From Sandaracinus sp. (lineage in GTDB: Bacteria; Myxococcota_A; Polyangia; Polyangiales; Houyiibacteriaceae), in assembly GCA_002699025.1 (NCBI GenBank), contig PABA01000080.1, forward strand, positions 1 to 64,000: a stretch of 64,000 bases of DNA, read 5' to 3'. The notes under the pieces were generated by a model. That model saw nothing but the letters and a program-made list of their open reading frames with translations, searched no databases and was not told the origin of the DNA. This document shows, piece after piece, positions 1-64,000 of the stretch. A program made the translations under genes and the position numbers. Position 1 is the stretch's first letter; every line of letters begins with the position of its first letter.

Positions 1-1
1 C

Positions 2-64
2 GAAGCCGACGTCCTGGGCGAGCTTCGGAGCGCAGGCGGAACGCTCGGCGCCAGCCGAGTGTGA
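2..64 (+). CDS. possible 3' end of an upstream gene (partial)
   Basis: Frame 2 is open from the window edge for 20 codons and ends at a TGA at 62-64, giving a C-terminus ending in GTLGASRV. Third positions are mostly G or C, as in neighbouring real genes. Too little is present to name a family. It is listed because the next recognisable gene starts only at 277 and the gap between carries repeats rather than coding sequence. Confidence 0.35.
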   Translation, partial: EADVLGELRSAGGTLGASRV

Positions 65-164
65 GCCGGAGCGGGGTCCCGCGGGGCCCGTCCCCTCCCC
101 CCGTGCCCGACGTGCTGGACCCGACGTGCCGACCACTCGGCAAACCCGACGACCTCGATGACCG

Positions 165-246
165 ACGGGCACGGGCAAGGGCACGGGCACGGGCACGGGT
201 CGGAGCAAGGGCAAGGGCAAGGGCACGGGTCGTCGCACGGGTCGTG
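165..246. repeat. GGGCAC/GGGCAA hexamer array, G-quadruplex-like
   Basis: A run of G3 tracts is separated by three-base loops (CAC or CAA), giving more than four consecutive tracts on the + strand, with short interruptions (GGTCGGAGC, GTCGTCGCAC). It fills the gap just upstream of the Rieske gene at 277. The same hexamer recurs at 4897-4934 and 49978-50079 and, as its complement, near 33209-33244. The pattern is direct observation; any folding or function is inference. Confidence 0.85.
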
Positions 247-276
247 CGGCGGCCGGCTTCGGCTTATCATTCGCGC

Positions 277-1386
277 ATGGCGCGCCTCACCCCGCTCCGG
301 ACCAAACCCGCGAGCTCCGCCGCCCGCGTCCTCGACGACTGGTACGTCGCCGCGCGCAGCGACGAGCTCCGCCGCGCGCCCCTCGCCCGCACCCTCCTCG
401 GCCTCCCCATCGCGCTCTACCGCGGCGAGGACGGCGTCGCCGGCGCCCTCCTCGACCGCTGCCCGCACCGCAACGTCCCCCTCTCCGCCGGCCGCGTCGA
501 GGGGCGCCACCTCGAGTGCGGCTACCACGGCTGGCAGTTCGATCGCGGCGGCGCATGCCGCGCCATCCCCGGCCTCTGCGATGGGGCCGCCGCCGGGGCC
601 AAGGGCCGCCACGTCCACGCCTACCCGACCCGCGAGCAGGACGGCTTCGTCTGGGTCTACCTCCCCGCCGACCAGCAGCCCGTCGCCGAGGGCGCCCTCC
701 CCGAGCCCCTCCGCGAGCCCTTCCGCTTCCCCCACGTCGACGACCCGCGCTACGTCACCGTTCGCCAGACCATCGACATGCGCGGCACGCTCCACGCCGC
801 CGCCGAGAACGCCCTCGACGTCCCCCACACCGCCTTCCTCCACCGCGGCCTCTTCCGCGGCACCGGCGACCGCAACGAGATCGACGTCGAGGTCCGCCGC
901 TGGCACGACCGGGTCGAGGCCGAGTACTTCGGCGAGCCCCGCCCCGAGGGCCTCATCGGCCGCGTCCTCGCCCCCCGGGGCGGCACCGTCGAGCACGTCG
1001 ACCGCTTCCTCCTCCCCTGCATCGCGCAGGTCGAGTACCGGCTCGGCGAGAGCCACGTCGTCGCCAGCACCGCCCTCACGCCCATCCGCGACCACGAGAC
1101 GCGCCTCTTCGGCGCCGTCAGCTTCCGCCTCCCCTTCGTCCCGCCCCGCCTCGGCGACGCCGTCGCCCGCGCCCTCGTCCCCCTCGGCATGACCATCCTC
1201 AAGCAGGACGCGCGCATGCTCGCCAAGCAGACCGCGACCATCGAGACCTTCGGCGGCGAGCAGTTCGTCTCCACCGAGCTCGACGTGCTCGGCCCGCACA
1301 TCCTGCGCCTCCTCCGCCAGGCGGAGCGCGGCCGCGCCGTGCCCGTCGAAGCGCCGGTCGTCGAGACCACCCGGATGCAGGTATGA
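277..1386 (+). CDS. Rieske [2Fe-2S] aromatic-ring-hydroxylating-type oxygenase subunit
   Basis: The 369-residue protein has a complete Rieske cluster motif, C62-P-H64 with C81-G-Y-H84. A mononuclear iron site follows near residues 176-190 in the pattern N-x3-D-V-P-H-x4-H. This is the domain order of the oxygenase component of VanA/PaO-type oxygenases, which insert oxygen using electrons from a separate reductase; none is encoded nearby. The reading frame is open further upstream, but that part encodes only the GGGCAC repeat, so the ATG at 277 is preferred. Its TGA overlaps the ATG of the following kinase gene (ATGA), so the two are probably co-translated. The substrate cannot be told from the sequence. 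Confidence 0.9.
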   Translation: MARLTPLRTKPASSAARVLDDWYVAARSDELRRAPLARTLLGLPIALYRGEDGVAGALLDRCPHRNVPLSAGRVEGRHLECGYHGWQFDRGGACRAIPGLCDGAAAGAKGRHVHAYPTREQDGFVWVYLPADQQPVAEGALPEPLREPFRFPHVDDPRYVTVRQTIDMRGTLHAAAENALDVPHTAFLHRGLFRGTGDRNEIDVEVRRWHDRVEAEYFGEPRPEGLIGRVLAPRGGTVEHVDRFLLPCIAQVEYRLGESHVVASTALTPIRDHETRLFGAVSFRLPFVPPRLGDAVARALVPLGMTILKQDARMLAKQTATIETFGGEQFVSTELDVLGPHILRLLRQAERGRAVPVEAPVVETTRMQV

Positions 1387-2321
1387 GCGGCACGCGCCTG
1401 GCCGAGCGGTACGAGCTCATCGAGCGCATCGGCACCGGCGGCATGGCCGAGGTCTGGCGCGCCCTCCTCCACGGCGAGGCCGGCTTCCGGCGCCCGGTGG
1501 CGATCAAGCGCGTGCTCCCGAACCTCGCGACGCAGCAGGAGTTCGCGGCCATGTTCGTCGAGGAGGCGCGCGTCGTCTCCATGCTCCAGCACCCGAACCT
1601 GGTGCAGGTGCACGACTTCGTGCGCGACGCCAAGGGCCGCTTCTTCATCGTGATGGAGCTCGTCGAGGGGCTCGACCTCGGGCGCTGGATCCTCCACTTC
1701 GTCCAGCGCGGCGAGCCCACGCCCTGGCGCGTCGTCGCCGCCGTCGGGGCCCAGATCGCCCGGGGCCTCGCCGCGGCGCACGGGCGCACGGACGAGCAGG
1801 GCCAGCCCGCGCCGATCTTCCACCGCGACGTCACGCCCTCGAACGTGCTCCTCGGCGTGCACGGCACGGCCAAGCTCACGGACTTCGGCCTGGCGCGCGC
1901 CATGGATCGCGTGACCATGACCACGCCCGGCGTCGTGAAGGGCAAGCTCGCCTACGTCGCCCCCGAGCTCGTCAGCGGCCAGCGCGCGAGCGCGGGCTCG
2001 GACCTCTACAGCCTCGGCGTCGTGCTCTGGGAGGCCCTCGCGGGGCGGCGCCTCTTCGGCCAGGTCGACGACATGAAGCTCTTCATGCTCGTCGGCCAGG
2101 GCGCGGCGGCCCCCCTCGCCGAGCACCGCGCCGGGCTGCCTCCGGCGCTCTACCAGGTCATCGATCGGGCCATGGCGCGCCGGCCCGAGGAGCGCTTCGC
2201 CAGCGGGCTCGCGCTCGCCGACGCGCTCGGCGCCGTGCTCCGGGCGGAGGGCGCGGACGTGGACCCGGTCGAGCTCGGCACCCACGTCGCCGACGTGCGC
2301 CGCGCGATGGCGGCTGGCTGA
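1383..2321 (+). CDS. Ser/Thr protein kinase, cytosolic, kinase domain only
   Basis: At 312 residues this is little more than a Hanks-type kinase domain. The glycine loop GTGGMAEV is at 17-24, the ATP-binding lysine is K42 (VAIK), the catalytic loop is H147-R-D149 followed by VTPSN, the DFG is at D167 and the APE-like PEL is near 193-196. The catalytic loop has T where most Hanks kinases have K (HRDVTPSN against HRDLKPEN), a variant often seen in myxobacterial kinases. No transmembrane segment or sensor domain follows. Its ATG overlaps the stop of the Rieske gene, an odd partnership suggesting control of, or co-regulation with, that enzyme. Confidence 0.92.
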   Translation: MSGTRLAERYELIERIGTGGMAEVWRALLHGEAGFRRPVAIKRVLPNLATQQEFAAMFVEEARVVSMLQHPNLVQVHDFVRDAKGRFFIVMELVEGLDLGRWILHFVQRGEPTPWRVVAAVGAQIARGLAAAHGRTDEQGQPAPIFHRDVTPSNVLLGVHGTAKLTDFGLARAMDRVTMTTPGVVKGKLAYVAPELVSGQRASAGSDLYSLGVVLWEALAGRRLFGQVDDMKLFMLVGQGAAAPLAEHRAGLPPALYQVIDRAMARRPEERFASGLALADALGAVLRAEGADVDPVELGTHVADVRRAMAAG

Positions 2322-2340
2322 GCGCGCTGCGGCTCCGCCC

Positions 2341-3225
2341 TCAGCGCCGGCGGAAGGGCGCGACGAGGTGCCCGAAGAAGCCACGCGGGTACCGATCGAC
2401 GCCCGGGAAGCCGAGGCGCAGGTCCGGGTCCTCGCGCGGCACGAAGGCCGTGCCGAAGAGGTAGTCCCAGAGGCTGAGGCTCAGGCCGAAGTTCACGCCG
2501 CCGTGCTTCGCGAGGCGCTCCTCCGGCAGGTCGTGGGCGTGATGCCAGAGGTGCATCTGCGGCGAGTTGAGGAGGTAGCGGAGCGGGCCGAGGGGGACGC
2601 GCACGTTGGCGTGGTTCCAGTGGCCGATGACGAGCGCGACGGCGTGCGCGAAGAAGAGCTCCTCGATGCCGAAGCCGAAGAGCGCGAGCGGGACCCACTC
2701 GAGCGTGCGGTAGACGACGGTCTCGAAGGGGTGGAAGCGGAGGTGGGCGGCGAAGCCCATCTGGCGCACGGAGTGGTGCACCTCGTGGACGCGCCAGAGC
2801 GCCGGCACGCGGTGGAGGACCCGGTGGATGGCGTAGTGGAGGAGATCCCGGAGGACGAAGAAGACGCCGACCTGGAGCGCGATGGGCCAGCGCTCGACGG
2901 CGAAGAGAGGGAAGCGCTCGGCGAGGCCGAGGGCGCCGAAGGCGTCGTCCCGGACCTCGGCGAAGGCGGCCGAGACGCCGGCGTAGCCGAGGAGGGAGAA
3001 GCCGAAGAAGTTGAAGAAGAGGTAGAAGCCGTCGAGGGCGAAGCCTTCGCGGAGGACCGGCTGCTCGCGGCGCCAGGGCCGGGCGAGCTCCCAGAGCCAG
3101 GCGGCGAGGCTGACGGCGAGGAGCAGGTAGAAGTAGCTGTGCCAGGTCGGCTCGGTGATGTCGCGCCAGAGGTAGCGCGCGTAGCCGACGGTCGCCTCCC
3201 AGGCGGTCTCGAGGTAGCGGGACAT
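2341..3225 (-). CDS. sterol desaturase / fatty acid hydroxylase superfamily membrane enzyme
   Basis: The 294-residue polytopic protein carries the three histidine boxes of the family: H130-x3-H134, H147-x2-H150-H151 and H225-x2-H228-H229. Together these bind a di-iron centre that hydroxylates or desaturates lipid CH groups. Hydrophobic stretches around 30-47, 63-83, 115-128 and 178-200 fit a four-helix membrane fold with the boxes on the cytosolic side. It converges with the kinase gene at 2321, leaving 19 bp. The substrate is unknown; sterol, carotenoid and alkylglycerol enzymes share these boxes. Confidence 0.9.
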   Translation of the reverse strand: MSRYLETAWEATVGYARYLWRDITEPTWHSYFYLLLAVSLAAWLWELARPWRREQPVLREGFALDGFYLFFNFFGFSLLGYAGVSAAFAEVRDDAFGALGLAERFPLFAVERWPIALQVGVFFVLRDLLHYAIHRVLHRVPALWRVHEVHHSVRQMGFAAHLRFHPFETVVYRTLEWVPLALFGFGIEELFFAHAVALVIGHWNHANVRVPLGPLRYLLNSPQMHLWHHAHDLPEERLAKHGGVNFGLSLSLWDYLFGTAFVPREDPDLRLGFPGVDRYPRGFFGHLVAPFRRR

Positions 3226-3252
3226 GATCGCTGGGCCCTCGAGGCTTGGTCG

Positions 3253-3675
3253 TCAGCGGCCCGCGGGCGTGACCGTGCGGTGCGGCCAGGCGAGGACGAC
3301 GGCGGCGGCGTCGAGGCCCGGGAGCGCCTGGGTCCAGAGGCAGCGCCCGTCCAGGGCGAAGCAGTCCACGAGGCCCGCGCGCGCCGCGTAGACGCGGTCG
3401 CCGTCGATGGCGAGGGTCGGGCGCCCGAGGGCGTTCGGGGCGTGGGAGGTCATGCGACGCCAGCGGAGCTCGCCGGTGGCGTAGTCGAGGCAGAAGAGGA
3501 CGTTGCGCGCGCCGAAGGCGGCGACGTGGAAGCCGTCGGTGGTGAGGGCGAGCTCTTCGGCGCCGGCCCCCTCGAGGCGCTGGCGCCAGACCTCGCGCCC
3601 GGACTCCCGGTCGAGGGCCGCCAGGTGGCCCCCGACCCCGACGAGGAGAAGCCGCTCGAGCTGCGCGCGGTACAT
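3253..3675 (-). CDS. small PQQ-blade (BamB-like) beta-propeller protein
   Basis: The 140-residue product contains three imperfect blades of the PQQ/WD-like type, each ending in a D-x-x-(T/S)-G-x-x-x-W signature: ALDRESGREVW, CLDYATGELRW and CFALDGRCLW. A full propeller needs seven or eight blades, so this is either a fragment or must oligomerise. The longer open frame upstream is rich in Arg/Pro/Gly and looks non-coding. The ATG at 3675 follows a GGAGGG ribosome-binding site about 20 bases upstream and a less GC-rich stretch (TAATACACC). There is no signal peptide. Function unknown. Confidence 0.65.
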   Translation of the reverse strand: MYRAQLERLLLVGVGGHLAALDRESGREVWRQRLEGAGAEELALTTDGFHVAAFGARNVLFCLDYATGELRWRRMTSHAPNALGRPTLAIDGDRVYAARAGLVDCFALDGRCLWTQALPGLDAAAVVLAWPHRTVTPAGR

Positions 3676-3864
3676 CGCGCGGAAGCCTAATACACCCTCC
3701 GCGCAGAAACCCCTGCCCACGTCCCGGGCACCGGCTCCCCTGCCGGAGCGCCGCCCCCTGCCCTCGCCCGGGGGCCGTGGCCGCGCGGGGCTTCGCGCGA
3801 GCATGGGCCGCTCCCCCTTCCCCGCCCGGACCCCGCGCCGCCGATGCGCGGCACGGCGAGCCCT

Positions 3865-4785
3865 TCAGACCCAGCCGGCCACTGCGCAGGCCGCGAAGAG
3901 CCCCAGCAGCAGCGCCCCCCGCCGCCCCACGTCCCGCGCGGCCGGCACGGCCGCGAGGCGGAGCACGGTCGTCCCCTCGCGGAAGGGTCCCTGCCCGGCC
4001 CGCGCCCGCCGGGCCAGCGCCCGCGCAGGCTCCTCGGCCGGCGCGGAGGCGTCGCCAGCGATGGGCACGAGCCACCAGTCCGGGTGGACGCCGGCCTCGA
4101 CGCGCCGGAGGAACCACCAGGCGCGCCCGTGACGCCGGAGGGCCCAGGCGAGGAGCAGGAGCGGCGCCGCGCGGAGGATCTCCGGGAAACCGTCCTCGCC
4201 TAGGAGGGGCACGGCGGCCCGGGCCAGGAGCGCGATGCCGGCCGCCCAGGTGGCGATGAGGGCGAGGAGCTGGAGCGTCGCGTCCCCGGGCTCGGTGCGC
4301 GCGAGGCGGAGGCAGGTCGCTGGCACGGGGGCGAAGAGGGCCCCGAAGAGCAGCCCGAAGAAGCCGCCGAAGGGGAGCCCGATGATGCCCGCCGCCAGCG
4401 CCAGCCCGGACGCCTCGCCGAGCTCGCCGTGCTGCGCGTAGCTCGCGAGGGCGGCGCTCGTCATCGTGTTCGCGACCCCGAAGAGCGGCCCGTAGAGGAA
4501 GATCCACGCCGTCCGGCGCGAGCGCAGGGTGAGCGCGACCGTGAGCGCCGACCAGAGCCCGGTCGAGGCGAGGCCGACGAGCGCGAGCGCGCCCGGCGTG
4601 CCGACGAGCCCGGCGCCGTAGGCCTCGACCACCGGCAGGCCGAGGAGCGCGCCGGCCACGCCGACCGCGGCGATGGCGAAGCGGGCGCGGCGCCTCGGCG
4701 ACCAGGCCCCGAGCGGGGTCTCGCCGAGGGGCGAGGGGGCGTCGTCGGGCGAGAGGGAGAGCGGGAGCGGCGTCGTCGCGGGCAC
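3865..4785 (-). CDS. polytopic membrane protein of unknown function
   Basis: From a GTG at 4785 the product is about 306 residues with at least six hydrophobic segments (for example AIAAVGVAGALLGLPVV, GIIGLPFGGFFGLLFGALF and LLLGLFAACAVAGWV). The ATG further upstream (4929) would add residues encoded only by the GGGCAC/GTGCTC repeats, so the internal GTG (PATTPLPLS...) is chosen; this is an inference. A soluble Arg-rich loop near residues 250-290 contains a WWLVP motif. No family is recognised. The gene lies between a PQQ-blade protein and a VWA lipoprotein on the same strand. Confidence 0.6.
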   Translation of the reverse strand: MPATTPLPLSLSPDDAPSPLGETPLGAWSPRRRARFAIAAVGVAGALLGLPVVEAYGAGLVGTPGALALVGLASTGLWSALTVALTLRSRRTAWIFLYGPLFGVANTMTSAALASYAQHGELGEASGLALAAGIIGLPFGGFFGLLFGALFAPVPATCLRLARTEPGDATLQLLALIATWAAGIALLARAAVPLLGEDGFPEILRAAPLLLLAWALRRHGRAWWFLRRVEAGVHPDWWLVPIAGDASAPAEEPARALARRARAGQGPFREGTTVLRLAAVPAARDVGRRGALLLGLFAACAVAGWV

Positions 4786-4842
4786 GGCGCCGAGGGGACG
4801 CGCGGCGGGGCCCGGCGCATTCCCGTGGCGCCACGAGGACCT

Positions 4843-4872
4843 TCGTGCTCGTGCTCGTGCTCGTGCTTCGTG
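4843..4872. repeat. GTGCTC hexamer array
   Basis: About four direct copies of CGTGCT lie between the membrane-protein gene and the VWA lipoprotein gene. A second class of hexamer array (GGGCAC) lies 25 bases further on. The same GTGCTC unit recurs at 50926-50956 and, as GTGCAC, at 33328-33348. Confidence 0.85.
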
Positions 4873-4896
4873 GAGACGAGCTCGGTCTCGTCGACC

Positions 4897-4934
4897 TGCG
4901 GGCACGGGCAGGGGCAGGGGCACGGGCACGGGTC
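4897..4934. repeat. GGGCAC/GGGGCA G-tract array at the 3' end of the VWA gene
   Basis: Six G3-G4 tracts separated by CA or CAC lie on the + strand, ending 10 bases from the stop codon (4945-4947) of the minus-strand VWA lipoprotein gene. The G-rich strand is the template strand for that gene. The arrangement matches that at 50043-50078 next to the glycosylase gene. Confidence 0.85.
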
Positions 4935-4944
4935 TCGTCTGGGC

Positions 4945-6309
4945 CTATTCGAGGACCGGGCCCATGCAGCCGAAGACCACGTCGATGTCGTCGACCGTGC
5001 CCGCGAGGATCTGGTCGCAGGAGGTCCCGTGAAAGGTCAGCGTCATGGTCGCCGCGTCGTAGGTCCAGCCGTTCGCCGGGTCGTTGTCGATGCCCGCCGG
5101 GTCGTCGTTGAAGTAGACGTAGAGCTGCTCGAGATCGGCCGGCGCCTCGCCGAGGAGGAAGTCGCAGGTGCGCACGTCCGCGGCGATGGCGTCCAGGGCG
5201 CCCGTCAGCGCCGCCGCGTCGCCGGCCGCGTAGTAGCTCGTCGTCCCCCCGGCCGTGGCGACCGCGTTCAGCTCGCCCGCGTCCACGTCGCTCGAGAAGC
5301 CGACCACGTAGGTGCGCACGGGCACGGCCTGGTCGTAGAGGGCCCCGGCGCCGGCGGGCCCGTCCTGCGCGCCGCCCATGGTGCACGAACCGCTCTCCGC
5401 CCCGTCGGTCACGAGGAGCACGGCGTTCGAGCGGGCCGGGTCCTGCAGCGTGGGCTCCCCGACGAAGGCGAAGAGCGTCCGCCCGGTGCTCGTCTCCGGA
5501 TCCCCCGAGTCGCAGAGGTAGCGCGGCGCGGAGCCGTTCGAGCTCCCCTCTCCGCGGAGCGGCGCGAGGAAGTCGTTGATCGCCGTCGCGTTCGCGTCGG
5601 CGATGGGCACGACCACGCTCCCGGCCGAGCAGCCCCCCGGGAGGCAGCTCGAGTAGGTCGCCAGCCCGAAGCGGATGTCCGCGTCGAAGGTCGTGGTGAC
5701 GGTCCGGATGGCGTCCTTGGCCACGTCCCAGCGCGTGCGCCCGCCGACGTCGTTGTCCATGGAGCCGCTCCGGTCGAGGACGATGAGCACGTTCGGCGGC
5801 AGGCGCGTCGTCGCGAACTCGCTCCCGCCGCAGCCCCCGCCGATCTCGCAGGTGCCCGTCTCGAGCGCGCAGCTCCGGCCCTCGGGGCAGTCGCCGACGG
5901 CGGCGCAGGTGCCGCTCGCGAGGCACTCCCGGGACGCCGCGCCACAGGTCTCGCCGACCGCGCAGTCCGCCGACCCGCGGCAGCTCCCCACGGGGATGCA
6001 CACCCCTGCGCCGCTGCAGAAGAGCCCGCCCGCGCAGTCCCCGTCGTCGTCGCAGCGCGTGCTCGGCCCGGCGTCCACGGCGGCGGCGTCCGCCTCGGCC
6101 CCGCCATCCCGAACCGGACCCACGCTCCCCGGCGAACAGGCGGCGGCGAGGAGGATCGCGGCGAGCGCTGACGCGCACGGAGCGGATGGACGCAGGGCGG
6201 ACGGACGCAGGGCGGAGGGACGCAGAGCGGACCGGCGCAGGGCGGACCGGCGCAGGGCGGATGAACGCGGGGCGGACGGGCGCGGGGAGGCGAGCATCCC
6301 GACCAGCAT
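4945..6309 (-). CDS. von Willebrand factor A domain lipoprotein with Cys-rich N-terminal region
   Basis: The 454-residue product has a lipobox LAAAC at C58, a short D/A/G linker, then a Cys-rich segment (about 86-160, more than ten cysteines in short C-x5-C-x4-C units), and a VWA domain opening with the metal site D179-R-S-G-S. The region ahead of the lipobox is unusual: about 40 residues of repeated RRSAL/RPSAL encoded by a 15-bp tandem repeat (6184-6288). Starts are possible at 6309 or 6297, and neither avoids the repeat. A surface-exposed binding or adhesion protein is the likely role. The stop lies beside a G-tract array. Confidence 0.85.
   Translation of the reverse strand: MLVGMLASPRPSAPRSSALRRSALRRSALRPSALRPSALRPSAPCASALAAILLAAACSPGSVGPVRDGGAEADAAAVDAGPSTRCDDDGDCAGGLFCSGAGVCIPVGSCRGSADCAVGETCGAASRECLASGTCAAVGDCPEGRSCALETGTCEIGGGCGGSEFATTRLPPNVLIVLDRSGSMDNDVGGRTRWDVAKDAIRTVTTTFDADIRFGLATYSSCLPGGCSAGSVVVPIADANATAINDFLAPLRGEGSSNGSAPRYLCDSGDPETSTGRTLFAFVGEPTLQDPARSNAVLLVTDGAESGSCTMGGAQDGPAGAGALYDQAVPVRTYVVGFSSDVDAGELNAVATAGGTTSYYAAGDAAALTGALDAIAADVRTCDFLLGEAPADLEQLYVYFNDDPAGIDNDPANGWTYDAATMTLTFHGTSCDQILAGTVDDIDVVFGCMGPVLE
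6184..6288. repeat. seven-copy 15-bp tandem repeat inside a signal-peptide n-region
   Basis: Seven units of 15 bp (consensus GGACGGACGCAGGGC, with one to four changes each) run head to tail. They encode the positively charged RRSAL/RPSAL pentapeptides ahead of the lipoprotein signal of the VWA gene. Because the unit is a multiple of three, gain or loss of copies would keep the frame. Confidence 0.85.
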
Positions 6310-6367
6310 GCCGCATGGCGCCCGGGACGTGCCCCTGGGAGCCGCTGAGATCGCCTGACGGCGCCCC

Positions 6368-9286
6368 TCAGCGCTTCCGCTTCTTCTTCGCCAGCAGCTG
6401 CTCGGCCAGGCTCGCCGGTGGCGCCGCGCCTCCGCCCGGCCCGTCGTCGTCCGACCCCTGCCCGTCGGCGTCCTTCGCGCCGCTGCCCTTCGCGCCGCTC
6501 TTCGCGCCCCGACCCGTCCCCTCCGCGCCCGGCGACGCCTCGCCGGCCCTCGCGAGCGCCTCCCGGACCTCCGGCCCCTCGCGCTCGGCCCGCGCCCGCT
6601 TCGACGCCCGGAGCGCGTCCAGCGTCGCCGTCCGCGCGGGGCCCTCCCTCGCCCGCCGCGCCGAGCGGCGCCGGAACCGCGCGGGCACGAACCGGCGCAC
6701 CAGCCCCGGCGGGAGCACCAGCCGGCGGAGCGCCACCGTGAGCAGGAAGAGCACGAGCGCCGCCATCAGGAGCGGCGGCCAGAGCGGCGCGTAGGCCCAG
6801 GTGGGCGGCGGCCGGTCCACGAAGACCTCGCGGAGATCCTCGCGCACGGCGCCGCCGGTCAGCGCGGCGAGCTGCCCGAGGAGCGCGTGGTTCGTCCCGT
6901 CGCCCCGGAGCTCCTCGCCGCTCGGCCGCACCACGCCAGCGCTCCCGACCATGGCCGCGCCCTCGCCCTCTCCGTCGCCCCCCTGGCGCACGGTCACGAG
7001 GTAGGGCCCGGGCGCGTTCGCGTCGAAGGTCCCCTCGTAGCGGCCGGCGCCGGTCTGGGCGAGGTCGACCTCCACGCGCCGCCCCCCGGGGGCCGCCACC
7101 GTGCCGCCGAGGTCGAGGTAGTTCCGGTAGCGCCCGCCCTCGCTCACGGCCTCGACGCGCACGCGCCCGACGCCGTTCTCGATGCTCACGCTGACCTGCG
7201 CGTCCCGCCGCTCGGGGGCGCGCGCCAGGTCGCGCGAGAGCTGGCTGAAGAGCGTCGCGTAGCCGGGCCAGTCGAGCCAGGCCCGCCCGAACTCCGCGCC
7301 CACGTCGGTCGTGAAGACCGCCGAGCGCCCGATGCCGTGCTGCCACTGGAGCAGCAGCGGGTCCTCCTCGTCGGCCCGGAGGAGCTGCGTGGCCCGCCCG
7401 CGCGGGTTCACCACGGCGCGCCCGCCGAGGGCCGGCACGCTCCCCCAGCCGATGCCCCGCGTCGCCGGCGCGGGCATCACCGGCGCGGGCCGGAAGGGCT
7501 CCTCCACGAGCGCCGCCCGGCTCGCCTCGATGGTCTCCTGCGTGAAGATGCGCGGGAGCTGCGTCAGGTCCTCGACGATGTAGAAGCGCCCGCCGCCGAG
7601 GCGCGAGAGGTGCTCGAGCTCCGGGCTGTGCGGGCCGGCGCCCATGCTCACGATGGAGGTCGTGATGCGCTCCCGATGGGCGCGCCGCACCATCTCGCGC
7701 GTGCCCTGCATCTCCTGCGAGTCCTGGCCATCGCTGAAGAGGAGCAGGTGCTTGAGCTGGGTCTGCTCGCCGCGGAGCGCCTCGAAGGACTCGTCCAGGG
7801 CGACGTTCACGTAGATGCCGCCGCCCCCCGGCTGGGCGCGCCGCACGGTCGCCGCGATGGCCGCCGGATCGCTCACGGAGACCATCGACTGCGTCCAGGT
7901 GACGCCCGTGTCGACGTGCATCACGCCGACCCGGTCCATGGGCGAGAGCAGCATGGCCGAGCGCGCCGCCGCCTCGTTCGCGAGGTCGAGCTTCGAGGTG
8001 CCCGGCACCGCCTCCATCATCATCGAGCCGCTCTTGTCGATGGCGATGACCATGGCGAGGCTGAGCCGGTCGCGGCGCCGGCGCAGATCGAAGCGCGCCG
8101 GGAGCGCCTCCTCGACGGGCGTGTAGGCGTAGCCGCCGAGGCCGAAGGCGTCGCGGGCCCCGGCCATGAGGAGGCCGCCGCCGAGGTCGCGCACGTAGCT
8201 GGCGACGGCGTCCATCTGCTCCGCCGTGAAGGCGCGGCTGTTCAGGTCGCTGAGGACGAGCAGGTCGTAGGAGGCGAGCTCGCCGAGGTCGATGGGGAGG
8301 CCGCGCGGACCGACCAGCTCGACCTCGAGGCCCGCCTGCCGGATGGCCGCCGCGAGGGCCTCGGACTCGGCCGGTGCGCTCGAGGCGACCAGCACCCGCG
8401 AGCCGCCGACGACGCGCATGAAGGCGCCGCCCTCGTTGTTCTCCCGGCCGAGGTCGCGCCCCTCGACCATGGGCTCGACGAGCACGTCGTAGCGGTGGAC
8501 GCCGGCCTCGGGCGCCTCGTCCCGGAGCACCAGCACGTCCGTGCCCTCGCGGAGCTCGGTCTCCGCCTCGGCGATGGTCGCGCCGCCGCGCATCACCCGC
8601 ACCCGCGCCGGCGTCGCGCGGGTGGAGCGGGTGACGACGCGCACCTCGACGGGCTCGCCGGGGCGCGCGGTCGTGGGCACGCGCACGCGCTCGACGGCCA
8701 CCTCCGGCTGGGGCGCCCGCTCGACGGGGAGCACGTCGACCACCACGCCACGCCCCGCCGCGAGCGACGCCGCCGCCAGCGCGTCGCCGCGCGTCTCGAC
8801 GCCGTCCGTGATCAGCACGACGCGCCCCGTGTGCTCGGCCGGCAGGTCCGCGAGCGCGCGCCGGAGCCCGGCCTCGAGGTCGCTCGCGTCGCGGGGCACG
8901 CTCGCCGTGATCTCCCCGAGCGGCGGCCGCACGGAGGGAAGGAGATCGGTCGTGGCCTCGGCGCCGAAGACGACGACGCCCGCCTGGTCGCCGACCTCCA
9001 TGCCCTCGACGCCCGCGCGGATCGCCGCGAGCGCGTCCAGGCCCTCGTCGGCGTGGTCGACGCTCCGACTCCGGTCGACGGCGAAGACGACGGCGAGCCG
9101 GTCGACGCGCCGGCCGAGCTCGAGGCCGCCGAGGGCGAGGGCGGCGCAGGCCGCGGCGAGGAGGTAGGTCGCCTGGATCCAGCGGCGGCGCCCACCGAAG
9201 CTCGCCGGCAGGCGCGAGACCCGCCAGAGCACGAGCAGCAGGACCGGCAGGGCCAGCGCGAGGAGCCAGGGCTGGGCGAAGCGCAT
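6368..9286 (-). CDS. double VWA / glutamine-amidotransferase-like membrane protein, last gene of the MoxR operon
   Basis: The 972-residue protein has two N-terminal helices (about 7-22 and 40-56), a first VWA-like domain beginning D71-R-S-R-S, a central class I amidotransferase-like fold (YDLLVLSDLNSR...GGGLLMAGARDAFG, no obvious catalytic Cys), a second VWA with a perfect metal site DKSGSM near residue 417, a beta-rich region, a C-terminal helix (LLMAALVLFLLTVAL) and a charged Lys/Arg/Gly tail. Its ATG overlaps the stop of the BatA-like gene (ATGA). Membrane VWA proteins of this kind work with MoxR ATPases and DUF58 proteins. The first VWA has R at a position normally G, so metal binding there may be altered. 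Confidence 0.88.
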   Translation of the reverse strand: MRFAQPWLLALALPVLLLVLWRVSRLPASFGGRRRWIQATYLLAAACAALALGGLELGRRVDRLAVVFAVDRSRSVDHADEGLDALAAIRAGVEGMEVGDQAGVVVFGAEATTDLLPSVRPPLGEITASVPRDASDLEAGLRRALADLPAEHTGRVVLITDGVETRGDALAAASLAAGRGVVVDVLPVERAPQPEVAVERVRVPTTARPGEPVEVRVVTRSTRATPARVRVMRGGATIAEAETELREGTDVLVLRDEAPEAGVHRYDVLVEPMVEGRDLGRENNEGGAFMRVVGGSRVLVASSAPAESEALAAAIRQAGLEVELVGPRGLPIDLGELASYDLLVLSDLNSRAFTAEQMDAVASYVRDLGGGLLMAGARDAFGLGGYAYTPVEEALPARFDLRRRRDRLSLAMVIAIDKSGSMMMEAVPGTSKLDLANEAAARSAMLLSPMDRVGVMHVDTGVTWTQSMVSVSDPAAIAATVRRAQPGGGGIYVNVALDESFEALRGEQTQLKHLLLFSDGQDSQEMQGTREMVRRAHRERITTSIVSMGAGPHSPELEHLSRLGGGRFYIVEDLTQLPRIFTQETIEASRAALVEEPFRPAPVMPAPATRGIGWGSVPALGGRAVVNPRGRATQLLRADEEDPLLLQWQHGIGRSAVFTTDVGAEFGRAWLDWPGYATLFSQLSRDLARAPERRDAQVSVSIENGVGRVRVEAVSEGGRYRNYLDLGGTVAAPGGRRVEVDLAQTGAGRYEGTFDANAPGPYLVTVRQGGDGEGEGAAMVGSAGVVRPSGEELRGDGTNHALLGQLAALTGGAVREDLREVFVDRPPPTWAYAPLWPPLLMAALVLFLLTVALRRLVLPPGLVRRFVPARFRRRSARRAREGPARTATLDALRASKRARAEREGPEVREALARAGEASPGAEGTGRGAKSGAKGSGAKDADGQGSDDDGPGGGAAPPASLAEQLLAKKKRKR

Positions 9287-11265
9287 CACGCCGCCGCGCC
9301 CTCCCGTCCGGGCTTCTCCGAGCGCCCCGGCTTCCCCGAGCGCCCCTCGTTCTCCTTGCGCCGCTTGGCCCGGCGCGTCGCCCAGGCGACCTCGGCGAGG
9401 AGGAAGAGGAGCATCAGCCCGGCGAACCAGGGCCAGCTCTCGCGGTGCTCGCGGGCGACGGCGAGCTCGGCCTCGGTCTCGCGGCCGCCCTCGGTGAAGG
9501 TGAGCCGCGGGCGCACGTCGCTCTCGCCCGCGTCGAGGAGGCTGCGGAGCGCGAAGAGGTCCTTGCCGCCGGCGCGCACGTGGTAGACGCCCGGCGTCGC
9601 GTCCACCGGCACGATCGCCAGGCCGCCGCGCGAGCGCGCCGCGCGGGTGACGCCGCCCGGTGTGCGCACGGCGATCTCCTCGCCGTCCGGCGCCGGGACG
9701 CGGAGCGGCTCGCCGAGGCCTCCGGGGGCGACGCCGCCGGCCGCGCGGCGCTGGCGAGCGCGCTCGAGGAGGTTGCGGAAGAAGACGACGAAGCCCGGCT
9801 GGCGCGGCCAGTCCGAGCGCATCGGATCGAAGCCGAGGACCGTGGTCTCGCCGTCCGGCCGCTGGATGCTGGCGACGGCGGCGCCGGCGTCGGTCTCGAC
9901 GAGCGTGCGCCCGGCGCCGCCGACGAGGGGCCGGAGCGAGCCGAGGTGGAGCTCGGCGAGGGGCACGAAGCGAAGGCGCGGGTCCGCCTCGTCCCAGGTG
10001 ACGACGCGCGGCGCCTCCACCTCCTCGCCGAGCTGGAGCTCGAAGGCCGCGTCGCCCTCGGGCGCGATCACCACGCTGTCGCCGGGCGGGGGCGCGGCCG
10101 GGAGCGCGCCCGTGTAGACGAAGAGGCCGTCGAGGGGCGGCGCGTCCTCGTCGCGCTCGGCGAGCTGCTCGAGGCTCGTCGCGAAGAGCTCGGCCTGCGG
10201 GTCCGCGCGGAGCACGCGCTCGACGGCGCTCGGGGCCGGGCCGACGAGGAAGACCGGCAAGCGGCGGGCGCCGGGGCTCGGCACGACGGCCACGTCGTCG
10301 AGGGCCAGGTCGTCGTCCATGCCCTCGCCGCCGGCGACGCGGGAGAGCGCGAGGCGCACGACGGCCGCGCGGCCGGCGGCGTCCGGGGGGAGCGTCGCCG
10401 GGAGCACCACCGTCTCCGGGCGCCCGGGCTCCACCGTGAGCCGCCGGGAAGCGACGACGCCGTCGCGGCCCTCGATGGTGGCCGTGAGGAAGACGTCCAC
10501 CGGGCCCGCGCCCCAATGGCGCACGCGGGCGAAGAGGTCCGCCCGATCCGGGCCCTCCCCGAGCCGGAGGCGGGCGTCGGCGTCGACGATGGCGGTGTTC
10601 TCGACCGGCGCGCCCTCCGCGGGGCCGACCAGGCGCACCTCCACGGGGACGCGGCCGTCGAGGGCCACCTCGCCCTCCTCCGCGGCGTCGGTCAGCAGGA
10701 GCACGCGGCTCCCCTCCGGCGCGTCCTGGAGCCGCTCGGCCGCCAGCGCCACGGCCGCCTCGAGGTCCGCCGAGCCGCCGCGCACGGCGAGGCGCCCCAG
10801 GGCCTCGTCGAGGGCGGCGTGGTCGCCGGTGAGGGGCGCGAGGATCGAGGGCTGCGCGGCCGCCTCGACCAGGAGCATGCGCCCACCGGGCGGGAGCGAG
10901 CGGGCCACCTCGTCGGCGATGTCCCGGGCCCGCTCCATGCGCGCCTCGCCGTCCGTCTCGGCCGCCATGGAGGCGGAGGCGTCGACGACGACGGCCACGA
11001 AGGCGCCGGTCGGCACGCCGCCCACGCCGGCCGGGCGCGCCAGCGCGAAGGCCCCGGCGACGAGCGCGAGGATCTGCAAGAGCAGCGCGATCTGCGGGAT
11101 CAGCTTCTTCCACGGCCGCTCGGCGCGGAGATCCCGCAGCGCCTGCTCCCAGAGCATCGTCGAGCCGATCGTCCGCTCCTCGCGCCGCCGCTTGAGCACG
11201 TAGAGGAGCACGAGCGGGATCAGCAGCCCGAGCCAGAGGAGCGAGAGCGGCGAGAGGAAGGTCAA
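9286..11265 (-). CDS. BatA-like VWA membrane protein
   Basis: The 659-residue protein begins with the BatA N-terminal pattern: helix 5-22, a basic loop with RTIGSTMLWEQALRDL, a second helix about 55-77, then a VWA domain with D95-A-S-A-S-M. A long beta-rich periplasmic part follows, then a C-terminal helix (WPWFAGLMLLFLLAEVAW) and a Lys/Arg tail with repeated (S)EKPGR. The start is TTG at 11265, directly after the DUF58 stop codon. No ATG fits, and this TTG puts the conserved MTFLSP-type opening at residue 1. The tight spacing implies translational coupling. Confidence 0.88.
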   Translation of the reverse strand: MTFLSPLSLLWLGLLIPLVLLYVLKRRREERTIGSTMLWEQALRDLRAERPWKKLIPQIALLLQILALVAGAFALARPAGVGGVPTGAFVAVVVDASASMAAETDGEARMERARDIADEVARSLPPGGRMLLVEAAAQPSILAPLTGDHAALDEALGRLAVRGGSADLEAAVALAAERLQDAPEGSRVLLLTDAAEEGEVALDGRVPVEVRLVGPAEGAPVENTAIVDADARLRLGEGPDRADLFARVRHWGAGPVDVFLTATIEGRDGVVASRRLTVEPGRPETVVLPATLPPDAAGRAAVVRLALSRVAGGEGMDDDLALDDVAVVPSPGARRLPVFLVGPAPSAVERVLRADPQAELFATSLEQLAERDEDAPPLDGLFVYTGALPAAPPPGDSVVIAPEGDAAFELQLGEEVEAPRVVTWDEADPRLRFVPLAELHLGSLRPLVGGAGRTLVETDAGAAVASIQRPDGETTVLGFDPMRSDWPRQPGFVVFFRNLLERARQRRAAGGVAPGGLGEPLRVPAPDGEEIAVRTPGGVTRAARSRGGLAIVPVDATPGVYHVRAGGKDLFALRSLLDAGESDVRPRLTFTEGGRETEAELAVAREHRESWPWFAGLMLLFLLAEVAWATRRAKRRKENEGRSGKPGRSEKPGREGAAA

Positions 11266-12135
11266 TCAGGCCGCCCGCAGGTACGAGAGGAGCGCCTCCT
11301 CGAAGGGCACCTCGCCGCCGGCGCGCACGTAGGTCACGCCGCGGCGCTTGCACCAGGCCGCGATGGACTCGAGGAAGGCGACGACGCGGGCCCGGTAGGC
11401 GGCGACGGCGCGGGCGTCGAGGGAGACGTCCACGCGGGTGCCGCGCTCCGCGTCGACGAGCGTGAAGTCGCCACCGGGCGTCGGGTCGAGCTCCTCGGCG
11501 TCGAGGACCTGGAAGACGACCGGCTCGTGCTTCTCGCCGAGGAGGCGCTCGAGGGGGCGCTGCCAGCCGCCCGGGTCGAGGAGGTCCGAGAGGAGCACGA
11601 CCAGCCCCGGGCGCGGGCGGCGCGCGAGGAAGGACTCGACGCTCCGCGCGAGGTTCGTCTCGCCGGCGGGCTCGAGGGCGTCGAGGAAGCGGAGCACGGT
11701 GCCGACGCGGCCCTTGCCGCGGGTGGGCGCGAGGGGGGCGCGCATGCCCTCCGCGAAGGGGACGACGCCGACCCGCTCGGAGCCCGTGAGGCCGACGTAG
11801 GCGAGGGCCGCGGCGATGCGCTTGGCGACCTCGAGCTTGGGCGGGTCGCCGAAGGCGAGCGAGGCGCTCGTGTCCATCAGCAGGTAGACGCTGAGGTCCT
11901 CCTCGGCGATGTAGAGGCGGAGCACGAGCTCCTCGAGGCGCGCGTAGGCGTTCCAGTCGATGCGACGCACGTCGTCGCCGGGCGCGTAGGGGCGGTGGTC
12001 GGCGAACTCGACGGATTGGCCGCGGCGCGTGGAGCGGCGGGCGCCCCCGGCGGCGCCCGCGAAGCGGCGGCGCGCGAGGAGGCGGAGCCGCGCGAGGCGG
12101 CGGATGAAGTCCGGGTCGAGGAGCGAGCTGCTCAT
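11266..12135 (-). CDS. DUF58 protein (VWA-like, MoxR partner)
   Basis: The 289-residue soluble protein has the DUF58 core: RRGQSVEFADHRPYAPGDDVRRIDWNAYAR around residues 37-66, then a VWA-like domain with LMDTSASL. DUF58 proteins are encoded with MoxR AAA+ ATPases and VWA membrane proteins and are thought to serve as substrate adaptors or chaperone partners. Here the ATG overlaps the ABC permease stop (12132-12135) and the stop is followed at once by the TTG of the BatA-like gene. Confidence 0.9.
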   Translation of the reverse strand: MSSSLLDPDFIRRLARLRLLARRRFAGAAGGARRSTRRGQSVEFADHRPYAPGDDVRRIDWNAYARLEELVLRLYIAEEDLSVYLLMDTSASLAFGDPPKLEVAKRIAAALAYVGLTGSERVGVVPFAEGMRAPLAPTRGKGRVGTVLRFLDALEPAGETNLARSVESFLARRPRPGLVVLLSDLLDPGGWQRPLERLLGEKHEPVVFQVLDAEELDPTPGGDFTLVDAERGTRVDVSLDARAVAAYRARVVAFLESIAAWCKRRGVTYVRAGGEVPFEEALLSYLRAA

Positions 12136-14195
12136 CGCCGTCCGTCGCCCTCCGGGTCGCCCTCTCCGGATCCGGGCGCCCCATCGGCCGGAGCGCCCTC
12201 CGCGCCGTCGCCCCCGGCGTCGCCCGCGCGACCGCCGCCGCCTTCCCCGGGCGGGCTCGTGGCGTCGCTGCCCGCGTCGTCGCCGCCCGCGTCGTCGCTG
12301 TCGAGCGGGCTTCTGCCGCCCTCGCCGCCGCCGGATGCGTCGCGCGCGACCGGCTCGGGGCCAGGCGCGCCGGGCTCGAGGTCGCCCTCGCCCTCCGCCG
12401 CCGCGACCACCGCCGCCGCCGCCGCCGCGTCCGCCACGCCCGCGTGGGCCGCCGCCTCCGCGATGGCCTCCGGGCTCGCCGGCGGCGCGAAGCTCGTCCG
12501 CTGCGCCGCCGCCTCCTCCGCGCGTTTCTCCCGCGCCGCCCGCTGCTCCTTCACCAGCCCGGCGACCTTGCGCACGCGCGCCTCCAGCAGCCCCCAGAAG
12601 AAGAGCGCCGCCAACCCATAGACGGCCACGGTCACGGCCACCTCCACGAAGCGCCAGGTGTCCCCGTCGTCCGCGATCTCCATCCCGAGGATGAAGTGCA
12701 TGAAGGGCGTCAGGCGCACGAGGAGCGGCGCGTCGTCGTCGTCGATGTCGTCGAGGCTGTCCGGGTCGAGGATCACCGCCATGAGCAGCGGCACGATCAC
12801 CATCGCGAGGAGCACGGCGAGCGTGAGGACGCGCGAGGCGATCCCGCTCCGCAGCACCACGCGCAGCCAGGCGCCGAAGGTCAGCGCGAAGAGGCAGACC
12901 GAGGCCGTGCCGAGCGCCGTCGTCAGCAGGCCCACGTCCGCGTCCATCAGGTTCCGATGGCCCGGGTGGAAGAGGTGGTAACCGAGCGCCGACGCGCCGG
13001 CCGAGCCGAAGGTCGCCACCAGCACCATCAGCGCCCCGAAGCGCGTCGTCGGCGCGGCGCCGGGGCCGAAGATCGAGAAGGCCCGCCGGAGCTTCCCCTT
13101 CTCCTCCATGCGCAGCTCCCAGAGGCGCGGCGGGAGCGGCGGCTCGTTCACGAAGAGGAGCGCGAGGAAGAGGATCGGGAAGGCGGCGAAGATGTTCATC
13201 GCGACGCCCCCCTCGGCCTGGTCGCTCGTGTCCCAGAGCGTCTGCAGGCCGAAGAGGATGATCACCTGCCCGGCGACGGCGACGAGCGACCAGAGCTTGA
13301 AGGGCGTCGAGCGGTCCTCCGCCGCGGGCCGCACACCGGCGATGGCCGAGGCGAGGAGGAACCAGACCATCATCCCGAAGACGTAGAGCGGCAGCACGCC
13401 GAGCAGGAGCAGCGTGTCGAGCTCGCCGATGCGCGACGCCAGCGCCTCCGTGAACCAGAAGGGCCCGCTCATGCTCAGGCCCCAGCTCCGCTCCGCCGCC
13501 TCGCCGAGCGCCGTGAGGATGAGCGTCGAGAAGAAGCTCATGGGCACGAAGACGATCAGCGCGAGCAGGATCGAGACGCGCGTCGAGCGGAGCCGCGCCG
13601 AGACGGCCACGCCGAACGCCACCGCCGGACCGAGCACGAGCAAGAGCCCGTAGAAGCCGAGCAGCACGTGCCAGGGCGAGATGCCACCGAAGAGGAAGGC
13701 GATGCCGACGATCGGCGAGAACGCGACGATGACGAGCGTGAAGACCGCGTAGCTCGCGAGGAACTTGCCCAGCACGATGCGCGCCGGGTCCATGCCCGTG
13801 AGGATCAGCGACTCGTAGGTGCCGGTCTCCTTCTCCCCCGTCAGCGAGGTCGCCGCATGCGCCGGGGCGACCAGGCAGATGATCGAGAGCGCGATGGAGA
13901 AGAAGATCTGGAAGACGATCTGGCCGACCTGCGCCGGGGCCAGCGACTCGCTCGCCACCGCCGCGCCGCCGCTGAGCACGATCAGCCCGACCAGGCCCGT
14001 GCTCAGGTAGAGGAAGCGGATGAAGAGCTTCGTGCGGAAGATGGTCCGCAGCTCCTTCACGAGGATGGGGTTCGGGTCGTCGCGGAGCTTCGCGAGCCAG
14101 CGTCCGAGCGGCCCCTTGCCGCCTCCCGCCTTCTTCTTCCCGGCGGTCTCCTTCGCCGGCGCCTCCGCGGCGCTCGCCTCGGCCTGCGCGCTCAT
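12132..14195 (-). CDS. ABC-2 type permease with long acidic/Gly tail
   Basis: The 687-residue protein starts with about 35 soluble residues, then the ABC-2 signature region NPILVKELRTIFRTKLFIRFLY and many transmembrane segments (about 12). EKETGTYESLILTGM is the typical cytosolic helix of this permease class. The last roughly 130 residues are a low-complexity Gly/Asp/Ala/Pro tail with no hydrophobic segment. It overlaps the ATPase gene upstream (14192-14195) and DUF58 downstream by four bases each. It probably forms an exporter with that ATPase; the substrate is unknown. Confidence 0.88.
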   Translation of the reverse strand: MSAQAEASAAEAPAKETAGKKKAGGGKGPLGRWLAKLRDDPNPILVKELRTIFRTKLFIRFLYLSTGLVGLIVLSGGAAVASESLAPAQVGQIVFQIFFSIALSIICLVAPAHAATSLTGEKETGTYESLILTGMDPARIVLGKFLASYAVFTLVIVAFSPIVGIAFLFGGISPWHVLLGFYGLLLVLGPAVAFGVAVSARLRSTRVSILLALIVFVPMSFFSTLILTALGEAAERSWGLSMSGPFWFTEALASRIGELDTLLLLGVLPLYVFGMMVWFLLASAIAGVRPAAEDRSTPFKLWSLVAVAGQVIILFGLQTLWDTSDQAEGGVAMNIFAAFPILFLALLFVNEPPLPPRLWELRMEEKGKLRRAFSIFGPGAAPTTRFGALMVLVATFGSAGASALGYHLFHPGHRNLMDADVGLLTTALGTASVCLFALTFGAWLRVVLRSGIASRVLTLAVLLAMVIVPLLMAVILDPDSLDDIDDDDAPLLVRLTPFMHFILGMEIADDGDTWRFVEVAVTVAVYGLAALFFWGLLEARVRKVAGLVKEQRAAREKRAEEAAAQRTSFAPPASPEAIAEAAAHAGVADAAAAAAVVAAAEGEGDLEPGAPGPEPVARDASGGGEGGRSPLDSDDAGGDDAGSDATSPPGEGGGGRAGDAGGDGAEGAPADGAPGSGEGDPEGDGRR

Positions 14196-15121
14196 TGCAG
14201 CTCCCCCCGCGTCACCTCGAGGAAGATGTGCTCGAGGTCGTCGCGCTCGGGCTCGACGCGCACGACCTGCAGCTTCGCCCCGACCGCCTTCGCGACGATC
14301 GCCGCGACCGTCTCGTCACCGCCCTGGTAGGTGATTCGCAGAAACCCCTCCGGCCCGCGCTCTACGTGGGTCACGCTCGGCAGCTCGCGGAAGGGGGCCT
14401 CGCAGCCCTCCGGGTACTCGAGCAGGCGCAGCTTCACGGCCCGCTCGGGCTTCAGCTCGCGACCGATCTGGCTCACGGGCCCGGCCGCCAGCACGCGCCC
14501 CTTCTCGAGGATCGCCACGCTCGTCACCATGTCGCTGAGCTCGGTGAGGATGTGGCTCGAGAGCACGACCGTCTTGCCGAGCTGCTGGAGCTGCTCGATC
14601 AGATCGCGCATCTCGATGCGCGCCCGCGGGTCGAGGCCGTTCGCGGGCTCGTCGAGGATGAGCACCTGCGGGTCGTGGAGCAGCGTCCGCGCGATGGCGA
14701 GGCGCTGCTTCATGCCCTTCGACATGGCCTGCACCAGCCGGTCGCTCAGGCCGGTCAGGTCCGTCAGCTCCATCACCGCCTCGACCGTGCGCTTCCGCTG
14801 CCCGAGCGGGATGTCGTAGGCCGAGGCGAAGAACTCGAGGTACTCCCAGACGGTCACGCGCTCGTAGACGCCGAAGCCGTCCGGCATGAAGCCGAGGATG
14901 CGGCGCACGTCCACCGGGCGCTCCACGACGTCGTAGCCGCCGACCAGGATGCGCCCCTGAGCCGGCTCGAGGAGCGTCGCCATCATGCGGAGCGTCGTCG
15001 TCTTGCCGGCGCCGTTCGGCCCGATGAAGCCGAAGACCTCGCCCTCGGGGACGTGGAACCACACGTCGTGGAGGACCTGCATGGAGCCGAAGTGGTGCGA
15101 GATGCCTTCGACGCGGATCAC
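14192..15121 (-). CDS. ABC transporter ATP-binding protein
   Basis: The 309-residue protein has Walker A GPNGAGKTT at 34-42, the signature MSKGMKQRLAIA (a variant of LSGGQ), Walker B VLILDEP, a D-loop NGLDP and the switch histidine in LSSH. After the nucleotide-binding domain there is a C-terminal extension of about 80 residues typical of ABC-2 exporters. The start is GTG at 15121, which overlaps the upstream gene's TGA (GTGA) and gives the family's IRVEGISHHFG opening. Confidence 0.92.
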   Translation of the reverse strand: MIRVEGISHHFGSMQVLHDVWFHVPEGEVFGFIGPNGAGKTTTLRMMATLLEPAQGRILVGGYDVVERPVDVRRILGFMPDGFGVYERVTVWEYLEFFASAYDIPLGQRKRTVEAVMELTDLTGLSDRLVQAMSKGMKQRLAIARTLLHDPQVLILDEPANGLDPRARIEMRDLIEQLQQLGKTVVLSSHILTELSDMVTSVAILEKGRVLAAGPVSQIGRELKPERAVKLRLLEYPEGCEAPFRELPSVTHVERGPEGFLRITYQGGDETVAAIVAKAVGAKLQVVRVEPERDDLEHIFLEVTRGELQ

Positions 15122-17125
15122 GGCTGCGCCTCCCCTTCCCAGCGGACGGGCACGGGGCCGCCCTCCACGTAGGGCACGACGCGGACGAAGCGGAGCTCCA
15201 TCTCGGGGACGAAGCGGCCGGCGAGCATCTCTCCGGGCACCTCGACGCGCGCGTAGAGGGTCGGGAGCGGGCCGACCAGGGTGCCGCCCATGTTCTGGAC
15301 GAGGCCGAAGACGGCCTTGCGCCGCTCCGGGTCGACGCCGAGCAGGCGCGTGACGGCGCGGAGCGTGGCGTCGTTCTCGCCCCAGAACATCGGCGTGTCC
15401 ATGCCGAGGCTCTGCGTCGGCGTGCCGGCGACCGGAGCGCGCCCGCCGGGGGGCACGTCGCCGACCGGGTAGGCGTTGCCCGTCGAGTCGACGACGAAGG
15501 CGTCGCGGAGGGCGAGCTCGGAGCGGTTCACGACGGCGGCGAGGTTGTTGCCGCTCCGCTCGAAGGAGATGCCCTCCCCGGCCTCCACGAGCCGATCCTC
15601 GCGCAGGAAGAGCGTCTCCCAGAGGCCGCCCTGGAGCTCCTCGAGCACGGGCGTGGAGCCGTCGTGGGTGACGACCGGCGGCCGCGCACCGCCCTCCTCG
15701 AGCAGGCGCAGCACGCCGCGCTCGGGGCTCTCGAGCTCGAAGGTCGTCGGCCGGGTGAGGAAGGTGCCGAGGTAGCGCCGCTCGGGGCCGACGGGCTCGC
15801 CCTCGACGAGCTCGAGCATGGAGACCGATCGGTAGCGCATGGTCGTCCCCTTGCCGACGTAGCCGACGAGGAGGAGCACCATCAGACAGCCGAGGGCGGC
15901 GAGGGGGGTCGTGACGAGCGCGAGGGTCGGCTTGTTCTTCTTGGAGAGCCAGTTGAAGTTGATGGGCCCGACCAGGAAGACGTAGAGGATGAGCACCACC
16001 GCCACGAGGCCGAGCGCCGGGCGGAAGCTCTCGTTCGGGTCGAGGGAGGCGCGGAGCGGGCGGAAGTTCCAGGGGCTCGCCCAGGGCTCGGAGGAGGCGT
16101 CGGCGCCGCCGAAGGCGAAGAGGGGCGCGTCCGTGCCGCGGCGCCGGTGACGCTCGATGAGAGAGACGATCGCCCGGCGGGTCTCGGGGGCGTCGACGTG
16201 CGGCGGCGCGGCGCCGTCGTAGGTCGCGAGGAAGGCGCGGCCGAAGCCGACGGGCGCGGAGACGCCGAAGGGCTCGGCGCGGACGCGGGCGCCGGGCGGG
16301 GCCACCCAACCGATGGAGCGGGCGGCCTCGGGCACGGTCGCGAAGTGGCCGACGGCGGCGTAGCCCTCGACGCGCTCGAGGGGGCCGAAGAGGTCGCCGA
16401 CGGCGGGCGCGCGGGCGTCCTCGGGCGTGCGCGGGAAGACGAGGAGCTGACCCCCGGAGCGGAGCCAGTCGAAGAGGGCGCGGCGCTGCGGCGGGAGGAG
16501 GCGCTCGAGGTCCGGGGCGCTCGCGACGACGAGCTCGGCGACGCTCCAGGCGACGGCCTGCGTGGGCGCCATGGGGTCGCCCGTGTCCGGGTCGAAGGGC
16601 ACGGCGCCGATGGGTAGGGCGACGCGGCGCGAGCCGCCGTAGGGCTGCTCCTGCTCGGACTCGATGTCGAGGAGCGCCTGGCGGAGCCGCGGCGGGTCGG
16701 CGAGGACGACCACACCGCGGGCCGAGGCGTTGTAGCCGACGGTGGTGGAGGCGCTGCCGAGCAGGCGGCCCTGCCGGTAGCTCGCCCGGAGGGTGGCGCC
16801 GCTGTCGCGCATGCGGAGGGCGAGCTGGACGCGGCGCGTGGCGCCGGCCGGGAGATCCACGCGCATGCGGTGACGCTCGGCGCGGCGGCGCCAGTCGTCG
16901 ACGCTCAGCTCGAGCGTGCCCTGCCAGGCCTCGCGGGTGCGGTTCGTGAGCGTGACCAGCACCGGCGCGTGCGTGTGCGGGACGACGAGGTCGTCCCCGA
17001 AGAGGCCGCCGACCTCGACGCCGACCGGCGGGCGCTGCTCGCCCTGCTGGGCGCGGGCGAGGCCGGGCGCGAGGGCGGCGAAGAAGAGCGCGGCGAGCGC
17101 GATGGGGGCGGCGCGGCGCACGGGC

Positions 17126-17151
<26 letters not shown>
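15118..17151 (-). CDS. exported/membrane protein of the MoxR-ABC operon, function unknown
   Basis: The 677-residue protein has a cleavable signal peptide (about 1-34, ending ARAQQ). A beta-rich region follows, including an LTNRT...WQGTLELSVDDW module like an Ig-type domain, then a Rossmann-like segment (about 145-300) with LLPPQRRALFDWLRSGGQLLVFPRTPEDAR, two transmembrane helices near 388-405 and 415-440, and a beta-rich end. The middle segment resembles the amidotransferase-like fold of GldG-type and VWA operon proteins. The start overlaps the MoxR gene by 26 bp. I do not recognise a named family. Confidence 0.75.
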
Positions 17152-18139
<988 letters not shown>

Positions 18140-18166
18140 CGTCTCTCCCACCGCCGAGGCCGGGCC

Positions 18167-19894
18167 TCAGCGTCCCTCGCCGAAGTACGTCCGGACGTGC
18201 TCTCGATAGTCCTCGGGGATCGGCGCGCGCTCGATGCCGCCGGCCTCGCCCTGGACGGCCTCGCCCGTGGCGCCGCCCACGCCGTCGCCGCGCTCGGGGA
18301 CGGGCTCGCCCGAAGGGTCGACCCACTCGACCCAGCTCCGGCCAGGCGCGCCGGGGCCCGCCACGGGGCGTACGCGCGCGAGCGGTCCGTCCTCGGCGCC
18401 GACCGGGCGGGTCTCGCCGCCGCCCGGGCCGCGACCGGAGCCGCCCCCGGTGCCGCCGGCGCCGCCGCCCTGGCCGCCGCCCTGGCCCCCGCCTTGGCCG
18501 CCGCCCTGGCCGCCGCCTTGGCCGCCGCCCTGACCGCCGCCTTGGCCGCCGCCCTGACCGCCGCCACCGCCGGGCACGGGGAGCGCGCCTCCGCCCTGGC
18601 CCCCGCCCCCGCCGATCTGCACCTGCAGGTCGTCGATGTTCTCGAGGGCCTCGCGGAGCATGCGCTCGTACTCGTCGGCGCTGATCGGCGCGCCGCCCTC
18701 CTGCGCCTCCTGCTCCTCGCGCGCCTGCCGGTTCTCCGCGGCCTGCGCGTCTCGCAGCGCCTCCGCGAGCCGCTCGCGCTCCTCCGGCGTGAGCCGCGAC
18801 CAGGCCTCGCGCATCGCGTCGACCATCTCGCGCGTCAGCCCCGAGCCGTCCCCGTCTCGCTCGAGGCGCTCGAGCTGGCGCCGGAGCCCGGCCCCCTCGA
18901 GCTCGGGCATGGCCTCGGCGAGGTCGCGCGCCAGCTCTGCCTGCTGCGAGCGCCGGTTCAGGAGCCGCTCCCGCCGCAGCAGGGACTCGGCCATCCCCTC
19001 GTCGCCCTCGCGCCGCGCCGCCTCCGCCGCCTCCCGGAGCGCCTCCCGCGCGCGCTCCCGGTCGGCCTCCTCACGCCGCGCCGCCGCCCGCTGCACGGCC
19101 CGGTCGAGGGACTCGAGGTCCCGCTCGGCCAGCGCGCGGGCCATCTCCGGCTCCTCCTCGAGGGCGTCGACGGCCGCGTCGCGGGCGCGGCGCTGCTCGG
19201 CCGTCTCCCGGCGCCGCTGCTGCTCGACCTCCTCGCGGAGCCGGTCGAGGGCGTCGAGGGCCTCGCGCTGCTCCATCCCCTCCGCGAGGCGCTGGCGGAG
19301 CTCGCGGGCCTCGCGGGCGAGCTCCCGGAGGCGCTCCTCCTCCTCCTCGTCCCGCGCGAGATCCTCGAGGCGCTCGATGCGGCGGAGCGCCTCCGTCTCG
19401 AGCTGCACCGTCTCCACGCCCGGGGGCGCGATGGGGGGAGGCGGCACGGGCACGACCAGGGCCGCGGCGAAGGTGCCGGCAGCGAAGGGCAGGCCCCAGA
19501 GATCGGGCGAGAGCACGCGGGGGCGGACGCGCTTGGCGGGGACGCCCGCGAGCGCCTCGGCGGCGCGGGCGCGCGCGAGCTCGTCGAAGGGATCGGCCTC
19601 GGCCGCGCGGCGCTCCCAGGCCGTGAGGATCGCCTGCTCCGCCTCGAGCTTCATGTCGACGTAGACGACGAGCTCGGCCTCGCTCGGCATGCGCCGGAGC
19701 GCGTGGAGGAGGCCGAGGAGCGGCCCGAGGGCGAGGAGCGCGAGGCCTGGCCAGCGCGGGAGCGCCGGGAAGGCCATGGCGACGAGGAGGGCCAGGGCGC
19801 CGAGGACCGTGGCGGTGATCGCGCTGGTACGCAGCACCGTACGCCAGAGGAAGGCGCGGCGGACGATCGCCAGGAGCTTGCCGAGCTTCTCCAT
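18167..19894 (-). CDS. membrane-anchored coiled-coil protein with Gly-Gln repeat, first gene of the MoxR operon
   Basis: The 575-residue protein has two N-terminal transmembrane helices (about 23-42 and 47-63), a third near 135-150, then a very long Glu/Arg/Leu-rich coiled coil (about 165-430), then (GQGG)n low complexity, then a Pro/Gly tail ending REHVRTYFGEGR. The general plan resembles large membrane coiled-coil proteins annotated near MoxR/DUF58 genes in Planctomycetota and Myxococcota, such as DUF4175-type proteins; the assignment is tentative. As the first gene after a 377-bp gap it probably lies next to the operon promoter. The start ATG is the first after the gap and gives a basic n-region. 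Confidence 0.8.
   Translation of the reverse strand: MEKLGKLLAIVRRAFLWRTVLRTSAITATVLGALALLVAMAFPALPRWPGLALLALGPLLGLLHALRRMPSEAELVVYVDMKLEAEQAILTAWERRAAEADPFDELARARAAEALAGVPAKRVRPRVLSPDLWGLPFAAGTFAAALVVPVPPPPIAPPGVETVQLETEALRRIERLEDLARDEEEEERLRELAREARELRQRLAEGMEQREALDALDRLREEVEQQRRRETAEQRRARDAAVDALEEEPEMARALAERDLESLDRAVQRAAARREEADRERAREALREAAEAARREGDEGMAESLLRRERLLNRRSQQAELARDLAEAMPELEGAGLRRQLERLERDGDGSGLTREMVDAMREAWSRLTPEERERLAEALRDAQAAENRQAREEQEAQEGGAPISADEYERMLREALENIDDLQVQIGGGGGQGGGALPVPGGGGGQGGGQGGGQGGGQGGGQGGGQGGGQGGGQGGGAGGTGGGSGRGPGGGETRPVGAEDGPLARVRPVAGPGAPGRSWVEWVDPSGEPVPERGDGVGGATGEAVQGEAGGIERAPIPEDYREHVRTYFGEGR
18440..18575. repeat. in-frame GGQG-encoding repeat
   Basis: Repeats of about 12 bp of the GGCCGCCGCCCT/GGCCGCCGCCTT type encode GQGGGQGGGQGGG near the C-terminus of the coiled-coil protein. 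It marks a flexible linker between the coiled coil and the conserved tail. Confidence 0.8.
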
Positions 19895-20271
19895 CACCGG
19901 GTGGGAACGGGGTCCGCGGGGGAGCCTTGGGTCGATCCCGCCGCTCCCCCATCGAACGGACGGGGGTGAGCATACCTTCCCTCGCGGACCCACGGGGGCG
20001 CGTCCACGCCGTCGGGGGTCGACGAGCCCGGGGCCGAGCGGCGTCATGGCCTTCCTCGCGTCGCCCCCGCTCGGCGGCACGCGCCGCGATGAGCTCCGCC
20101 AGCGCGCCCCCCGCGGCACGAACCATGAAGAACGCCCCCGACGCGATCGCGCCGGGGGCGTTCCGGTCGAGGGTCGGGCAAGCGCCGCGAGCGTCTCCCC
20201 AGCGAACTCCCTCGGTTCTCGCCAGAGCGGCCGCTCGCGGCCCCCGCCGGTCGCTGGCGTTCGCTGGCTGG
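19895..20271. other. 377-bp gap upstream of the MoxR operon
   Basis: This gap separates the lipoprotein stop at 20272 from the operon start at 19894 on the minus strand. It contains one clear hairpin (20130-20163). The remainder should hold the promoter of the eight-gene operon, but no convincing -35/-10 or sigma-54 motif is visible. Confidence 0.6.
20130..20163 (-). terminator. hairpin terminator after the lipoprotein gene
   Basis: GAACGCCCCCG pairs perfectly with CGGGGGCGTTC (11 bp) around a 12-base loop that itself contains GCGATCGC. It lies about 110 bp downstream of the minus-strand lipoprotein gene and is followed on that strand by TTCATGGTT. It would insulate the MoxR operon from upstream transcription. 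Confidence 0.65.
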
Positions 20272-20847
20272 CTAGCGGTTCTGCTCGGCCTGGAAGAAGC
20301 GCGCCGCGAGCTGCGCCGTCACCTGCGCCGCGGCCCCCACGCGCTGCACGATCGCCGGGTGGTAGCGGTCGGCGTTGCGCACCGCGCGCACCTCGATCTC
20401 GTCCACGACCTGCGGCCCCACGCTCCACACGAGCCGCGTCCGCAGATCCGTGTCGCGCGCGTAGATCACCGCGTACTTGCCCATGTCCATGTAGGTCCAG
20501 CGGGCGACCACGCGCACCTCGCCCGGCTGGGGCGGCCCCTGCGCGGGCACGACCGGCACGCCGAGGCGCAGCGAGAGCTCCTGGCGGAAGTTCTGGTCCA
20601 TCACGTTGATGACCTCCTGCATCGCCGCCTGCTCGTTCGGATCGCGCGCGGCCATCTCCTGGTCGAGCGTGCGGTTCCGGATCATCAGCTGCGAGAAGTC
20701 GGTCGCCACCGACACCTGCTGCGCGCCGCGGAGCGCCGAGGGCGGGCCCGACTGCTGGATGACCTGCCAGGGCGGGCCGCAACCGACGCCGCCGATCAAG
20801 AGCGCCGCGAGAAGCGCTCCTCCCCTGATGAATGTGAGTCCCTGCAT
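20272..20847 (-). CDS. putative lipoprotein of unknown function
   Basis: The 191-residue product has a lipoprotein signal with cysteine at C23 (IGGVGC). The mature part contains VSVATDFSQLMIRN, an acidic helix, a short beta-rich region WTYMDMGKYAVIYARDTDLRTRL and an Ala-rich C-terminal helix. No recognised catalytic residues or named family. It stands alone, with a terminator downstream, and diverges from the secreted protein at 21075. Confidence 0.75.
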   Translation of the reverse strand: MQGLTFIRGGALLAALLIGGVGCGPPWQVIQQSGPPSALRGAQQVSVATDFSQLMIRNRTLDQEMAARDPNEQAAMQEVINVMDQNFRQELSLRLGVPVVPAQGPPQPGEVRVVARWTYMDMGKYAVIYARDTDLRTRLVWSVGPQVVDEIEVRAVRNADRYHPAIVQRVGAAAQVTAQLAARFFQAEQNR

Positions 20848-21074
20848 GTCTCGGGAGTACCACGAGCGCCCCCGCGGCGTCCTCGCGCTCGGGGGCGGGA
20901 AGCGCGCGAGCGCGCGAAATACGCGTGGCCGGCGCCCGTAGGACCGGCCGCTGCCCGAGGGGAGTCGCCGACGTCACGGGCGCCGGCTTCACCCGTCGTG
21001 CCGAGCGCGCGCGCCCACCGCGCCGCGCCCTCACCCCGACCGCCGGCCGCCGGCCGGCATGGAGACCTGTGCCC

Positions 21075-21656
21075 ATGCGACGCCTCGCCCTCTCGCTCCT
21101 CGCCCTCGCCCCGCTCTTCGCCCTCGCCGCGCCCGCCGAGGCCCAGCGCTCCGCCGCAGGCCTCTTCGACCTACCGCCCCTCCCGCCCACGACCGAGACG
21201 CCCATCGACGAGGAGGCCGCCCTGGCGCGCCGGCTCACGCTGACCGCCGGCGCGGCCTCGGCCGAGCCCGGCGGCCACGGCGCGACGCTCACTTTCGACG
21301 CGGAGGCGCCCATCGGGCCCTGGCTCTCGCTCGGCGGACAGGCGAGCGCGCAGCAGGACCGGGGCGCCTGGCTCGACCTGGCGCTCGTCCCGCGACTGCG
21401 CGCCCCGCTCGGCCGCGGCGCCCTCAGCCTCGGCATGCCCATCGGGGCCACCGTGCACCTCCGCCGCGATCCGCAGGACACGCCGCGGGCCGAAGCCGGC
21501 TTCCTCGTCGGGGCGCGCCTCGGCGTCGAGGTGCCGCTCCACGATCGGCTCGCGCTGGCCCTCGCCGTCGACTGGCGCCGCCGCTTCACGGGCAGCGCCG
21601 GGGGGACCCGACAGGATCACGTCGGCGCCCAGCTGGGGCTGAGCTACCGGCTCTGA
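21075..21656 (+). CDS. exported beta-rich (outer-membrane-barrel-like) protein
   Basis: From the ATG at 21075 the 193-residue product has a signal peptide (MRRLALSLLALAPLFALAAPAEAQ). The mature protein has alternating strands (RLTLTAGAAS, ATLTFDAEAP, WLSLGGQASAQQ, LGARLGVEV, LALALAVDWRRRF) and ends HVGAQLGLSYRL; a terminal strand like this is typical of small outer-membrane barrels. The frame is open upstream but only as Arg-rich sequence. A 10-bp repeat follows the stop codon. Confidence 0.75.
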   Translation: MRRLALSLLALAPLFALAAPAEAQRSAAGLFDLPPLPPTTETPIDEEAALARRLTLTAGAASAEPGGHGATLTFDAEAPIGPWLSLGGQASAQQDRGAWLDLALVPRLRAPLGRGALSLGMPIGATVHLRRDPQDTPRAEAGFLVGARLGVEVPLHDRLALALAVDWRRRFTGSAGGTRQDHVGAQLGLSYRL

Positions 21657-21694
21657 CCGGCTCCGTTCGGCTCCGTTCGGCTCCGTTCGGCCCA
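21644..21694. repeat. 10-bp tandem repeat across a stop codon
   Basis: Units of the TCGGCTCCGT type, about five with the degenerate first copy, begin in the last codons of the barrel-like gene and continue past its TGA at 21654-21656. The first unit carries CTGA where the others have CCGT, so the stop codon itself lies in a variant repeat unit. Confidence 0.75.
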
Positions 21695-21887
21695 GGCCGC
21701 GCCCCCGCCTGACCGTGGGTCCCCGCTCCATCCGGGCGGTGGCCCCGGGCCACGGTCGCGACCCGCCCGACGAGCCGGGCGGCGCGGAGCATGGCCTCGA
21801 GGATGCGCGCTCGGCGCGGGCGCCCTCCGCGGCGCGGAGGCGAGGGACGCCGGACACGCCGCCTCCGGGTGGTAGAGTCGGCCACGG

Positions 21888-22349
21888 ATGGCGGATGAGC
21901 TGCGGATGGACCTCGATCACTACCCGCTGGTGATCGTGCACATGCCTCGCGAGGGGCTGACCGACGACGCCGTGGAGAAGATGCTCGGCACCACCGGCGA
22001 GCTCTTCTCCCGTGGCGGGAAGTTCGCGACGCTCGTCCACACGCGCGGCGCGCGCGCCCTCGCCAACGCCAAGCAACGGGCGCGCATCGCCGAGTGGGAG
22101 AAGGCCTCGGCGAGCCGGCTCCGGCGACACCGCGCCGGGACGGCGCTGATCGTGGACTCGGGCTTCCTTCGCGGCGCCATGACCGCCTACCGATGGCTCG
22201 CGCCGGCCGACCAGCCCGAGCTGGTCACGGCGTCCGAGCTGGAGGGTGCCCGCTTCTGCCTCGATTGTCTGGAGAGGGCCGGCGCCCCCGAGCTGACGCC
22301 AGCGCGGCGCTACGTGCGCCAGCTCGAAGAGACGCGGCGCGGCGCCTGA
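21888..22349 (+). CDS. small soluble protein, possibly STAS/SpoIIAA-like
   Basis: The 153-residue protein has beta-alpha alternation: YPLVIVHMPREGLTDDAVEKML, then KFATLVHTRGARAL, a basic helix, TALIVDSGFLRGAMTAYRWLA and a C-terminal helix pair. This resembles the STAS/SpoIIAA-like fold of small cytosolic proteins often annotated as hypothetical in myxobacteria. The lack of clear motifs keeps this tentative. ATGs exist at 21888 and 21906; the first is used. Confidence 0.7.
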   Translation: MADELRMDLDHYPLVIVHMPREGLTDDAVEKMLGTTGELFSRGGKFATLVHTRGARALANAKQRARIAEWEKASASRLRRHRAGTALIVDSGFLRGAMTAYRWLAPADQPELVTASELEGARFCLDCLERAGAPELTPARRYVRQLEETRRGA

Positions 22350-22367
22350 AGGTGAACGCCCCGGCCC

Positions 22368-23249
22368 TCAGCGCACGCTCGAGGGCGCGCGACCGAAGCG
22401 GCGCCGAAAGGCCTCGGCGAAGGCGGACGCGCTCGCGTAGCCGACGTGGTGCGCCGCCTCGCTCACGCCGAAGCGCCCGCTCTGCAGGAGCGCGAAGGCC
22501 TCGTCGAGGCGCCGCTCCCGCAGATAGCGGCTCGGCGAGAGGCCGAGCTCGCGCTTGAAGGCGCGGAGCAACGTGCTCTCCGAGGCGGCCACGCGGCGCG
22601 CGAGCTCGGCGACGGTCCAGCCGCGGAAGAGGTCCTCCTCCACGACCTCGCGGGCCCGGTCGACCAGGCTCGGCGTCTCGAGGGTGAAGTGCGGCGCGCG
22701 GGCCGCCCCCTCGCGCTGCTCGAGCGCGAGGAAGCACGCCTCCTTCAGGAGCTCCACCTCGAGAAACGTCGTCGCCGCGTTCTCCGCGCGCCCCCCGCAG
22801 GCCTGCCGCTCCCACCAGTAGCGGTGCACCAGCTCCCGCACCCAGGTCGTGCGCGGCAGGAGGCGCCGCTCGGCCGCCAGTGCGCGCGCCTCCTCGAGCG
22901 GCATGCCGAACTCCGCGTACTCCCCGGCGACCCGCTCGAAGAGCGCCGGCCGGGCGCTCGCGAGGAAGACCCGCGCCGTGGCCGAGAGCGACGCCACCCG
23001 CCCGGTGAAGCCGGCGGGCAGGAGGCACCAGGAGGTGCGGTCGAGGAAGACCGGCTCGCCGCGGCCGGAGAGCTCGACGACCTCCGAGCGGAGCGTACAG
23101 AGCAGCGCCGGGTCCGCGAGCCGGAGCGGGAGCGGCGCGTCGGGGCCGAGCCACTCGACGCGAAGCGCCATGAAGGGGCCGTCCCCGACGAAGCGCTCGG
23201 GCGGCGGGCAGGGAGGCTGCCGAGGCTCGTCGGGAGGCGCCGCGCTCAT
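22368..23249 (-). CDS. AraC-family transcriptional regulator
   Basis: The 293-residue protein has a C-terminal pair of helix-turn-helix motifs: WTVAELARRVAASESTLLRAFKRELGLSPSRYLRERRLDEA, then FGVSEAAHHVGYASASAFAEAFRRRFG. The N-terminal part (about 1-185) is a beta-rich effector domain without a recognisable ligand signature. It diverges from the methyltransferase gene with 59 bp between starts, so it may control that gene. Confidence 0.9.
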   Translation of the reverse strand: MSAAPPDEPRQPPCPPPERFVGDGPFMALRVEWLGPDAPLPLRLADPALLCTLRSEVVELSGRGEPVFLDRTSWCLLPAGFTGRVASLSATARVFLASARPALFERVAGEYAEFGMPLEEARALAAERRLLPRTTWVRELVHRYWWERQACGGRAENAATTFLEVELLKEACFLALEQREGAARAPHFTLETPSLVDRAREVVEEDLFRGWTVAELARRVAASESTLLRAFKRELGLSPSRYLRERRLDEAFALLQSGRFGVSEAAHHVGYASASAFAEAFRRRFGRAPSSVR

Positions 23250-23308
23250 GCCCCGAGTATGGCCCGAGGCCCCTGAGAACGTCAGAGCGCCGTGCTAAGG
23301 CGCTCGCC

Positions 23309-24049
23309 GTGGAGCTCCATCACTGGCTCGCGCGCGAGGACGCCGTCGCATGGCTCGAGGGCCTCCCGGACGAGTGCGCGCACCTCGCGATCACCGATCC
23401 GCCCTACGAGTCGCTCGAGAAGCACCGCTCCGTCGGCACGACGACGCGCCTCTCGATGAGCAAGAGCTCGAGCAACGCCTGGTTCCCGATCTTCCCGAAC
23501 GCGCGCTTCGAGGCGCTCTTCGCCGAGCTCTACCGGGTGCTGAAGCCGGACGCGCACCTCTACCTCTTCTGCGACCCGACGACGGCCTTCGTGGTCAAGC
23601 CGATCGGCGAGGCGGCGGGCTTCACCTTCTGGAAGCCGCTCGTCTGGGACAAGCGGCGCATCGGCATGGGCTACCACTACCGGAGCCGCTACGAGCTCGT
23701 GCTCTTCTTCGAGAAGGGCAAGCGGCGCCTGGCGGATCTGAGCGTCCCCGACGTGCTCGAGGCCGCGCGCGTGCACGGCGGCTACCCGACCGAGAAGCCC
23801 GCGGAGCTGATCGACGTGCTCGTCCGGCAGAGCTCCTCCGCGGGCGAGCTGGTGATCGACCCCTTCTTCGGGAGCGGCGCCACCGGCGAGGCCGCGCTCG
23901 GGGCCGGCCGCCCCTTCTGGGGCTGCGATCTCACGGACGCCGCCCACGAGATCGCCACCCCGCGCCTCGGCGCCTTCGCCACTCCCTGGGCCCGCGGCGA
24001 CGCGCTCGCCGAGGCCCTCCAAGCCGAAGAGCAGCTCCGCCTCCTCTAG
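23309..24049 (+). CDS. orphan DNA methyltransferase (N4-cytosine/N6-adenine type)
   Basis: The 246-residue protein has the catalytic D30-P-P-Y ahead of the SAM-binding D184-PFFGSG190 and a TEKP motif at 161-164. This order (motif IV before motif I) is that of beta-class amino-methyltransferases such as phage or CcrM-type enzymes. The target-recognition region (about 35-75) is short. The start is GTG at 23309, next to an AraC regulator gene. No endonuclease gene lies within reach, so this is an orphan methyltransferase that may regulate genes or protect an element rather than form a restriction system. Confidence 0.9.
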   Translation: MELHHWLAREDAVAWLEGLPDECAHLAITDPPYESLEKHRSVGTTTRLSMSKSSSNAWFPIFPNARFEALFAELYRVLKPDAHLYLFCDPTTAFVVKPIGEAAGFTFWKPLVWDKRRIGMGYHYRSRYELVLFFEKGKRRLADLSVPDVLEAARVHGGYPTEKPAELIDVLVRQSSSAGELVIDPFFGSGATGEAALGAGRPFWGCDLTDAAHEIATPRLGAFATPWARGDALAEALQAEEQLRLL

Positions 24050-24068
24050 CGCCAGCCCTCCGGCCTGG

Positions 24069-24099
24069 CGCTGAATCGGGATTCCCCGAGGGAATCCCG
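24069..24099. repeat. left palindromic inverted-repeat element
   Basis: CGCTGAAT is followed by a 10-bp stem of the CGGGATTCCC/GGGAATCCCG type with a three-base loop (stem 24077-24099). The whole element reappears in reverse orientation at 24615-24641, on the other side of the small gene at 24162-24602. It may also terminate the methyltransferase transcript. Confidence 0.8.
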
Positions 24100-24124
24100 G
24101 AAGCGGCGACCTCACGAACCTCGC

Positions 24125-24137
24125 GAGAACCGTTCTC
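24125..24137. promoter_or_regulatory. inverted repeat GAGAAC-C-GTTCTC upstream of the small membrane-protein gene
   Basis: A perfect 6+1+6 inverted repeat ends 24 bases before the GTG start at 24162, a typical position for a repressor or activator site. The binding protein is unknown. Confidence 0.5.
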
Positions 24138-24161
24138 TCTACTCTACCCCGTCCGGGGCGC

Positions 24162-24602
24162 GTGACCATCGTCGCGAGCTGGCAGCATCACTGGATGGAC
24201 TGGGTAACTCTGGCCATGCCCATCGTTGGCGTGGTGGTTGGCTCGGTGCTCCAATTCGCTCTCTCGCGCTCCAGAGACTCCGCCATGAGAGTCCAGAAGG
24301 CGCGGCACGAAGCATACGCGGAGTACCTGAACGCCGTGGCGAAGAGCGCGATTCTCAGGGACACGGAGAGTCGTCGCGAAGCGAGGTTGGAGGCGACCCG
24401 CGCCAAGACACGCATCGTGGTCTACGGCGATGAGTCGGTCGTCGAGCGGCTTGCCGAGTGGACGCGCCGTGGCAAGCGCTTGGATAACAGCGAATCGATC
24501 GAAGCGTTCCTCGGCCTCGTGTCCGCGATGCGAGAGGGCTCGGGCCTCTCGCACGAGATCATCGCAACGGCCCTTTTTGGACCGGAGGAGAGGACACCGT
24601 GA
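24162..24602 (+). CDS. small membrane-anchored protein, lower-GC, flanked by inverted repeats
   Basis: The 146-residue product has one N-terminal helix (about 13-32: VTLAMPIVGVVVGSVLQFAL), then a basic/amphipathic helical region (RSRDSAMRVQKARHEAYAEYLNAVAKSAILRDTESRREARLEATRAK), then VVERLAEWTRR...DNSESIEAFLGLVSAMREGSG. Single-helix plus cytosolic helical proteins of this type are common unannotated genes. The start is GTG at 24162; ATG at 24195 would remove part of the N-terminus. Codon use and base composition are visibly less GC-rich than neighbours, which suggests recent transfer. It sits between a matching pair of palindromes. Function unknown. Confidence 0.75.
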   Translation: MTIVASWQHHWMDWVTLAMPIVGVVVGSVLQFALSRSRDSAMRVQKARHEAYAEYLNAVAKSAILRDTESRREARLEATRAKTRIVVYGDESVVERLAEWTRRGKRLDNSESIEAFLGLVSAMREGSGLSHEIIATALFGPEERTP

Positions 24603-24613
24603 CCCGTCCCGCG

Positions 24614-24641
24614 ACGGGATTCGCGGAATCCCGTTTCAGCG
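24614..24641. repeat. right palindromic inverted-repeat element
   Basis: The hairpin ACGGGATTC-gcg-GAATCCCGT (24614-24634) is followed by TTCAGCG. On the minus strand this reads CGCTGAAACGGGATTC, matching the left element at 24069. It starts 12 bases after the small gene's stop and could also act as terminator for PhoH on the opposite strand. Confidence 0.8.
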
Positions 24642-24661
24642 GCGGCCGGGAGGCCGTCGCT

Positions 24662-25696
24662 CTAGCGCTCGCCGCCGATGGGCTCGTCGTCCGCCGCCTC
24701 GGCGGCCTCCCGCTCGGACTCCTTGGCGCGGCGGTAGGCGTCGCGCTGGTCGTAGGCGCGGATGATGCGCTGCACGAGCGGGTGCCGGACCACGTCCGCG
24801 TCCGAGAACTCGCAGAAGGCGATGCCCTCGATGCCGGCCAGAAGGCGCTGCGCGTCCTCGAGGCCGCTCCGCCGCCCGCCGGGCAGGTCGACCTGCGTCA
24901 CGTCGCCGGTGATCACCGTGCGCGAGCGGAAGCCGAGCCGCGTCAGGAACATCTTCATCTGCTCCTGCGTGGTGTTCTGCGCCTCGTCGAGGATCACGAA
25001 GGCGTCGTTCAGCGTGCGCCCGCGCATGAAGGCGAGCGGCGCGACCTCGATGGTGCCGCGCTCGAGGAGCATGGCCACGCGCCCGTCGTCCATCATGTCG
25101 TGGAGCGCGTCGTAGAGCGGGCGCAGGTAGGGGTTCACCTTCTCCGCGAGGTCGCCCGGGAGGAAGCCGAGCTTCTCGCCCGCCTCGACCGCCGGCCGCG
25201 TGAGGATGATGCGCTTCACCGAGCGGCTCTGGAGCGCCGCGACGGCCATGCCCATCGCGAGGTAGGTCTTGCCCGTGCCCGCCGGGCCGACGCCGAAGAC
25301 GATGTCGTGCGAGCGGATCGCCGCGACGTAGCTCTTCTGCGCGACGCCCTTCGGCGAGATGACGCGCTTGCTCGAGGTGCGCAGCACGACGTCGTCGAAG
25401 AGCTCGCTGAGGCGCACCTCCGGATGGGCGGCGACGGTGCGCGCCGCGCGGAGCATCTCCTCCGGCGAGAGGTGCCGCTTCTCCATCACGGTGAGGAGCT
25501 CGGCGAGCACGCGCTCGACGAGCGCCACGTCCTCCACGTCGCCCTGGAGGTGGATCGTGTCCCCCCGGAGCCCCATGGAGACGTCGAGCTCCGCTCCGAG
25601 CTCTTCGAGGTGCTTGCCGCCCGGGCCCGTGAGGCGGAGCAGGAGATCCGCGTCGGTGACCTCGACCTCGGCGGTCGTCTTGGCGCTCTTGGGCAT
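24662..25696 (-). CDS. PhoH-family ATPase
   Basis: The 344-residue protein has an N-terminal KH-like region (LTGPGGKHLEELGAELDVS at about 21-40), then the PhoH P-loop domain: Walker A GPAGTGKT at 137-144 and Walker B AFVILDEAQN. ISPKGVAQKSYVAAI and EKLGFLPGDLAEKVNPYLRPLYD are family signatures. PhoH proteins are RNA-associated ATPases, often next to ybeY; no ybeY gene follows here. The start ATG gives a Lys-rich N-terminus of usual length. Confidence 0.93.
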   Translation of the reverse strand: MPKSAKTTAEVEVTDADLLLRLTGPGGKHLEELGAELDVSMGLRGDTIHLQGDVEDVALVERVLAELLTVMEKRHLSPEEMLRAARTVAAHPEVRLSELFDDVVLRTSSKRVISPKGVAQKSYVAAIRSHDIVFGVGPAGTGKTYLAMGMAVAALQSRSVKRIILTRPAVEAGEKLGFLPGDLAEKVNPYLRPLYDALHDMMDDGRVAMLLERGTIEVAPLAFMRGRTLNDAFVILDEAQNTTQEQMKMFLTRLGFRSRTVITGDVTQVDLPGGRRSGLEDAQRLLAGIEGIAFCEFSDADVVRHPLVQRIIRAYDQRDAYRRAKESEREAAEAADDEPIGGER

Positions 25697-25771
25697 GAGC
25701 TGCTCAGGTAATGGTGGGCGCGACGCTCCGCAATGGAAAAGCGCGCTCGCGGGCGGGCCGGGCGGCCGACC

Positions 25772-26593
25772 TCACTCGGGTCGGCGGACACGGACGAAGG
25801 GGCGCGAGCGGAAGCGCGCGTCGCCATCGGGCCCGAGGGCGAGCCGGCCGACCAGGCTGAAGACGCGCCCCGCAGAGTCGGCAGCGATGAGCTCGATCCG
25901 CTCGGCGAGGACGGCGTGGACGTCGGCGTGGAGCAGCGCGGCCCGCACCTCCTCGAGCGTGGCGGCGTCGGGGGCGCCGCCCATCGCGTGGCCGATCATC
26001 GCCTCGGTCGCCTCCGGGAGCGCCGCGCGGAGCTCGGCCTCGTCGGGGACCAGCTCGGCGCCCTGGCCGGCCCGGACGCGATCGGCGAAGCCGCGCGCCA
26101 GCTGCTCGAGGGGAGCGAGGTAGGCGGGCGTTCCCGGAGTCGGGCTGGCGCTCGACGAACCGACCAGGGAGAGCGGGTCGATCCGTCCGAGGCGCACGCC
26201 CGTGGGGAGGAAGACGGCGATGACGCGCGCCCGCTGCCCGTCGCCGAGCTCGACCTGCACGCCGACGGCGAGGACGCGCGGCGTCAGCGCGCCGGTCGGC
26301 GAGTCCCGCACTTCGACGAAGTCCACCCCCTCTTCCCGGGGAGCCACCGGCACGCCCTCCACGGGCTCGCCCCGGGCCGCCGCCAAAAAGGCGCGCGTGA
26401 CGGCCTCCGCCCAGGGCGTGGCCTCGCTCGGGGCCCACGTCCCGCCTGGCTCGGGCGACGCGACGGGCGCTTCGGCGGGCGCCTCCCCACCCGCCGCGCC
26501 GATGGCGACGGGCTCCGGCGTCGGTGGCGGCGCCGGGGCGCAGGCGAGCACGCCTCCGAGCGCGAGCGGGAAGAGAGTGGAGAGCGGGCGCAT
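25772..26593 (-). CDS. putative lipoprotein of unknown function
   Basis: The 273-residue product has a lipoprotein signal (LALGGVLACAP, cysteine at about 18), a Pro/Ala/Glu linker (20-55), then an alpha/beta mature part with EAVTRAFLAAARGE, VEVRDSPTGALTPRVLAVGVQVELGDGQ and a C-terminal beta segment RIELIAADSAGRVFSLVGRLALGPDGDARF. No known domain is evident. It is followed after 75 bp by PhoH on the same strand. Confidence 0.75.
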   Translation of the reverse strand: MRPLSTLFPLALGGVLACAPAPPPTPEPVAIGAAGGEAPAEAPVASPEPGGTWAPSEATPWAEAVTRAFLAAARGEPVEGVPVAPREEGVDFVEVRDSPTGALTPRVLAVGVQVELGDGQRARVIAVFLPTGVRLGRIDPLSLVGSSSASPTPGTPAYLAPLEQLARGFADRVRAGQGAELVPDEAELRAALPEATEAMIGHAMGGAPDAATLEEVRAALLHADVHAVLAERIELIAADSAGRVFSLVGRLALGPDGDARFRSRPFVRVRRPE

Positions 26594-26736
26594 CGCGGGC
26601 GAGCATAACGCGGCGCCCCGGTCCGAATGCATGCCCCCGGGACACCGCTCGCCCCCCAGCTTCGTGCGATCGACGCGCGCCCGTCGAGGGCGAGCCGGCG
26701 GCGCCGCGCTTCGACGGACCGCCCTGCTCCGGCCCC

Positions 26737-29700
26737 CTACTCCGGCGCGTAGGTCTCGCGGGCGGTCGCGCCCGCGACCACGTCCTCCACGTGGAAGCGG
26801 AGCGGCACGGTCTCGTTGCCGAGCCAGAGCGCGGCCTGATCGGCGAAGTGGGGCGAGTCGGTCCGGCCCGAGTTGCCGCCGGGGAGGATGTTCACGCCGC
26901 TCACGGCGCCCTCCTCGAGGCGGATGACCATCCGCATCACGGGCCCGTCCGAGTACCAGTAGTGGTCGGCGTCGTAGTCCCAATGGGCCGCGTCGACGTT
27001 GAAGAGGTCCCCGGGTCGCGGGAACCAGGGGAGCGTGGCGCGCGGGTCGTCCTCCTCGAGCCCTTCGGCGAGCGGCAGCGTCTCGGTGGTGATCGAGAAG
27101 CCCGAGGCGAGGAGCGCGAAGCTCGGCTCGTCGCCGATGAAGTCGCTGACGATCGACTCGAACTGCACCAGGTGCCTCAGCCCCCAGAGCCACTCCTCCA
27201 TGGACGCCGTCCCGAAGCCGCCGACGCCCGGGCGCTCCGGGTCCGGCGCGCTCTCGAGGTGCTCGAGCGCCGTCACGAGCGCGCCGAGGGCCACCTCGTC
27301 GCTCGACTCGACCGTCCCCTCGGTGCCGAGGTCGTCGAAGAAGGCGCTCTCCTCCGTCGCCGCGTCCCAGCTCGCGAGCCCCGCCGGGTTCGCCGCGCCC
27401 CGACCGCGCCAGAGGTCGTGGAGCGCGCGGGTGATGCGCGTCGGCGCGTCCGGGCGGAACGCGAAGCCCATGTCCTCGTCGTCGAAGACCGCGCGGTAGA
27501 GGCGACGCCACCACTCGTTGAAGAGCATGGTCGCCACGGCGTCGGCCCGCTCGTCCGCGCTCGGCGCCGCGTAGAAGGTCTCGACCCCGCTCGCCGCTGG
27601 CGCGCCGCGCTCGAGCCAGGCGCGGACGCGCGCTTCGACCTCGTCGACGCGCGCCGCGTGGGCCGCGTAGAGATCCGCGAGGCGCCCTTCGGCCCCGGGC
27701 GCGGGCGAGCCGGCCGCGAGCTCCTGGGCCCGGTCGATCACCTCGAGCAGGCGCGGCGCGAACTGGAGGCCGAGCACGGAGGTGTGGTCGCCCTGGAGCG
27801 CCGCCATGGCCTCGGCGCTCGCCTCGCCCGCCTCCGCGAGCTCCATCAGACGCGCCTGGATCGTCGCGCCCCGGTAGCCGTTGTTCCAGGGGCCGCCGAG
27901 GTAGTACGGGTCGTCGAAGAAGTCGCCGTCGGTCGTGATGTTGGCGACGTCGTGGTTCGCCGTGAGCACGAAGCCGCGCGCCGGGCTGAGCGCCGCCGGC
28001 CACTCCTCGAAGGGCACCAGGCATTGGTACTCGTCGCCCTCGCAGCGGCCCTCGTCCGGGAGCCCGTCGTCGCCGAGGGGGATGGTGAAGCCGCGGAAGC
28101 GCGTGCCGTCGAGGAGCCCGCGCGGGTCGGCGCCCTCCACCCAGGGGCCGCCCTCGCTCTCGCGCGGCAGGTACACGCGCGAGGGGATCGCGTTGTAGCT
28201 GCCGTAGTAGACGTCGCCCTGCACATCGGCGGCGACGAGGTTCTGCGCGTAGGTGACGAGCTCCCGGGTGGCCTCGCGGAAGTCGCCGACCGTGTCCGCG
28301 TCGTTGAAGCCCTGGAGCGCGCGGAGGAGGTTCGAGACGTCGAAGCCGGCGAAGTCGAAGCTGATCGCGCTGACGACGCCGTCCTCGTCGACGTCCTCGG
28401 GGATGACGTACTCGCCGCCGACGTTGACGAGCGTCTCACCGGCGCCGGGCGTGGCGTCGGCCGTGACGACGCGGCCCTCGATGGCCGTGAGGGGGCGGCC
28501 GTCGAAGGTCTCCCAGCGGGTCCAGGTCTCCGTGCGCCCCACCGAGCCCAGGGCCGGTCGGTCGGCGATCTCGTAGGTCTCCGCGACGGCGACGAGCGGG
28601 CGCTCCTCGCCCATGAAGCGGGTCGCGCGCGGGGCGCCTTCGGCGTCGAGGACGAGCTCCTCCGCGTACCAATCGGTGACGTCGCCACGGAGGTAGGTCT
28701 GGGACCAGGCGATGCGCCCGTTGGTGCCGACGGCCATGGGCGGGATGCCGGCGAAGAAGAGGCCCATGAGCGTGGTCTCGCCCTCGCCGAAGACGCTGGT
28801 GTCGAGGCCGAGCTGGTAGAAGAGCGGCGCGATGGAGAGCGGGAGGTGCCCGTCGCCGGCGAGGAGCGTGGCCCCGTCCTCCGTGCGGTCGCCCATGACC
28901 GCCCAGGCGTTGGAGCCGAAGTCGTCGCCCCGGGGGCCGACGACGCGGCGCTCGAAGGCGCGGACGCGGGCGAGGTGGCGCGCGAACATGCTGCGCTCGA
29001 CGGGGAGGCGGGCGGCGCGGAGCCCCGGGAGCGCGGCGGGACGCGCGCCGGGGCTCGGGAAGGCATCGGGGAGGAAGCCCGAGGCGTCCGTCTCGAGGCC
29101 GAAGCCCGCGGCGCTGCTCACCGGGTGGATGGGGCGGACGTTCGCGAAGATGTCCTCCTGCACGCCGCCGCGACGGAGCGCGTCGTCCGGGAACGCGGTA
29201 GCGACCTCGTCGGCGACCTCGGCCCAGCGGAGGTCCTTGGACTCGAAGCCGAGCTGGTAGACGGGCACGGCGGCGAAGGCGACCACGTCCTCGAGGGAGA
29301 GGGGCTGCATGAGCATGCCGGCGTTCCGGGCGCCGAGGACGGGGGCGGCGACGCGGAGCTCGCTCGGCGGGTCGGCGCGGCGCTCCTTCACGGCCTGCAC
29401 GTAGGCGTTGATGCCCTCGCGGCAGGCCTCGTAGACCTCGCGCTGCTCGTCGGTGAGGAGCGAGACGAGGCGCTCGGCGACGCGGCGCATGCCTTCGCCG
29501 CGGGAGGCCTGGTCGGCGGCGAGGGCGGCGTCGCCCATCAGCTCGGAGAGCGTGCCCTGGGCGAGGCGGCGGCCGGCCTCGATCTGGAAGTAGCGGTCCC
29601 GGGCGAGGAGAAAGCCTTGCACGACGCGGAGGTCGCGCTCGGTGGCGGCGTAGACGTGCGGCACGCCGGCCTCGGTGCGGAGGACGTAGACGGGCTGCTC

Positions 29701-29913
29701 GAGGGTGGGGAGAACCCAGCGCTCGCTCTCGGGGACGCGGAGGACGTCGCCGCGGGGGCCGTCGGGGAGCGGCGCGTCGGGCGCGGCGTCGGCGACGGCG
29801 GCGTCCTCGGGGCCCGCGTCGGGGTCGGGCGCGTCGTCGTCGCCGCATGCGCACGCGAGGACCAGCGCGCCGAAGAGCGCCGGGCGAAGCCAACGGGAAA
29901 GCATGGCCGCCAT
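26737..29913 (-). CDS. penicillin-acylase-family lipoprotein (Ntn hydrolase)
   Basis: The product of about 1058 residues has a lipoprotein signal (FGALVLACAC) and an Asp/Ala/Pro linker, then the penicillin acylase fold: the alpha-chain motif GVPHVYAATERDLRVVQGFLLARDRYFQIE, then the self-processing junction G-S-N-A-W (Ser nucleophile about 334), then beta-chain motifs LAGDGHLPL and GLFFAGIPPMAVGTNGRIAWS. In this family the serine freed by autocleavage hydrolyses amides such as beta-lactams and acyl-homoserine lactones. Starts at 29913 and 29904 are both possible. A surface enzyme acting on an amide is likely; the substrate is unknown. Confidence 0.9.
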   Translation of the reverse strand: MAAMLSRWLRPALFGALVLACACGDDDAPDPDAGPEDAAVADAAPDAPLPDGPRGDVLRVPESERWVLPTLEQPVYVLRTEAGVPHVYAATERDLRVVQGFLLARDRYFQIEAGRRLAQGTLSELMGDAALAADQASRGEGMRRVAERLVSLLTDEQREVYEACREGINAYVQAVKERRADPPSELRVAAPVLGARNAGMLMQPLSLEDVVAFAAVPVYQLGFESKDLRWAEVADEVATAFPDDALRRGGVQEDIFANVRPIHPVSSAAGFGLETDASGFLPDAFPSPGARPAALPGLRAARLPVERSMFARHLARVRAFERRVVGPRGDDFGSNAWAVMGDRTEDGATLLAGDGHLPLSIAPLFYQLGLDTSVFGEGETTLMGLFFAGIPPMAVGTNGRIAWSQTYLRGDVTDWYAEELVLDAEGAPRATRFMGEERPLVAVAETYEIADRPALGSVGRTETWTRWETFDGRPLTAIEGRVVTADATPGAGETLVNVGGEYVIPEDVDEDGVVSAISFDFAGFDVSNLLRALQGFNDADTVGDFREATRELVTYAQNLVAADVQGDVYYGSYNAIPSRVYLPRESEGGPWVEGADPRGLLDGTRFRGFTIPLGDDGLPDEGRCEGDEYQCLVPFEEWPAALSPARGFVLTANHDVANITTDGDFFDDPYYLGGPWNNGYRGATIQARLMELAEAGEASAEAMAALQGDHTSVLGLQFAPRLLEVIDRAQELAAGSPAPGAEGRLADLYAAHAARVDEVEARVRAWLERGAPAASGVETFYAAPSADERADAVATMLFNEWWRRLYRAVFDDEDMGFAFRPDAPTRITRALHDLWRGRGAANPAGLASWDAATEESAFFDDLGTEGTVESSDEVALGALVTALEHLESAPDPERPGVGGFGTASMEEWLWGLRHLVQFESIVSDFIGDEPSFALLASGFSITTETLPLAEGLEEDDPRATLPWFPRPGDLFNVDAAHWDYDADHYWYSDGPVMRMVIRLEEGAVSGVNILPGGNSGRTDSPHFADQAALWLGNETVPLRFHVEDVVAGATARETYAPE

Positions 29914-30147
29914 GATAGCGCGAACGACCCTCACGGCGCGCCGACGAGGGGGCCGGCGCTCCCGGTCGGAGGGTCGAAGCGGACCGGAGCTCCCCACTCG
30001 CCCTCGCGCCGACCGCCCTCCCCGGCGTCGACGCCGCCCTCGACCCCTCGAGGTCATCCACCTTTGCGGAGGTCACGAACGACGAGCGCTCGGCGCCATG
30101 GCCCGCGGCCTGCGCATCACCGTCTGCGTCGCCGCCGGGCGTGCTTC

Positions 30148-31029
30148 CTACGCCGCCAGGGGCAGGGCCCGGATGCGCTCGACGAAGTCGTCCGGGGCCT
30201 CGACGAAGAGCCGCTCCCCGAGGGCGAAAGCCTCCTCCTGGATGCGCCGCCGCTCCCCGGCGGCCACGTCCCGGAGCACCGCCCGGAGCGTCGGATCGCC
30301 GAGCTCCTCCCGCGCCACGACGCGCACGAAGACGGCCAGGTCGTGGTCGTCACCGAGCAGGCCGCTCAGCGCCTTGGCCACGCTCCGCCGCGCGCCGATC
30401 AGCTCGGGCGCGCGCCGCCGCAGCAGCTTGCAGTGGTACCGGTGGTACTTCACGCGCTTGCGCCACTCGTGGAGGCGCTCGACGCTCGGCGCCTCCTCCG
30501 CCTCGGCCCCGCGCTTCCGCGCGCGTTTGTAGGTCTTGCGCAGCCCCCCGACCCAGGCGTCGGGCCCCGCGGCGGGCACGCGCCAGCGCACGACGTCCTC
30601 GCGCACGCGCGCCAACCGCTCGCGGGCCTCCTTCAGCCGGCCGTCCGCATGCATCTGGGCGTGCAGGTCGTCGCGGCGATGCGCGAGCGCCTTGCGCAGC
30701 CCCTTCAGGCGCGCGTCGTCGAGGGCCGCCCCGAAGGGCTCGGCGAGCAGCTCGTCGAAGGTCTCGACCAGCGCCGCGGCGTCGCGGAAGCTCGAGAGCA
30801 GCCCCTGCGCGTCACGGACACGCGCGTTCTCGCGGGCGTAGAGCTCGGGGGCGGCCTTCCGCACCAGGCGCAGCAGCGCGCGGACCTTCTTGGCGCGCTT
30901 GCGGAGGTCGTGGACGGCGTCGGCGATCACCGGGCTCTTCGCCTCGTCGAGGGCCTTCTCCAGCTGCTCGCGGGCGACGCGGCGCACGGCCCCCTCGACG
31001 GGCTCGTCGGCTTCCAGGGCAAAGCTCAT
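30148..31029 (-). CDS. CHAD domain protein
   Basis: The 293-residue protein is helical and rich in conserved His/Arg/Lys: VHDLRKRAKKVRALLRLV near the start and LHEWRKRVKYHRYHCKLL in the second half. Both match the CHAD helix pattern (HxxRxxxKxxR). CHAD domains bind inorganic polyphosphate and often sit beside CYTH enzymes or polyphosphate kinases; none is adjacent here. The start ATG at 31029 is chosen over an upstream frame that is only Arg/Gly/Ala. Confidence 0.9.
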   Translation of the reverse strand: MSFALEADEPVEGAVRRVAREQLEKALDEAKSPVIADAVHDLRKRAKKVRALLRLVRKAAPELYARENARVRDAQGLLSSFRDAAALVETFDELLAEPFGAALDDARLKGLRKALAHRRDDLHAQMHADGRLKEARERLARVREDVVRWRVPAAGPDAWVGGLRKTYKRARKRGAEAEEAPSVERLHEWRKRVKYHRYHCKLLRRRAPELIGARRSVAKALSGLLGDDHDLAVFVRVVAREELGDPTLRAVLRDVAAGERRRIQEEAFALGERLFVEAPDDFVERIRALPLAA

Positions 31030-31131
31030 GGGGCGGGGTGCTGCAAGCGCGGCGCCACGCGCTCGACGCGGACCGCCCCCGCGCGCCCGCGCCTCACCCG
31101 GGGCGCGGCGCCCCGCCCGCACGCCGCCCGC

Positions 31132-32997
31132 TCAGGGGCAGCTCGTGCCGCGCACGCTCACGGAGCGCACCCGCGGCGTCTCCCAGCCGGGCCCCCGCAA
31201 GGTCAGCCGGAGCTGCACGACGCTCCCCCGCAGGGCCATGGGGAGCGCGCCCGCGTCGTCGGCCGTGACCCAGGTCGCCCGCTCGAGCGCCGCCGCGTCT
31301 GCCGCCGCCCGGACGGCCACCACCACCTCGGCGTCCCGCGCCAGGTCGACGTCGGCGAACGCCCCGGTGATCGTCCGCGGCGCGCCGAGGTCGAGCGGCT
31401 CCGCCTCGTAGACCCCCTCGACGGGATAGGGGCTCGGGTCGGCCGCCACGTGCGCGAGCACCCCGGCGCGCTCGAAGCGCACCGTCTCGTCGCCGGTGTT
31501 CTGGACGGTGAAGCGCCACCCGCCGGCCACCGCCGTCGGCAGCCCGTCGCCCGTGAGCACGCGGCGCATGCGCCACACGTCCGTGCCCGCCACGCGCCGA
31601 CCGATCGCGTCCACGTCGAAGAGGTACTCGCGGCCATCGGGGGCGTCGATGCGCAGGGAGATGCCCTCGGGCTCGGCCGTCGCCGTGATCACCGCCGAGA
31701 GCTCCACCGCCTCCGGCCCGGCCGTGCCGCCGAGGACCAGCGGCAGGGTCGCCGAGCCCGTCGAGCCCGGGCCGACGGACTGCTGGGGCGTGGCCGCCTT
31801 CGCGAAGACGTCCCCGCCGAAGCGCGTCCGCGGCCGCATGTCCTCCGGCGCGAAGGCCGTCCCGTCGTCGAGCGTGAGGCGCGCGAAGGCGTCGAGGCTG
31901 TGCTCGCTGAGCTCGAGGATGACGTCGTGCCAGCCCTCGGCGAGGGAGAGCGGGTAGCTCTCGTCCATGGGCTCCGGGTCGTAGCCGCCGCCGACGAACA
32001 CGCCATCGACCCAGAGCCGGTGCCCGTCGTCGGAGCGGACGCGGATCGTGGCGCGCGGGGCCGGCAGGCGCACCCGCCCGATCCACCGCGCGGACCAGAG
32101 GTCGCTGCCGGCGAAGCCCACGTCACCGGGGTCGTCCCGGCCGAAGTCGAGGTCCGAGCCGCGCGGGTCGAGGCGGCGGGCCCAGGGGACGCCGTCCGGG
32201 GTCGTCATGACGAAGGCGAAGAGCTCGCGCCCGAGGCTCTCGGGCCGGACGCGCAGCCGGCGCCGGGCGACGACCTCCTCCGCGCCCTCGGGCCCGATGC
32301 GCAGCGTCAGCCCGCCGGGGCCGCCCTCGTCCGCGTAGGTCATGGCGATCGGGTACCAACCGTCCCGCGGCACCTCGAGCTCCCCGACGCCGTCCTCGAA
32401 GGGCCCGGGCGCGACCACCCGCGCGACGCTCCCGTCCAGGTCGATCTCCACGACGCCCACGTCGTCCACGTCGAGGACGAGCCGCTGGGGGCCGGCCTCG
32501 AGGAAGATCTCGCCTTCGTAGAGGAGCGTGAACTGGTCGTCGCCGGCCTCGAGGCCGAGCCCGCGGATGACCCCCGAGTAGTACTCGTCGAGGTCGTGCA
32601 GGTAGGCCTGGCCGGTCGGAGTCGCGCCGCTCAGGTCCGCGAGCGCCGGGTCCTCCGTGTCGAGGACCACGCCCTCGAAGGCCGTGACGCGGAGCACGCC
32701 GAGCCGGTGCGGTTGGAGCGCGAGCTCGAGGGCCCCCTCGCTGACGACGAGGTCGCTCCCTTCGGGCAGGGTCAGGTCCTCGAAGCCGAGGCGCACGAGC
32801 TCCGCGGGCGGCCCCCCATCGCAGGGCCCCGCATCCATGGGCCCCGCGTCGGCCGGGCCGGCGTCCTCGCCCGCGTCGACGGCCGCGTCCATGGCGCTGG
32901 CGTCCGCGGCCCCCGCGTCGCGCGCGGGGGCGAAGCCGAGCGCCCCGCGATCGACGGAGCACGCGAGGCAGAAGAGGAGCGGGAGCCACCACCGCAC
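31132..32997 (-). CDS. lipoprotein with PA14-type domains
   Basis: The 621-residue product has a short lipoprotein signal (LLFCLAC) and a linker full of DAGP/DAG units. A first PA14-like domain contains DQFTLLYEGEIFLEAGPQRL and DDVGVVEIDL. A second has the classic DLWSARWIGRVRLPAPRATIRVRSDDGHRLWVDGVFV. C-terminal beta-sandwich segments end in the unpaired cysteine of GTSCP. PA14 domains bind carbohydrates or peptides on cell surfaces. The start is GTG at 32997; no ATG in this frame lies close to the signal peptide. Confidence 0.8.
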   Translation of the reverse strand: MRWWLPLLFCLACSVDRGALGFAPARDAGAADASAMDAAVDAGEDAGPADAGPMDAGPCDGGPPAELVRLGFEDLTLPEGSDLVVSEGALELALQPHRLGVLRVTAFEGVVLDTEDPALADLSGATPTGQAYLHDLDEYYSGVIRGLGLEAGDDQFTLLYEGEIFLEAGPQRLVLDVDDVGVVEIDLDGSVARVVAPGPFEDGVGELEVPRDGWYPIAMTYADEGGPGGLTLRIGPEGAEEVVARRRLRVRPESLGRELFAFVMTTPDGVPWARRLDPRGSDLDFGRDDPGDVGFAGSDLWSARWIGRVRLPAPRATIRVRSDDGHRLWVDGVFVGGGYDPEPMDESYPLSLAEGWHDVILELSEHSLDAFARLTLDDGTAFAPEDMRPRTRFGGDVFAKAATPQQSVGPGSTGSATLPLVLGGTAGPEAVELSAVITATAEPEGISLRIDAPDGREYLFDVDAIGRRVAGTDVWRMRRVLTGDGLPTAVAGGWRFTVQNTGDETVRFERAGVLAHVAADPSPYPVEGVYEAEPLDLGAPRTITGAFADVDLARDAEVVVAVRAAADAAALERATWVTADDAGALPMALRGSVVQLRLTLRGPGWETPRVRSVSVRGTSCP

Positions 32998-33208
32998 GCC
33001 TCGGAAGTGCCCCCTTTCGCGCCGAGCCGCAAGACGAATCGTCCCCCGCGGGGTGGATCGACACGCCCGCGAAATCCCCGCGAAACCCTGGCCGGACGAC
33101 GCCACCGCGCGCCCGCCGACGTGGCCGCGCTTCGACGTCCCCGCACGCGCAGGATGCGTCCGAAGCGACTCGACCTTCGTCCGCGTCGCTTCGAGCGAGT
33201 CGGCGTGT

Positions 33209-33244
33209 GCCCCGTGCCCGTGCCTGTCCGTGCCCGTGCCCGTG
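33209..33244. repeat. GTGCCC hexamer array (complement of GGGCAC)
   Basis: Five to six imperfect copies of GTGCCC/GTGCCT lie on the + strand, so the G-tracts are on the minus strand. This is the same unit found at 165-246, 4897-4934 and 49978-50079, here in the opposite orientation. Confidence 0.75.
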
Positions 33245-33322
33245 GGAGGATGGGGAGCGTTTCTCGGCCGGGACGACTCCGCCTCGATGGTGCGCTCGCC
33301 GTTCCTCTCGTCTGCCCCGCGA

Positions 33323-33354
33323 CGTCCTCGTGCACGTGCACGTGCACGAGGACG
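33323..33354 (-). terminator. 32-bp perfect palindrome downstream of the kinase-TPR gene
   Basis: A perfect inverted repeat with arms CGTCCTCGTGCACGTG and its complement lies about 30 bp past the stop codon at 33386. Its centre consists of GTGCAC units, so it is palindromic as well as a tandem repeat. Position and strength suggest a hairpin terminator on the minus strand, but there is no T-run. Confidence 0.5.
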
Positions 33355-33385
33355 AGGACGTCGTGCGACCCCGGAAGACCCTCCC

Positions 33386-36300
33386 TCAGTCGTCGATGGC
33401 GAGGCCGAGCTTCTGGCGGAGCGTCATGTAGGCGTCGCTCACCCCGTAGAGGTAGAGCTCCCGCAGCCGCTCCTTCTGCGTCGCCTGGTCGTCCGGGCTC
33501 GCCTTCACGAGCGCCGTCGCGATCTCCAGGTCGTTCGCCATCACGAAGCCCACCCGGTCCGCCGTCAGGTCCACGGCCGCGACCCAGCGCTTCATGTCGA
33601 GCTCCGGCGCCGCCGCGAGGAGCTTCTGCACCAGCTCGCGCACCTTGTTCTGGCCGCTGTTGTCCACGTGGGACTTCAGCGCGGCGAGGCAGTCGTCGAC
33701 CTTCACACGCAGGTTCTTCGGCACCGGGAACTGCGGCGTCGCCAGCTTGATCGCCGCCAGCAGCCAGGCCCGGAGCCCGCTCCCGCTCGGCACCAGGTGC
33801 CGGAGGTAGTGGCCCGGCCGGAAGTAGCTCAGGTGCCGCGCCGCCACGAAGGCGAGCGCCTGCGCCGGGCCCCCGGCGAGCGCCGCCTTGCCCACGCCCA
33901 CGGCGGGCGGGGACGAGAAGACGAAGCTCAGGCCGCCCGGGTCGTCCTCCCGGTAGTAGGTCTTCGGCAGCGGGATCTGCGTGACGCCGGCCACGTAGTG
34001 GAGCGTCTGCACCATCACCGACTCGTCGCTCTCCGGATCCCGCGGCTTCGCCCCGTCCAGCTTGTAGGCCGAGAGCTTCTGCGAGCGCGTCGCCACGACC
34101 GCCGGCGTGATCGCCGCGAAGATGCCCGTGAGCAGCGGGTCCTGCTCCGGGTGGAGCAGGTGGTTGAACCAGATGTCCTCGCTGAAGAACTCCTGCGCCG
34201 CCGCCGGGTGCTTCGAGCGGTGCTTCTTGAAGAAGCTCTGCTCGTCCGGCCCGGCCATGTTGAGCACCTTCAGCGCCTGGCAGACGCACCAGCTCTCGTC
34301 GGCCTTCTTCACGTCCGTGAAGAGCTGCCGCAGCGACTGGTAGCTTTCGATCCGGTAGGGGCTCTTGCGCAGCAGATCCCGGTGGATGTCCACGGCCTTC
34401 CGGAAGAAGCGCTTCGGGTCGGCCTCGTAGATCTCCGCCAGCTTCTCGAGGCGCCGCCGGCTCTCCGGGTCGAGCTCCTGCGCGGCCTCGTAGGCCTCGG
34501 TCGCCTGCGCCGGGTCGTCCAGCTTCTCTTCGTAGAGCTCGCCGAGCGTGTCCCAGATCTTCGCCCGCTCCTCCGCCGGCGCGCCCTTCGAGCGCTCGAG
34601 GTGCGCGCGGTAGGCGTTCGCCAGCCCGCTCCAGTCCTCGCCCGCCTCCAGGCACGCGCGGAGCCCCTCGAAGGCCCGGTCCATGCCCGGGTCGTTGTCG
34701 AGGGCCTGCTCGTAGTAGTCGGCCGCCTCGTCGTGCCGCTCGAGCTCCTTGTGCGCGATGGACGCCGCCGTGACGTAGTACTTCGCGAGCTGCCGCGGAT
34801 CGTCGATCAGCTCGGCGATGCGCAGGATGACCTCCACCAGACGCGACCAGTCCTTGGTCTCGCTGTAGACGGCCATCAGCTTCGTCAGCAGGTTCCGATC
34901 GTCCGGCGTGATCTCGAGCGCCGCCACGTAGCTCTTCGCGGCCTTCTCGCGATCCTTGAGCTCGTCCTTGAGCACGTCTCCGACCGCGACGAGCAGATCG
35001 AAGCGCTCCTCGTCGGGGGCCCGCTCCATGCGCCGCCGCAGCGTGCGCACGACCTGGTCCCACTCCTTCTTCGCCTCGTGCACCCTCCGCAGCGAGGCGA
35101 GCGGCGCGGGGTCGTCCGGCGCGAGCTCGGCCGCGTCGTCGAGCACCTTCGCGGCCTCGTCGAGCTGCCCGGCCTCGCGGAGCGCGTCGCCGCGGCGGAA
35201 GAGGAGGCTCCCCTTCTCGACGGCGCCGAGCTCCTCGCCGGCCTTCTCGAAGAGCTCCCGGTAGAGCTCGGCCGCTTCGTCCCACTCCTTCGCGTCGTAG
35301 GTGACGTCGGCCACGCGCTGGAGCACGTCCCGATCGTCCGGCGCGTAGGCCTTGGCGTTCAGGAACGCGCGCTGGGCCTTGGCGAACTGCTCGAGCTTCG
35401 CGAAGGCGTCGCCACAGCGCAGGCTCACGGCCAGCGCCGCCTCCTCGTCCATCTCCGAGGTCCGCGCGAGGAGCGGCTCGTAGCGCTCCACGGCCGTCTC
35501 CCAGTCGCCGGCCTCGAAGGCCATGTCGCCGAGGCCCCGGGCCGCCGGCGTGCAGGTCGGGTCGAGCTCGAGGGCGTCCTCGAAGGCCGCGCGGGCCTTC
35601 TTCTCGTCCTCGAGGCGCTCGGCGTAGAGCACGCCCAGCTCCGCGTGGAGCTCGGCCTTGCGGGTCTTGCCGTCCGTGACCTCGATCTCGCGGAGCAGGA
35701 GCTCGGCCGCGCCGTGCGCGTCACCCCGGCTCGCGTAGAGCCGCCGGAGCGCCTCGGCCGCCGTGGCGTTCCCCTCGTCCGCGTCGAGCGCCCACTTGTA
35801 GCGCTCGATGGCCCGGTCGCGGTCGCCCGCGTCCTCGAGGAGCTTGCCCGCCTCGACGTAGCGCTCGGCCTTCTTCCCGGGCTCGCTCTCGCTCTCGGCG
35901 AGCCGGTCCACGGCCTCCACGGCCGCCGTCGCGTCGCCGGTCTGCGCCTTGAGCCGCGCCATCAGCGAGAGCGCGTCGGCGTGCTCCGAGTCCATGGCGA
36001 GCACGCGCTCGCAGAGCTCCATGGCCCGCTCGGGCGCGCCCACGTCGACCATGAGCGCCTTGGCCGCCTGCATGAGCAGGTCCCCCTTGCGGCGCTCGTC
36101 CTCGGCCGCCTGCGCATGCCGCTCGAGGGTCTGGACGAGCTCGTCGAAGCGCCCCGCCTGCCGGTAGAGGCGCGCCAGAGCCGGGTTCGCGTTCTCGTTG
36201 CCGGGGTCGATCTCGACGACCTGCTCGTAGGCGGCGACGGCCGCCTCGCGGTCGACGAACTCCTCCTCCTGGATGGCGCCGATGTGCTCGAGGACGGCGA

Positions 36301-38695
36301 TCTTCTGCCGCGGCGTCGCCATCAGATCGAGCTGCCGCTGGAGCGTGTCGAGGAGCTTCTCGTAGTTGCTCGTGCGCGCGTAGATGCGCTCGAGCCCCTT
36401 GAGCGCGTCGAGGCTCCGGTCGTCCACGTGGAGCGCGGCCTCGTAGTTCACCGTCGCCTTCTCGAAGTCGTCGAGCCGATCCTCGTAGAGCTCGGCGAGC
36501 TTGAGCGAGGCGGTCACCTTGCCCTCGTCGCCGCTCTGCTGGATGCGCTTCTGGAGGAGCTCGGCGAGCTCCTTCCACTCCTCGCGCTCCTCGTGGATCG
36601 ACTCGAGGGCGTCGAGGGCCATCGGGTGCGTCGGGTCGTCGCCGAGGATGTCCTGGAACATGCCGACGGCGCGGTCCTTGTCGCCGAGGCGGCGGAGGAC
36701 GATGTCGGCGGCGGCGGCGCGGTGATCGCGGGCGGCGGCCGGGTTGCTCGTCGACGCGGCGCGCGCCTCGAGGAGCTGCACGGCCTCGGGCCAGGACTTG
36801 GCCTTCTCGTAGAGCGCGAGCGTGCCCTCGTAGGCCGCGTCGCACTGCGCGTCGAGCTCGAGCGCCTTCGCGTAGCAGGGCAGCGCGAAGTCCGGGCGCT
36901 TGAGCTGATCGCCGTACCAGCCGCCGAGGAGCAGGTAGAGCGGGACCGCCTCCGGGTCGTCGCCGAGCTCCTGCACCACCTCGTTCAGCGTGCCGAGCAC
37001 CTCGCCCCAGCGCTCCTCGTTGCCGGCGGCGATGCGCTGCACGGCGCGGACGGTCTTGTCGTCCTCGGGCTCGTCGGCGAGGGCCTGCACCCAGGCGACG
37101 AGGGCGTTGTCCGGGTCCTCGAGCTGGTCCTCGTAGAGCGCGGCGATCTCGCGGAGGATCTCCGCCCGCTCGCCCGCGTCCTCGACCGTCTCGGCCCGCT
37201 CGAGGAGGAGCTCGGCGAGCCCCTCGTAGTCGCCGGCCTCGCGCCGGATCTCCTCGAGGCCGCTCCGGGCGACCGCGTCCTCGGCGTCGATCTCGAGGAG
37301 CGCCTCGTAGACCTTCGCGGCCCCCTCGGCGTTCTTCGCCTCGGCCTCTTCGATGCGCGCCGCGCGGAAGAGGAGCGCCTTCTTGTCGTCGGCCTCCTCG
37401 ACCTTCTCGACGCACTCCAGGAGCACGGCGACGACCTTCGCCCAGGCCTGTGCGGGCGCCGCGATCTCCTCGAGCGCGTCCGCCTTCTCGCCGTCCTTCG
37501 GCGCCTTCTTCAGCGCCTTCGCGGCCTTCTCGAAGGCCTTCTCGTCGAGGTCCTTCTTCGCCGCCTTGGAGCGGGCGAGGTCGTCGATGGCGTCGAGGAA
37601 CTCCTTCGCCGAGCCGAAGCGCTCGGCCGAGTCCTTGGCGAGGGCCATCAGCACGAGGGCGTCGAGGTCCTTGCTGACCCAGCCCTTCGGGGCGTGGGTC
37701 GAGGGCGGCTCGGGCTCCGCGTCGAGGTGCTGGGCGATGACCTCGAAGGCGCTGTGCCCCTCGAAGGGGAAGCGGCCCGTGAGGATCTCGTAGAGCATCA
37801 CGCCGACGGCGTAGATGTCCGAGCTCGGGGAGACCGAGTCGCCGCGCGCCATCTCGGGCGCGATGGCCTGAGCGTTGCCGAAGACGCGGAGCGCGCCGAT
37901 GGCGTCCGGGCGGGTGGCGCCGGCCGTGAGCAGGCGGTGCGCGCAGGCGTCGACGAGCACGCCCGTCGGCTCGCCGCGGCTGCCGTCCTCCTTGGTGGGG
38001 CGCGTGACGAAGACGTTCGAGGACTTCACGTCCGCGTGCACCAGGCCGACCTGGTGGAGCTTGCGGAGCGCGCCGAGGATCGCCGCCAGGACCGGGCGGG
38101 CCTCGTTGAAGTGCATGGGCCCGACCCGCTGGATGCGGGCGGCGAGGGTCTGGCCCTCGACGTAGGCCGTGGCGACCCAGCCGCGACCGTCCGGGAGGTG
38201 GCCGCACTCGAGGATCGGGGCGAAGCCGGCGATGTTCGCGTGGGCGATGGCGCGCTGGGCCGTGAGGAAGCGCTGCAGGGCGGAGGGGTCGCGGCTCAGG
38301 CTCGAGCGGATGACCTTGATGGCGGCGCGCTGGCGCTCGTCGCCTTCGCCGCGCTCGCCGAGGTAGACCGTGCCGAGGCCCCCTTCGGCGAGGGTCTTCA
38401 CGATCTTGAAGTCGCCGATGTGGCTGCCGGGCTCGAGCGCGGCGCCGAGGCGCACGTCGAAGACGGCGGCGACGTCGGCGTTCTTGCTCGAGAGGCTGAT
38501 CGCGTCGGCGAGCGCCTCCATCGCGTGGTCGCGGGCGCAGCGCTCGACGAGGGCGCGGGCGAAGGCGCCCTTGCCGTCGGTGCCGCCGACCTCCTTCGGG
38601 TCGTAGCCCAGGAGGTCCCGGGCGAGATCGGTCATGTCATCGAGCTCGAAGTGCTTCTCCAGCTCGCCGCGCAAAAGGTCGTACGTATCGCTCAT
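33386..38695 (-). CDS. protein kinase-TPR giant with N-terminal death-fold/EAD-like domain
   Basis: The 1769-residue protein has three parts. (1) An N-terminal helical domain (about 1-70): LRGELEKHFELDDMTDLARDLL, then ARALVERCARDHAMEALADAI. This is the pattern of effector-associated/death-like adaptor domains. (2) A Hanks kinase domain: loop EGGLGTVYLG at 104-113, K127, H220-A-D222 with VKSSN, D249-A-C in place of DFG, and A279-P-E. (3) More than twenty TPR-like helix pairs (about 390-1430) followed by a C-terminal domain of about 300 residues, ending KLGLAIDD. The altered HRD (HAD) and DFG (DAC) make kinase activity uncertain. It is probably a scaffold-type signalling hub. Confidence 0.88.
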   Translation of the reverse strand: MSDTYDLLRGELEKHFELDDMTDLARDLLGYDPKEVGGTDGKGAFARALVERCARDHAMEALADAISLSSKNADVAAVFDVRLGAALEPGSHIGDFKIVKTLAEGGLGTVYLGERGEGDERQRAAIKVIRSSLSRDPSALQRFLTAQRAIAHANIAGFAPILECGHLPDGRGWVATAYVEGQTLAARIQRVGPMHFNEARPVLAAILGALRKLHQVGLVHADVKSSNVFVTRPTKEDGSRGEPTGVLVDACAHRLLTAGATRPDAIGALRVFGNAQAIAPEMARGDSVSPSSDIYAVGVMLYEILTGRFPFEGHSAFEVIAQHLDAEPEPPSTHAPKGWVSKDLDALVLMALAKDSAERFGSAKEFLDAIDDLARSKAAKKDLDEKAFEKAAKALKKAPKDGEKADALEEIAAPAQAWAKVVAVLLECVEKVEEADDKKALLFRAARIEEAEAKNAEGAAKVYEALLEIDAEDAVARSGLEEIRREAGDYEGLAELLLERAETVEDAGERAEILREIAALYEDQLEDPDNALVAWVQALADEPEDDKTVRAVQRIAAGNEERWGEVLGTLNEVVQELGDDPEAVPLYLLLGGWYGDQLKRPDFALPCYAKALELDAQCDAAYEGTLALYEKAKSWPEAVQLLEARAASTSNPAAARDHRAAAADIVLRRLGDKDRAVGMFQDILGDDPTHPMALDALESIHEEREEWKELAELLQKRIQQSGDEGKVTASLKLAELYEDRLDDFEKATVNYEAALHVDDRSLDALKGLERIYARTSNYEKLLDTLQRQLDLMATPRQKIAVLEHIGAIQEEEFVDREAAVAAYEQVVEIDPGNENANPALARLYRQAGRFDELVQTLERHAQAAEDERRKGDLLMQAAKALMVDVGAPERAMELCERVLAMDSEHADALSLMARLKAQTGDATAAVEAVDRLAESESEPGKKAERYVEAGKLLEDAGDRDRAIERYKWALDADEGNATAAEALRRLYASRGDAHGAAELLLREIEVTDGKTRKAELHAELGVLYAERLEDEKKARAAFEDALELDPTCTPAARGLGDMAFEAGDWETAVERYEPLLARTSEMDEEAALAVSLRCGDAFAKLEQFAKAQRAFLNAKAYAPDDRDVLQRVADVTYDAKEWDEAAELYRELFEKAGEELGAVEKGSLLFRRGDALREAGQLDEAAKVLDDAAELAPDDPAPLASLRRVHEAKKEWDQVVRTLRRRMERAPDEERFDLLVAVGDVLKDELKDREKAAKSYVAALEITPDDRNLLTKLMAVYSETKDWSRLVEVILRIAELIDDPRQLAKYYVTAASIAHKELERHDEAADYYEQALDNDPGMDRAFEGLRACLEAGEDWSGLANAYRAHLERSKGAPAEERAKIWDTLGELYEEKLDDPAQATEAYEAAQELDPESRRRLEKLAEIYEADPKRFFRKAVDIHRDLLRKSPYRIESYQSLRQLFTDVKKADESWCVCQALKVLNMAGPDEQSFFKKHRSKHPAAAQEFFSEDIWFNHLLHPEQDPLLTGIFAAITPAVVATRSQKLSAYKLDGAKPRDPESDESVMVQTLHYVAGVTQIPLPKTYYREDDPGGLSFVFSSPPAVGVGKAALAGGPAQALAFVAARHLSYFRPGHYLRHLVPSGSGLRAWLLAAIKLATPQFPVPKNLRVKVDDCLAALKSHVDNSGQNKVRELVQKLLAAAPELDMKRWVAAVDLTADRVGFVMANDLEIATALVKASPDDQATQKERLRELYLYGVSDAYMTLRQKLGLAIDD

Positions 38696-39032
38696 CGATT
38701 ATCCAAGGCCGTCGAAACCCTCCCCCAGGGGCGACGGCGGATGGTACGGGATCGGGGCCTGCGAAGGAACGGCACGTGCTTTCAGGGGGGCGTGGAGGTG
38801 AGATAGGTCACGTTCTTCCGCTCGCGGGCGCTCGCTCCTGCGCTCCGGCTCGGGGTCCCGCTTCGGCCCGGGCTGCTCGGGCTGGGGCTCCGGCTCCGGC
38901 TCCGGCTCGCGCTGGAGCTCGCGCTCGTCGCTCGGGCTTCGGCTCCGGCTCCCGCTCCCGGCTCGAGCGCCCAGCCCCCAGCTCCCCTCACCACTCTTGA
39001 TCAGCCCCCGGGCCCCCTCCCATCATCCCGCG
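38696..39032. repeat. 337-bp gap with GGCTCC/GCTCGG-rich repeats between divergent genes
   Basis: Divergent promoters for the kinase-TPR and receiver genes should lie here. The stretch 38860-38985 is built of GGCTCC/GGCTCG and GCTCGG near-repeats, with at least four consecutive copies around 38888-38910. The region close to the kinase start (38696-38800) is less repetitive. Confidence 0.6.
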
Positions 39033-41372
39033 GTGGCCCCGACCGTCCTGCTGCTCGACGACGACGCCAACTTCCGGGGGCTGGTGAAGCCCGCCCTCGA
39101 GGCCCGCGGGCTCGAGGTCGTCGAGGCCCCCAAGGGACGCGCCGCCACCAAGGCCCTGACCGAGCACGACTTCGCGGTGCTGATCGTGGACGGGCTCCTG
39201 CCGGACACCAACGGCATGAAGTGGCTCGAGAAGATCCGCGCGCAGGGCGTGGTCACGCCGGTCGTCTTCATCTCCGCCTTCTTCCGGGACCTCGGCTCCT
39301 ACAAGCGGCTGACCGAGGAGCTCGCCTGCCGGGCCGTGGTGCACAAGCCGGTGGAGCCCGAGCGCTTCGCCGCGCAGGTGGCGGCGCTCGCCGGAGCGAG
39401 CGAGCCGGGGGCGAGCCGGGCGCGGCGACGCAAGCGCTCGACGCTCGAGATCGACGTGACGGAGCTCGAGCTCGACGATCTCACCCCGGCCCCGGCCATC
39501 GAGGAGGTCGACTCGGACATCGTCTTCGTCCCGGGCGTCGCCGAGGAGCAAGAGGCGCAGCTCCGGAGCTCCTACGCCGAGCTCCTGCCCCACGTGCTCG
39601 ACGCCTTCGTCCGGGCCTGCGGGCGGGCGCGGCGCTCCCCCAACCTGCCCGCGCCGGTCGACGAGGCGCGACGGCAGGCCCACGAGCTGGCCGGCACGGC
39701 CGGCTCCTTCGGCTTCCACGAGGTGTCGACGGCCGCCGCGCTCGTCGAGCGCGAGCTCGCGAAGCTCCAGCGGCGCGAGGACGTGGACTGGGCGTCCTAC
39801 GACCGCGCGGTCGCGGAGACCCGGGCGGCGCTCGCGGCCCTGAGCGGCGGCCCGGAGGCGCCTGCCCCCGCCGCGGCGCCTCCCGCCGCACGACCCGAGC
39901 CCGCGGCCGCGCCTCCCGCCGCGCCGAGGCCCGCCGCGCCGTCCAGACCCGCCGCGCCGAGGCCCGCCGCGCCGTCCAGACCCGCCGCGCCGAGGCCCGC
40001 CACGCCGCCCCCACGGTCCGGCGACGCCCGCCCCGCCGCGCCTCCCGAGGCCGGCCCCATGGCGGCCGACGCGACCCAGCTCGTGGAGATGCCGGAGGTG
40101 GCCGAAGCCGCAGCCGCCGAGGCCTCTCCCCGCGGCCCGGCCCCCGCGCCGCTCCCCCCTTCCGCGGTCAGCCCGGAGCGCTCCACCCTCCTCGGCCCGC
40201 GCCTGCTCGTCGTCGACGACGACCCGGCCCTCGTCGACTACGTCGCCACCGCCCTCCAGAGCACGCTCGCCGCCTTCGTGCCCGCCACCACCTTCGACGA
40301 GGTGCGCCGCGCCCGCGACGTCGACGCCGCCATCGTCAGCCTCCCCTTCGGCTCCCCCGACCGCTGCGAAGAGACCGTCGCGACGCTGCGGGCGGTCCAC
40401 TCGCGCCTCCCGGTCGCGCTCCTCGCCCTCGAGGACGGTCACGCGATCCGCTCCCGCGCCGTGAGCTCGGGCGCCGACCTCTTCCTCGCGCACCCCCTCG
40501 ACGACGCGGAGCTCCGCCGCGCCGTCGCCCGGCTGGAGGCGATGGCGCCGGCGCGCCTGCGGGTGCTGCTCCACGCGGCCCCCGAGGCGACCGCCGCCCT
40601 CCAGGAGGCCGGCATCGAAGCGAACGCCCCGGCGGATGGCGACGCCTTCTTCCAGGTCCTCGAGCGCGACCGGCCGCAGGTGGTCGTGCTCGGCGGCAGC
40701 GACGCCCAGCGCATGACCCGCGCCGTGCGCATGGCGGCCTCCGGCGACGACCTGGCGGTGCTCCTCGCGAACCCGGCGACCGACGCGCGGGCGAGCGGCG
40801 CCGACGGCGAGCTCGGGCCCGCCGAGCGCTGGGTCGAGATCGTCCGCGCGCACGGCGATCGGGTGGAGGCCCGCCGACGGCGCGCGCCGGACGGGGCCAG
40901 CGGGCTGCCGACGCGACGCGAGCTGATCGGCGCGCTCCGCGCGAAGCTCGCCGAGACGCGCCGACGCGCCCGGGCCTTCACGCTCGCCGCCTTCGAGGTG
41001 GACGGCTACGACCAGATCCGCGCGCGGGAGGGCGACGCGGTCGCGGACCGGATCGTCGATGGCCTCGCGAAGCTGCTCGCCGGGCGCTTCCGCGTCGAGG
41101 ACGTGCGCGGGCGCTGGGGGGGGCCGACGCTCGTGGCCGGCTTCGCCGAGACCGGCGCCGGGAGCATCATCCCGGCCATCGAGCGCCTCCAGCAGGAGGC
41201 CGGCTCCCTCGGCTTCGCCGGCCGGAAGGGGCGCGTGCAGGTGAGCGTGAGCGCCGGCCTCGCGGCCGCGCCGAGCGACGGCGACGAGCTCCGGCGGCTG
41301 ATGCTGATCGCCGAGGGCCGCCTCCGCCTCGCCCAGCAGCAGGGGGGCGGCAGCCTGGTCTGGCAGGGCTGA
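39033..41372 (+). CDS. multi-receiver/HPt/degenerate GGDEF signalling protein
   Basis: From GTG 39033 the 779-residue product contains a receiver domain (acidic pair D9-D11, phospho-acceptor D53, K105), an HPt domain with H217 in QAHELAGTAGSFGF, a Pro/Ala linker (about 275-385), a second receiver-like domain whose acceptor is lost (AAIVSLPFG), a third half-domain without motifs, and a GGDEF fold. In the last, the active loop reads RWGGPTLV instead of RxGGDEF. An upstream TTG at 38997 would add 12 residues. It probably relays phosphate rather than making cyclic di-GMP. Confidence 0.88.
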   Translation: MAPTVLLLDDDANFRGLVKPALEARGLEVVEAPKGRAATKALTEHDFAVLIVDGLLPDTNGMKWLEKIRAQGVVTPVVFISAFFRDLGSYKRLTEELACRAVVHKPVEPERFAAQVAALAGASEPGASRARRRKRSTLEIDVTELELDDLTPAPAIEEVDSDIVFVPGVAEEQEAQLRSSYAELLPHVLDAFVRACGRARRSPNLPAPVDEARRQAHELAGTAGSFGFHEVSTAAALVERELAKLQRREDVDWASYDRAVAETRAALAALSGGPEAPAPAAAPPAARPEPAAAPPAAPRPAAPSRPAAPRPAAPSRPAAPRPATPPPRSGDARPAAPPEAGPMAADATQLVEMPEVAEAAAAEASPRGPAPAPLPPSAVSPERSTLLGPRLLVVDDDPALVDYVATALQSTLAAFVPATTFDEVRRARDVDAAIVSLPFGSPDRCEETVATLRAVHSRLPVALLALEDGHAIRSRAVSSGADLFLAHPLDDAELRRAVARLEAMAPARLRVLLHAAPEATAALQEAGIEANAPADGDAFFQVLERDRPQVVVLGGSDAQRMTRAVRMAASGDDLAVLLANPATDARASGADGELGPAERWVEIVRAHGDRVEARRRRAPDGASGLPTRRELIGALRAKLAETRRRARAFTLAAFEVDGYDQIRAREGDAVADRIVDGLAKLLAGRFRVEDVRGRWGGPTLVAGFAETGAGSIIPAIERLQQEAGSLGFAGRKGRVQVSVSAGLAAAPSDGDELRRLMLIAEGRLRLAQQQGGGSLVWQG
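39900..40010. repeat. 30-bp in-frame repeats encoding a Pro/Ala linker
   Basis: Units of about 30 bp based on CGTCCAGACCCGCCGCGCCGA encode RPAAPRPAAPS in the linker after the HPt domain. Copy number can change without altering the frame. Confidence 0.75.
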
Positions 41373-41395
41373 GGAAACCCGCGCCCGTCCCCATC

Positions 41396-41478
41396 GACGT
41401 CCCATCGGCGTCCCATCGGCGTCCGGATCCGCGCGTCGGCTGCGCCTTCCGCCACCCGTGGAGCCACGGGCACGGGTC
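41396..41478. repeat. 11-bp CGTCCCATCGG repeat and short GGGCAC motif between convergent genes
   Basis: Two to three copies of an 11-bp unit (41396-41425) are followed by a lone GGGCACGGGTC motif (about 41467-41477). The latter ends seven bases before the stop codon of the CAP gene at 41485. It is a shorter version of the arrays next to stop codons elsewhere in the window. Confidence 0.6.
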
Positions 41479-41484
41479 TCTTCG

Positions 41485-42648
41485 TCAGCAGTCGATCACA
41501 TCGACCACGTACGAGATCTCCTCGCCCCCGCTCAGGTTCGTGATCGTCACCCGGTACGACTCCCCGGCCTCCGCGCTCCAGCCCATCGGCACGATGCGCA
41601 CGCTCGGCGGCGGCCCGAAGCCGCCCGTCTGCTCGGTCATCACCGGCAGCTCCATCCCATCCGAGACCCGCTCGACGATCGCCCCGGTCTCGCTCGTCAT
41701 GCGCACGCCGTGGCTGTGGAAGGACCAGTCGTTCTGCGTGAGCGCGCGCGGCGCCGGCCCCGGGTTGGGGTACGCGGTCCAGGTCCGGTCCGAGCCGGGC
41801 CCGCCGCCGCCGAACACGCCGAGACACTGACCGGGGCGGCTGCTCACCCGCGAGAACCCGATGCCCACCCGGCCGAGCCCTTCGTTCAGGATCCAGCGCC
41901 GATGCCCCAGGCTCGGCGTGTTGCGGTCGGCCATGTAGCCGTCGATGGCCGCCGCCGACGAGCCGTAGCCCCAGGCGATGTTCGCGCTCCCCGCCGCGCC
42001 CGCCCCCGCCGAGGTCCAGCAGGCCCAGTCCATGGGCGGGTCGTGGCTGAGGCGCCCGTTGGCGCTCATGATCGCCGCGCACTCCATCATGCCCTGGTGC
42101 TGGCCCGGGTCGTCCGTGACCGGCGGCAGGCCGGCGAGCCAGCGGAAGAGGTTCACGCGGCGGAGCGTGTCGTCGATGGCCTCGCGCGGGAGGGTCCCCG
42201 GGCCGCACTCGGTGCCATCGCCCTCCCAGACCGGGCTCGCGTTCTCCACGTGTCCGTCGCGCCAGGCGTCGCAGACCTCCATGGCGCTCCGCGTCGCGGG
42301 ATCGCCCGGCGCCGGCGCGACGCAGGCCCCGCCCTCGTCCACGAAGCCCTCGCTGCAGACGCAGCGGCCGGTCTCCGGCACGCAGCGGGCGTTCGCCCCG
42401 CAGCTCACGTCCGCGCAGGGGCCCGCGTCCTCGCCCATGGGTCCCGCGTCGACCTCGCCCGGCCCCGCGTCCACGCCCGGACCGCCGTCCACGCCCGCCC
42501 CGCCGTCGATCCCCGGCCCGGCGTCGAAGCTCACGGCCGCGTCCGGCGCGCCGCCCCCTCCGTCCCGGCGCCCGGCCCCCGGCTCGGCGCTGCTCAGCGT
42601 GCCCGTACAACCGAGGAGCACGCACATCCAGATCCCCGCACCACGCAT
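41485..42648 (-). CDS. CAP (SCP/PR-1-like) domain lipoprotein with EGF-like module
   Basis: The 387-residue product has a lipobox VLLGC (C14), a long D/A/G/P linker, an EGF-like six-cysteine unit (CADVSCGANARCVPETGRCVCSEGF...) and a CAP domain. The CAP part contains VNLFRWLAGLPPVTDD and LGHRRWILNEGLGRVGIGF. The family's usual active-site His/Glu tetrad is only partly evident. CAP proteins in bacteria are secreted or surface-bound, and some bind sterols or lipids. The ATG at 42648 gives the shortest frame with a signal peptide. Confidence 0.85.
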   Translation of the reverse strand: MRGAGIWMCVLLGCTGTLSSAEPGAGRRDGGGGAPDAAVSFDAGPGIDGGAGVDGGPGVDAGPGEVDAGPMGEDAGPCADVSCGANARCVPETGRCVCSEGFVDEGGACVAPAPGDPATRSAMEVCDAWRDGHVENASPVWEGDGTECGPGTLPREAIDDTLRRVNLFRWLAGLPPVTDDPGQHQGMMECAAIMSANGRLSHDPPMDWACWTSAGAGAAGSANIAWGYGSSAAAIDGYMADRNTPSLGHRRWILNEGLGRVGIGFSRVSSRPGQCLGVFGGGGPGSDRTWTAYPNPGPAPRALTQNDWSFHSHGVRMTSETGAIVERVSDGMELPVMTEQTGGFGPPPSVRIVPMGWSAEAGESYRVTITNLSGGEEISYVVDVIDC

Positions 42649-42684
42649 CGCCCCCGAGGATAGGGCGAAGCGCGTTCGCTCGCG

Positions 42685-42719
42685 ACCTCGACCTCGCGAA
42701 CGTCGACCTCGCGAACGGG
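42685..42719. repeat. 15-bp CGACCTCGCGAACGT repeat between divergent starts
   Basis: Two copies plus a partial one lie in the 110-bp gap between the CAP gene start and the exported methyltransferase gene start, where both promoters must be. Confidence 0.65.
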
Positions 42720-42758
42720 GGCTTGCGGCGCCACCCGGCTGGCTACACACCCCGCGCC

Positions 42759-43700
42759 ATGCGCATCGCCCGTCCCCTCGCGATCCTCCTCTTCCTCCTC
42801 GGCTGCGGCGGCGACGCCACGCCGACCGACGAGCCCACCTCCGGCGCCGAGGCGCCGCCCGAGCGCTACGACGTGCCGAGCGGCGACGTGCAGGCCGCTC
42901 TCGCCGGCGCCCACCGCACGGACGAGGAGCGCGCCCGCGACCGCTGGCGCCACCCGGCCGAGACGCTCGCCTTCTTCGAGGTCGAGCCCGGCAAGGACGT
43001 CGTCGAGCTCTGGCCCGGGCGCGGCTGGTACACGAAGATCCTCGCGCCGCTCCTCCGCGACCAGGGCTCGCTCACGGTCGGGCTCACGGACCCGGAGGCC
43101 GAGGGCTACCGCGGCACCCTCGCGCAGGCCTTCTTCGAGATGCAGCAGGCGCATCCGGAGCTCTACGGGCACGTGCGCACGGCCGTCCTCTCGCCGCCCG
43201 ACCACACCGAGCTGGGGGCGCCCGAGAGCGCCGACGTCGTGCTCACCTTCCGCAACACGCACAACTGGACCCAGGACGGCGTGCAGGAGGCGGTCTACGC
43301 GGCGGCCTTCCGCGTGCTCCGGCCCGGCGGCATCCTCGGCGTCGTGCAGCACCGCGACGCGGAGGGCGCCGAGGCCGACGCCGAGCGCGGCTACCTCCCG
43401 CAGGCCTTCGTCATCGAGACCGCCGAGGCCGCCGGCTTCGAGCTGGTCGAGGCGAGCGAGATCAACGCGAACCCGGCGGACACGCACGACCACCCGAACG
43501 GCGTCTGGTCGCTCCCGCCCGCGCTCCGCGGCGGCGAGGAGGGGCGTGAGGGTTTCCTGGCCATCGGCGAGTCCGACCGCATGACCCTCAAGTTCCGCAA
43601 GCCGCTCGCGGACGCCGAGGGCGAGAGCGGCGACGCCGACGAGAGCGCCGAGGACGGCGGCGGCGCGGACGAGAGCGCCGACGCCGACGCGGCCTCCTGA
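42759..43700 (+). CDS. exported methyltransferase-like lipoprotein (COG4798-like)
   Basis: The 313-residue product has a lipoprotein signal (AILLFLLGC, C16), then a class I methyltransferase-like fold: motif I VVELWPGRGWYTKILAP, DVVLTFRNTHNW, and AFRVLRPGGILGVVQHR as the motif after the catalytic strand. Exported methyltransferase-like proteins are known (COG4798), but SAM is not expected in the periplasm, so the ligand or reaction is uncertain. The last 40 residues are Asp/Glu/Ala-rich. It converges with the outer-membrane channel gene, 21 bp apart. Confidence 0.8.
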   Translation: MRIARPLAILLFLLGCGGDATPTDEPTSGAEAPPERYDVPSGDVQAALAGAHRTDEERARDRWRHPAETLAFFEVEPGKDVVELWPGRGWYTKILAPLLRDQGSLTVGLTDPEAEGYRGTLAQAFFEMQQAHPELYGHVRTAVLSPPDHTELGAPESADVVLTFRNTHNWTQDGVQEAVYAAAFRVLRPGGILGVVQHRDAEGAEADAERGYLPQAFVIETAEAAGFELVEASEINANPADTHDHPNGVWSLPPALRGGEEGREGFLAIGESDRMTLKFRKPLADAEGESGDADESAEDGGGADESADADAAS

Positions 43701-43721
43701 CCGCGCCCGCGCCAGCCCCGT

Positions 43722-45266
43722 TCACCGCGGGGCGTCGGCGTCCGCGTCCGCTCCCTCATCGTCGCCCGCGTCCGCGCTCGCCCGGGCGTCGGCGCGCGCC
43801 GAGGCCTCGCGGCTCCAGCCGCCACCCAGCGCCTGATAGAGACGCACGGCGGCGGTCATCTGCCGCTGCTTGGTCTCGATGAGCTCCATCTGGGCGTCCA
43901 GCGAGTCGCGTCTCGCCGTCAGCACTTCGAGGTAGTCGGCGCGCGCCGAGTCGAACAACGTGTTCGAGATCTCGATCGAATCGGTCAGGCGCTCCACTCG
44001 ACGCGCCCGGGCCTCGAAGCTCCGACCCAGGTTCTCGATGAGGCTCAGCCGGTTCACCACCTCCATGTAGGCGGTGAGGATGGCCCGCTCGTAGCCGATC
44101 ACCGCCTGCCGCTGCCGCGCGTCGGCGCTGTAGTAGCCGGCGGTGATCGCGTTCCGGTTGAGGAGCGGCGCCGTGAGGTTGGCGAAGAGGTTGTAGAGGA
44201 GCGACCCCGGCGTATCGATGAGGTGCCGGATGTCGAAGGAGCCGTAGCCGACGCCCGCCTCGAGGCTGAGGGCCGGGTAGAAGCGGGCCCGGGCGGAGCG
44301 GACGTCCAGCTCGGCGGCCTCCATCTGGAGCTCCGCCGCCCGCACGTCCGGCCGGTTCTCGAGCAGCTCCGTCGGGAGCCCAGCGCGCACCACCGCCGGC
44401 TCCGTCTCCATGAAGCTGCCGCTGTTGCGCTCGACGGGCTGGGGGAAGCGACCGACGAGGAAGTTGATGCGGTTCTCGGTCTCGACGATCCGCTGCCGGA
44501 TGTCGTACTGCCGACTCTCGAAGTCGGCCAGCTCCGCCTCGAAGCGCGAGACCGCGAGCGCGGTGGCGCGAGCGGCCTGCATCTGGAGCCGGAGCAGCTC
44601 GAGGGTGTCGCGCTGCAGCTCGATGCTGTGGGCGACGACCTCGGCCTGCTGATCGAGGGCCAGCAGCTCGTAGTAGAGGCTGGCGATCTCGGCCACGAGG
44701 CGAGTGACCATGAAGCCCCGCTCCTCGATGGTCGCCAGGTAACGGAGCTGGGCGGCGTCGCGGGCGTTGCGCATGCGACGCCAGACGTCGATCTCCCAGG
44801 AGGCCGAGAGCCCGAAGCGATAATCCTGGAGGTCCTCGTCGAGGCCCGCCATCTCGTCGCTCCGACCCTGGCTGGAGTTCCGACCGACGCGCTCGATGCC
44901 GGCGCTCGCGCCGACGCCGAGCCGCGGCAGGTACTCGCCCCGCCGGACCATGATCTCGTAGCTCGCCAGGAGGTTCTCCTGGACCATGATGTTCAGCTCC
45001 TGGTTCTGGGCCAGGGCGGTCTCGATGAGGGCGACCAGGTGCGGGTCCGAGAAGAACTCGCGCCAGTCCACCTGGGCCGAGGGCCGGCTGCTCTCGCCCG
45101 CGCCCCCGCCCGCGGATCCGGTGTCCTCGCCGCCGGACGTGCTCCATCCGTCGGGCACCTCGCGATCGGCTTCCAGGGGCTCCCCCTGGGGGAGGTCCGG
45201 CACGCAGCCGGCGGCGACGAGGGCCACGAGGAGCAGCCCACGGCAGGCTCGTTGAGAGGTCATCAT
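43722..45266 (-). CDS. OprM/NodT-type outer membrane efflux lipoprotein
   Basis: The 514-residue product has a lipobox VAAGC (C21) and the TolC-family fold: a coiled-coil/barrel duplication with GLSASWEIDVWRRMRNARDAA and YYSADARQRQAVIGYERAILTAYMEVVNRL. The mature start is Asp/Glu/Ser-rich. The ATGs at 45266 and 45263 follow AAGGAG about nine bases upstream. The same frame stays open far upstream through a 15-bp repeat encoding PVADP units, and those codons are judged untranslated. No inner-membrane pump or adaptor gene lies next to it. Confidence 0.9.
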   Translation of the reverse strand: MMTSQRACRGLLLVALVAAGCVPDLPQGEPLEADREVPDGWSTSGGEDTGSAGGGAGESSRPSAQVDWREFFSDPHLVALIETALAQNQELNIMVQENLLASYEIMVRRGEYLPRLGVGASAGIERVGRNSSQGRSDEMAGLDEDLQDYRFGLSASWEIDVWRRMRNARDAAQLRYLATIEERGFMVTRLVAEIASLYYELLALDQQAEVVAHSIELQRDTLELLRLQMQAARATALAVSRFEAELADFESRQYDIRQRIVETENRINFLVGRFPQPVERNSGSFMETEPAVVRAGLPTELLENRPDVRAAELQMEAAELDVRSARARFYPALSLEAGVGYGSFDIRHLIDTPGSLLYNLFANLTAPLLNRNAITAGYYSADARQRQAVIGYERAILTAYMEVVNRLSLIENLGRSFEARARRVERLTDSIEISNTLFDSARADYLEVLTARRDSLDAQMELIETKQRQMTAAVRLYQALGGGWSREASARADARASADAGDDEGADADADAPR

Positions 45267-45296
45267 CTCAGGGGACTCCTTCCGGAGAGGGGCTCT

Positions 45297-45417
45297 CGCG
45301 GGTCGGGCAAAGGGCGGGTCGGCAACGGGCGGGTCGGCAACGGGCGGGTCGGCAACGGGCGGGTCGGCAACGGGCGGATCGGCAACGGGCGGGTCGGCAA
45401 CGGGCGGGTCGGCAAGG
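45297..45417. repeat. 15-bp tandem repeat (about seven copies) ahead of the efflux channel gene
   Basis: Units of GGGCGGGTCGGCAAC repeat about seven times (45312-45416), with one G-to-A change. The array lies 45-150 bp upstream of the minus-strand start at 45266. It also matches a G-tract pattern (GGGCGGG in each unit). Its place in the leader or promoter makes copy number potentially regulatory. Confidence 0.85.
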
Positions 45418-45832
45418 GCGAGCGGACCGACGCCGCGGGGCCGAGCTCCGAGAGCGGCGGTCGGTGGAAGAAACGCTTCGAACATGGGCTCCACGCAGGG
45501 CGGGGGAGGAGAGGGGCCAGACCGAGCGCGGCTCGGCCGGATGAGGGGTGCAGGCGGCCTCGGCCGCGCGAGGGCGGCGAAGGCGGTCCCCGGCGAGCCG
45601 CGCCTTCTGGAGGCGACGGCGCCTGGAGGAGAGGTCGGGCGTGAGCGCTTCGCTGTCCCGCACCTCTCGGCCCGGAGAGCGACCGCTGGGCCGCACGTTC
45701 AGCCACCCGAGGGCAGAGAGCGGCGCGAGCCCCCGGGACGTCGAAGCCTCGGTCGGGCGGATCGGTCACGCCGTCCGCGGAGCGCGCACGACCTGCACTC
45801 GCGACGCGCCGGGTCCGGCGGGCGGGGCAGCC
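45418..45832. other. 415-bp gap without a gene
   Basis: Open frames here on both strands give only Arg/Pro/Gly-rich translations with no codon structure. I see no promoter, terminator or RNA. Together with the repeat array next to it, it forms the longest non-coding stretch of the window. Confidence 0.55.
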
Positions 45833-46192
45833 TCAGGCCCGGGGTGGGCCGCGCGCCGCGCGCGTCAGCAGCACGGGCGAAGGGACGCCCGTGGAGAGCG
45901 GCGCGGGGCTCCGGCCGACGGCTTCGAGCCGGCGAAGCCGGATGTGCTCGGCCCAGGGCGCGTCGCCCGCGAAGGCGTCGTCGAGCTCCGGGTCGGCGTC
46001 ACAGTCCTCGGCGAGGACCTCTTCCCAGAGGGCACCGGGGTCGCCGTGGTGGCTCTCCGGCAGCTCGATCTGGGCGCGCTGGCTCGGCAGCTCCAGCACG
46101 GCATCCGCGCCGGGAGCCGCGATGCCGCCGAGGGCGAGCACGACGAGGCTCGTCAGGGCGAGACGCAGCTGAGCCGCCAAGAGCACCCTCAT
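45833..46192 (-). CDS. small secreted protein, unknown
   Basis: The 119-residue product starts with a plausible signal peptide (MRVLLAAQLRLALTSLVVLALGGIAAPGADA). The mature part of about 90 residues has an acidic core LWEEVLAEDCDADPELDDAFAGD with a single Cys, then an Arg/Pro end. No known domain. The codon pattern and signal support a real gene, but confidence is moderate. Confidence 0.5.
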   Translation of the reverse strand: MRVLLAAQLRLALTSLVVLALGGIAAPGADAVLELPSQRAQIELPESHHGDPGALWEEVLAEDCDADPELDDAFAGDAPWAEHIRLRRLEAVGRSPAPLSTGVPSPVLLTRAARGPPRA

Positions 46193-46285
46193 GAAATAGG
46201 CCTCGCGTCACCACCGGTCAAGCAGCGCCCGTCTCCTCCGCTCAGGCGTGCGTCGGGGCGTCTGGCGCCAACGCCCTACACACTC

Positions 46286-47608
46286 CTAAGGCTCGAAGCC
46301 GGTGCGGAAGTGCACCTCGACGCCCTCGGCGGGGCCGTCCACCGACTCGATCTGGACGGCGTAGGCGCCGAGGCGCGCGCCGCCGAAGGCGAGCGGGACG
46401 GTCGCGCCGGACGTCTCGAGCGGCGCCTCGGGGGTGGCCTCGGGCATGGTCCAGGCGTCGTGGGTCGGGTACGGGATGTACGCCCGCACCTTGCCGCGGC
46501 GGACGCGCACGGTGAGGTAGCCCGCGGGCGCCGACGACCAGCCGTCGCCGACCTCGATCTGGTGGTGCCCGTCGAGGCGCGCCGCCGTGAAGCGGCAGTC
46601 CACGTCCGTGAGCTCGCGCCGGCAGGAACGCGAGGAGCGCTCGACCCGCCCGCGCGGTGGCGGCAGCGCCTCGACCCAAGGGCTCGAGGGCGGACCGAGA
46701 TCGATGCCCGCGACGATCCAGCGCTCCGCGTCCGCCGCCTCCTGCGCCATGCGGTCGCCGACCGGGTTGCCCTCGAGCTCGAGACGCGCCCCCTCCGGCA
46801 CGGGCGGCGCGGCCTGGAGCGCGTTGTGCTGTAGGTGCACGCGCTCGAGCGCCGGCAGCGACGCGAGGGCGCCCGCGTCGACGATCTCGTTCCGAGCCGC
46901 GACCAGCTCCTCGAGCCCCGGCGCGCCCTCGATCCCGGCGAGGCTCGTGAGCGCGTTCCCCGAGACCGCGAGCCGGCGCAGCGCCGGGCGCCGCCCGAGC
47001 CCGGCCAGGCTCCGGAGGCCGGTCCCGGCGACGGTGAGGCGCTCCAGCGCCGGCAAGCTCGGTAGCCCCTCGAGCGAGCCGAGCGGGTTCCCGTTCAGGC
47101 CGAGGGTCTTCAGCGTCGGTAGGTCGGGGACGCGCGCGGCGCCGTCCAGCTCGTTCGAGGGGAGGTAGAGCTCCTCGAGGGCCGGCGCGCCCCCGAGCCC
47201 CCGCGCGTCCGCGATCGCGTTGTACCCGGCGCGCACGCTCTTCAGCCGCGGCAAGGCCGCCAGCCCCTCGAGGGCCGTCAGCGCGTTGTGCTCCACGACC
47301 AGGTGCTCGAGCCGCGAGAGCGCCGCGAGCGGCGCGGTCGTCGTCAGGCCGGCGCGGGTCAGCCCGAGGCGCACCACGTGCCCGTCCCGGAGCTCCACGT
47401 ATTGCAGGTGCTCGAGCCGGTCGCCCTCCCCTTCGTCGAAGGCCACGACCTCCGCGAGCCCGTCCTCCCCGAGGAGCTGCACGAGCGCCTCCCGCTCCGC
47501 GCCCTGCACGCGATCGCTCGCGTCGTCCTCGCAGCCGAAGAGCGCCGCGAGCGCCGCGAGCCCCAGGCAACCGGGTTCCTCCCCTCCATGCGCCTCGAAG
47601 GCTACCAT
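46286..47608 (-). CDS. leucine-rich repeat lipoprotein
   Basis: The 440-residue product has an LxxC-like lipobox (LFGCEDD, C26) and about eight leucine-rich repeats (about 80-280) of the internalin-like type (LERLTVAGTGLRSLAGLGRRPALRRLAVSGNAL...). A beta-rich C-terminal region follows, with GYLTVRVRRGKVRAYIPYPTHDAW. The annotated ATG gives an acidic signal n-region and reaches to within eight bases of the divergent kinase start. A strong GGAGGGGAGG followed by a possible CTG start lies 15 codons downstream, so the true start may be shorter. It is probably a surface binding protein. Confidence 0.82.
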   Translation of the reverse strand: MVAFEAHGGEEPGCLGLAALAALFGCEDDASDRVQGAEREALVQLLGEDGLAEVVAFDEGEGDRLEHLQYVELRDGHVVRLGLTRAGLTTTAPLAALSRLEHLVVEHNALTALEGLAALPRLKSVRAGYNAIADARGLGGAPALEELYLPSNELDGAARVPDLPTLKTLGLNGNPLGSLEGLPSLPALERLTVAGTGLRSLAGLGRRPALRRLAVSGNALTSLAGIEGAPGLEELVAARNEIVDAGALASLPALERVHLQHNALQAAPPVPEGARLELEGNPVGDRMAQEAADAERWIVAGIDLGPPSSPWVEALPPPRGRVERSSRSCRRELTDVDCRFTAARLDGHHQIEVGDGWSSAPAGYLTVRVRRGKVRAYIPYPTHDAWTMPEATPEAPLETSGATVPLAFGGARLGAYAVQIESVDGPAEGVEVHFRTGFEP

Positions 47609-47616
47609 CCGCGGCC

Positions 47617-49494
47617 GTGAGCTCGAGCTCCAAGGTCGACGCGCTGCGTGAGACGCTCGCCGCCCAAGGCGTGGACGCGACGCGCGCGCCGGGTGAGACG
47701 CTCGGCCGCCGCGAGGGGCGCCTCTCCGGCCTGCCCTCGCTGCCCCCGGCGCGCATCGTTCGCGCGGGCCCGGAGGAGGCCGAGGAGGGCGACGCGGCGG
47801 CGGGCGACTTCCGCATCCGCGACACGCTCGGCGAGGGCGGCATGGGCGTCGTGCTCCTGGCCGAGCAGCGCATGCCCCCGCGCGAGGTCGCCATCAAGCG
47901 GCTGCGCGCCGGCGACGGGCACCTCGTCGACACGCTGCTCCGCGAGGCGACCCTCACGGGCCAGCTTGAGCACCCGAACATCGTCCCCGTCCACGCGGTG
48001 GTCTCCGACGAGGAGGGCCCGGCGGTCGTGATGAAGCGGATCACCGGGCAAGAGTGGCAGGCGCTCTTCGAGGCGGGCGACACGCCCTTCGAGCGCCACC
48101 TCGAGATCCTCCTCCAGGTCTGCAACGCGCTCGCCTTCGCCCACGACCGCGGCGTGATCCACCGGGACGTGAAGCCCGAGAACGTGATGATCGGCGCCTA
48201 CGGGGAGGTCTATCTGCTCGACTGGGGCATCGCCCGGCGCGTGGACGAGCCGCCCACCGATCGCATCGCCGGCACGCCCTGCTTTCTCGCGCCGGAGATG
48301 CTCGAGGGGCGCGCGGACGCGCGGAGCGACGTGTTCCTCCTCGGCGCGACGCTCCACCAGATCCTCACGGGCGAGGCGCGCCACGGCGAGGGCGACCTCA
48401 TCGACGTGCTCCTCCGCGCGAAGGACGCCGAGCCGCACCTCTACGACGAGGGCGTGCCCGACGAGCTCGCGCGCATCTGCAACCGCGCCTGCGCGAAGCG
48501 CCCCGAGGACCGCTACTTGGACGTGGCCGCCTTCCGCGAGGCCCTGCTCCGCTACCGAAGCCACCAGAGCGCCGCCGCGCTCGCCGCGACGGCGGAGGAG
48601 CGGCTCGAGGAGCTCCGCGCGCTCACGCGGCGGGCATCGCAGCCGGGCGAGGACGAGGAGGCGAGCCGGCTCGCGTACCTCGAGGCGCAGCGGCTCTTCA
48701 ACGAGGCGCGCTTCGGCTTCGAGCAGTCGCTCGCCGCCTGGCCCGAGGGACGGGTCGCGCAGGACGGGCTCGAGGAGTGCCTGGCGACGATGGCCCGCTA
48801 CGAGCTCGGACGCGGCCAGCCGGACGCCGCGCAGGCCGCCCTCGAGGCGATGGAGGCGCCGCCGGCCACGCTCCTCGCGGAGGTGGAGGCGCAGCGGGCC
48901 GAGCGGGAGGCGGCGCGCGCTCGCTTCGCGCAGCTCGAGCACGATCGGGACCGGCACGTGGGCGCCCGGGAGCGGAGCCGCGCGCTGACCTTCCTCGGCG
49001 CCGCGGTGGTGCTCCTGACCGCCGGCTTCGTCGCGCTCCGCGTCGCCTACCCGGACTACGCGCCGCCGACGCTCCGCTTCGCCATCGTCGGGGTGGCGGT
49101 CTTCGGCGCCATGCTCGCCATCGTCGCCTGGTGGCGGCGGCGGGGCGCGTGGAATCTGGTGAACCGGCGCATCGCGCAGATCGCGCTGCTGACGCTCGGC
49201 GTGAGCGCCCTGAACCGCTTCGCCTCGCTGGCGGCGGGCGCCGACGGGCCGCGCATCCTCCTGACCGACGCGCTGCTCATCGGCATGGGCGGGCTCGCGC
49301 TGACGCCCTTCCACGAGGGCGGGCCCTGGCTCGCGTCCATGGCCTTCGCGCTCGCCTTCGTGGGCGCCTTCCGGCCGGCGTGGATCGAGCCGGGCTTCAT
49401 CGCTTTCGCCATCGCCGTGCCGGTGTTCCTGCTCGCCTGGCGCCGCTGGGGACCGCGGCCGAGCCACGCACACGGAGAGGACGAGGCACCATGA
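47617..49494 (+). CDS. membrane Ser/Thr protein kinase with C-terminal transmembrane segments
   Basis: The 625-residue product has an N-terminal linker, then a Hanks kinase domain (G72-EGGMGVV, K94, H182-R-D184 followed by VKPEN, D202-W-G in place of DFG, and APE-like LAPEM). A helical Arg/Glu region (about 320-450) follows, then five to six transmembrane segments to the end. Trp for Phe in DFG is common in this family and does not by itself abolish activity. The start is GTG at 47617, divergent from the LRR gene. The stop overlaps the next gene by four bases. Confidence 0.88.
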   Translation: MSSSSKVDALRETLAAQGVDATRAPGETLGRREGRLSGLPSLPPARIVRAGPEEAEEGDAAAGDFRIRDTLGEGGMGVVLLAEQRMPPREVAIKRLRAGDGHLVDTLLREATLTGQLEHPNIVPVHAVVSDEEGPAVVMKRITGQEWQALFEAGDTPFERHLEILLQVCNALAFAHDRGVIHRDVKPENVMIGAYGEVYLLDWGIARRVDEPPTDRIAGTPCFLAPEMLEGRADARSDVFLLGATLHQILTGEARHGEGDLIDVLLRAKDAEPHLYDEGVPDELARICNRACAKRPEDRYLDVAAFREALLRYRSHQSAAALAATAEERLEELRALTRRASQPGEDEEASRLAYLEAQRLFNEARFGFEQSLAAWPEGRVAQDGLEECLATMARYELGRGQPDAAQAALEAMEAPPATLLAEVEAQRAEREAARARFAQLEHDRDRHVGARERSRALTFLGAAVVLLTAGFVALRVAYPDYAPPTLRFAIVGVAVFGAMLAIVAWWRRRGAWNLVNRRIAQIALLTLGVSALNRFASLAAGADGPRILLTDALLIGMGGLALTPFHEGGPWLASMAFALAFVGAFRPAWIEPGFIAFAIAVPVFLLAWRRWGPRPSHAHGEDEAP

Positions 49495-49955
49495 AGACCC
49501 TCGACGCCGCTCGTGCGTCTCGAGACGCCATGCGAACCACGACGCTCTGGAGCGCCCTCGCGATCGCCGCGGCCTGCGGCCCGGCGCAGGTCACGGGGGA
49601 GAGCCCGACCTCGGTCGAAGGCCCCCGTCCGATCCCGGTCGAGGCCGGCTGCCACGACGCCGAGAGCGACCCCGTGGAGATCATGGGCGCCGAGCTCCAC
49701 GGGGACGTGCTCTCGATCGCCGTCGAGCACGGGGGGGGCTGCGAGCCGCACGACTTCCGGCTCTGCCCGGATCCGGCCGTGTCGCGGACCGAGCCGGCCG
49801 TGCAGGCGCTGGTGCTGGTGCACGGCGACCACGGCGACGACTGCCGCGCGCTCATCGGGGCGACGCTGCGCGTGGAGCGGGCCGCGCTGCCGCATGCGGT
49901 GGCGGCGGTCGAGAGCGTGGACGGGCGGCGGGTGAACGTGACGCTGGCGGAGTGA
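49491..49955 (+). CDS. small lipoprotein with two or more cysteine pairs
   Basis: The 154-residue product overlaps the kinase stop (ATGA), suggesting co-translation. The n-region is long (KTLDAARASRDAMR) before the lipobox AIAAAC; a second ATG at 49530 gives a more normal signal. The mature part has cysteines in AGCHDA, GGCEPHDFRLCPD and DDCRAL and strands such as VQALVLVHGD and LRVERAALPHAVAAVESVDGRRVNVTLAE. No known domain. It may be the periplasmic partner of the kinase. Confidence 0.7.
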   Translation: MKTLDAARASRDAMRTTTLWSALAIAAACGPAQVTGESPTSVEGPRPIPVEAGCHDAESDPVEIMGAELHGDVLSIAVEHGGGCEPHDFRLCPDPAVSRTEPAVQALVLVHGDHGDDCRALIGATLRVERAALPHAVAAVESVDGRRVNVTLAE

Positions 49956-49977
49956 GGCGCGTCGCCCGTGGGCCTGC

Positions 49978-50079
49978 GGGCCGGAGCAGGGGCACGGGTC
50001 GTGCCCGAGAGTCGTGGGCTCGTGGGAGAGCCCGTTGGCCTGCGGGCACGGGCAGGGGCACGGGCACGGGCACGGGTCC
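49978..50079. repeat. GGGCAC-type G-tract arrays between convergent genes
   Basis: Two arrays lie in the 125-bp gap between the stop of the small lipoprotein gene (49955) and the stop of the glycosylase gene (50081). The second (50043-50078) has six G3-G4 tracts and ends two bases before the minus-strand stop codon, with the G-rich strand as template for the glycosylase gene. Confidence 0.85.
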
Positions 50080-50080
50080 G

Positions 50081-50800
50081 TCAGGGTAGCGCGATCCCCA
50101 GCTCCTCCAGCTCCTTCTCCGCCTGCGGGGCCCAGCCCTTGTTCGCGCGCGGGTTCGCCGGGCTCGGGTGGAGCACGTGGCCGATCTTCACGTCCACGCC
50201 CGCGAGCGCCTTCTCCGCGCGCACGCGCGGCCACTTGCCGACGCCGATTACCCACTCGGGCTCGAGCAGGGCGACGACCTCGCGCAGCGACGCATCGCAG
50301 GTCGCGAGCAGCGGCTCCCGCTCGGCCTTGCGCAGCTTCTCCGGGACCCGGTTCTTGCCGCGCTCCCCCTCCATGAAGACGAGCGGGCAGTAGTTCGCCA
50401 CGAAGAAGCGCTCGAAGAACGCCTCCGGCTCCCCGAAGCGCTCCTTCGCCCAGCTCCAGAGGCGCCGCCCGCTCACCTCGGAGCGCGCGCAGGCGAAGCC
50501 CTCGATGGGCCGCTTCGGGTGCTCGACGGGCGGCTTGCCCACCTCGCCCTCGATGCCCATCCACTCGCGCACGTGGGCGATCTCGCCGAAGGGCACGCCC
50601 GTCTGCGCCATGCCGAAGGGGCCCGGGTTCATGCCCAGGAAGAGCACCTGCTTCGGCCCGGCGCCGAAGCGCTCGAGGTAGGCCTCGTGCGGGGCCCGCG
50701 CGTACTCGAGCGGGTTGTAGACGTGGGTCACGGGCTCGCCGAACTCCATCGGCGCGAGCGCCTCCACCAGGTCGCGGCTGATCTGGGCCAGGGTCGTCAT
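50081..50800 (-). CDS. SMUG1-type uracil-DNA glycosylase
   Basis: The 239-residue protein has the SMUG motif G56-MNPGPFGM64, followed by AQTGVPFGE, and the C-terminal HPSPANP. Other family features are VREWMG and the substrate loop region ANYCPLVFMEG. Such enzymes remove uracil and related bases in base-excision repair. The upstream open frame is only Arg/Gly, so the ATG at 50800 (TTLAQISRDLVEAL) is taken. Its stop codon is next to a G-tract array. Confidence 0.92.
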   Translation of the reverse strand: MTTLAQISRDLVEALAPMEFGEPVTHVYNPLEYARAPHEAYLERFGAGPKQVLFLGMNPGPFGMAQTGVPFGEIAHVREWMGIEGEVGKPPVEHPKRPIEGFACARSEVSGRRLWSWAKERFGEPEAFFERFFVANYCPLVFMEGERGKNRVPEKLRKAEREPLLATCDASLREVVALLEPEWVIGVGKWPRVRAEKALAGVDVKIGHVLHPSPANPRANKGWAPQAEKELEELGIALP

Positions 50801-50920
50801 CGCCCTCCCTGTACCGCGCCGAGCCCCGCACGCCAAAGGGCGGGCCCCTCCCAGCCGCCGGCCGCCTCGCTCGGCACGTCCTCGCCGACGCTGCGGCCCA
50901 CGCCCGCGTCCACCCACGTC

Positions 50921-50956
<36 letters not shown>

Positions 50957-51028
50957 CCTCGGCCCGGCCGCCGAGCAACCCCACGCCCGCCGAACACCGC
51001 ACGCCGAGCGATCCTGCGCGGCAGCCGC

Positions 51029-52852
51029 TCAGCGCGGGCCGGCGCCCACGAGATCCCGCCGGAGCGCCATCAGCCGATGGGCCGCGTCGTCCGGGAGGCG
51101 CGTCGGACGGATCGCGTCGATGAGCGCGAGCAGGCTCGTCCGCTCCGTGCCCGGCTGGCGCGCGAGCCGCTCGGCCAGGGTCACCAGCGCCACGCGCGTG
51201 CCCTCCGGCAGCGTCGCCGCGCTCCGGGCGATCCGTCCGAGCTGCTCGGCCGTCGGCCGGTTCTCCGAGAGCGCAGCCACCGCCGCGCGCTGCACCAGCG
51301 GATCCCCGTCGCCCACCATGTCCGCGAGCTGCCCCGCGCTCTCCTCGTCGGAGAGGTGCGCGAGCGCCCGCGCGGCCGTGAGCCGGAGCGCCCGATCGTC
51401 GTCCCGCGCCGCCTCCACGAGCCGGTCCCGCGCCTCGCTCGCCGCGGCGTTCCCGAGCGCCGTGACCAGCGCGCGCCGGTCGAGCGGATCCTCGGCCCCG
51501 TCGAACGCGTCGACCATGCGCCGCACCGCCTCGCCGCCCCGCTCCGGCTCCCGCTCCCGCGCGTGCCCGACGAGGCCCCCCGCCGCCACGTAGGCCGAGC
51601 GCGCCGACGCCCCCTCCAGCGCCTCGGCCCGGTCGGCGAGGAAGGCGATGGTCGCGTCCTCCGGCTCGCGGATCAGCAGCGTCCGCTGGAGCATGGCCGG
51701 GTAGTCCTCGGCGGCGACGACGGAGGGATCGGCCAGCACGCGCCGCAGCGCCCGCTCCGCCGCGGGATCCCCGACGTTCGCGAGGAGCTCGAGGGCGACC
51801 TGCCGCGGCCGCCCCTCGAGGCTCCCGTCGAGGCAGGCGTCCGCGAGCGCCGCCGCCGCCTCCGGGTCGAGCTGGAGGAGGCCCGTCGCGCGCCAGAGCC
51901 AGCGGTCGTGATCGGGCAGCCGGCTCCCGCCGATGGCGCGGAGGTCGGCGAGCATGCGTTCGACGCTCAGCCCCGCCGCCCGCTGCTCGAGGGCGCGCCG
52001 GGCCGCGTCGCCGCGCATCTCCCGCACGGCCACGCGCCGGCCCCGGAGCCGCGGCCGCGGCAGCCCCTCGGGGAGGGGGACACGCTCGAGCTCCACGCGC
52101 AGGTGCCGCTCGGCGCCGGCCTCGGGCCCACCGCTCGCGAGCGCCTCCCGCTCCTCCGCCTCGACCCGCGCGAGCCGCCCCTCCTCGTCGAAGCCCGCCT
52201 CCCGCCGGCCCCGCCCCTCGGCGCGCTCGCCCCGCTCGAGCGCCAGGTAGTCCGCACCGTCCCAGCGCTCGGCGAACGCGCAGGGCGCCGCGGCGCACCC
52301 CTCCTCCGCGCGCAGCGTCGTCCGCACGAGCCCGAAGGGCGTCCGCCGCTCCGCCTCCCGCGCCGCGCCCGGCCCGAGCCGCTCCCGGCCGAGCGCCAGC
52401 GCGAGGATCTCGAGCGCCCGCGCCACCGGCGCCTCGAGCTCCGGCGCCGCCTCCACGGCCTCGACCCCGCCCGCCTCGTCCCAGCGCACCCAGAGCTGGG
52501 CGCCGCGGAAGCGCGACTCCGGGTCGGGCATGGGCTCCTCGTTCATGCTCCAGCGCGCCCGCTCGAGCCGGACGAGCCCGAGCTGGCTCCAGGCCGGATG
52601 CGAGGGCACGGGCTGGAGCGCGAGCGTCCCCTCGAGCGCGAGCTTCCCGCGCGTCTCGCGCTCGCCCATGCGCACGCGCCCCTCGTCGAGCATCGCGAAG
52701 CGGTAGGCGATCGCCTCCTCCGCGCGCGCCCCCTCGACCTGCGCGCCGGGCGCCACCGGCTCCTCCGCCGGGCCCTCGCCTCCGAGGCTCGCCCAGAAGG
52801 CCACCCCCGCCGCGGCGACCACCGCGGCGCCGATCGCCACACGCCCGCTCAT
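51029..52852 (-). CDS. membrane-anchored beta/HEAT-repeat protein resembling a vitellogenin-type lipid-binding module
   Basis: The 607-residue protein has an N-terminal helix (about 5-23), then a beta-rich region (about 45-280) opening YRFAMLDEGRVRMG and GKLALEGTLALQPVP, then GVEAVEAAPELEAPVARALEILALALG. The second half (about 290-600) is a HEAT-type helical superhelix with ALLELLANVGDP-like and AARALAHLSD units. A beta-barrel followed by a helical superhelix is the order of the N-terminal module of large lipid-transfer proteins; this is inference from architecture. It is 78 bp downstream of the giant Cys-rich lipoprotein gene, same strand. Confidence 0.75.
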   Translation of the reverse strand: MSGRVAIGAAVVAAAGVAFWASLGGEGPAEEPVAPGAQVEGARAEEAIAYRFAMLDEGRVRMGERETRGKLALEGTLALQPVPSHPAWSQLGLVRLERARWSMNEEPMPDPESRFRGAQLWVRWDEAGGVEAVEAAPELEAPVARALEILALALGRERLGPGAAREAERRTPFGLVRTTLRAEEGCAAAPCAFAERWDGADYLALERGERAEGRGRREAGFDEEGRLARVEAEEREALASGGPEAGAERHLRVELERVPLPEGLPRPRLRGRRVAVREMRGDAARRALEQRAAGLSVERMLADLRAIGGSRLPDHDRWLWRATGLLQLDPEAAAALADACLDGSLEGRPRQVALELLANVGDPAAERALRRVLADPSVVAAEDYPAMLQRTLLIREPEDATIAFLADRAEALEGASARSAYVAAGGLVGHAREREPERGGEAVRRMVDAFDGAEDPLDRRALVTALGNAAASEARDRLVEAARDDDRALRLTAARALAHLSDEESAGQLADMVGDGDPLVQRAAVAALSENRPTAEQLGRIARSAATLPEGTRVALVTLAERLARQPGTERTSLLALIDAIRPTRLPDDAAHRLMALRRDLVGAGPR

Positions 52853-52856
52853 GCGC

Positions 52857-52931
52857 TCACTCGCACCGACTCATGCACCGACACTCACAGCAATTCACGC
52901 ACCGACACTCGCAGCAACTCACGCACCGGCT
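52857..52931. repeat. 24-bp tandem repeat filling the gap between two co-directional genes
   Basis: Three imperfect units of 24 bp (minus strand, GAGTTGCTGCGAGTGTCGGT type) occupy essentially the whole 78-bp space from the stop of the giant lipoprotein gene to the ATG of the HEAT protein gene. The repeat therefore forms the entire intercistronic leader, including the ribosome-binding region. Confidence 0.85.
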
Positions 52932-55900
52932 CACTCGCAGACGGAGGGATTCAGGTCGCAGTAGGTCACGAGGGGCCCGAGCGGGTAGCTCCAATCCTTG
53001 TGGAAGATCGGCACCTCCCAGCTCGGCCCGCTCCAGCGGAAGAGCGTCTTCTTGTAGGTCTTCCACCAGGTGTCCGCGTAGGCGTAGACGCGCCCGCTGA
53101 GCAGCTCGAGCTCGAGGTCCGCCGAGAGGCCGACCACCAGCGAGGTGTCGCGGAGCGGCCCGTCGGTCTCGAAGGAGAGCGACGTCGTCACCGGCAGCGC
53201 CAGCTCGATCACCTGGAGCGACGCGCCGACGCCGAGCTCCACCACGAAGAGATCGATGCCCACTTCGGCGAAGCCGCTGAGCGCGCCGAAGGGCCGCGCG
53301 TTCGCGAGCACGGCCACGTGGCCGCCGGGTCCGCACTCGCCGCTCGTGTCGAGCGCCATCGTCAGCCCACCGCTCACGTCCAGGCCCACGCGCCCGGCCG
53401 CGCCGATGCGCACCACCACGTCGAAGCCGGCGATGGAGAAGACCGGCGCCTCGACGCTCTCGCCGAAGCCCTCCTCGCCGACGACCTGATCGAAGACGAG
53501 GTTGAAGGCGTAGGATCGATCGATCGAGTCCAACGCCGCCCGCCCCGAGAGCTCCTCGTCCCAGATCTCGCTGCCGAGCACGCGCAGGTGCGTCGCGAAG
53601 CGCGGGTCCGCCGCCCCCGTCTCGTCCCGCATGGTGACGTCCATGACGCCGTCCACCGCGTGGAAGCGCACCGTCGCCAGGTCGACCCAGGCCTGCAGGT
53701 GCGCCTCGGCGCCCGCGTCGATCTGGCAGAGGTCCGGCTCGCCCGTGTCCGGGTGCGGCGGGAAGTCGAGGAACCAGCTCGCCCCCGCGTCGTAGCCCGC
53801 CCCGAACCACTCGGGGATGCCGATGTCGTCCGCCGCCCCGTAGCTCTCGCCGTAGGTCGGCCGCCGCGTCGGGTCGTCCGTGTCGAAGGCGTCGTCGAGG
53901 TTCTGGATCGTGTACTCCTGCCGATCCAGGTACGTGCGGAAGTCCACCGCGCGCTCGGTCGGGTCCGCGCTCTCGGTGCGGAAGGAGCTCCCGCCGACGG
54001 GCAGGTAGGTGTAGCCCGAGGCGAGCGTCGCGAAGTCGGCCGGCGCGAGGTTCTCGCAGCGCTCCCGCTCCTGCTCCATCTCCCACTCGAACATCGCCTG
54101 GACGTCCTCGACGAAGTCCTGGGGCGCCCAGTCGCAGGGGTGCGGGATCGGGTTCCCCTCCGCGTCGCGGCGCAGATCGAAGCAGCCCCGCGCGTCGGCG
54201 CGCTTCAGCACATCCGAGATCGACTTGTCGATGGCGAGGATGTCGGCGCGGATCCGGTCGCCGATCGGGTCGTCCCCGCCGACGATGAAGCGCGGCTCCT
54301 CGAGCTTCTCCTCGAGCAGGCGCCGCTCGTCCATCAGCCCCATGAAGCGGTCGCGCAGGCCCCAGCCGTAGCTCAACACCTCGTCGGAGACGCCGCGCGC
54401 GCCGAGGGCGTCGTTCATGCGCTGGTGGTGGTGCCAGCCGTCGTCCTCGCCGCGCACCGTGCGCGTGAGCCAGACGTCCCCCTGCCCTTCGAGCTTCGCG
54501 AGGATCGCCTGGTTGCGCGCGTCCGCGTCCGGGTCCGCCGAGTTCTCGAAGACCGTGCGGAAGGAGGAGATGTTCGCGAGCACCTCGCGGATCGCCTCGT
54601 TCTGCGTCCACATCAGCCGGTAGAAGTCGTTCTTCGGCGAGGTGCCGCCGTCCTGTCCGAGCGCGAAGTCCCCGGGGAGCACCGGGGCGTGCGAGGGGTA
54701 GTAGCCGAAGGGCGTGCCGAAGCGGAGCGTGCGCCGCGCGATGGCGACGTCGATGAGCTCCTCGTCCTCCGAGTAGGCGAGCTGGTAGACGCGCCGCGCG
54801 TCGTCGTAGAACTGCTCCGTGTAGGCGCGATAGACCTCGTAGCTGTGGAAGGCCTGGTCGACGTACTCGTCGCAGCTCCCCACGGCCCGCGTCCCGAGCG
54901 ACGCCTCGTACTCGCCCACGTCCGCGTCGGAGACGACGACCTCGGCGGGCGTCGCCGCGAAGGGCACCAGCGCCGCCGGCCCGGGCTCGTAGGCGTAGAG
55001 CGGGCAGTCGTGGCGGCCGGGCTCGGAGAGGCTCGCGTCGAACGAGTCGAGGTCGCCTCCGGAGGAGAGGCGCGCCGTCTCGCTCGGACAGATCGCGGCG
55101 CTGGCGGCCACGTCCTGGGCCTGGGCGGCGACGGACGCGCGGCACTCCGCCTCGAGCCAGGCGTGGCACTCGCTCGGATAACGGCTCGTGAGCACGCCGT
55201 AGGACGTGGCGCAGAGGTCGGCCGTGATCGGCTGGAGGCTGGTCTCGGGGCAGAGCCGCTCCTCCCAGCCGGCGCAGCGCGCCATCACGTAATCCGTGCA
55301 GGCCGCGGGCCGCCCGGCGAGCGCGGCGCCGACGTCCGAGCAGGTGGTCGTGTCGATGGCCGGGCAGGCGTCCCGGACGACGCCCTCGCAGCGGCTCTGC
55401 AGATACCAGGCGCAACCATCCGGCGCGGTCCCGTCGGCGAGGTAGGCGCCGCAGGCGTCGACGTCCGCGGGGCAGGAGTCGCTGGCGAGGGCCTCGCAGA
55501 GGGGCTCGACGACCGGGCGGCAGACCGGGTCGTAGAGGGGGCTCCGCTGGTAGCGATAGGAGGGGCTCGCGCAGGAGCCGAGGGTCACGTCGCGCGGGCA
55601 GTCCGCGCGCTCGAGCACCGGGCAGAGCGCGTCGCCGACCTCGCGGCACGCGAGCGGGAGCCGCCCCGGGTCGGCGCAGTCGCGCTCCGTCCAGTAGGGG
55701 CAGCCGGCGCAGGCGATCGAGTAGTACTCCCAGCAGGGGTAGGTCTCGCCGATGCGAAAGCTGCCGCCGACGCGCTCGTTGAAGGCCGCCCAGCCCTCGT
55801 CGAGGAACTCGGCGCAGAGCGCCGGGGTGGCCTCGACGCAGGCTGGCGCGGGGCGCGGGCCGCGGGGGTACTCGACCGGGACGGGCGGGTCCCCCGTACC

Positions 55901-56728
55901 ATCCCAGACGCAGCGCCGCGGCAAGCAGTTCGAGGCGCCGTCGCACTGCTCGCGGTGGTCGACGATCCCATCCCCGCAGCGCGGCAGGCGGCAGGTCGTC
56001 CGGCAGGTGTTGGCGACGTCGGCGTTCTCGTCCCCGTCGTCGCACTCCTCGCCCTCGTCCAGGAGCCCGTCACCGCAGGTGGAGCTCGTGCAGTCGGTCC
56101 GGCAGGCCAGGGGGAGCGTGTCCGAGCGCGCGTCGCCCGTGTCGCACTCCTCGCCTTCGTCGACCGTGCCGTCACCGCAGGTCGGCAGGCTGCAGTCCGT
56201 TCGGCAGGCATCCGGCGCGTAGTCCGAGTTCATCAGCCCCTGGTCGCAGGCCTCGCCCGTGTCGACGATCGCGTCGCCGCAGCGCGGCAGGCGGCAATCG
56301 CTGCGGCAGGCGTCCGCCAACAGATCCGAGCGGGCCGGCCCCGTGTCGCACTGCTCCGCCGCGTCCACGACCCCGTCGCCGCAGCGCGGCGCCGTGCAGT
56401 CCGTCCGGCAGGCGTCCGGGGCGGCGTCGTCGTTCGCGTCCCCGTCGTCGCAGGCCTCGCCCTCGTCGATGGTGCCGTCTCCGCAGTAGCCAGGCGGGCC
56501 GCCGTCTTCGTCCGGGGGCCCCGCGTCGGCCTCCACCCGCGCGTCCATCGCCGCGTCCGGCAGGGCCGCGTCCTCGTCTCCCGACCCGCCGTCCGTCGCG
56601 GCGTCCGCCATCACGCGCCCGGCGTCCCCCGACCCCGCGTCCGGCGCGTCCTCGCCGCCGCCGCAGCCGAGCGCCCATACGAGCCCCAGCGCCGCCAGCG
56701 ACGTCCACCCACTCCATACCCTCACCAT
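52931..56728 (-). CDS. giant cysteine-rich lipoprotein with CGDG (DUF4215-type) repeats
   Basis: From the ATG at 56728 the 1265-residue product has a lipobox LVWALGC, a D/A/G linker with many Asp (about 25-80), and six or seven tandem units of the CGDGxxDxGExCDxG type (about 85-290), each with C-R-T/S-D-C. A very large mature part follows, including several more Cys and ending in a beta-rich domain with LSADLELELLSGRVYAYADTWWKT and CDLNPSVCE. DUF4215 units are Cys-rich surface modules frequent in myxobacteria. A palindrome lies just upstream of the start. Confidence 0.85.
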   Translation of the reverse strand: MVRVWSGWTSLAALGLVWALGCGGGEDAPDAGSGDAGRVMADAATDGGSGDEDAALPDAAMDARVEADAGPPDEDGGPPGYCGDGTIDEGEACDDGDANDDAAPDACRTDCTAPRCGDGVVDAAEQCDTGPARSDLLADACRSDCRLPRCGDAIVDTGEACDQGLMNSDYAPDACRTDCSLPTCGDGTVDEGEECDTGDARSDTLPLACRTDCTSSTCGDGLLDEGEECDDGDENADVANTCRTTCRLPRCGDGIVDHREQCDGASNCLPRRCVWDGTGDPPVPVEYPRGPRPAPACVEATPALCAEFLDEGWAAFNERVGGSFRIGETYPCWEYYSIACAGCPYWTERDCADPGRLPLACREVGDALCPVLERADCPRDVTLGSCASPSYRYQRSPLYDPVCRPVVEPLCEALASDSCPADVDACGAYLADGTAPDGCAWYLQSRCEGVVRDACPAIDTTTCSDVGAALAGRPAACTDYVMARCAGWEERLCPETSLQPITADLCATSYGVLTSRYPSECHAWLEAECRASVAAQAQDVAASAAICPSETARLSSGGDLDSFDASLSEPGRHDCPLYAYEPGPAALVPFAATPAEVVVSDADVGEYEASLGTRAVGSCDEYVDQAFHSYEVYRAYTEQFYDDARRVYQLAYSEDEELIDVAIARRTLRFGTPFGYYPSHAPVLPGDFALGQDGGTSPKNDFYRLMWTQNEAIREVLANISSFRTVFENSADPDADARNQAILAKLEGQGDVWLTRTVRGEDDGWHHHQRMNDALGARGVSDEVLSYGWGLRDRFMGLMDERRLLEEKLEEPRFIVGGDDPIGDRIRADILAIDKSISDVLKRADARGCFDLRRDAEGNPIPHPCDWAPQDFVEDVQAMFEWEMEQERERCENLAPADFATLASGYTYLPVGGSSFRTESADPTERAVDFRTYLDRQEYTIQNLDDAFDTDDPTRRPTYGESYGAADDIGIPEWFGAGYDAGASWFLDFPPHPDTGEPDLCQIDAGAEAHLQAWVDLATVRFHAVDGVMDVTMRDETGAADPRFATHLRVLGSEIWDEELSGRAALDSIDRSYAFNLVFDQVVGEEGFGESVEAPVFSIAGFDVVVRIGAAGRVGLDVSGGLTMALDTSGECGPGGHVAVLANARPFGALSGFAEVGIDLFVVELGVGASLQVIELALPVTTSLSFETDGPLRDTSLVVGLSADLELELLSGRVYAYADTWWKTYKKTLFRWSGPSWEVPIFHKDWSYPLGPLVTYCDLNPSVCE

Positions 56729-56763
56729 CGAGGGGCGAGTATACGCCCGAATCCGATGATCAT

Positions 56764-56777
56764 GTGGAATATTCCAC
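56764..56777. promoter_or_regulatory. perfect palindrome GTGGAATATTCCAC
   Basis: This 14-bp perfect palindrome lies 35 bases upstream of the giant lipoprotein ATG at 56728 and is markedly more AT-rich than its surroundings. The position fits a dimeric regulator site. Confidence 0.5.
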
Positions 56778-56987
56778 CCAAGGCGGACTCGCGCGCCCCG
56801 GGGCATGGCGACGACGATGAAGCCGCCCGGCGAGAGTGACGGTTCGGCGGAGGCGTGCTCGCCGCGTAGCCAGCGAGGTTTCGCCGTGCGGATCCGGCGC
56901 GACGGGCTGTCACGGTCGGGGGTCCCGGCCCCCGCCCGAAGTCCGCCCGATCCTGACAATGAATCCAGTTCACCACTTCCTGGACAG

Positions 56988-57003
56988 TGGTATTCGCGTT
57001 GCA
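56988..57003 (+). promoter_or_regulatory. sigma-54-like promoter
   Basis: TGGTATTCGCGTTGCA keeps the essential GG and GC ten bases apart and matches most of the TGGCAC-N5-TTGCA consensus. It lies 115 bases before the GTG at 57118. The 115-bp leader would be long, and no clear enhancer site was found. Confidence 0.4.
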
Positions 57004-57117
57004 ACGTCCTCCCATGGCCCGCCGTGAGCCCTGTTCACGGCCGGCTGGAAGAGACCGCCCCAAACTGTGTACGCTTCGTGCACATCCGTGCGGGGACACC
57101 AAGGAGCGAGAGGGAAC

Positions 57118-58812
57118 GTGCGCGCGACCATCACCACGAGGACCACGCTGCCAGCAGCGCTCGCGCTGCTGCTCGGCGCCTGCCAAGGCGCCATCGGCGA
57201 GCCCACGGGCCGAACCGATCCCAGCGATCCATCGGACCCGAGCCGCCCCGTCGACCCCTGCGCCGACGGCGCCTGTGACCCGGAGGACGCGATCCCGGCC
57301 CTCGGCAGCGCCTACCCGCGACTGAGCCACGGGCAGTACGAGAACACGATCCGCGACCTCTTCGGCCTCTCCGAGACGCCCGGCCTCACGACCGGCTTCG
57401 AGGACGACCCGAGCGGGACCACGGCCTTCGACAACGACAGCACCGTGCTCCAGGTCACGCCGAACCTCTGGCAGGACTACCAGAGCGCCGCCGAGGTGAT
57501 GGCCAGCCGGGTCATCGAGGACGCCGCGCTCCTCGGCCGGCTCACGGACGGCCTCCCGGCGGACGAGCCGGACCGGACGCAGGCCTTCGTCGAGCGCTTC
57601 CTCGGGCAGGCCTTCCGCCGCCCGGCGACCGACGACGAGGTCCGCCAGTTCGTCGACCTCGCCGCCATGGCGCCCTCGCACTACCCGGAGGTCCCCGAGG
57701 CCACGGGCCGCGTCGCCCTGGTCGTGCAGGCGGCGCTCCAGTCGCCGCACTTCCTCTACCGGGACGAATGGGGCGACCCCGACGGCGACGGCGTCGTCGA
57801 GCTGACCGACTATCAGCTCGCCTCGCGCCTCGCCTACACGCTCTGGGACTCCATGCCCGACGCGGAGCTCCTCCGCGCCGCCGAGGCCGGCGAGCTCACC
57901 CGCGGCGACGGGCTCCGCGCCCAGGCCGCGCGCATGCTCGACGACCCGAAGGCCGAGGGGAAGATCCGCACCTTCCACCGCAAGCTCTACGATCTCAGCC
58001 ACTACGAGGACGTCGAGCTCGACGGCTTCCCGGCCGGCATCGGTCGGACGCTCCGCGCCGAGGCCGAGCGCTTCGTCGAGGACGTCGTGCTCGAGAACGA
58101 CGGCGGCGTCCGCGAGCTCTACACGGCGCCCTACTCCTACGTGAACGCCGACACGGCGCCCCTCTACGGCCTCGACCCGGCCGACTTCGGCGACGAGCTC
58201 GTCCGCACGGAGCTCGACCCGAGCCAGCGCGCCGGCCTCTTCACGCAGCCGGGCTTCATCGCCTCCCACGACGGCGACACGGCGCCCATCCACCGCGGCA
58301 TCTTCCTCAACCTCTACGTGCTCTGCACCGAGCTGCCGCCGCCGCCGGTCTTCGACCCGCCGACCCTCGAGGGCACGACGCGCCGCGAGCGCATCAACTC
58401 GATCACCGGGCCCGGCACCTGCGGCGGCACCTGCCACGGCGAAGCGATCAACCCGGTCGGCTTCCCCTACGAGACCTTCGACGACTTCGGCCGCTGGCGC
58501 ACCGAGGACAACGGCCAGCCCATCGACGCCGCCGCCGCCTTCCGCTTCGAGGAGGGCACGGTCGGCTTCGACGGCCCGGTCGAGCTCGCCGGCGCCATCG
58601 CCGACTCCATGAACGCCCACCGCTGCTACGCGAAGAACTGGCTCGAGTACGCCTTCGGCCGGCCCGTGCAGCTCGGCGACTCGCCGGTGCTCCAGAGCAT
58701 CGCCACCCAGTCGCGAGACGAGGGGCTCTCCGTGAAGGAGATCCTCATCCAGCTCGTCGACAGCACCCTCTTCCGCACCCGCCGCGTCGACGCCGAGGAG
58801 GCCTCGGAATGA
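57118..58812 (+). CDS. DUF1592/DUF1588/DUF1585-type protein with CX3CH motif
   Basis: The 564-residue product has a lipoprotein signal (LALLLGAC), a D/P linker, then SHGQYENTIRDLFGL (DUF1587-like), a helical core FVERFLGQAFRRPATDDEV (DUF1595), then LASRLAYTLWDSMPDAELLRAAEAGEL (DUF1592), RAGLFTQPGFIASHDGDTAPIHRGIFL (DUF1588) and the C-terminal DUF1585. A motif at 435-440 reads C-GGT-C-H, a heme-like motif with one extra residue. The start is GTG at 57118 after AGGAG and GAGGGA. These proteins always occur with a DUF1552 protein and their function is unknown. Confidence 0.9.
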   Translation: MRATITTRTTLPAALALLLGACQGAIGEPTGRTDPSDPSDPSRPVDPCADGACDPEDAIPALGSAYPRLSHGQYENTIRDLFGLSETPGLTTGFEDDPSGTTAFDNDSTVLQVTPNLWQDYQSAAEVMASRVIEDAALLGRLTDGLPADEPDRTQAFVERFLGQAFRRPATDDEVRQFVDLAAMAPSHYPEVPEATGRVALVVQAALQSPHFLYRDEWGDPDGDGVVELTDYQLASRLAYTLWDSMPDAELLRAAEAGELTRGDGLRAQAARMLDDPKAEGKIRTFHRKLYDLSHYEDVELDGFPAGIGRTLRAEAERFVEDVVLENDGGVRELYTAPYSYVNADTAPLYGLDPADFGDELVRTELDPSQRAGLFTQPGFIASHDGDTAPIHRGIFLNLYVLCTELPPPPVFDPPTLEGTTRRERINSITGPGTCGGTCHGEAINPVGFPYETFDDFGRWRTEDNGQPIDAAAAFRFEEGTVGFDGPVELAGAIADSMNAHRCYAKNWLEYAFGRPVQLGDSPVLQSIATQSRDEGLSVKEILIQLVDSTLFRTRRVDAEEASE

Positions 58813-60272
58813 CCGCCCCGAAGAAGAAGAAGACGAAGACGCCCCGCTCGCCCTTCTCCCGCCGCCTCTTTCTGCGCGGCGCCGGCACGGTCGCCCTCGG
58901 CCTGCCCTTCCTGGAGAGCATCGGCCGCTTCGGCTCGAAGGCCAAGGCCGCGTCCGGCGACGAGAGCTTCGCCATCTGGCTCCGGCAGGGCAACGGCGTG
59001 GCGCAGGAGGGCCGCGACGAGCCCGAGCGCTTCTGGCCGAGCGCGACCGGTCGGCTCACCCGGGACGGCCTCGCCGGCGAGACCGGGCGCGCGACGAGCG
59101 AGCTGGCCGACTACGCCGAGAGCCTGCTCATGGTCAGCGGCCTCCGCTTCGCCTTCCCCGGCAACGGCTGCGGCCACAGCGGCGGCGGCAACCAGTGCCT
59201 GACGGCCGCCCGCGTGAGCGAGGAGCCCTCGGGCAACGAGTCGCTCGCCATGGGCGAGTCCGTCGACAACCGCGTGGCCCGCGAGCTCCACCCGGAGCGC
59301 GAGCCGCTGACGCTCTTCACCGGGCGCAAGAGCGGCTACCTGCCCGAGGTGATGAGCTACCGCGGGCCCATGGATCTGCGCGCCGGCGAGAACGACCCCT
59401 GGAACGCCTACATGCGCATGACCGGCCTCACGGGCATGGACGTCGAGGTGGTGAACCGCATCCGGCAGCGGCGCATGAGCGTCAACGACCTGGTGCGCGA
59501 GCAGATGGGCGAGCTGCTCAGCCGCGACCTGAGCGTCGACGATCGGCGGCGCCTCGACCTGCACTTCTCGTCGATCCGCGACCTCGAGGTGCTGATGAGC
59601 TGCCGCCTCCCGGAGATGCGCGAGATGGAGATGGAGGGCATCGACCCGCTCAGCTCCGGCAACTACCAGGTCGTCACGCGCATGCACATGGATCTGATCG
59701 CCACCGCCGTGGCCTGCGGCTACGTGCGATCGGCGACGCTCCAGCTGGGCAACGGCAACGACGGCACGCAGCACGTGATCCCCGGCTACCGGGGCGGCGA
59801 GGAGCTGCCGCGCTTCCACCAGATCTCGCACCGCATCTACAGCGACGGCTCCGACGGACCGCCCATCGAGGGCGCCCAGGAGATGCACCACGAGGTCGAC
59901 AAGATGCACCTGCGGCTCTTCCGCTACCTCCTCGACCGGCTCAGCGAGTACACGTCGGAGAGCGGCGGGCCGCTCCTCGACTGCGGCACGGCCTGCATCA
60001 CGAACGACCTCGGCCACGGCGTGAGCCACACCTACCGGAACGTGCCCTTCATCTTCGCCGGGAGCCTCGGCGGGAACCTGAACGTCGGGAACTACGTCGA
60101 CGCGCGCGCGAGCGCCGGCGACTACGTCAGCCACAACAAGATGTTCAACACGGTCCTCAGCGCGATGGGGATCCGGAAGGAAGACGGCTCGCTGGTCGAC
60201 GATTTCGGCGACGCGAGCCTCGAGCGCGGCTTCGTGCCCGAGATGATCGCCTCGGACGCGCCCGACCTCTGA
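58809..60272 (+). CDS. DUF1552 protein with Tat signal
   Basis: The 487-residue product has a Lys-rich n-region and a twin-arginine motif S-RR-LFLRG (about 17-24) with LGLPFLESI as hydrophobic region, so it is probably exported folded. The mature part has RQGNGVAQEG, GHSGGGNQCLTAA and SSGNYQVVTRMHMDLIATAVACGYVRSATLQLGNG typical of DUF1552, which belongs to the alkaline-phosphatase-like/sulfatase-type DUF group. Its ATG overlaps the upstream stop (ATGA), so the pair is made together. Function unknown. Confidence 0.92.
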   Translation: MTAPKKKKTKTPRSPFSRRLFLRGAGTVALGLPFLESIGRFGSKAKAASGDESFAIWLRQGNGVAQEGRDEPERFWPSATGRLTRDGLAGETGRATSELADYAESLLMVSGLRFAFPGNGCGHSGGGNQCLTAARVSEEPSGNESLAMGESVDNRVARELHPEREPLTLFTGRKSGYLPEVMSYRGPMDLRAGENDPWNAYMRMTGLTGMDVEVVNRIRQRRMSVNDLVREQMGELLSRDLSVDDRRRLDLHFSSIRDLEVLMSCRLPEMREMEMEGIDPLSSGNYQVVTRMHMDLIATAVACGYVRSATLQLGNGNDGTQHVIPGYRGGEELPRFHQISHRIYSDGSDGPPIEGAQEMHHEVDKMHLRLFRYLLDRLSEYTSESGGPLLDCGTACITNDLGHGVSHTYRNVPFIFAGSLGGNLNVGNYVDARASAGDYVSHNKMFNTVLSAMGIRKEDGSLVDDFGDASLERGFVPEMIASDAPDL

Positions 60273-60371
60273 GGGCGGGCTCGGGGCGGGCGCGACTTCG
60301 CCGCGCTCGCGGCCGGCGCTCTGGCCCGACCGCAGCGTGGCTTCGCTCCGTCGGGGCTCGGCCGAACGCGT

Positions 60372-60406
60372 GTCCGCCGCCCTCACCTCGCGGTGGGGCG
60401 GCGGAC
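60372..60406. terminator. long hairpin between convergent genes
   Basis: GTCCGCC...GGCGGAC with an inner CCTCACC/GGTGGGG stem (about 15 pairs, one bulge, tetraloop TCGC) lies 100 bp past the DUF1552 stop and 40 bp past the pilin-like stop. It can serve both strands. There is no T-run. Confidence 0.6.
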
Positions 60407-60443
60407 GGATGACGGGAGCGTGAGTGGGGGTCGGCGGCGCCTC

Positions 60444-60668
60444 TCAGAGGCCGAGCTGCTGGATCATGTGGGTCGCGTACTCGACCTTCTCCACGAGGGC
60501 GTCGCCGAGGTTCGTCCAGACGGCGATGGCGCCGACGGCGACGAGGACGAGCGCGATCGTGTACTCGACGGTCGCGAGGCCGCGGCGATCGGCGAGGAGC
60601 GCGCGGGAGGGAGAGGCGGGGCGGGCGGGGGAAGAGGCGGGTCGGAGCGCGGAGGAGAAGCGGGTCAT
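60444..60668 (-). CDS. Flp/type IVb pilin-like small protein
   Basis: The 74-residue product has a basic N-terminal part with Pro/Ser, then DRRGLATVEYTIALVLVAVGAIAVWTNLGDALVEKVEYATHMI. A G-x-x-x-VEY followed by one hydrophobic helix is the Flp/TadE pilin pattern, where cleavage would be after Gly and the Glu lies five residues on. The ATG at 60668 is preferred; another at 60692 adds eight residues. No tad genes are near. Confidence 0.7.
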   Translation of the reverse strand: MTRFSSALRPASSPARPASPSRALLADRRGLATVEYTIALVLVAVGAIAVWTNLGDALVEKVEYATHMIQQLGL

Positions 60669-60878
60669 GGGTCGGTTCCTTTCGTTCACCACGCGCCGCC
60701 TCTTCGCAGGGTCGGTGCCGGGACCATGGGCGGCGCTCTCGGGGAACGCGGCCCTTCTCGCGCCATCGTCGCGTCAGTTCTCCCCGTCGATTTTCTCCAT
60801 CCGGGCGAAATGCATCAGTTCGAGTCGCGCGCGGGCGGGTAGCGGAGCGGGCCGGTCGGCGCCAAGGTCAGCGACGCG

Positions 60879-61295
60879 ATGAAGACCTCCCTCGACGACG
60901 TGTACGAGACCTTCGAGCTGCTCGACGACTGGACGGACCGCTACGGCTTCCTCATCGAGCTGGGCGGCGAGCTCCCCCCCATGCCGGAGGAGCTCAAGGT
61001 CCCCGAGCACAAGGTGAAGGGGTGCATGAGCCAGGTGTGGCTCGTGGGCGTGCCGAAGGACGGCACGATCGACTTCCTCGCCGACAGCGACGCCCACATC
61101 GTGCGCGGGCTGGTGGCGCTGCTCCTGATGATCTACGGCGGCAAGACGCCCGCGGAGATCGCCGCGACCGACCACCAGGCGGTCCTCGCCCGGCTCGGCC
61201 TCGACAAGCACCTCAGCCCGGGCCGCAGCAACGGCCTGCACTCGATGGTGAAGCGAGTGAAGGAGCTCGCGGCGGCCGTCGACGCCAGCGCCTGA
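60879..61295 (+). CDS. sufE: SufE family Fe-S assembly protein
   Basis: The 138-residue product matches SufE: LDDWTDRYGFLIELGGELPPMPEE at the N-terminus and KVKGC49MSQVW with the sulfur-accepting cysteine. The GRSNGLHSMVKRVKELA end is typical. It accepts sulfur from a SufS-type desulfurase for cluster assembly. No suf genes are adjacent; the HIT gene follows 20 bp later and may be co-transcribed. Confidence 0.93.
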   Translation: MKTSLDDVYETFELLDDWTDRYGFLIELGGELPPMPEELKVPEHKVKGCMSQVWLVGVPKDGTIDFLADSDAHIVRGLVALLLMIYGGKTPAEIAATDHQAVLARLGLDKHLSPGRSNGLHSMVKRVKELAAAVDASA

Positions 61296-61315
61296 TCCGT
61301 CGTACGGTCCCGGCC

Positions 61316-61732
61316 ATGGCCGAGACCATCTTCAGCAAGATCCTCCGGGGCGAGGTCCCCTGCCACGAGGTCTACCAGGACGAGCACGTCTTCGCGTTCC
61401 TGGACATCGGCCCGCTCGCGCCCGGTCACACGCTGGTCATCCCGAAGGAGCCCGCCGAGACCCTCGACCAGCTCTCCGACGAGGCCGCCGCCGCCATCGG
61501 CCGGGTGCTCCCCCGGCTCTGCCGCGCCGTGATGAAGGCCACCGGCTGCGAGCAGTACAACATCCTCCAGAACAACGGGACGCGCGCGCACCAGGCCGTG
61601 ATGCACGTCCACTTCCACATCATCCCCAAGCCCACCCCCGAACAGGGCCTCGGCATCCGCTGGCACCCCGGCAAGCTCCCCGACGAAGAAGGCCAGGCCA
61701 TGCGCCAGAAGATCCTCGCCGCCCTCGAGTGA
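61316..61732 (+). CDS. HIT family hydrolase
   Basis: The 138-residue product has the histidine triad H97-V-H99-F-H101-IIP and the N-terminal IFSKILRGEVPCHEVYQDE typical of HinT-like purine nucleoside phosphoramidases. The C-terminal 25 residues are longer than those of minimal HinT. It follows sufE closely. Confidence 0.92.
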   Translation: MAETIFSKILRGEVPCHEVYQDEHVFAFLDIGPLAPGHTLVIPKEPAETLDQLSDEAAAAIGRVLPRLCRAVMKATGCEQYNILQNNGTRAHQAVMHVHFHIIPKPTPEQGLGIRWHPGKLPDEEGQAMRQKILAALE

Positions 61733-62070
61733 GCGCCGCGAAGGCGAGAGCCCCGACCGCGAGTGCGGCGAAATCGCGCCACCAAAGGGGAGCGCCGAGC
61801 GGCCCACGACCGCGCTGGTAAGCCAAAGATAGCGAGCGCCAGCGAGCGGAAGACGCCGCGCAGCAGAGCCACGCTCCTGCGAAGGCCGGAGCCCTCCAAC
61901 CGCGACAGCGGTCGTACCCACGAAGAACCGACCCGTGTGACGCGAGCGCAGCGAGCGCCGAGCGGCCCACGGCCGCGCTGGTAAGCCCAATAGCGAGCGC
62001 AGCGAGCGCAACAAACGCGAAAACCCGGCCGCAGGGGCCGGGTTTCACTCGACTGGAAGCGGGCGGGGTC
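61733..62070. repeat. 338-bp gap with a duplicated segment of about 57 bp
   Basis: Two direct copies (61790-61848 and 61953-62008) share GAGCGCCGAGCGGCCCACG and the following CCGCGCTGGTAAGCC with few changes. Both end in a GCGAGCGCAGCGAGCG motif. Between them is sequence with no codon structure. The right end carries the ribosomal operon's terminator. Confidence 0.8.
62021..62045 (-). terminator. terminator of the rpsN-rpmG-rpmB operon
   Basis: AAACCCGGCC pairs with GGCCGGGTTT (10 bp, loop GCAGG). On the minus strand it is followed by TTCGCGTTTGTTG, so it is T-rich after the stem. It lies about 25 bp past the rpmB stop. Confidence 0.85.
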
Positions 62071-62307
62071 TCAGACCTTGACGCCCTTGGCGCGAAGCTC
62101 GCGAAGCACGGTCTCGATGCCGCGCTTGTCGATCTCGCGGATGCCCGCCGTGCTCAGGCGGAGCTTCACGAAGCGCTCCTCCGAGGGGACCCAGAAGCGG
62201 TGGGTCTGGAGGTTCGGAAGCGTGCGCTTCTTCGTCTTGCGGTTGGAGTGGGAGACCTTGTTTCCCACCATCGGGCCCTTGCCCGTGACCATGCAGACCT
62301 TCGACAT
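62071..62307 (-). CDS. rpmB: ribosomal protein bL28
   Basis: The 78-residue product matches L28: [27 protein letters not shown]. There is one cysteine and no second CxxC, so this is the zinc-independent type. Last gene of the three-gene operon, followed by the terminator at 62021. Confidence 0.95.
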
Positions 62308-62324
62308 GATGCGTTCCTAGCCCT

Positions 62325-62495
62325 TCACTTCTTCGGCGACGGCATCTTGTGCTCGACGAACTCCACGTGCTTGCCGGCACGCGGGTCGTACTTCTTGAGC
62401 TTCAGCTTGCCCGGCATCGTCCGCTTGTTCTTGGTCGTGTAGTACGTGTAGCCCGTACCCGCGGTCGACACCATCCGGATCTTGTCACGCGGCAT
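62325..62495 (-). CDS. rpmG: ribosomal protein bL33
   Basis: A short 56-residue gene read directly from the minus strand: it begins [19 protein letters not shown] and ends HKMPSPKK, matching L33. There is no cysteine at all, so it is the zinc-independent form. It is separated by 17 bp from rpmB and starts three bases after the rpsN stop. Confidence 0.95.
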
Positions 62496-62498
62496 GGT

Positions 62499-62804
62499 TC
62501 ACCAGCTCGACTTCGTGAGGCCGGGGATCTCGCCCGCGAGGCCCAGCTGACGCAGGGCGATACGGGAGAGCCCGAACTTGCGGTAGTAGGCGCGGGGACG
62601 GCCCGTGACGGCGCAGCGGTTGCGCACGCGCGTCGGGCTCGAGTTCCGCGGCAGCTGCTGAAGCTTGTACATCGCCTCGTCCTTCTCCTCATCCGAGGCG
62701 TTCGGATCGGAGACGATCTTCTTCAGCTTCTGACGCTTGGCGTAGAACTTGTCCGCCAGCTTCTTGCGCTTCTCGTTGGAAGCGATCTTCGCCTTGGTGG
62801 CCAT
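62499..62804 (-). CDS. rpsN: ribosomal protein uS14
   Basis: The 101-residue product matches the long bacterial S14, with the [14 protein letters not shown]...[18 protein letters not shown] core. It has only one cysteine and no CxxC pairs, so it is the zinc-independent type. First gene of the operon; the promoter should lie in 62805-62960 but no clear box is seen. Confidence 0.95.
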
Positions 62805-63007
62805 GGTGCTTCTGCTTCTTCCAGTCGGTTTGCCCCGAAGGGCTCGCGAGCCTGACGGATCGATCGGACCCGCGCAAGTCGACGTCCCGCTCTATGGCCG
62901 ATTTTTGGCCCGCGCGCACGTGAGGGGTCGCAGAGCCCCGGGAGCGCACTGCACGCACGCTCAGGTCGGGGGAACGCGCGCTCGGGGAGGCTCGGGGGAA
63001 CGCGCGC

Positions 63008-63688
63008 TCAGGGATAGGGCGCCTGGGAGGCCCGGATCAGGTCGAGGAGCGCGTCGACCCCCTCGGTGCGATCGGCGAGCGTCGCCTGCCGGCCCGTCTC
63101 CTCGAAGGAGGTCACGAGCGCCTTCCCGAGGGGCGTGCCGCCCCGGTCCCAGATCACGAAGAGCACGTCCTTCGAGAGCGGGCCCGCGTGGGCCGGGAGC
63201 ATCTCGAGCTCCGCGCTCGGCGCGTCGGCCACGTCGACCACCAGGAGCGTCGGCTCGAAGTCGGCGGCGAAGGTGGGCAGGCGCGAGAGATCGGAGAAGG
63301 CGAGGGGCACGACCTTCGGCCCGAGGGCGGTCTTGAGCCGGCGCGCGAGGCCGCTCCCCTCGGCGAAGATCAGCGCCCGGGTCGGGCCCGAGCGGGTGGG
63401 GAAGCGGTGGGTCGGCGCCTGGGAGGTGCGTGCCGGCCGCTCGGTCTCCCGGATGCTCCCGAGGATGGAGCGCACCCGATCGACGACCTCGTCGGCGCGC
63501 CCCGCGCTCAGCCGCCGCGCGACGGCCTTGCGCACCTCGGTCTCGACGAGCGCGACCCACTCGCTGGCGCTGCTGGGGTCCGCCTCCGCCGCCTCGAGGG
63601 CCTCGAAGAGGACGGCCGCCGCGAGCTCCGGCGCGAGCATCCCCTCGAGGACCTCCCGCACGACGATCGCCTCCTGCCCGAGCTTCAC
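63008..63688 (-). CDS. protein with degenerate receiver-like C-terminal domain
   Basis: The 226-residue product starts from GTG 63688 with a helical N-terminal region (REVLEGMLAPELAAAVLFEAL, then EWVALVETEVRKAVARRLSAG, about 10-80). After a linker comes an alpha/beta domain: TRALIFAEGSGLARRLKTALG, LLVVDVADAPSAELEML, VLFVIWDRGGTPLGKALV. The spacing is like a receiver domain, but the acid-pocket and Lys motifs are weak. The N-terminal part looks like a small helical adaptor. Exact role unknown. Confidence 0.65.
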   Translation of the reverse strand: MKLGQEAIVVREVLEGMLAPELAAAVLFEALEAAEADPSSASEWVALVETEVRKAVARRLSAGRADEVVDRVRSILGSIRETERPARTSQAPTHRFPTRSGPTRALIFAEGSGLARRLKTALGPKVVPLAFSDLSRLPTFAADFEPTLLVVDVADAPSAELEMLPAHAGPLSKDVLFVIWDRGGTPLGKALVTSFEETGRQATLADRTEGVDALLDLIRASQAPYP

Positions 63689-63841
63689 GACCCGATCATA
63701 GCCCGTTCGAGGGAAGCGCCGCGAAGCCTTTTCGCCGAGCCGCGCCGTCGAACCCTCAGCCGGTCGTGGGACGACGCCATCCGATGAGAACGGGGCAGAC
63801 CAGGCGATCGCCGAGCGCGGCTGGCTGCTAGGGTCCCGCCC

Positions 63842-64000
63842 ATGCGCACGCTCACCGCCATCCTCGGCAACTCGCAGCGCCTCGACGGGGGCGCCATGTT
63901 CGGCAACGCCCCGCGGGCCCTCTGGCAGCGCTGGATCGCGCCGGACGAGCGCAACCGCATCCCCCTCGCCTGCCGCGCCATGCTGATCCGCGAGGGCGAG
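63842..64000 (+). CDS. metallo-beta-lactamase-fold hydrolase (5' end only)
   Basis: The first 53 residues are visible and cut by the window edge: [20 protein letters not shown] and then [17 protein letters not shown]. This opening is typical of MBL-fold metallohydrolases of the lactonase/AiiA-like group (the HxHxDH zinc motif would follow beyond the edge). It diverges from the receiver-like gene with 153 bp between starts. Confidence 0.8.

Follow-up and report, generated by a model that had tools for sequence, protein, structure and literature searches.

The 5' end of a gene for a VWA-domain lipoprotein in Sandaracinus sp. carries a minisatellite that, judged from the sequence, is probably translated from ATG 6297 or ATG 6309 as a tolerated n-region of the signal peptide. 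The gene lies on contig PABA01000080.1 in the window, by which we mean the whole stretch of 64 000 nt that was analysed. We observed the array itself, an open frame passing through it, the lack of a usual start codon behind it, an outlying distance from start to lipobox, a dense background of minisatellites in the same genome, and a second gene of this genome (at locus L108) with a like arrangement.

Results

The gene and its signal peptide

The gene occupies positions 4945..6309 of the reverse strand, as placed by the list of open reading frames, Pfam (VWA, E 5.4e-8; VWA_2, E 8.9e-8) and relatives, and would encode 454 amino acids from ATG 6309. A co-directional gene upstream (6368..9286, reverse strand), for a product with VWA and GATase1-like domains, stops 58 bases short of that ATG. 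Bacterial lipoproteins are exported by Sec, lipidated at a cysteine and cleaved by signal peptidase II. The hydrophobic core and lipobox (ASALAAILLAAA-C; 6136..6174, reverse strand) have the form expected of such proteins, with the invariant Cys, codon 58 from ATG 6309, following an uncharged hydrophobic core (LAAILLAAAC). The n-region ahead of this ordinary core and lipobox holds nine arginines and is thus positively charged, but it is not short: by our own core rule 39 residues separate ATG 6297 from the core, whereas in a set of 472 signal-core genes the 99th percentile for members with an upstream start is 35. A twin-arginine signal, which RRSAL might bring to mind, was ruled out on the argument that about 20 residues separate the RR pairs from the core; by eye, the closest named relatives (L054-L058) have no RR beside the core and the distant relative L067 has one. 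Elsewhere in the window, hexamer arrays stand at or before gene starts (4841-4872, 4899-4932 and 165-232), and the longest open reading frames run through them.

The tandem array

The repeats reported by the first-pass annotation are borne out by Tandem Repeats Finder, which called an array of period 15 at 6182-6287 (7.1 copies, score 128) and the same stretch again at period 45 (6180-6287, score 146), whereas scores reached at most 74 when the 191 bases around it were shuffled 500 times with dinucleotides preserved; the units thus stand in tandem above chance, as in a coding minisatellite. We place seven 15-bp units at 6181-6285 (reverse strand), with the consensus CTGCGTCCGTCCGCC and RPSAL/RRSAL in the gene frame, so that the interval first given, 6184-6309, takes in the array and the start region and misses three bases of the array. 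Read unit by unit in the gene frame, they give PRPSA PRSSA LRRSA LRRSA LRPSA LRPSA LRPSA, 35 residues and not the 40 or so that had been claimed; each unit adds one or two arginines to the n-region, and the array runs in frame into PCASALAAILLAAAC. Units of 15 bp keep the frame, and in this respect the array differs from the frame-breaking type of phase-variable contingency locus, the promoter type lying outside this comparison. Since tandem repeats are prone to assembly error (PMC6868369), the count of seven is provisional. Folding around the array was unremarkable (z-score -0.02), and Rfam gave no match up to E 1 within 6000-6500.

A dispersed DNA family built on this unit was considered and rejected, because a pattern of two units, allowing 3 mismatches at most, matched its own genome at the array alone (6 overlapping matches; 1 for a backward control pattern). 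The pattern matched 14/110 genomes, its own included, and the backward control 5/110; the other 109 genomes of this set belong to other genera of the same family or the same order. With an E limit of 10, a looser BLAST of the same genome listed 42 matches, headed by the array and followed by one of 74% identity at E 7e-9; among the nine inspected, several were other GC-rich 15-bp arrays (L002, L007, L008, L017). A genome from another family of the order has about three LRRSA-like units at G037:C595:11880-11924, where two overlapping pattern matches fell.

Candidate start codons and length of the n-region

In the gene frame the usual starts are ATG 6309 (6307..6309, reverse strand), ATG 6297 (6295..6297, reverse strand), which is the nearest one upstream of the array, and then GTG 6123, already past the lipobox Cys. 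The earlier statement that no start codon lies between the repeats and the hydrophobic core therefore holds for in-frame ATG, GTG and TTG, and it is on this ground that translation of the repeats from ATG 6297 or ATG 6309 is proposed. By eye, neither ATG is preceded by a Shine-Dalgarno-like motif, and no coupling of the gene to its upstream neighbour was seen; such a motif was found at only 324 of 994 predicted starts in this genome (170 at a control distance, whose total is not stated).

Measured from the nearest usual start, the distance to the Cys is 53 for this gene, the longest among 191 lipoprotein candidates in 2.34 Mb of its own genome (median 16, 95th percentile 27; next longest 46, 41 and 35). 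An in-frame start lies 11-25 codons before the Cys in 171 of these 191, and the window gene is without one. A distance beyond that of all other candidates also speaks to some degree against a start at these ATG codons. At L192, 46 residues precede the Cys without a listed array.

Two other ways of starting the protein were weighed. The array may be 5' untranslated DNA, the true start lying behind it and being hidden by a short indel between an out-of-frame GTG (6176..6178, reverse strand) and the core, which would stem from faulty assembly or from a genuine recent mutation. This GTG stands 13.3 codons before the Cys, near the genome median, GTG is common as a start (317/994 predicted), TCA, used for 0.3% of the serines in genes, is among the codons that lead up to the core, and arrays elsewhere in the genome mostly precede the start (see below); yet an out-of-frame ATG, GTG or TTG at a comparable distance before the Cys is found in 77/191 lipoproteins, so that its presence here is unsurprising by chance, and the array at L108 is explained without any such event. 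We regard this explanation as unlikely, though deserving of some weight. Quite improbable, in our judgement, is translation from a CTG towards the end of the array, within its last units, which would yield a signal of ordinary length: there are five in-frame CTG codons inside the array, the last of which (6195) is at an ordinary 19 codons before the Cys, but the repeat itself fills the 20 bases ahead of each and by eye offers no Shine-Dalgarno motif, and CTG starts are rare in bacteria.

Codon-level signals within the array

Translation from one of the two ATG codons was also set against the codon content of the array. Pairwise codon differences between units were synonymous in 27/51 cases in the gene frame, the most frequent of the six frames (3/48, 6/40, 0/51, 15/40 and 14/48 in the other five), an excess that was not significant (placement null, P 0.12). 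Our own codon-based gene finder gave the array a negative score in each of the six frames and took GTG 6123, behind the lipobox, as the start. GC content by codon position is flat in the array (0.77, 0.86, 0.77) vs 0.75, 0.50 and 0.96 in genes, and so looks non-coding, though other n-regions look nearly so as well: the 73 that are at least 15 bases long and lie outside the window, drawn from the 191 lipoprotein candidates, gave 0.74, 0.74 and 0.83. The codon score per codon of the window n-region was -0.54 and that of the other 73 had a median of -0.26, a lower quartile of -0.50 and a 5th percentile of -1.19. Codon usage as proof of a non-coding array was accordingly given little weight. The suggestion of the first-pass annotation that the repeats are translated thus stands as the most likely reading of the sequence, carried by the missing in-frame start before the Cys and by the precedent at L108, and finds no firm backing in the frame test.

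Arrays beside other signal-peptide genes

In the sampled stretches of this genome 67 pairs of an array and a signal-type core no more than 200 bases downstream were listed, and in 61 of them a usual start lies between the two. One lipoprotein gene in the window itself is preceded by a contrasting array of this kind (45298..45420, reverse strand; 15 bp, 8.2 copies, ADPPV in the gene frame), which need not be translated because a pair of ATG codons follows about 31 bases after it. Among the six pairs with no start in between, two were judged genuine by eye, namely the window gene and L109, where a short RTART array surrounds the ATG. Inspection by eye removed the remaining four: L095 and L155 have an ATG in or beside the core, the core of L193 is not signal-like, and L151 has a GTG in the end of the array. 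In the survey of n-regions, start-less L089, L095, L158 and L193 and the long, array-free L165, L133 and L208 were likewise set aside by eye. Neither L155 nor L177 was taken as a case; at L177 hexamer arrays stand near an unclear start.

The closest parallel, outside the 67 pairs, is a reverse-strand gene at L108 that ends at 5132. About ten 15-bp units at 6000-6159 read in frame as RRLGA/RRLCA repeats and pass into a hydrophobic core, LFGALLLGALLLAAPAAAQP. The nearest usual start, ATG 6283, lies 86 codons before the core, which would give an array n-region of 86 residues. This ATG, closely preceded by GGAGG, overlaps (as ATGA) the TGA of a VWA gene that the finder had located independently at 6280-8346, and four-base overlaps of this sort occur in 221/1085 adjacent co-directional pairs of the own-genome sample. 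The mature part of the product has matches in 4/56 other genomes and at a second place in its own. Such an arrangement lends credibility to the view that arrays can be translated as n-regions in this genome. Arrays of 15 bp were also seen inside the hydrophobic core of other signal peptides (L110:13010-13070 and L147:5291-5330, with LLAPT and LLGVA repeats).

Minisatellite background of the genome

The window and 120 further stretches, together 2.34 of the 9.24 Mb of the genome, were surveyed with our own codon-based finder and Tandem Repeats Finder. At a score of at least 70, and with mixed arrays excluded, the intergenic arrays numbered 317 (0.91 per kb of intergenic DNA) and the coding arrays 248, with periods that are a multiple of 3 in 158/317 and 239/248, respectively; at a score of at least 100 all 112 coding arrays in predicted genes had such periods. 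Among intergenic arrays, period 15 is the commonest (43/317), and a unit length that preserves the frame therefore needs no selection in this genome. The earlier remark that the unit keeps the frame is thus correct as to the 15-bp length and loses its value as evidence of selection.

Among the intergenic arrays themselves, periods divisible by 3 are in excess. These were about as common within 150 bases upstream of a gene (45/96) as elsewhere (40/94; P 0.56, in a 1.58-Mb sample from which 44/234 arrays at stretch edges were left out), which rules out the excess as proof of translation. In 400 kb of a related genome (G007) only 5 intergenic arrays were found, 0.12 per kb vs 0.84 in the own-genome sample of the same comparison, this being one relative scored with a codon model trained on the Sandaracinus genome. 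Because intergenic arrays are dense here and sparse in G007, we assign the array in the lipoprotein gene to a minisatellite background that extends over the genome. Short tandem repeats show no average enrichment in bacteria in a survey that may not cover units of 15 bp (PMC12699852). Six further loci of the genome (L073, L074, L076, L082, L086, L151) have recurrent intergenic arrays, mostly of 21-24 bp units, which by eye share a core like GTCCGCAGGAC and apparently form one dispersed minisatellite family.

Relatives of the gene

The gene has matches in 62/115 genomes, its own included. There are also 19 named loci, from uncultured Deltaproteobacteria, Myxococcales and Polyangiaceae, from Nannocystis and Enhygromyxa and from one 'uncultured bacterium'. 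Identity to these relatives is at most 65%, or 66% over part of the protein in L055. N-termini were examined at 21/29 other loci of the genome search and at 17/19 named loci, which make 35 distinct places once three pairs apparently from the same contigs are merged; the stretch of L050 stops short of the N-terminus, and none of the other 34 has by eye a tandem array between start and core. A hexamer array precedes the ATG of L039, and L055, L056 and L057 have longer or unclear starts. The absence of the array from these relatives suggests that the extension is recent or lineage-specific.

Discussion

Our working explanation is that a GC-rich minisatellite, of the sort that crowds the intergenic DNA of this genome, has come to sit in the 5' end of the lipoprotein gene. 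It may have expanded in frame inside an existing n-region, or an upstream in-frame ATG may have taken over after the old start was lost, a takeover made plausible by the length over which frames often stay open in a genome of 74% GC. The product would have an unusually long, arginine-rich n-region followed by an ordinary core and lipobox and, by analogy with other lipoproteins, would be exported by Sec and lipidated at Cys58, with the whole signal removed by signal peptidase II. As the n-region would be removed with the signal peptide, the array could be tolerated, and it is probably a by-product and not a regulator. The start site, the export, the history and the neutrality are the parts of this explanation that we infer.

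The first-pass annotation had proposed that copy number tunes the length and charge of the n-region and, with it, export. As a selected switch, such tuning would draw on units that keep the frame and each bring one or two arginines, and on reports (PMC9942255) that positive n-region charge promotes translocation and that whole-signal charge matters too, values below +2 having favoured secretion in a Bacillus subtilis library. The nine arginines could accordingly help, harm or do nothing. An arginine-rich n-region fits Sec export, and its quantitative effect is a guess. The commonness of period 15 in intergenic arrays, the like frequency of multiples of 3 away from and upstream of gene starts, and the N-termini of relatives, which by eye do without an array, all speak against a selected switch, and we consider it extremely improbable. 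Only slightly less so is the broader idea that 15-bp minisatellites have repeatedly become n-regions (in the window gene, L108 and L109) and serve as a genome-wide, heritable export dial; if true, there would be signal peptides whose length and charge mutate through gain and loss of units.

If the array is a tolerated n-region, it offers a possible route from non-coding minisatellite to protein sequence, at the start of a secreted protein, where the added residues are removed and may therefore be tolerated. It also calls for caution in annotating start sites in GC-rich, repeat-rich genomes, where open frames cross arrays, and the dense intergenic minisatellites of this genome merit study in themselves. 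Among the literature matches listed, which include few subscription papers, none dealt with tandem arrays in the n-regions of bacteria or with myxobacterial minisatellites; absence of such a report is unproven.

With respect to known systems, the lipoprotein CglB of gliding motility presumably also carries a VWA-type domain. Against the corresponding NCBIfam model (NF033757), in which CglB is named as a lipoprotein, the window protein scored 36.6 bits, with its best stretch in the C-terminal part, which falls far short of the curated 200-bit cut-off and places it outside the family; no function can be transferred from CglB on this sequence likeness. With the intragenic minisatellites and VNTRs of bacteria the array shares multiple-of-3 units inside an open frame; unlike typical coding VNTRs, it sits in the n-region of a lipoprotein, which would be cut off from the mature protein. 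The n-regions of yeast are put at about 2 to 10 residues, and up to 20 (PMC9839866), and a lipoprotein motif has been widened so that the basic residue may be preceded by as many as 25 residues (PMC13068155). In known lipoproteins with extended n-regions, as in the window gene, the core and lipobox are normal and the n-region ahead of them is long; what sets the window gene apart from them is that its extra length is a tandem array.
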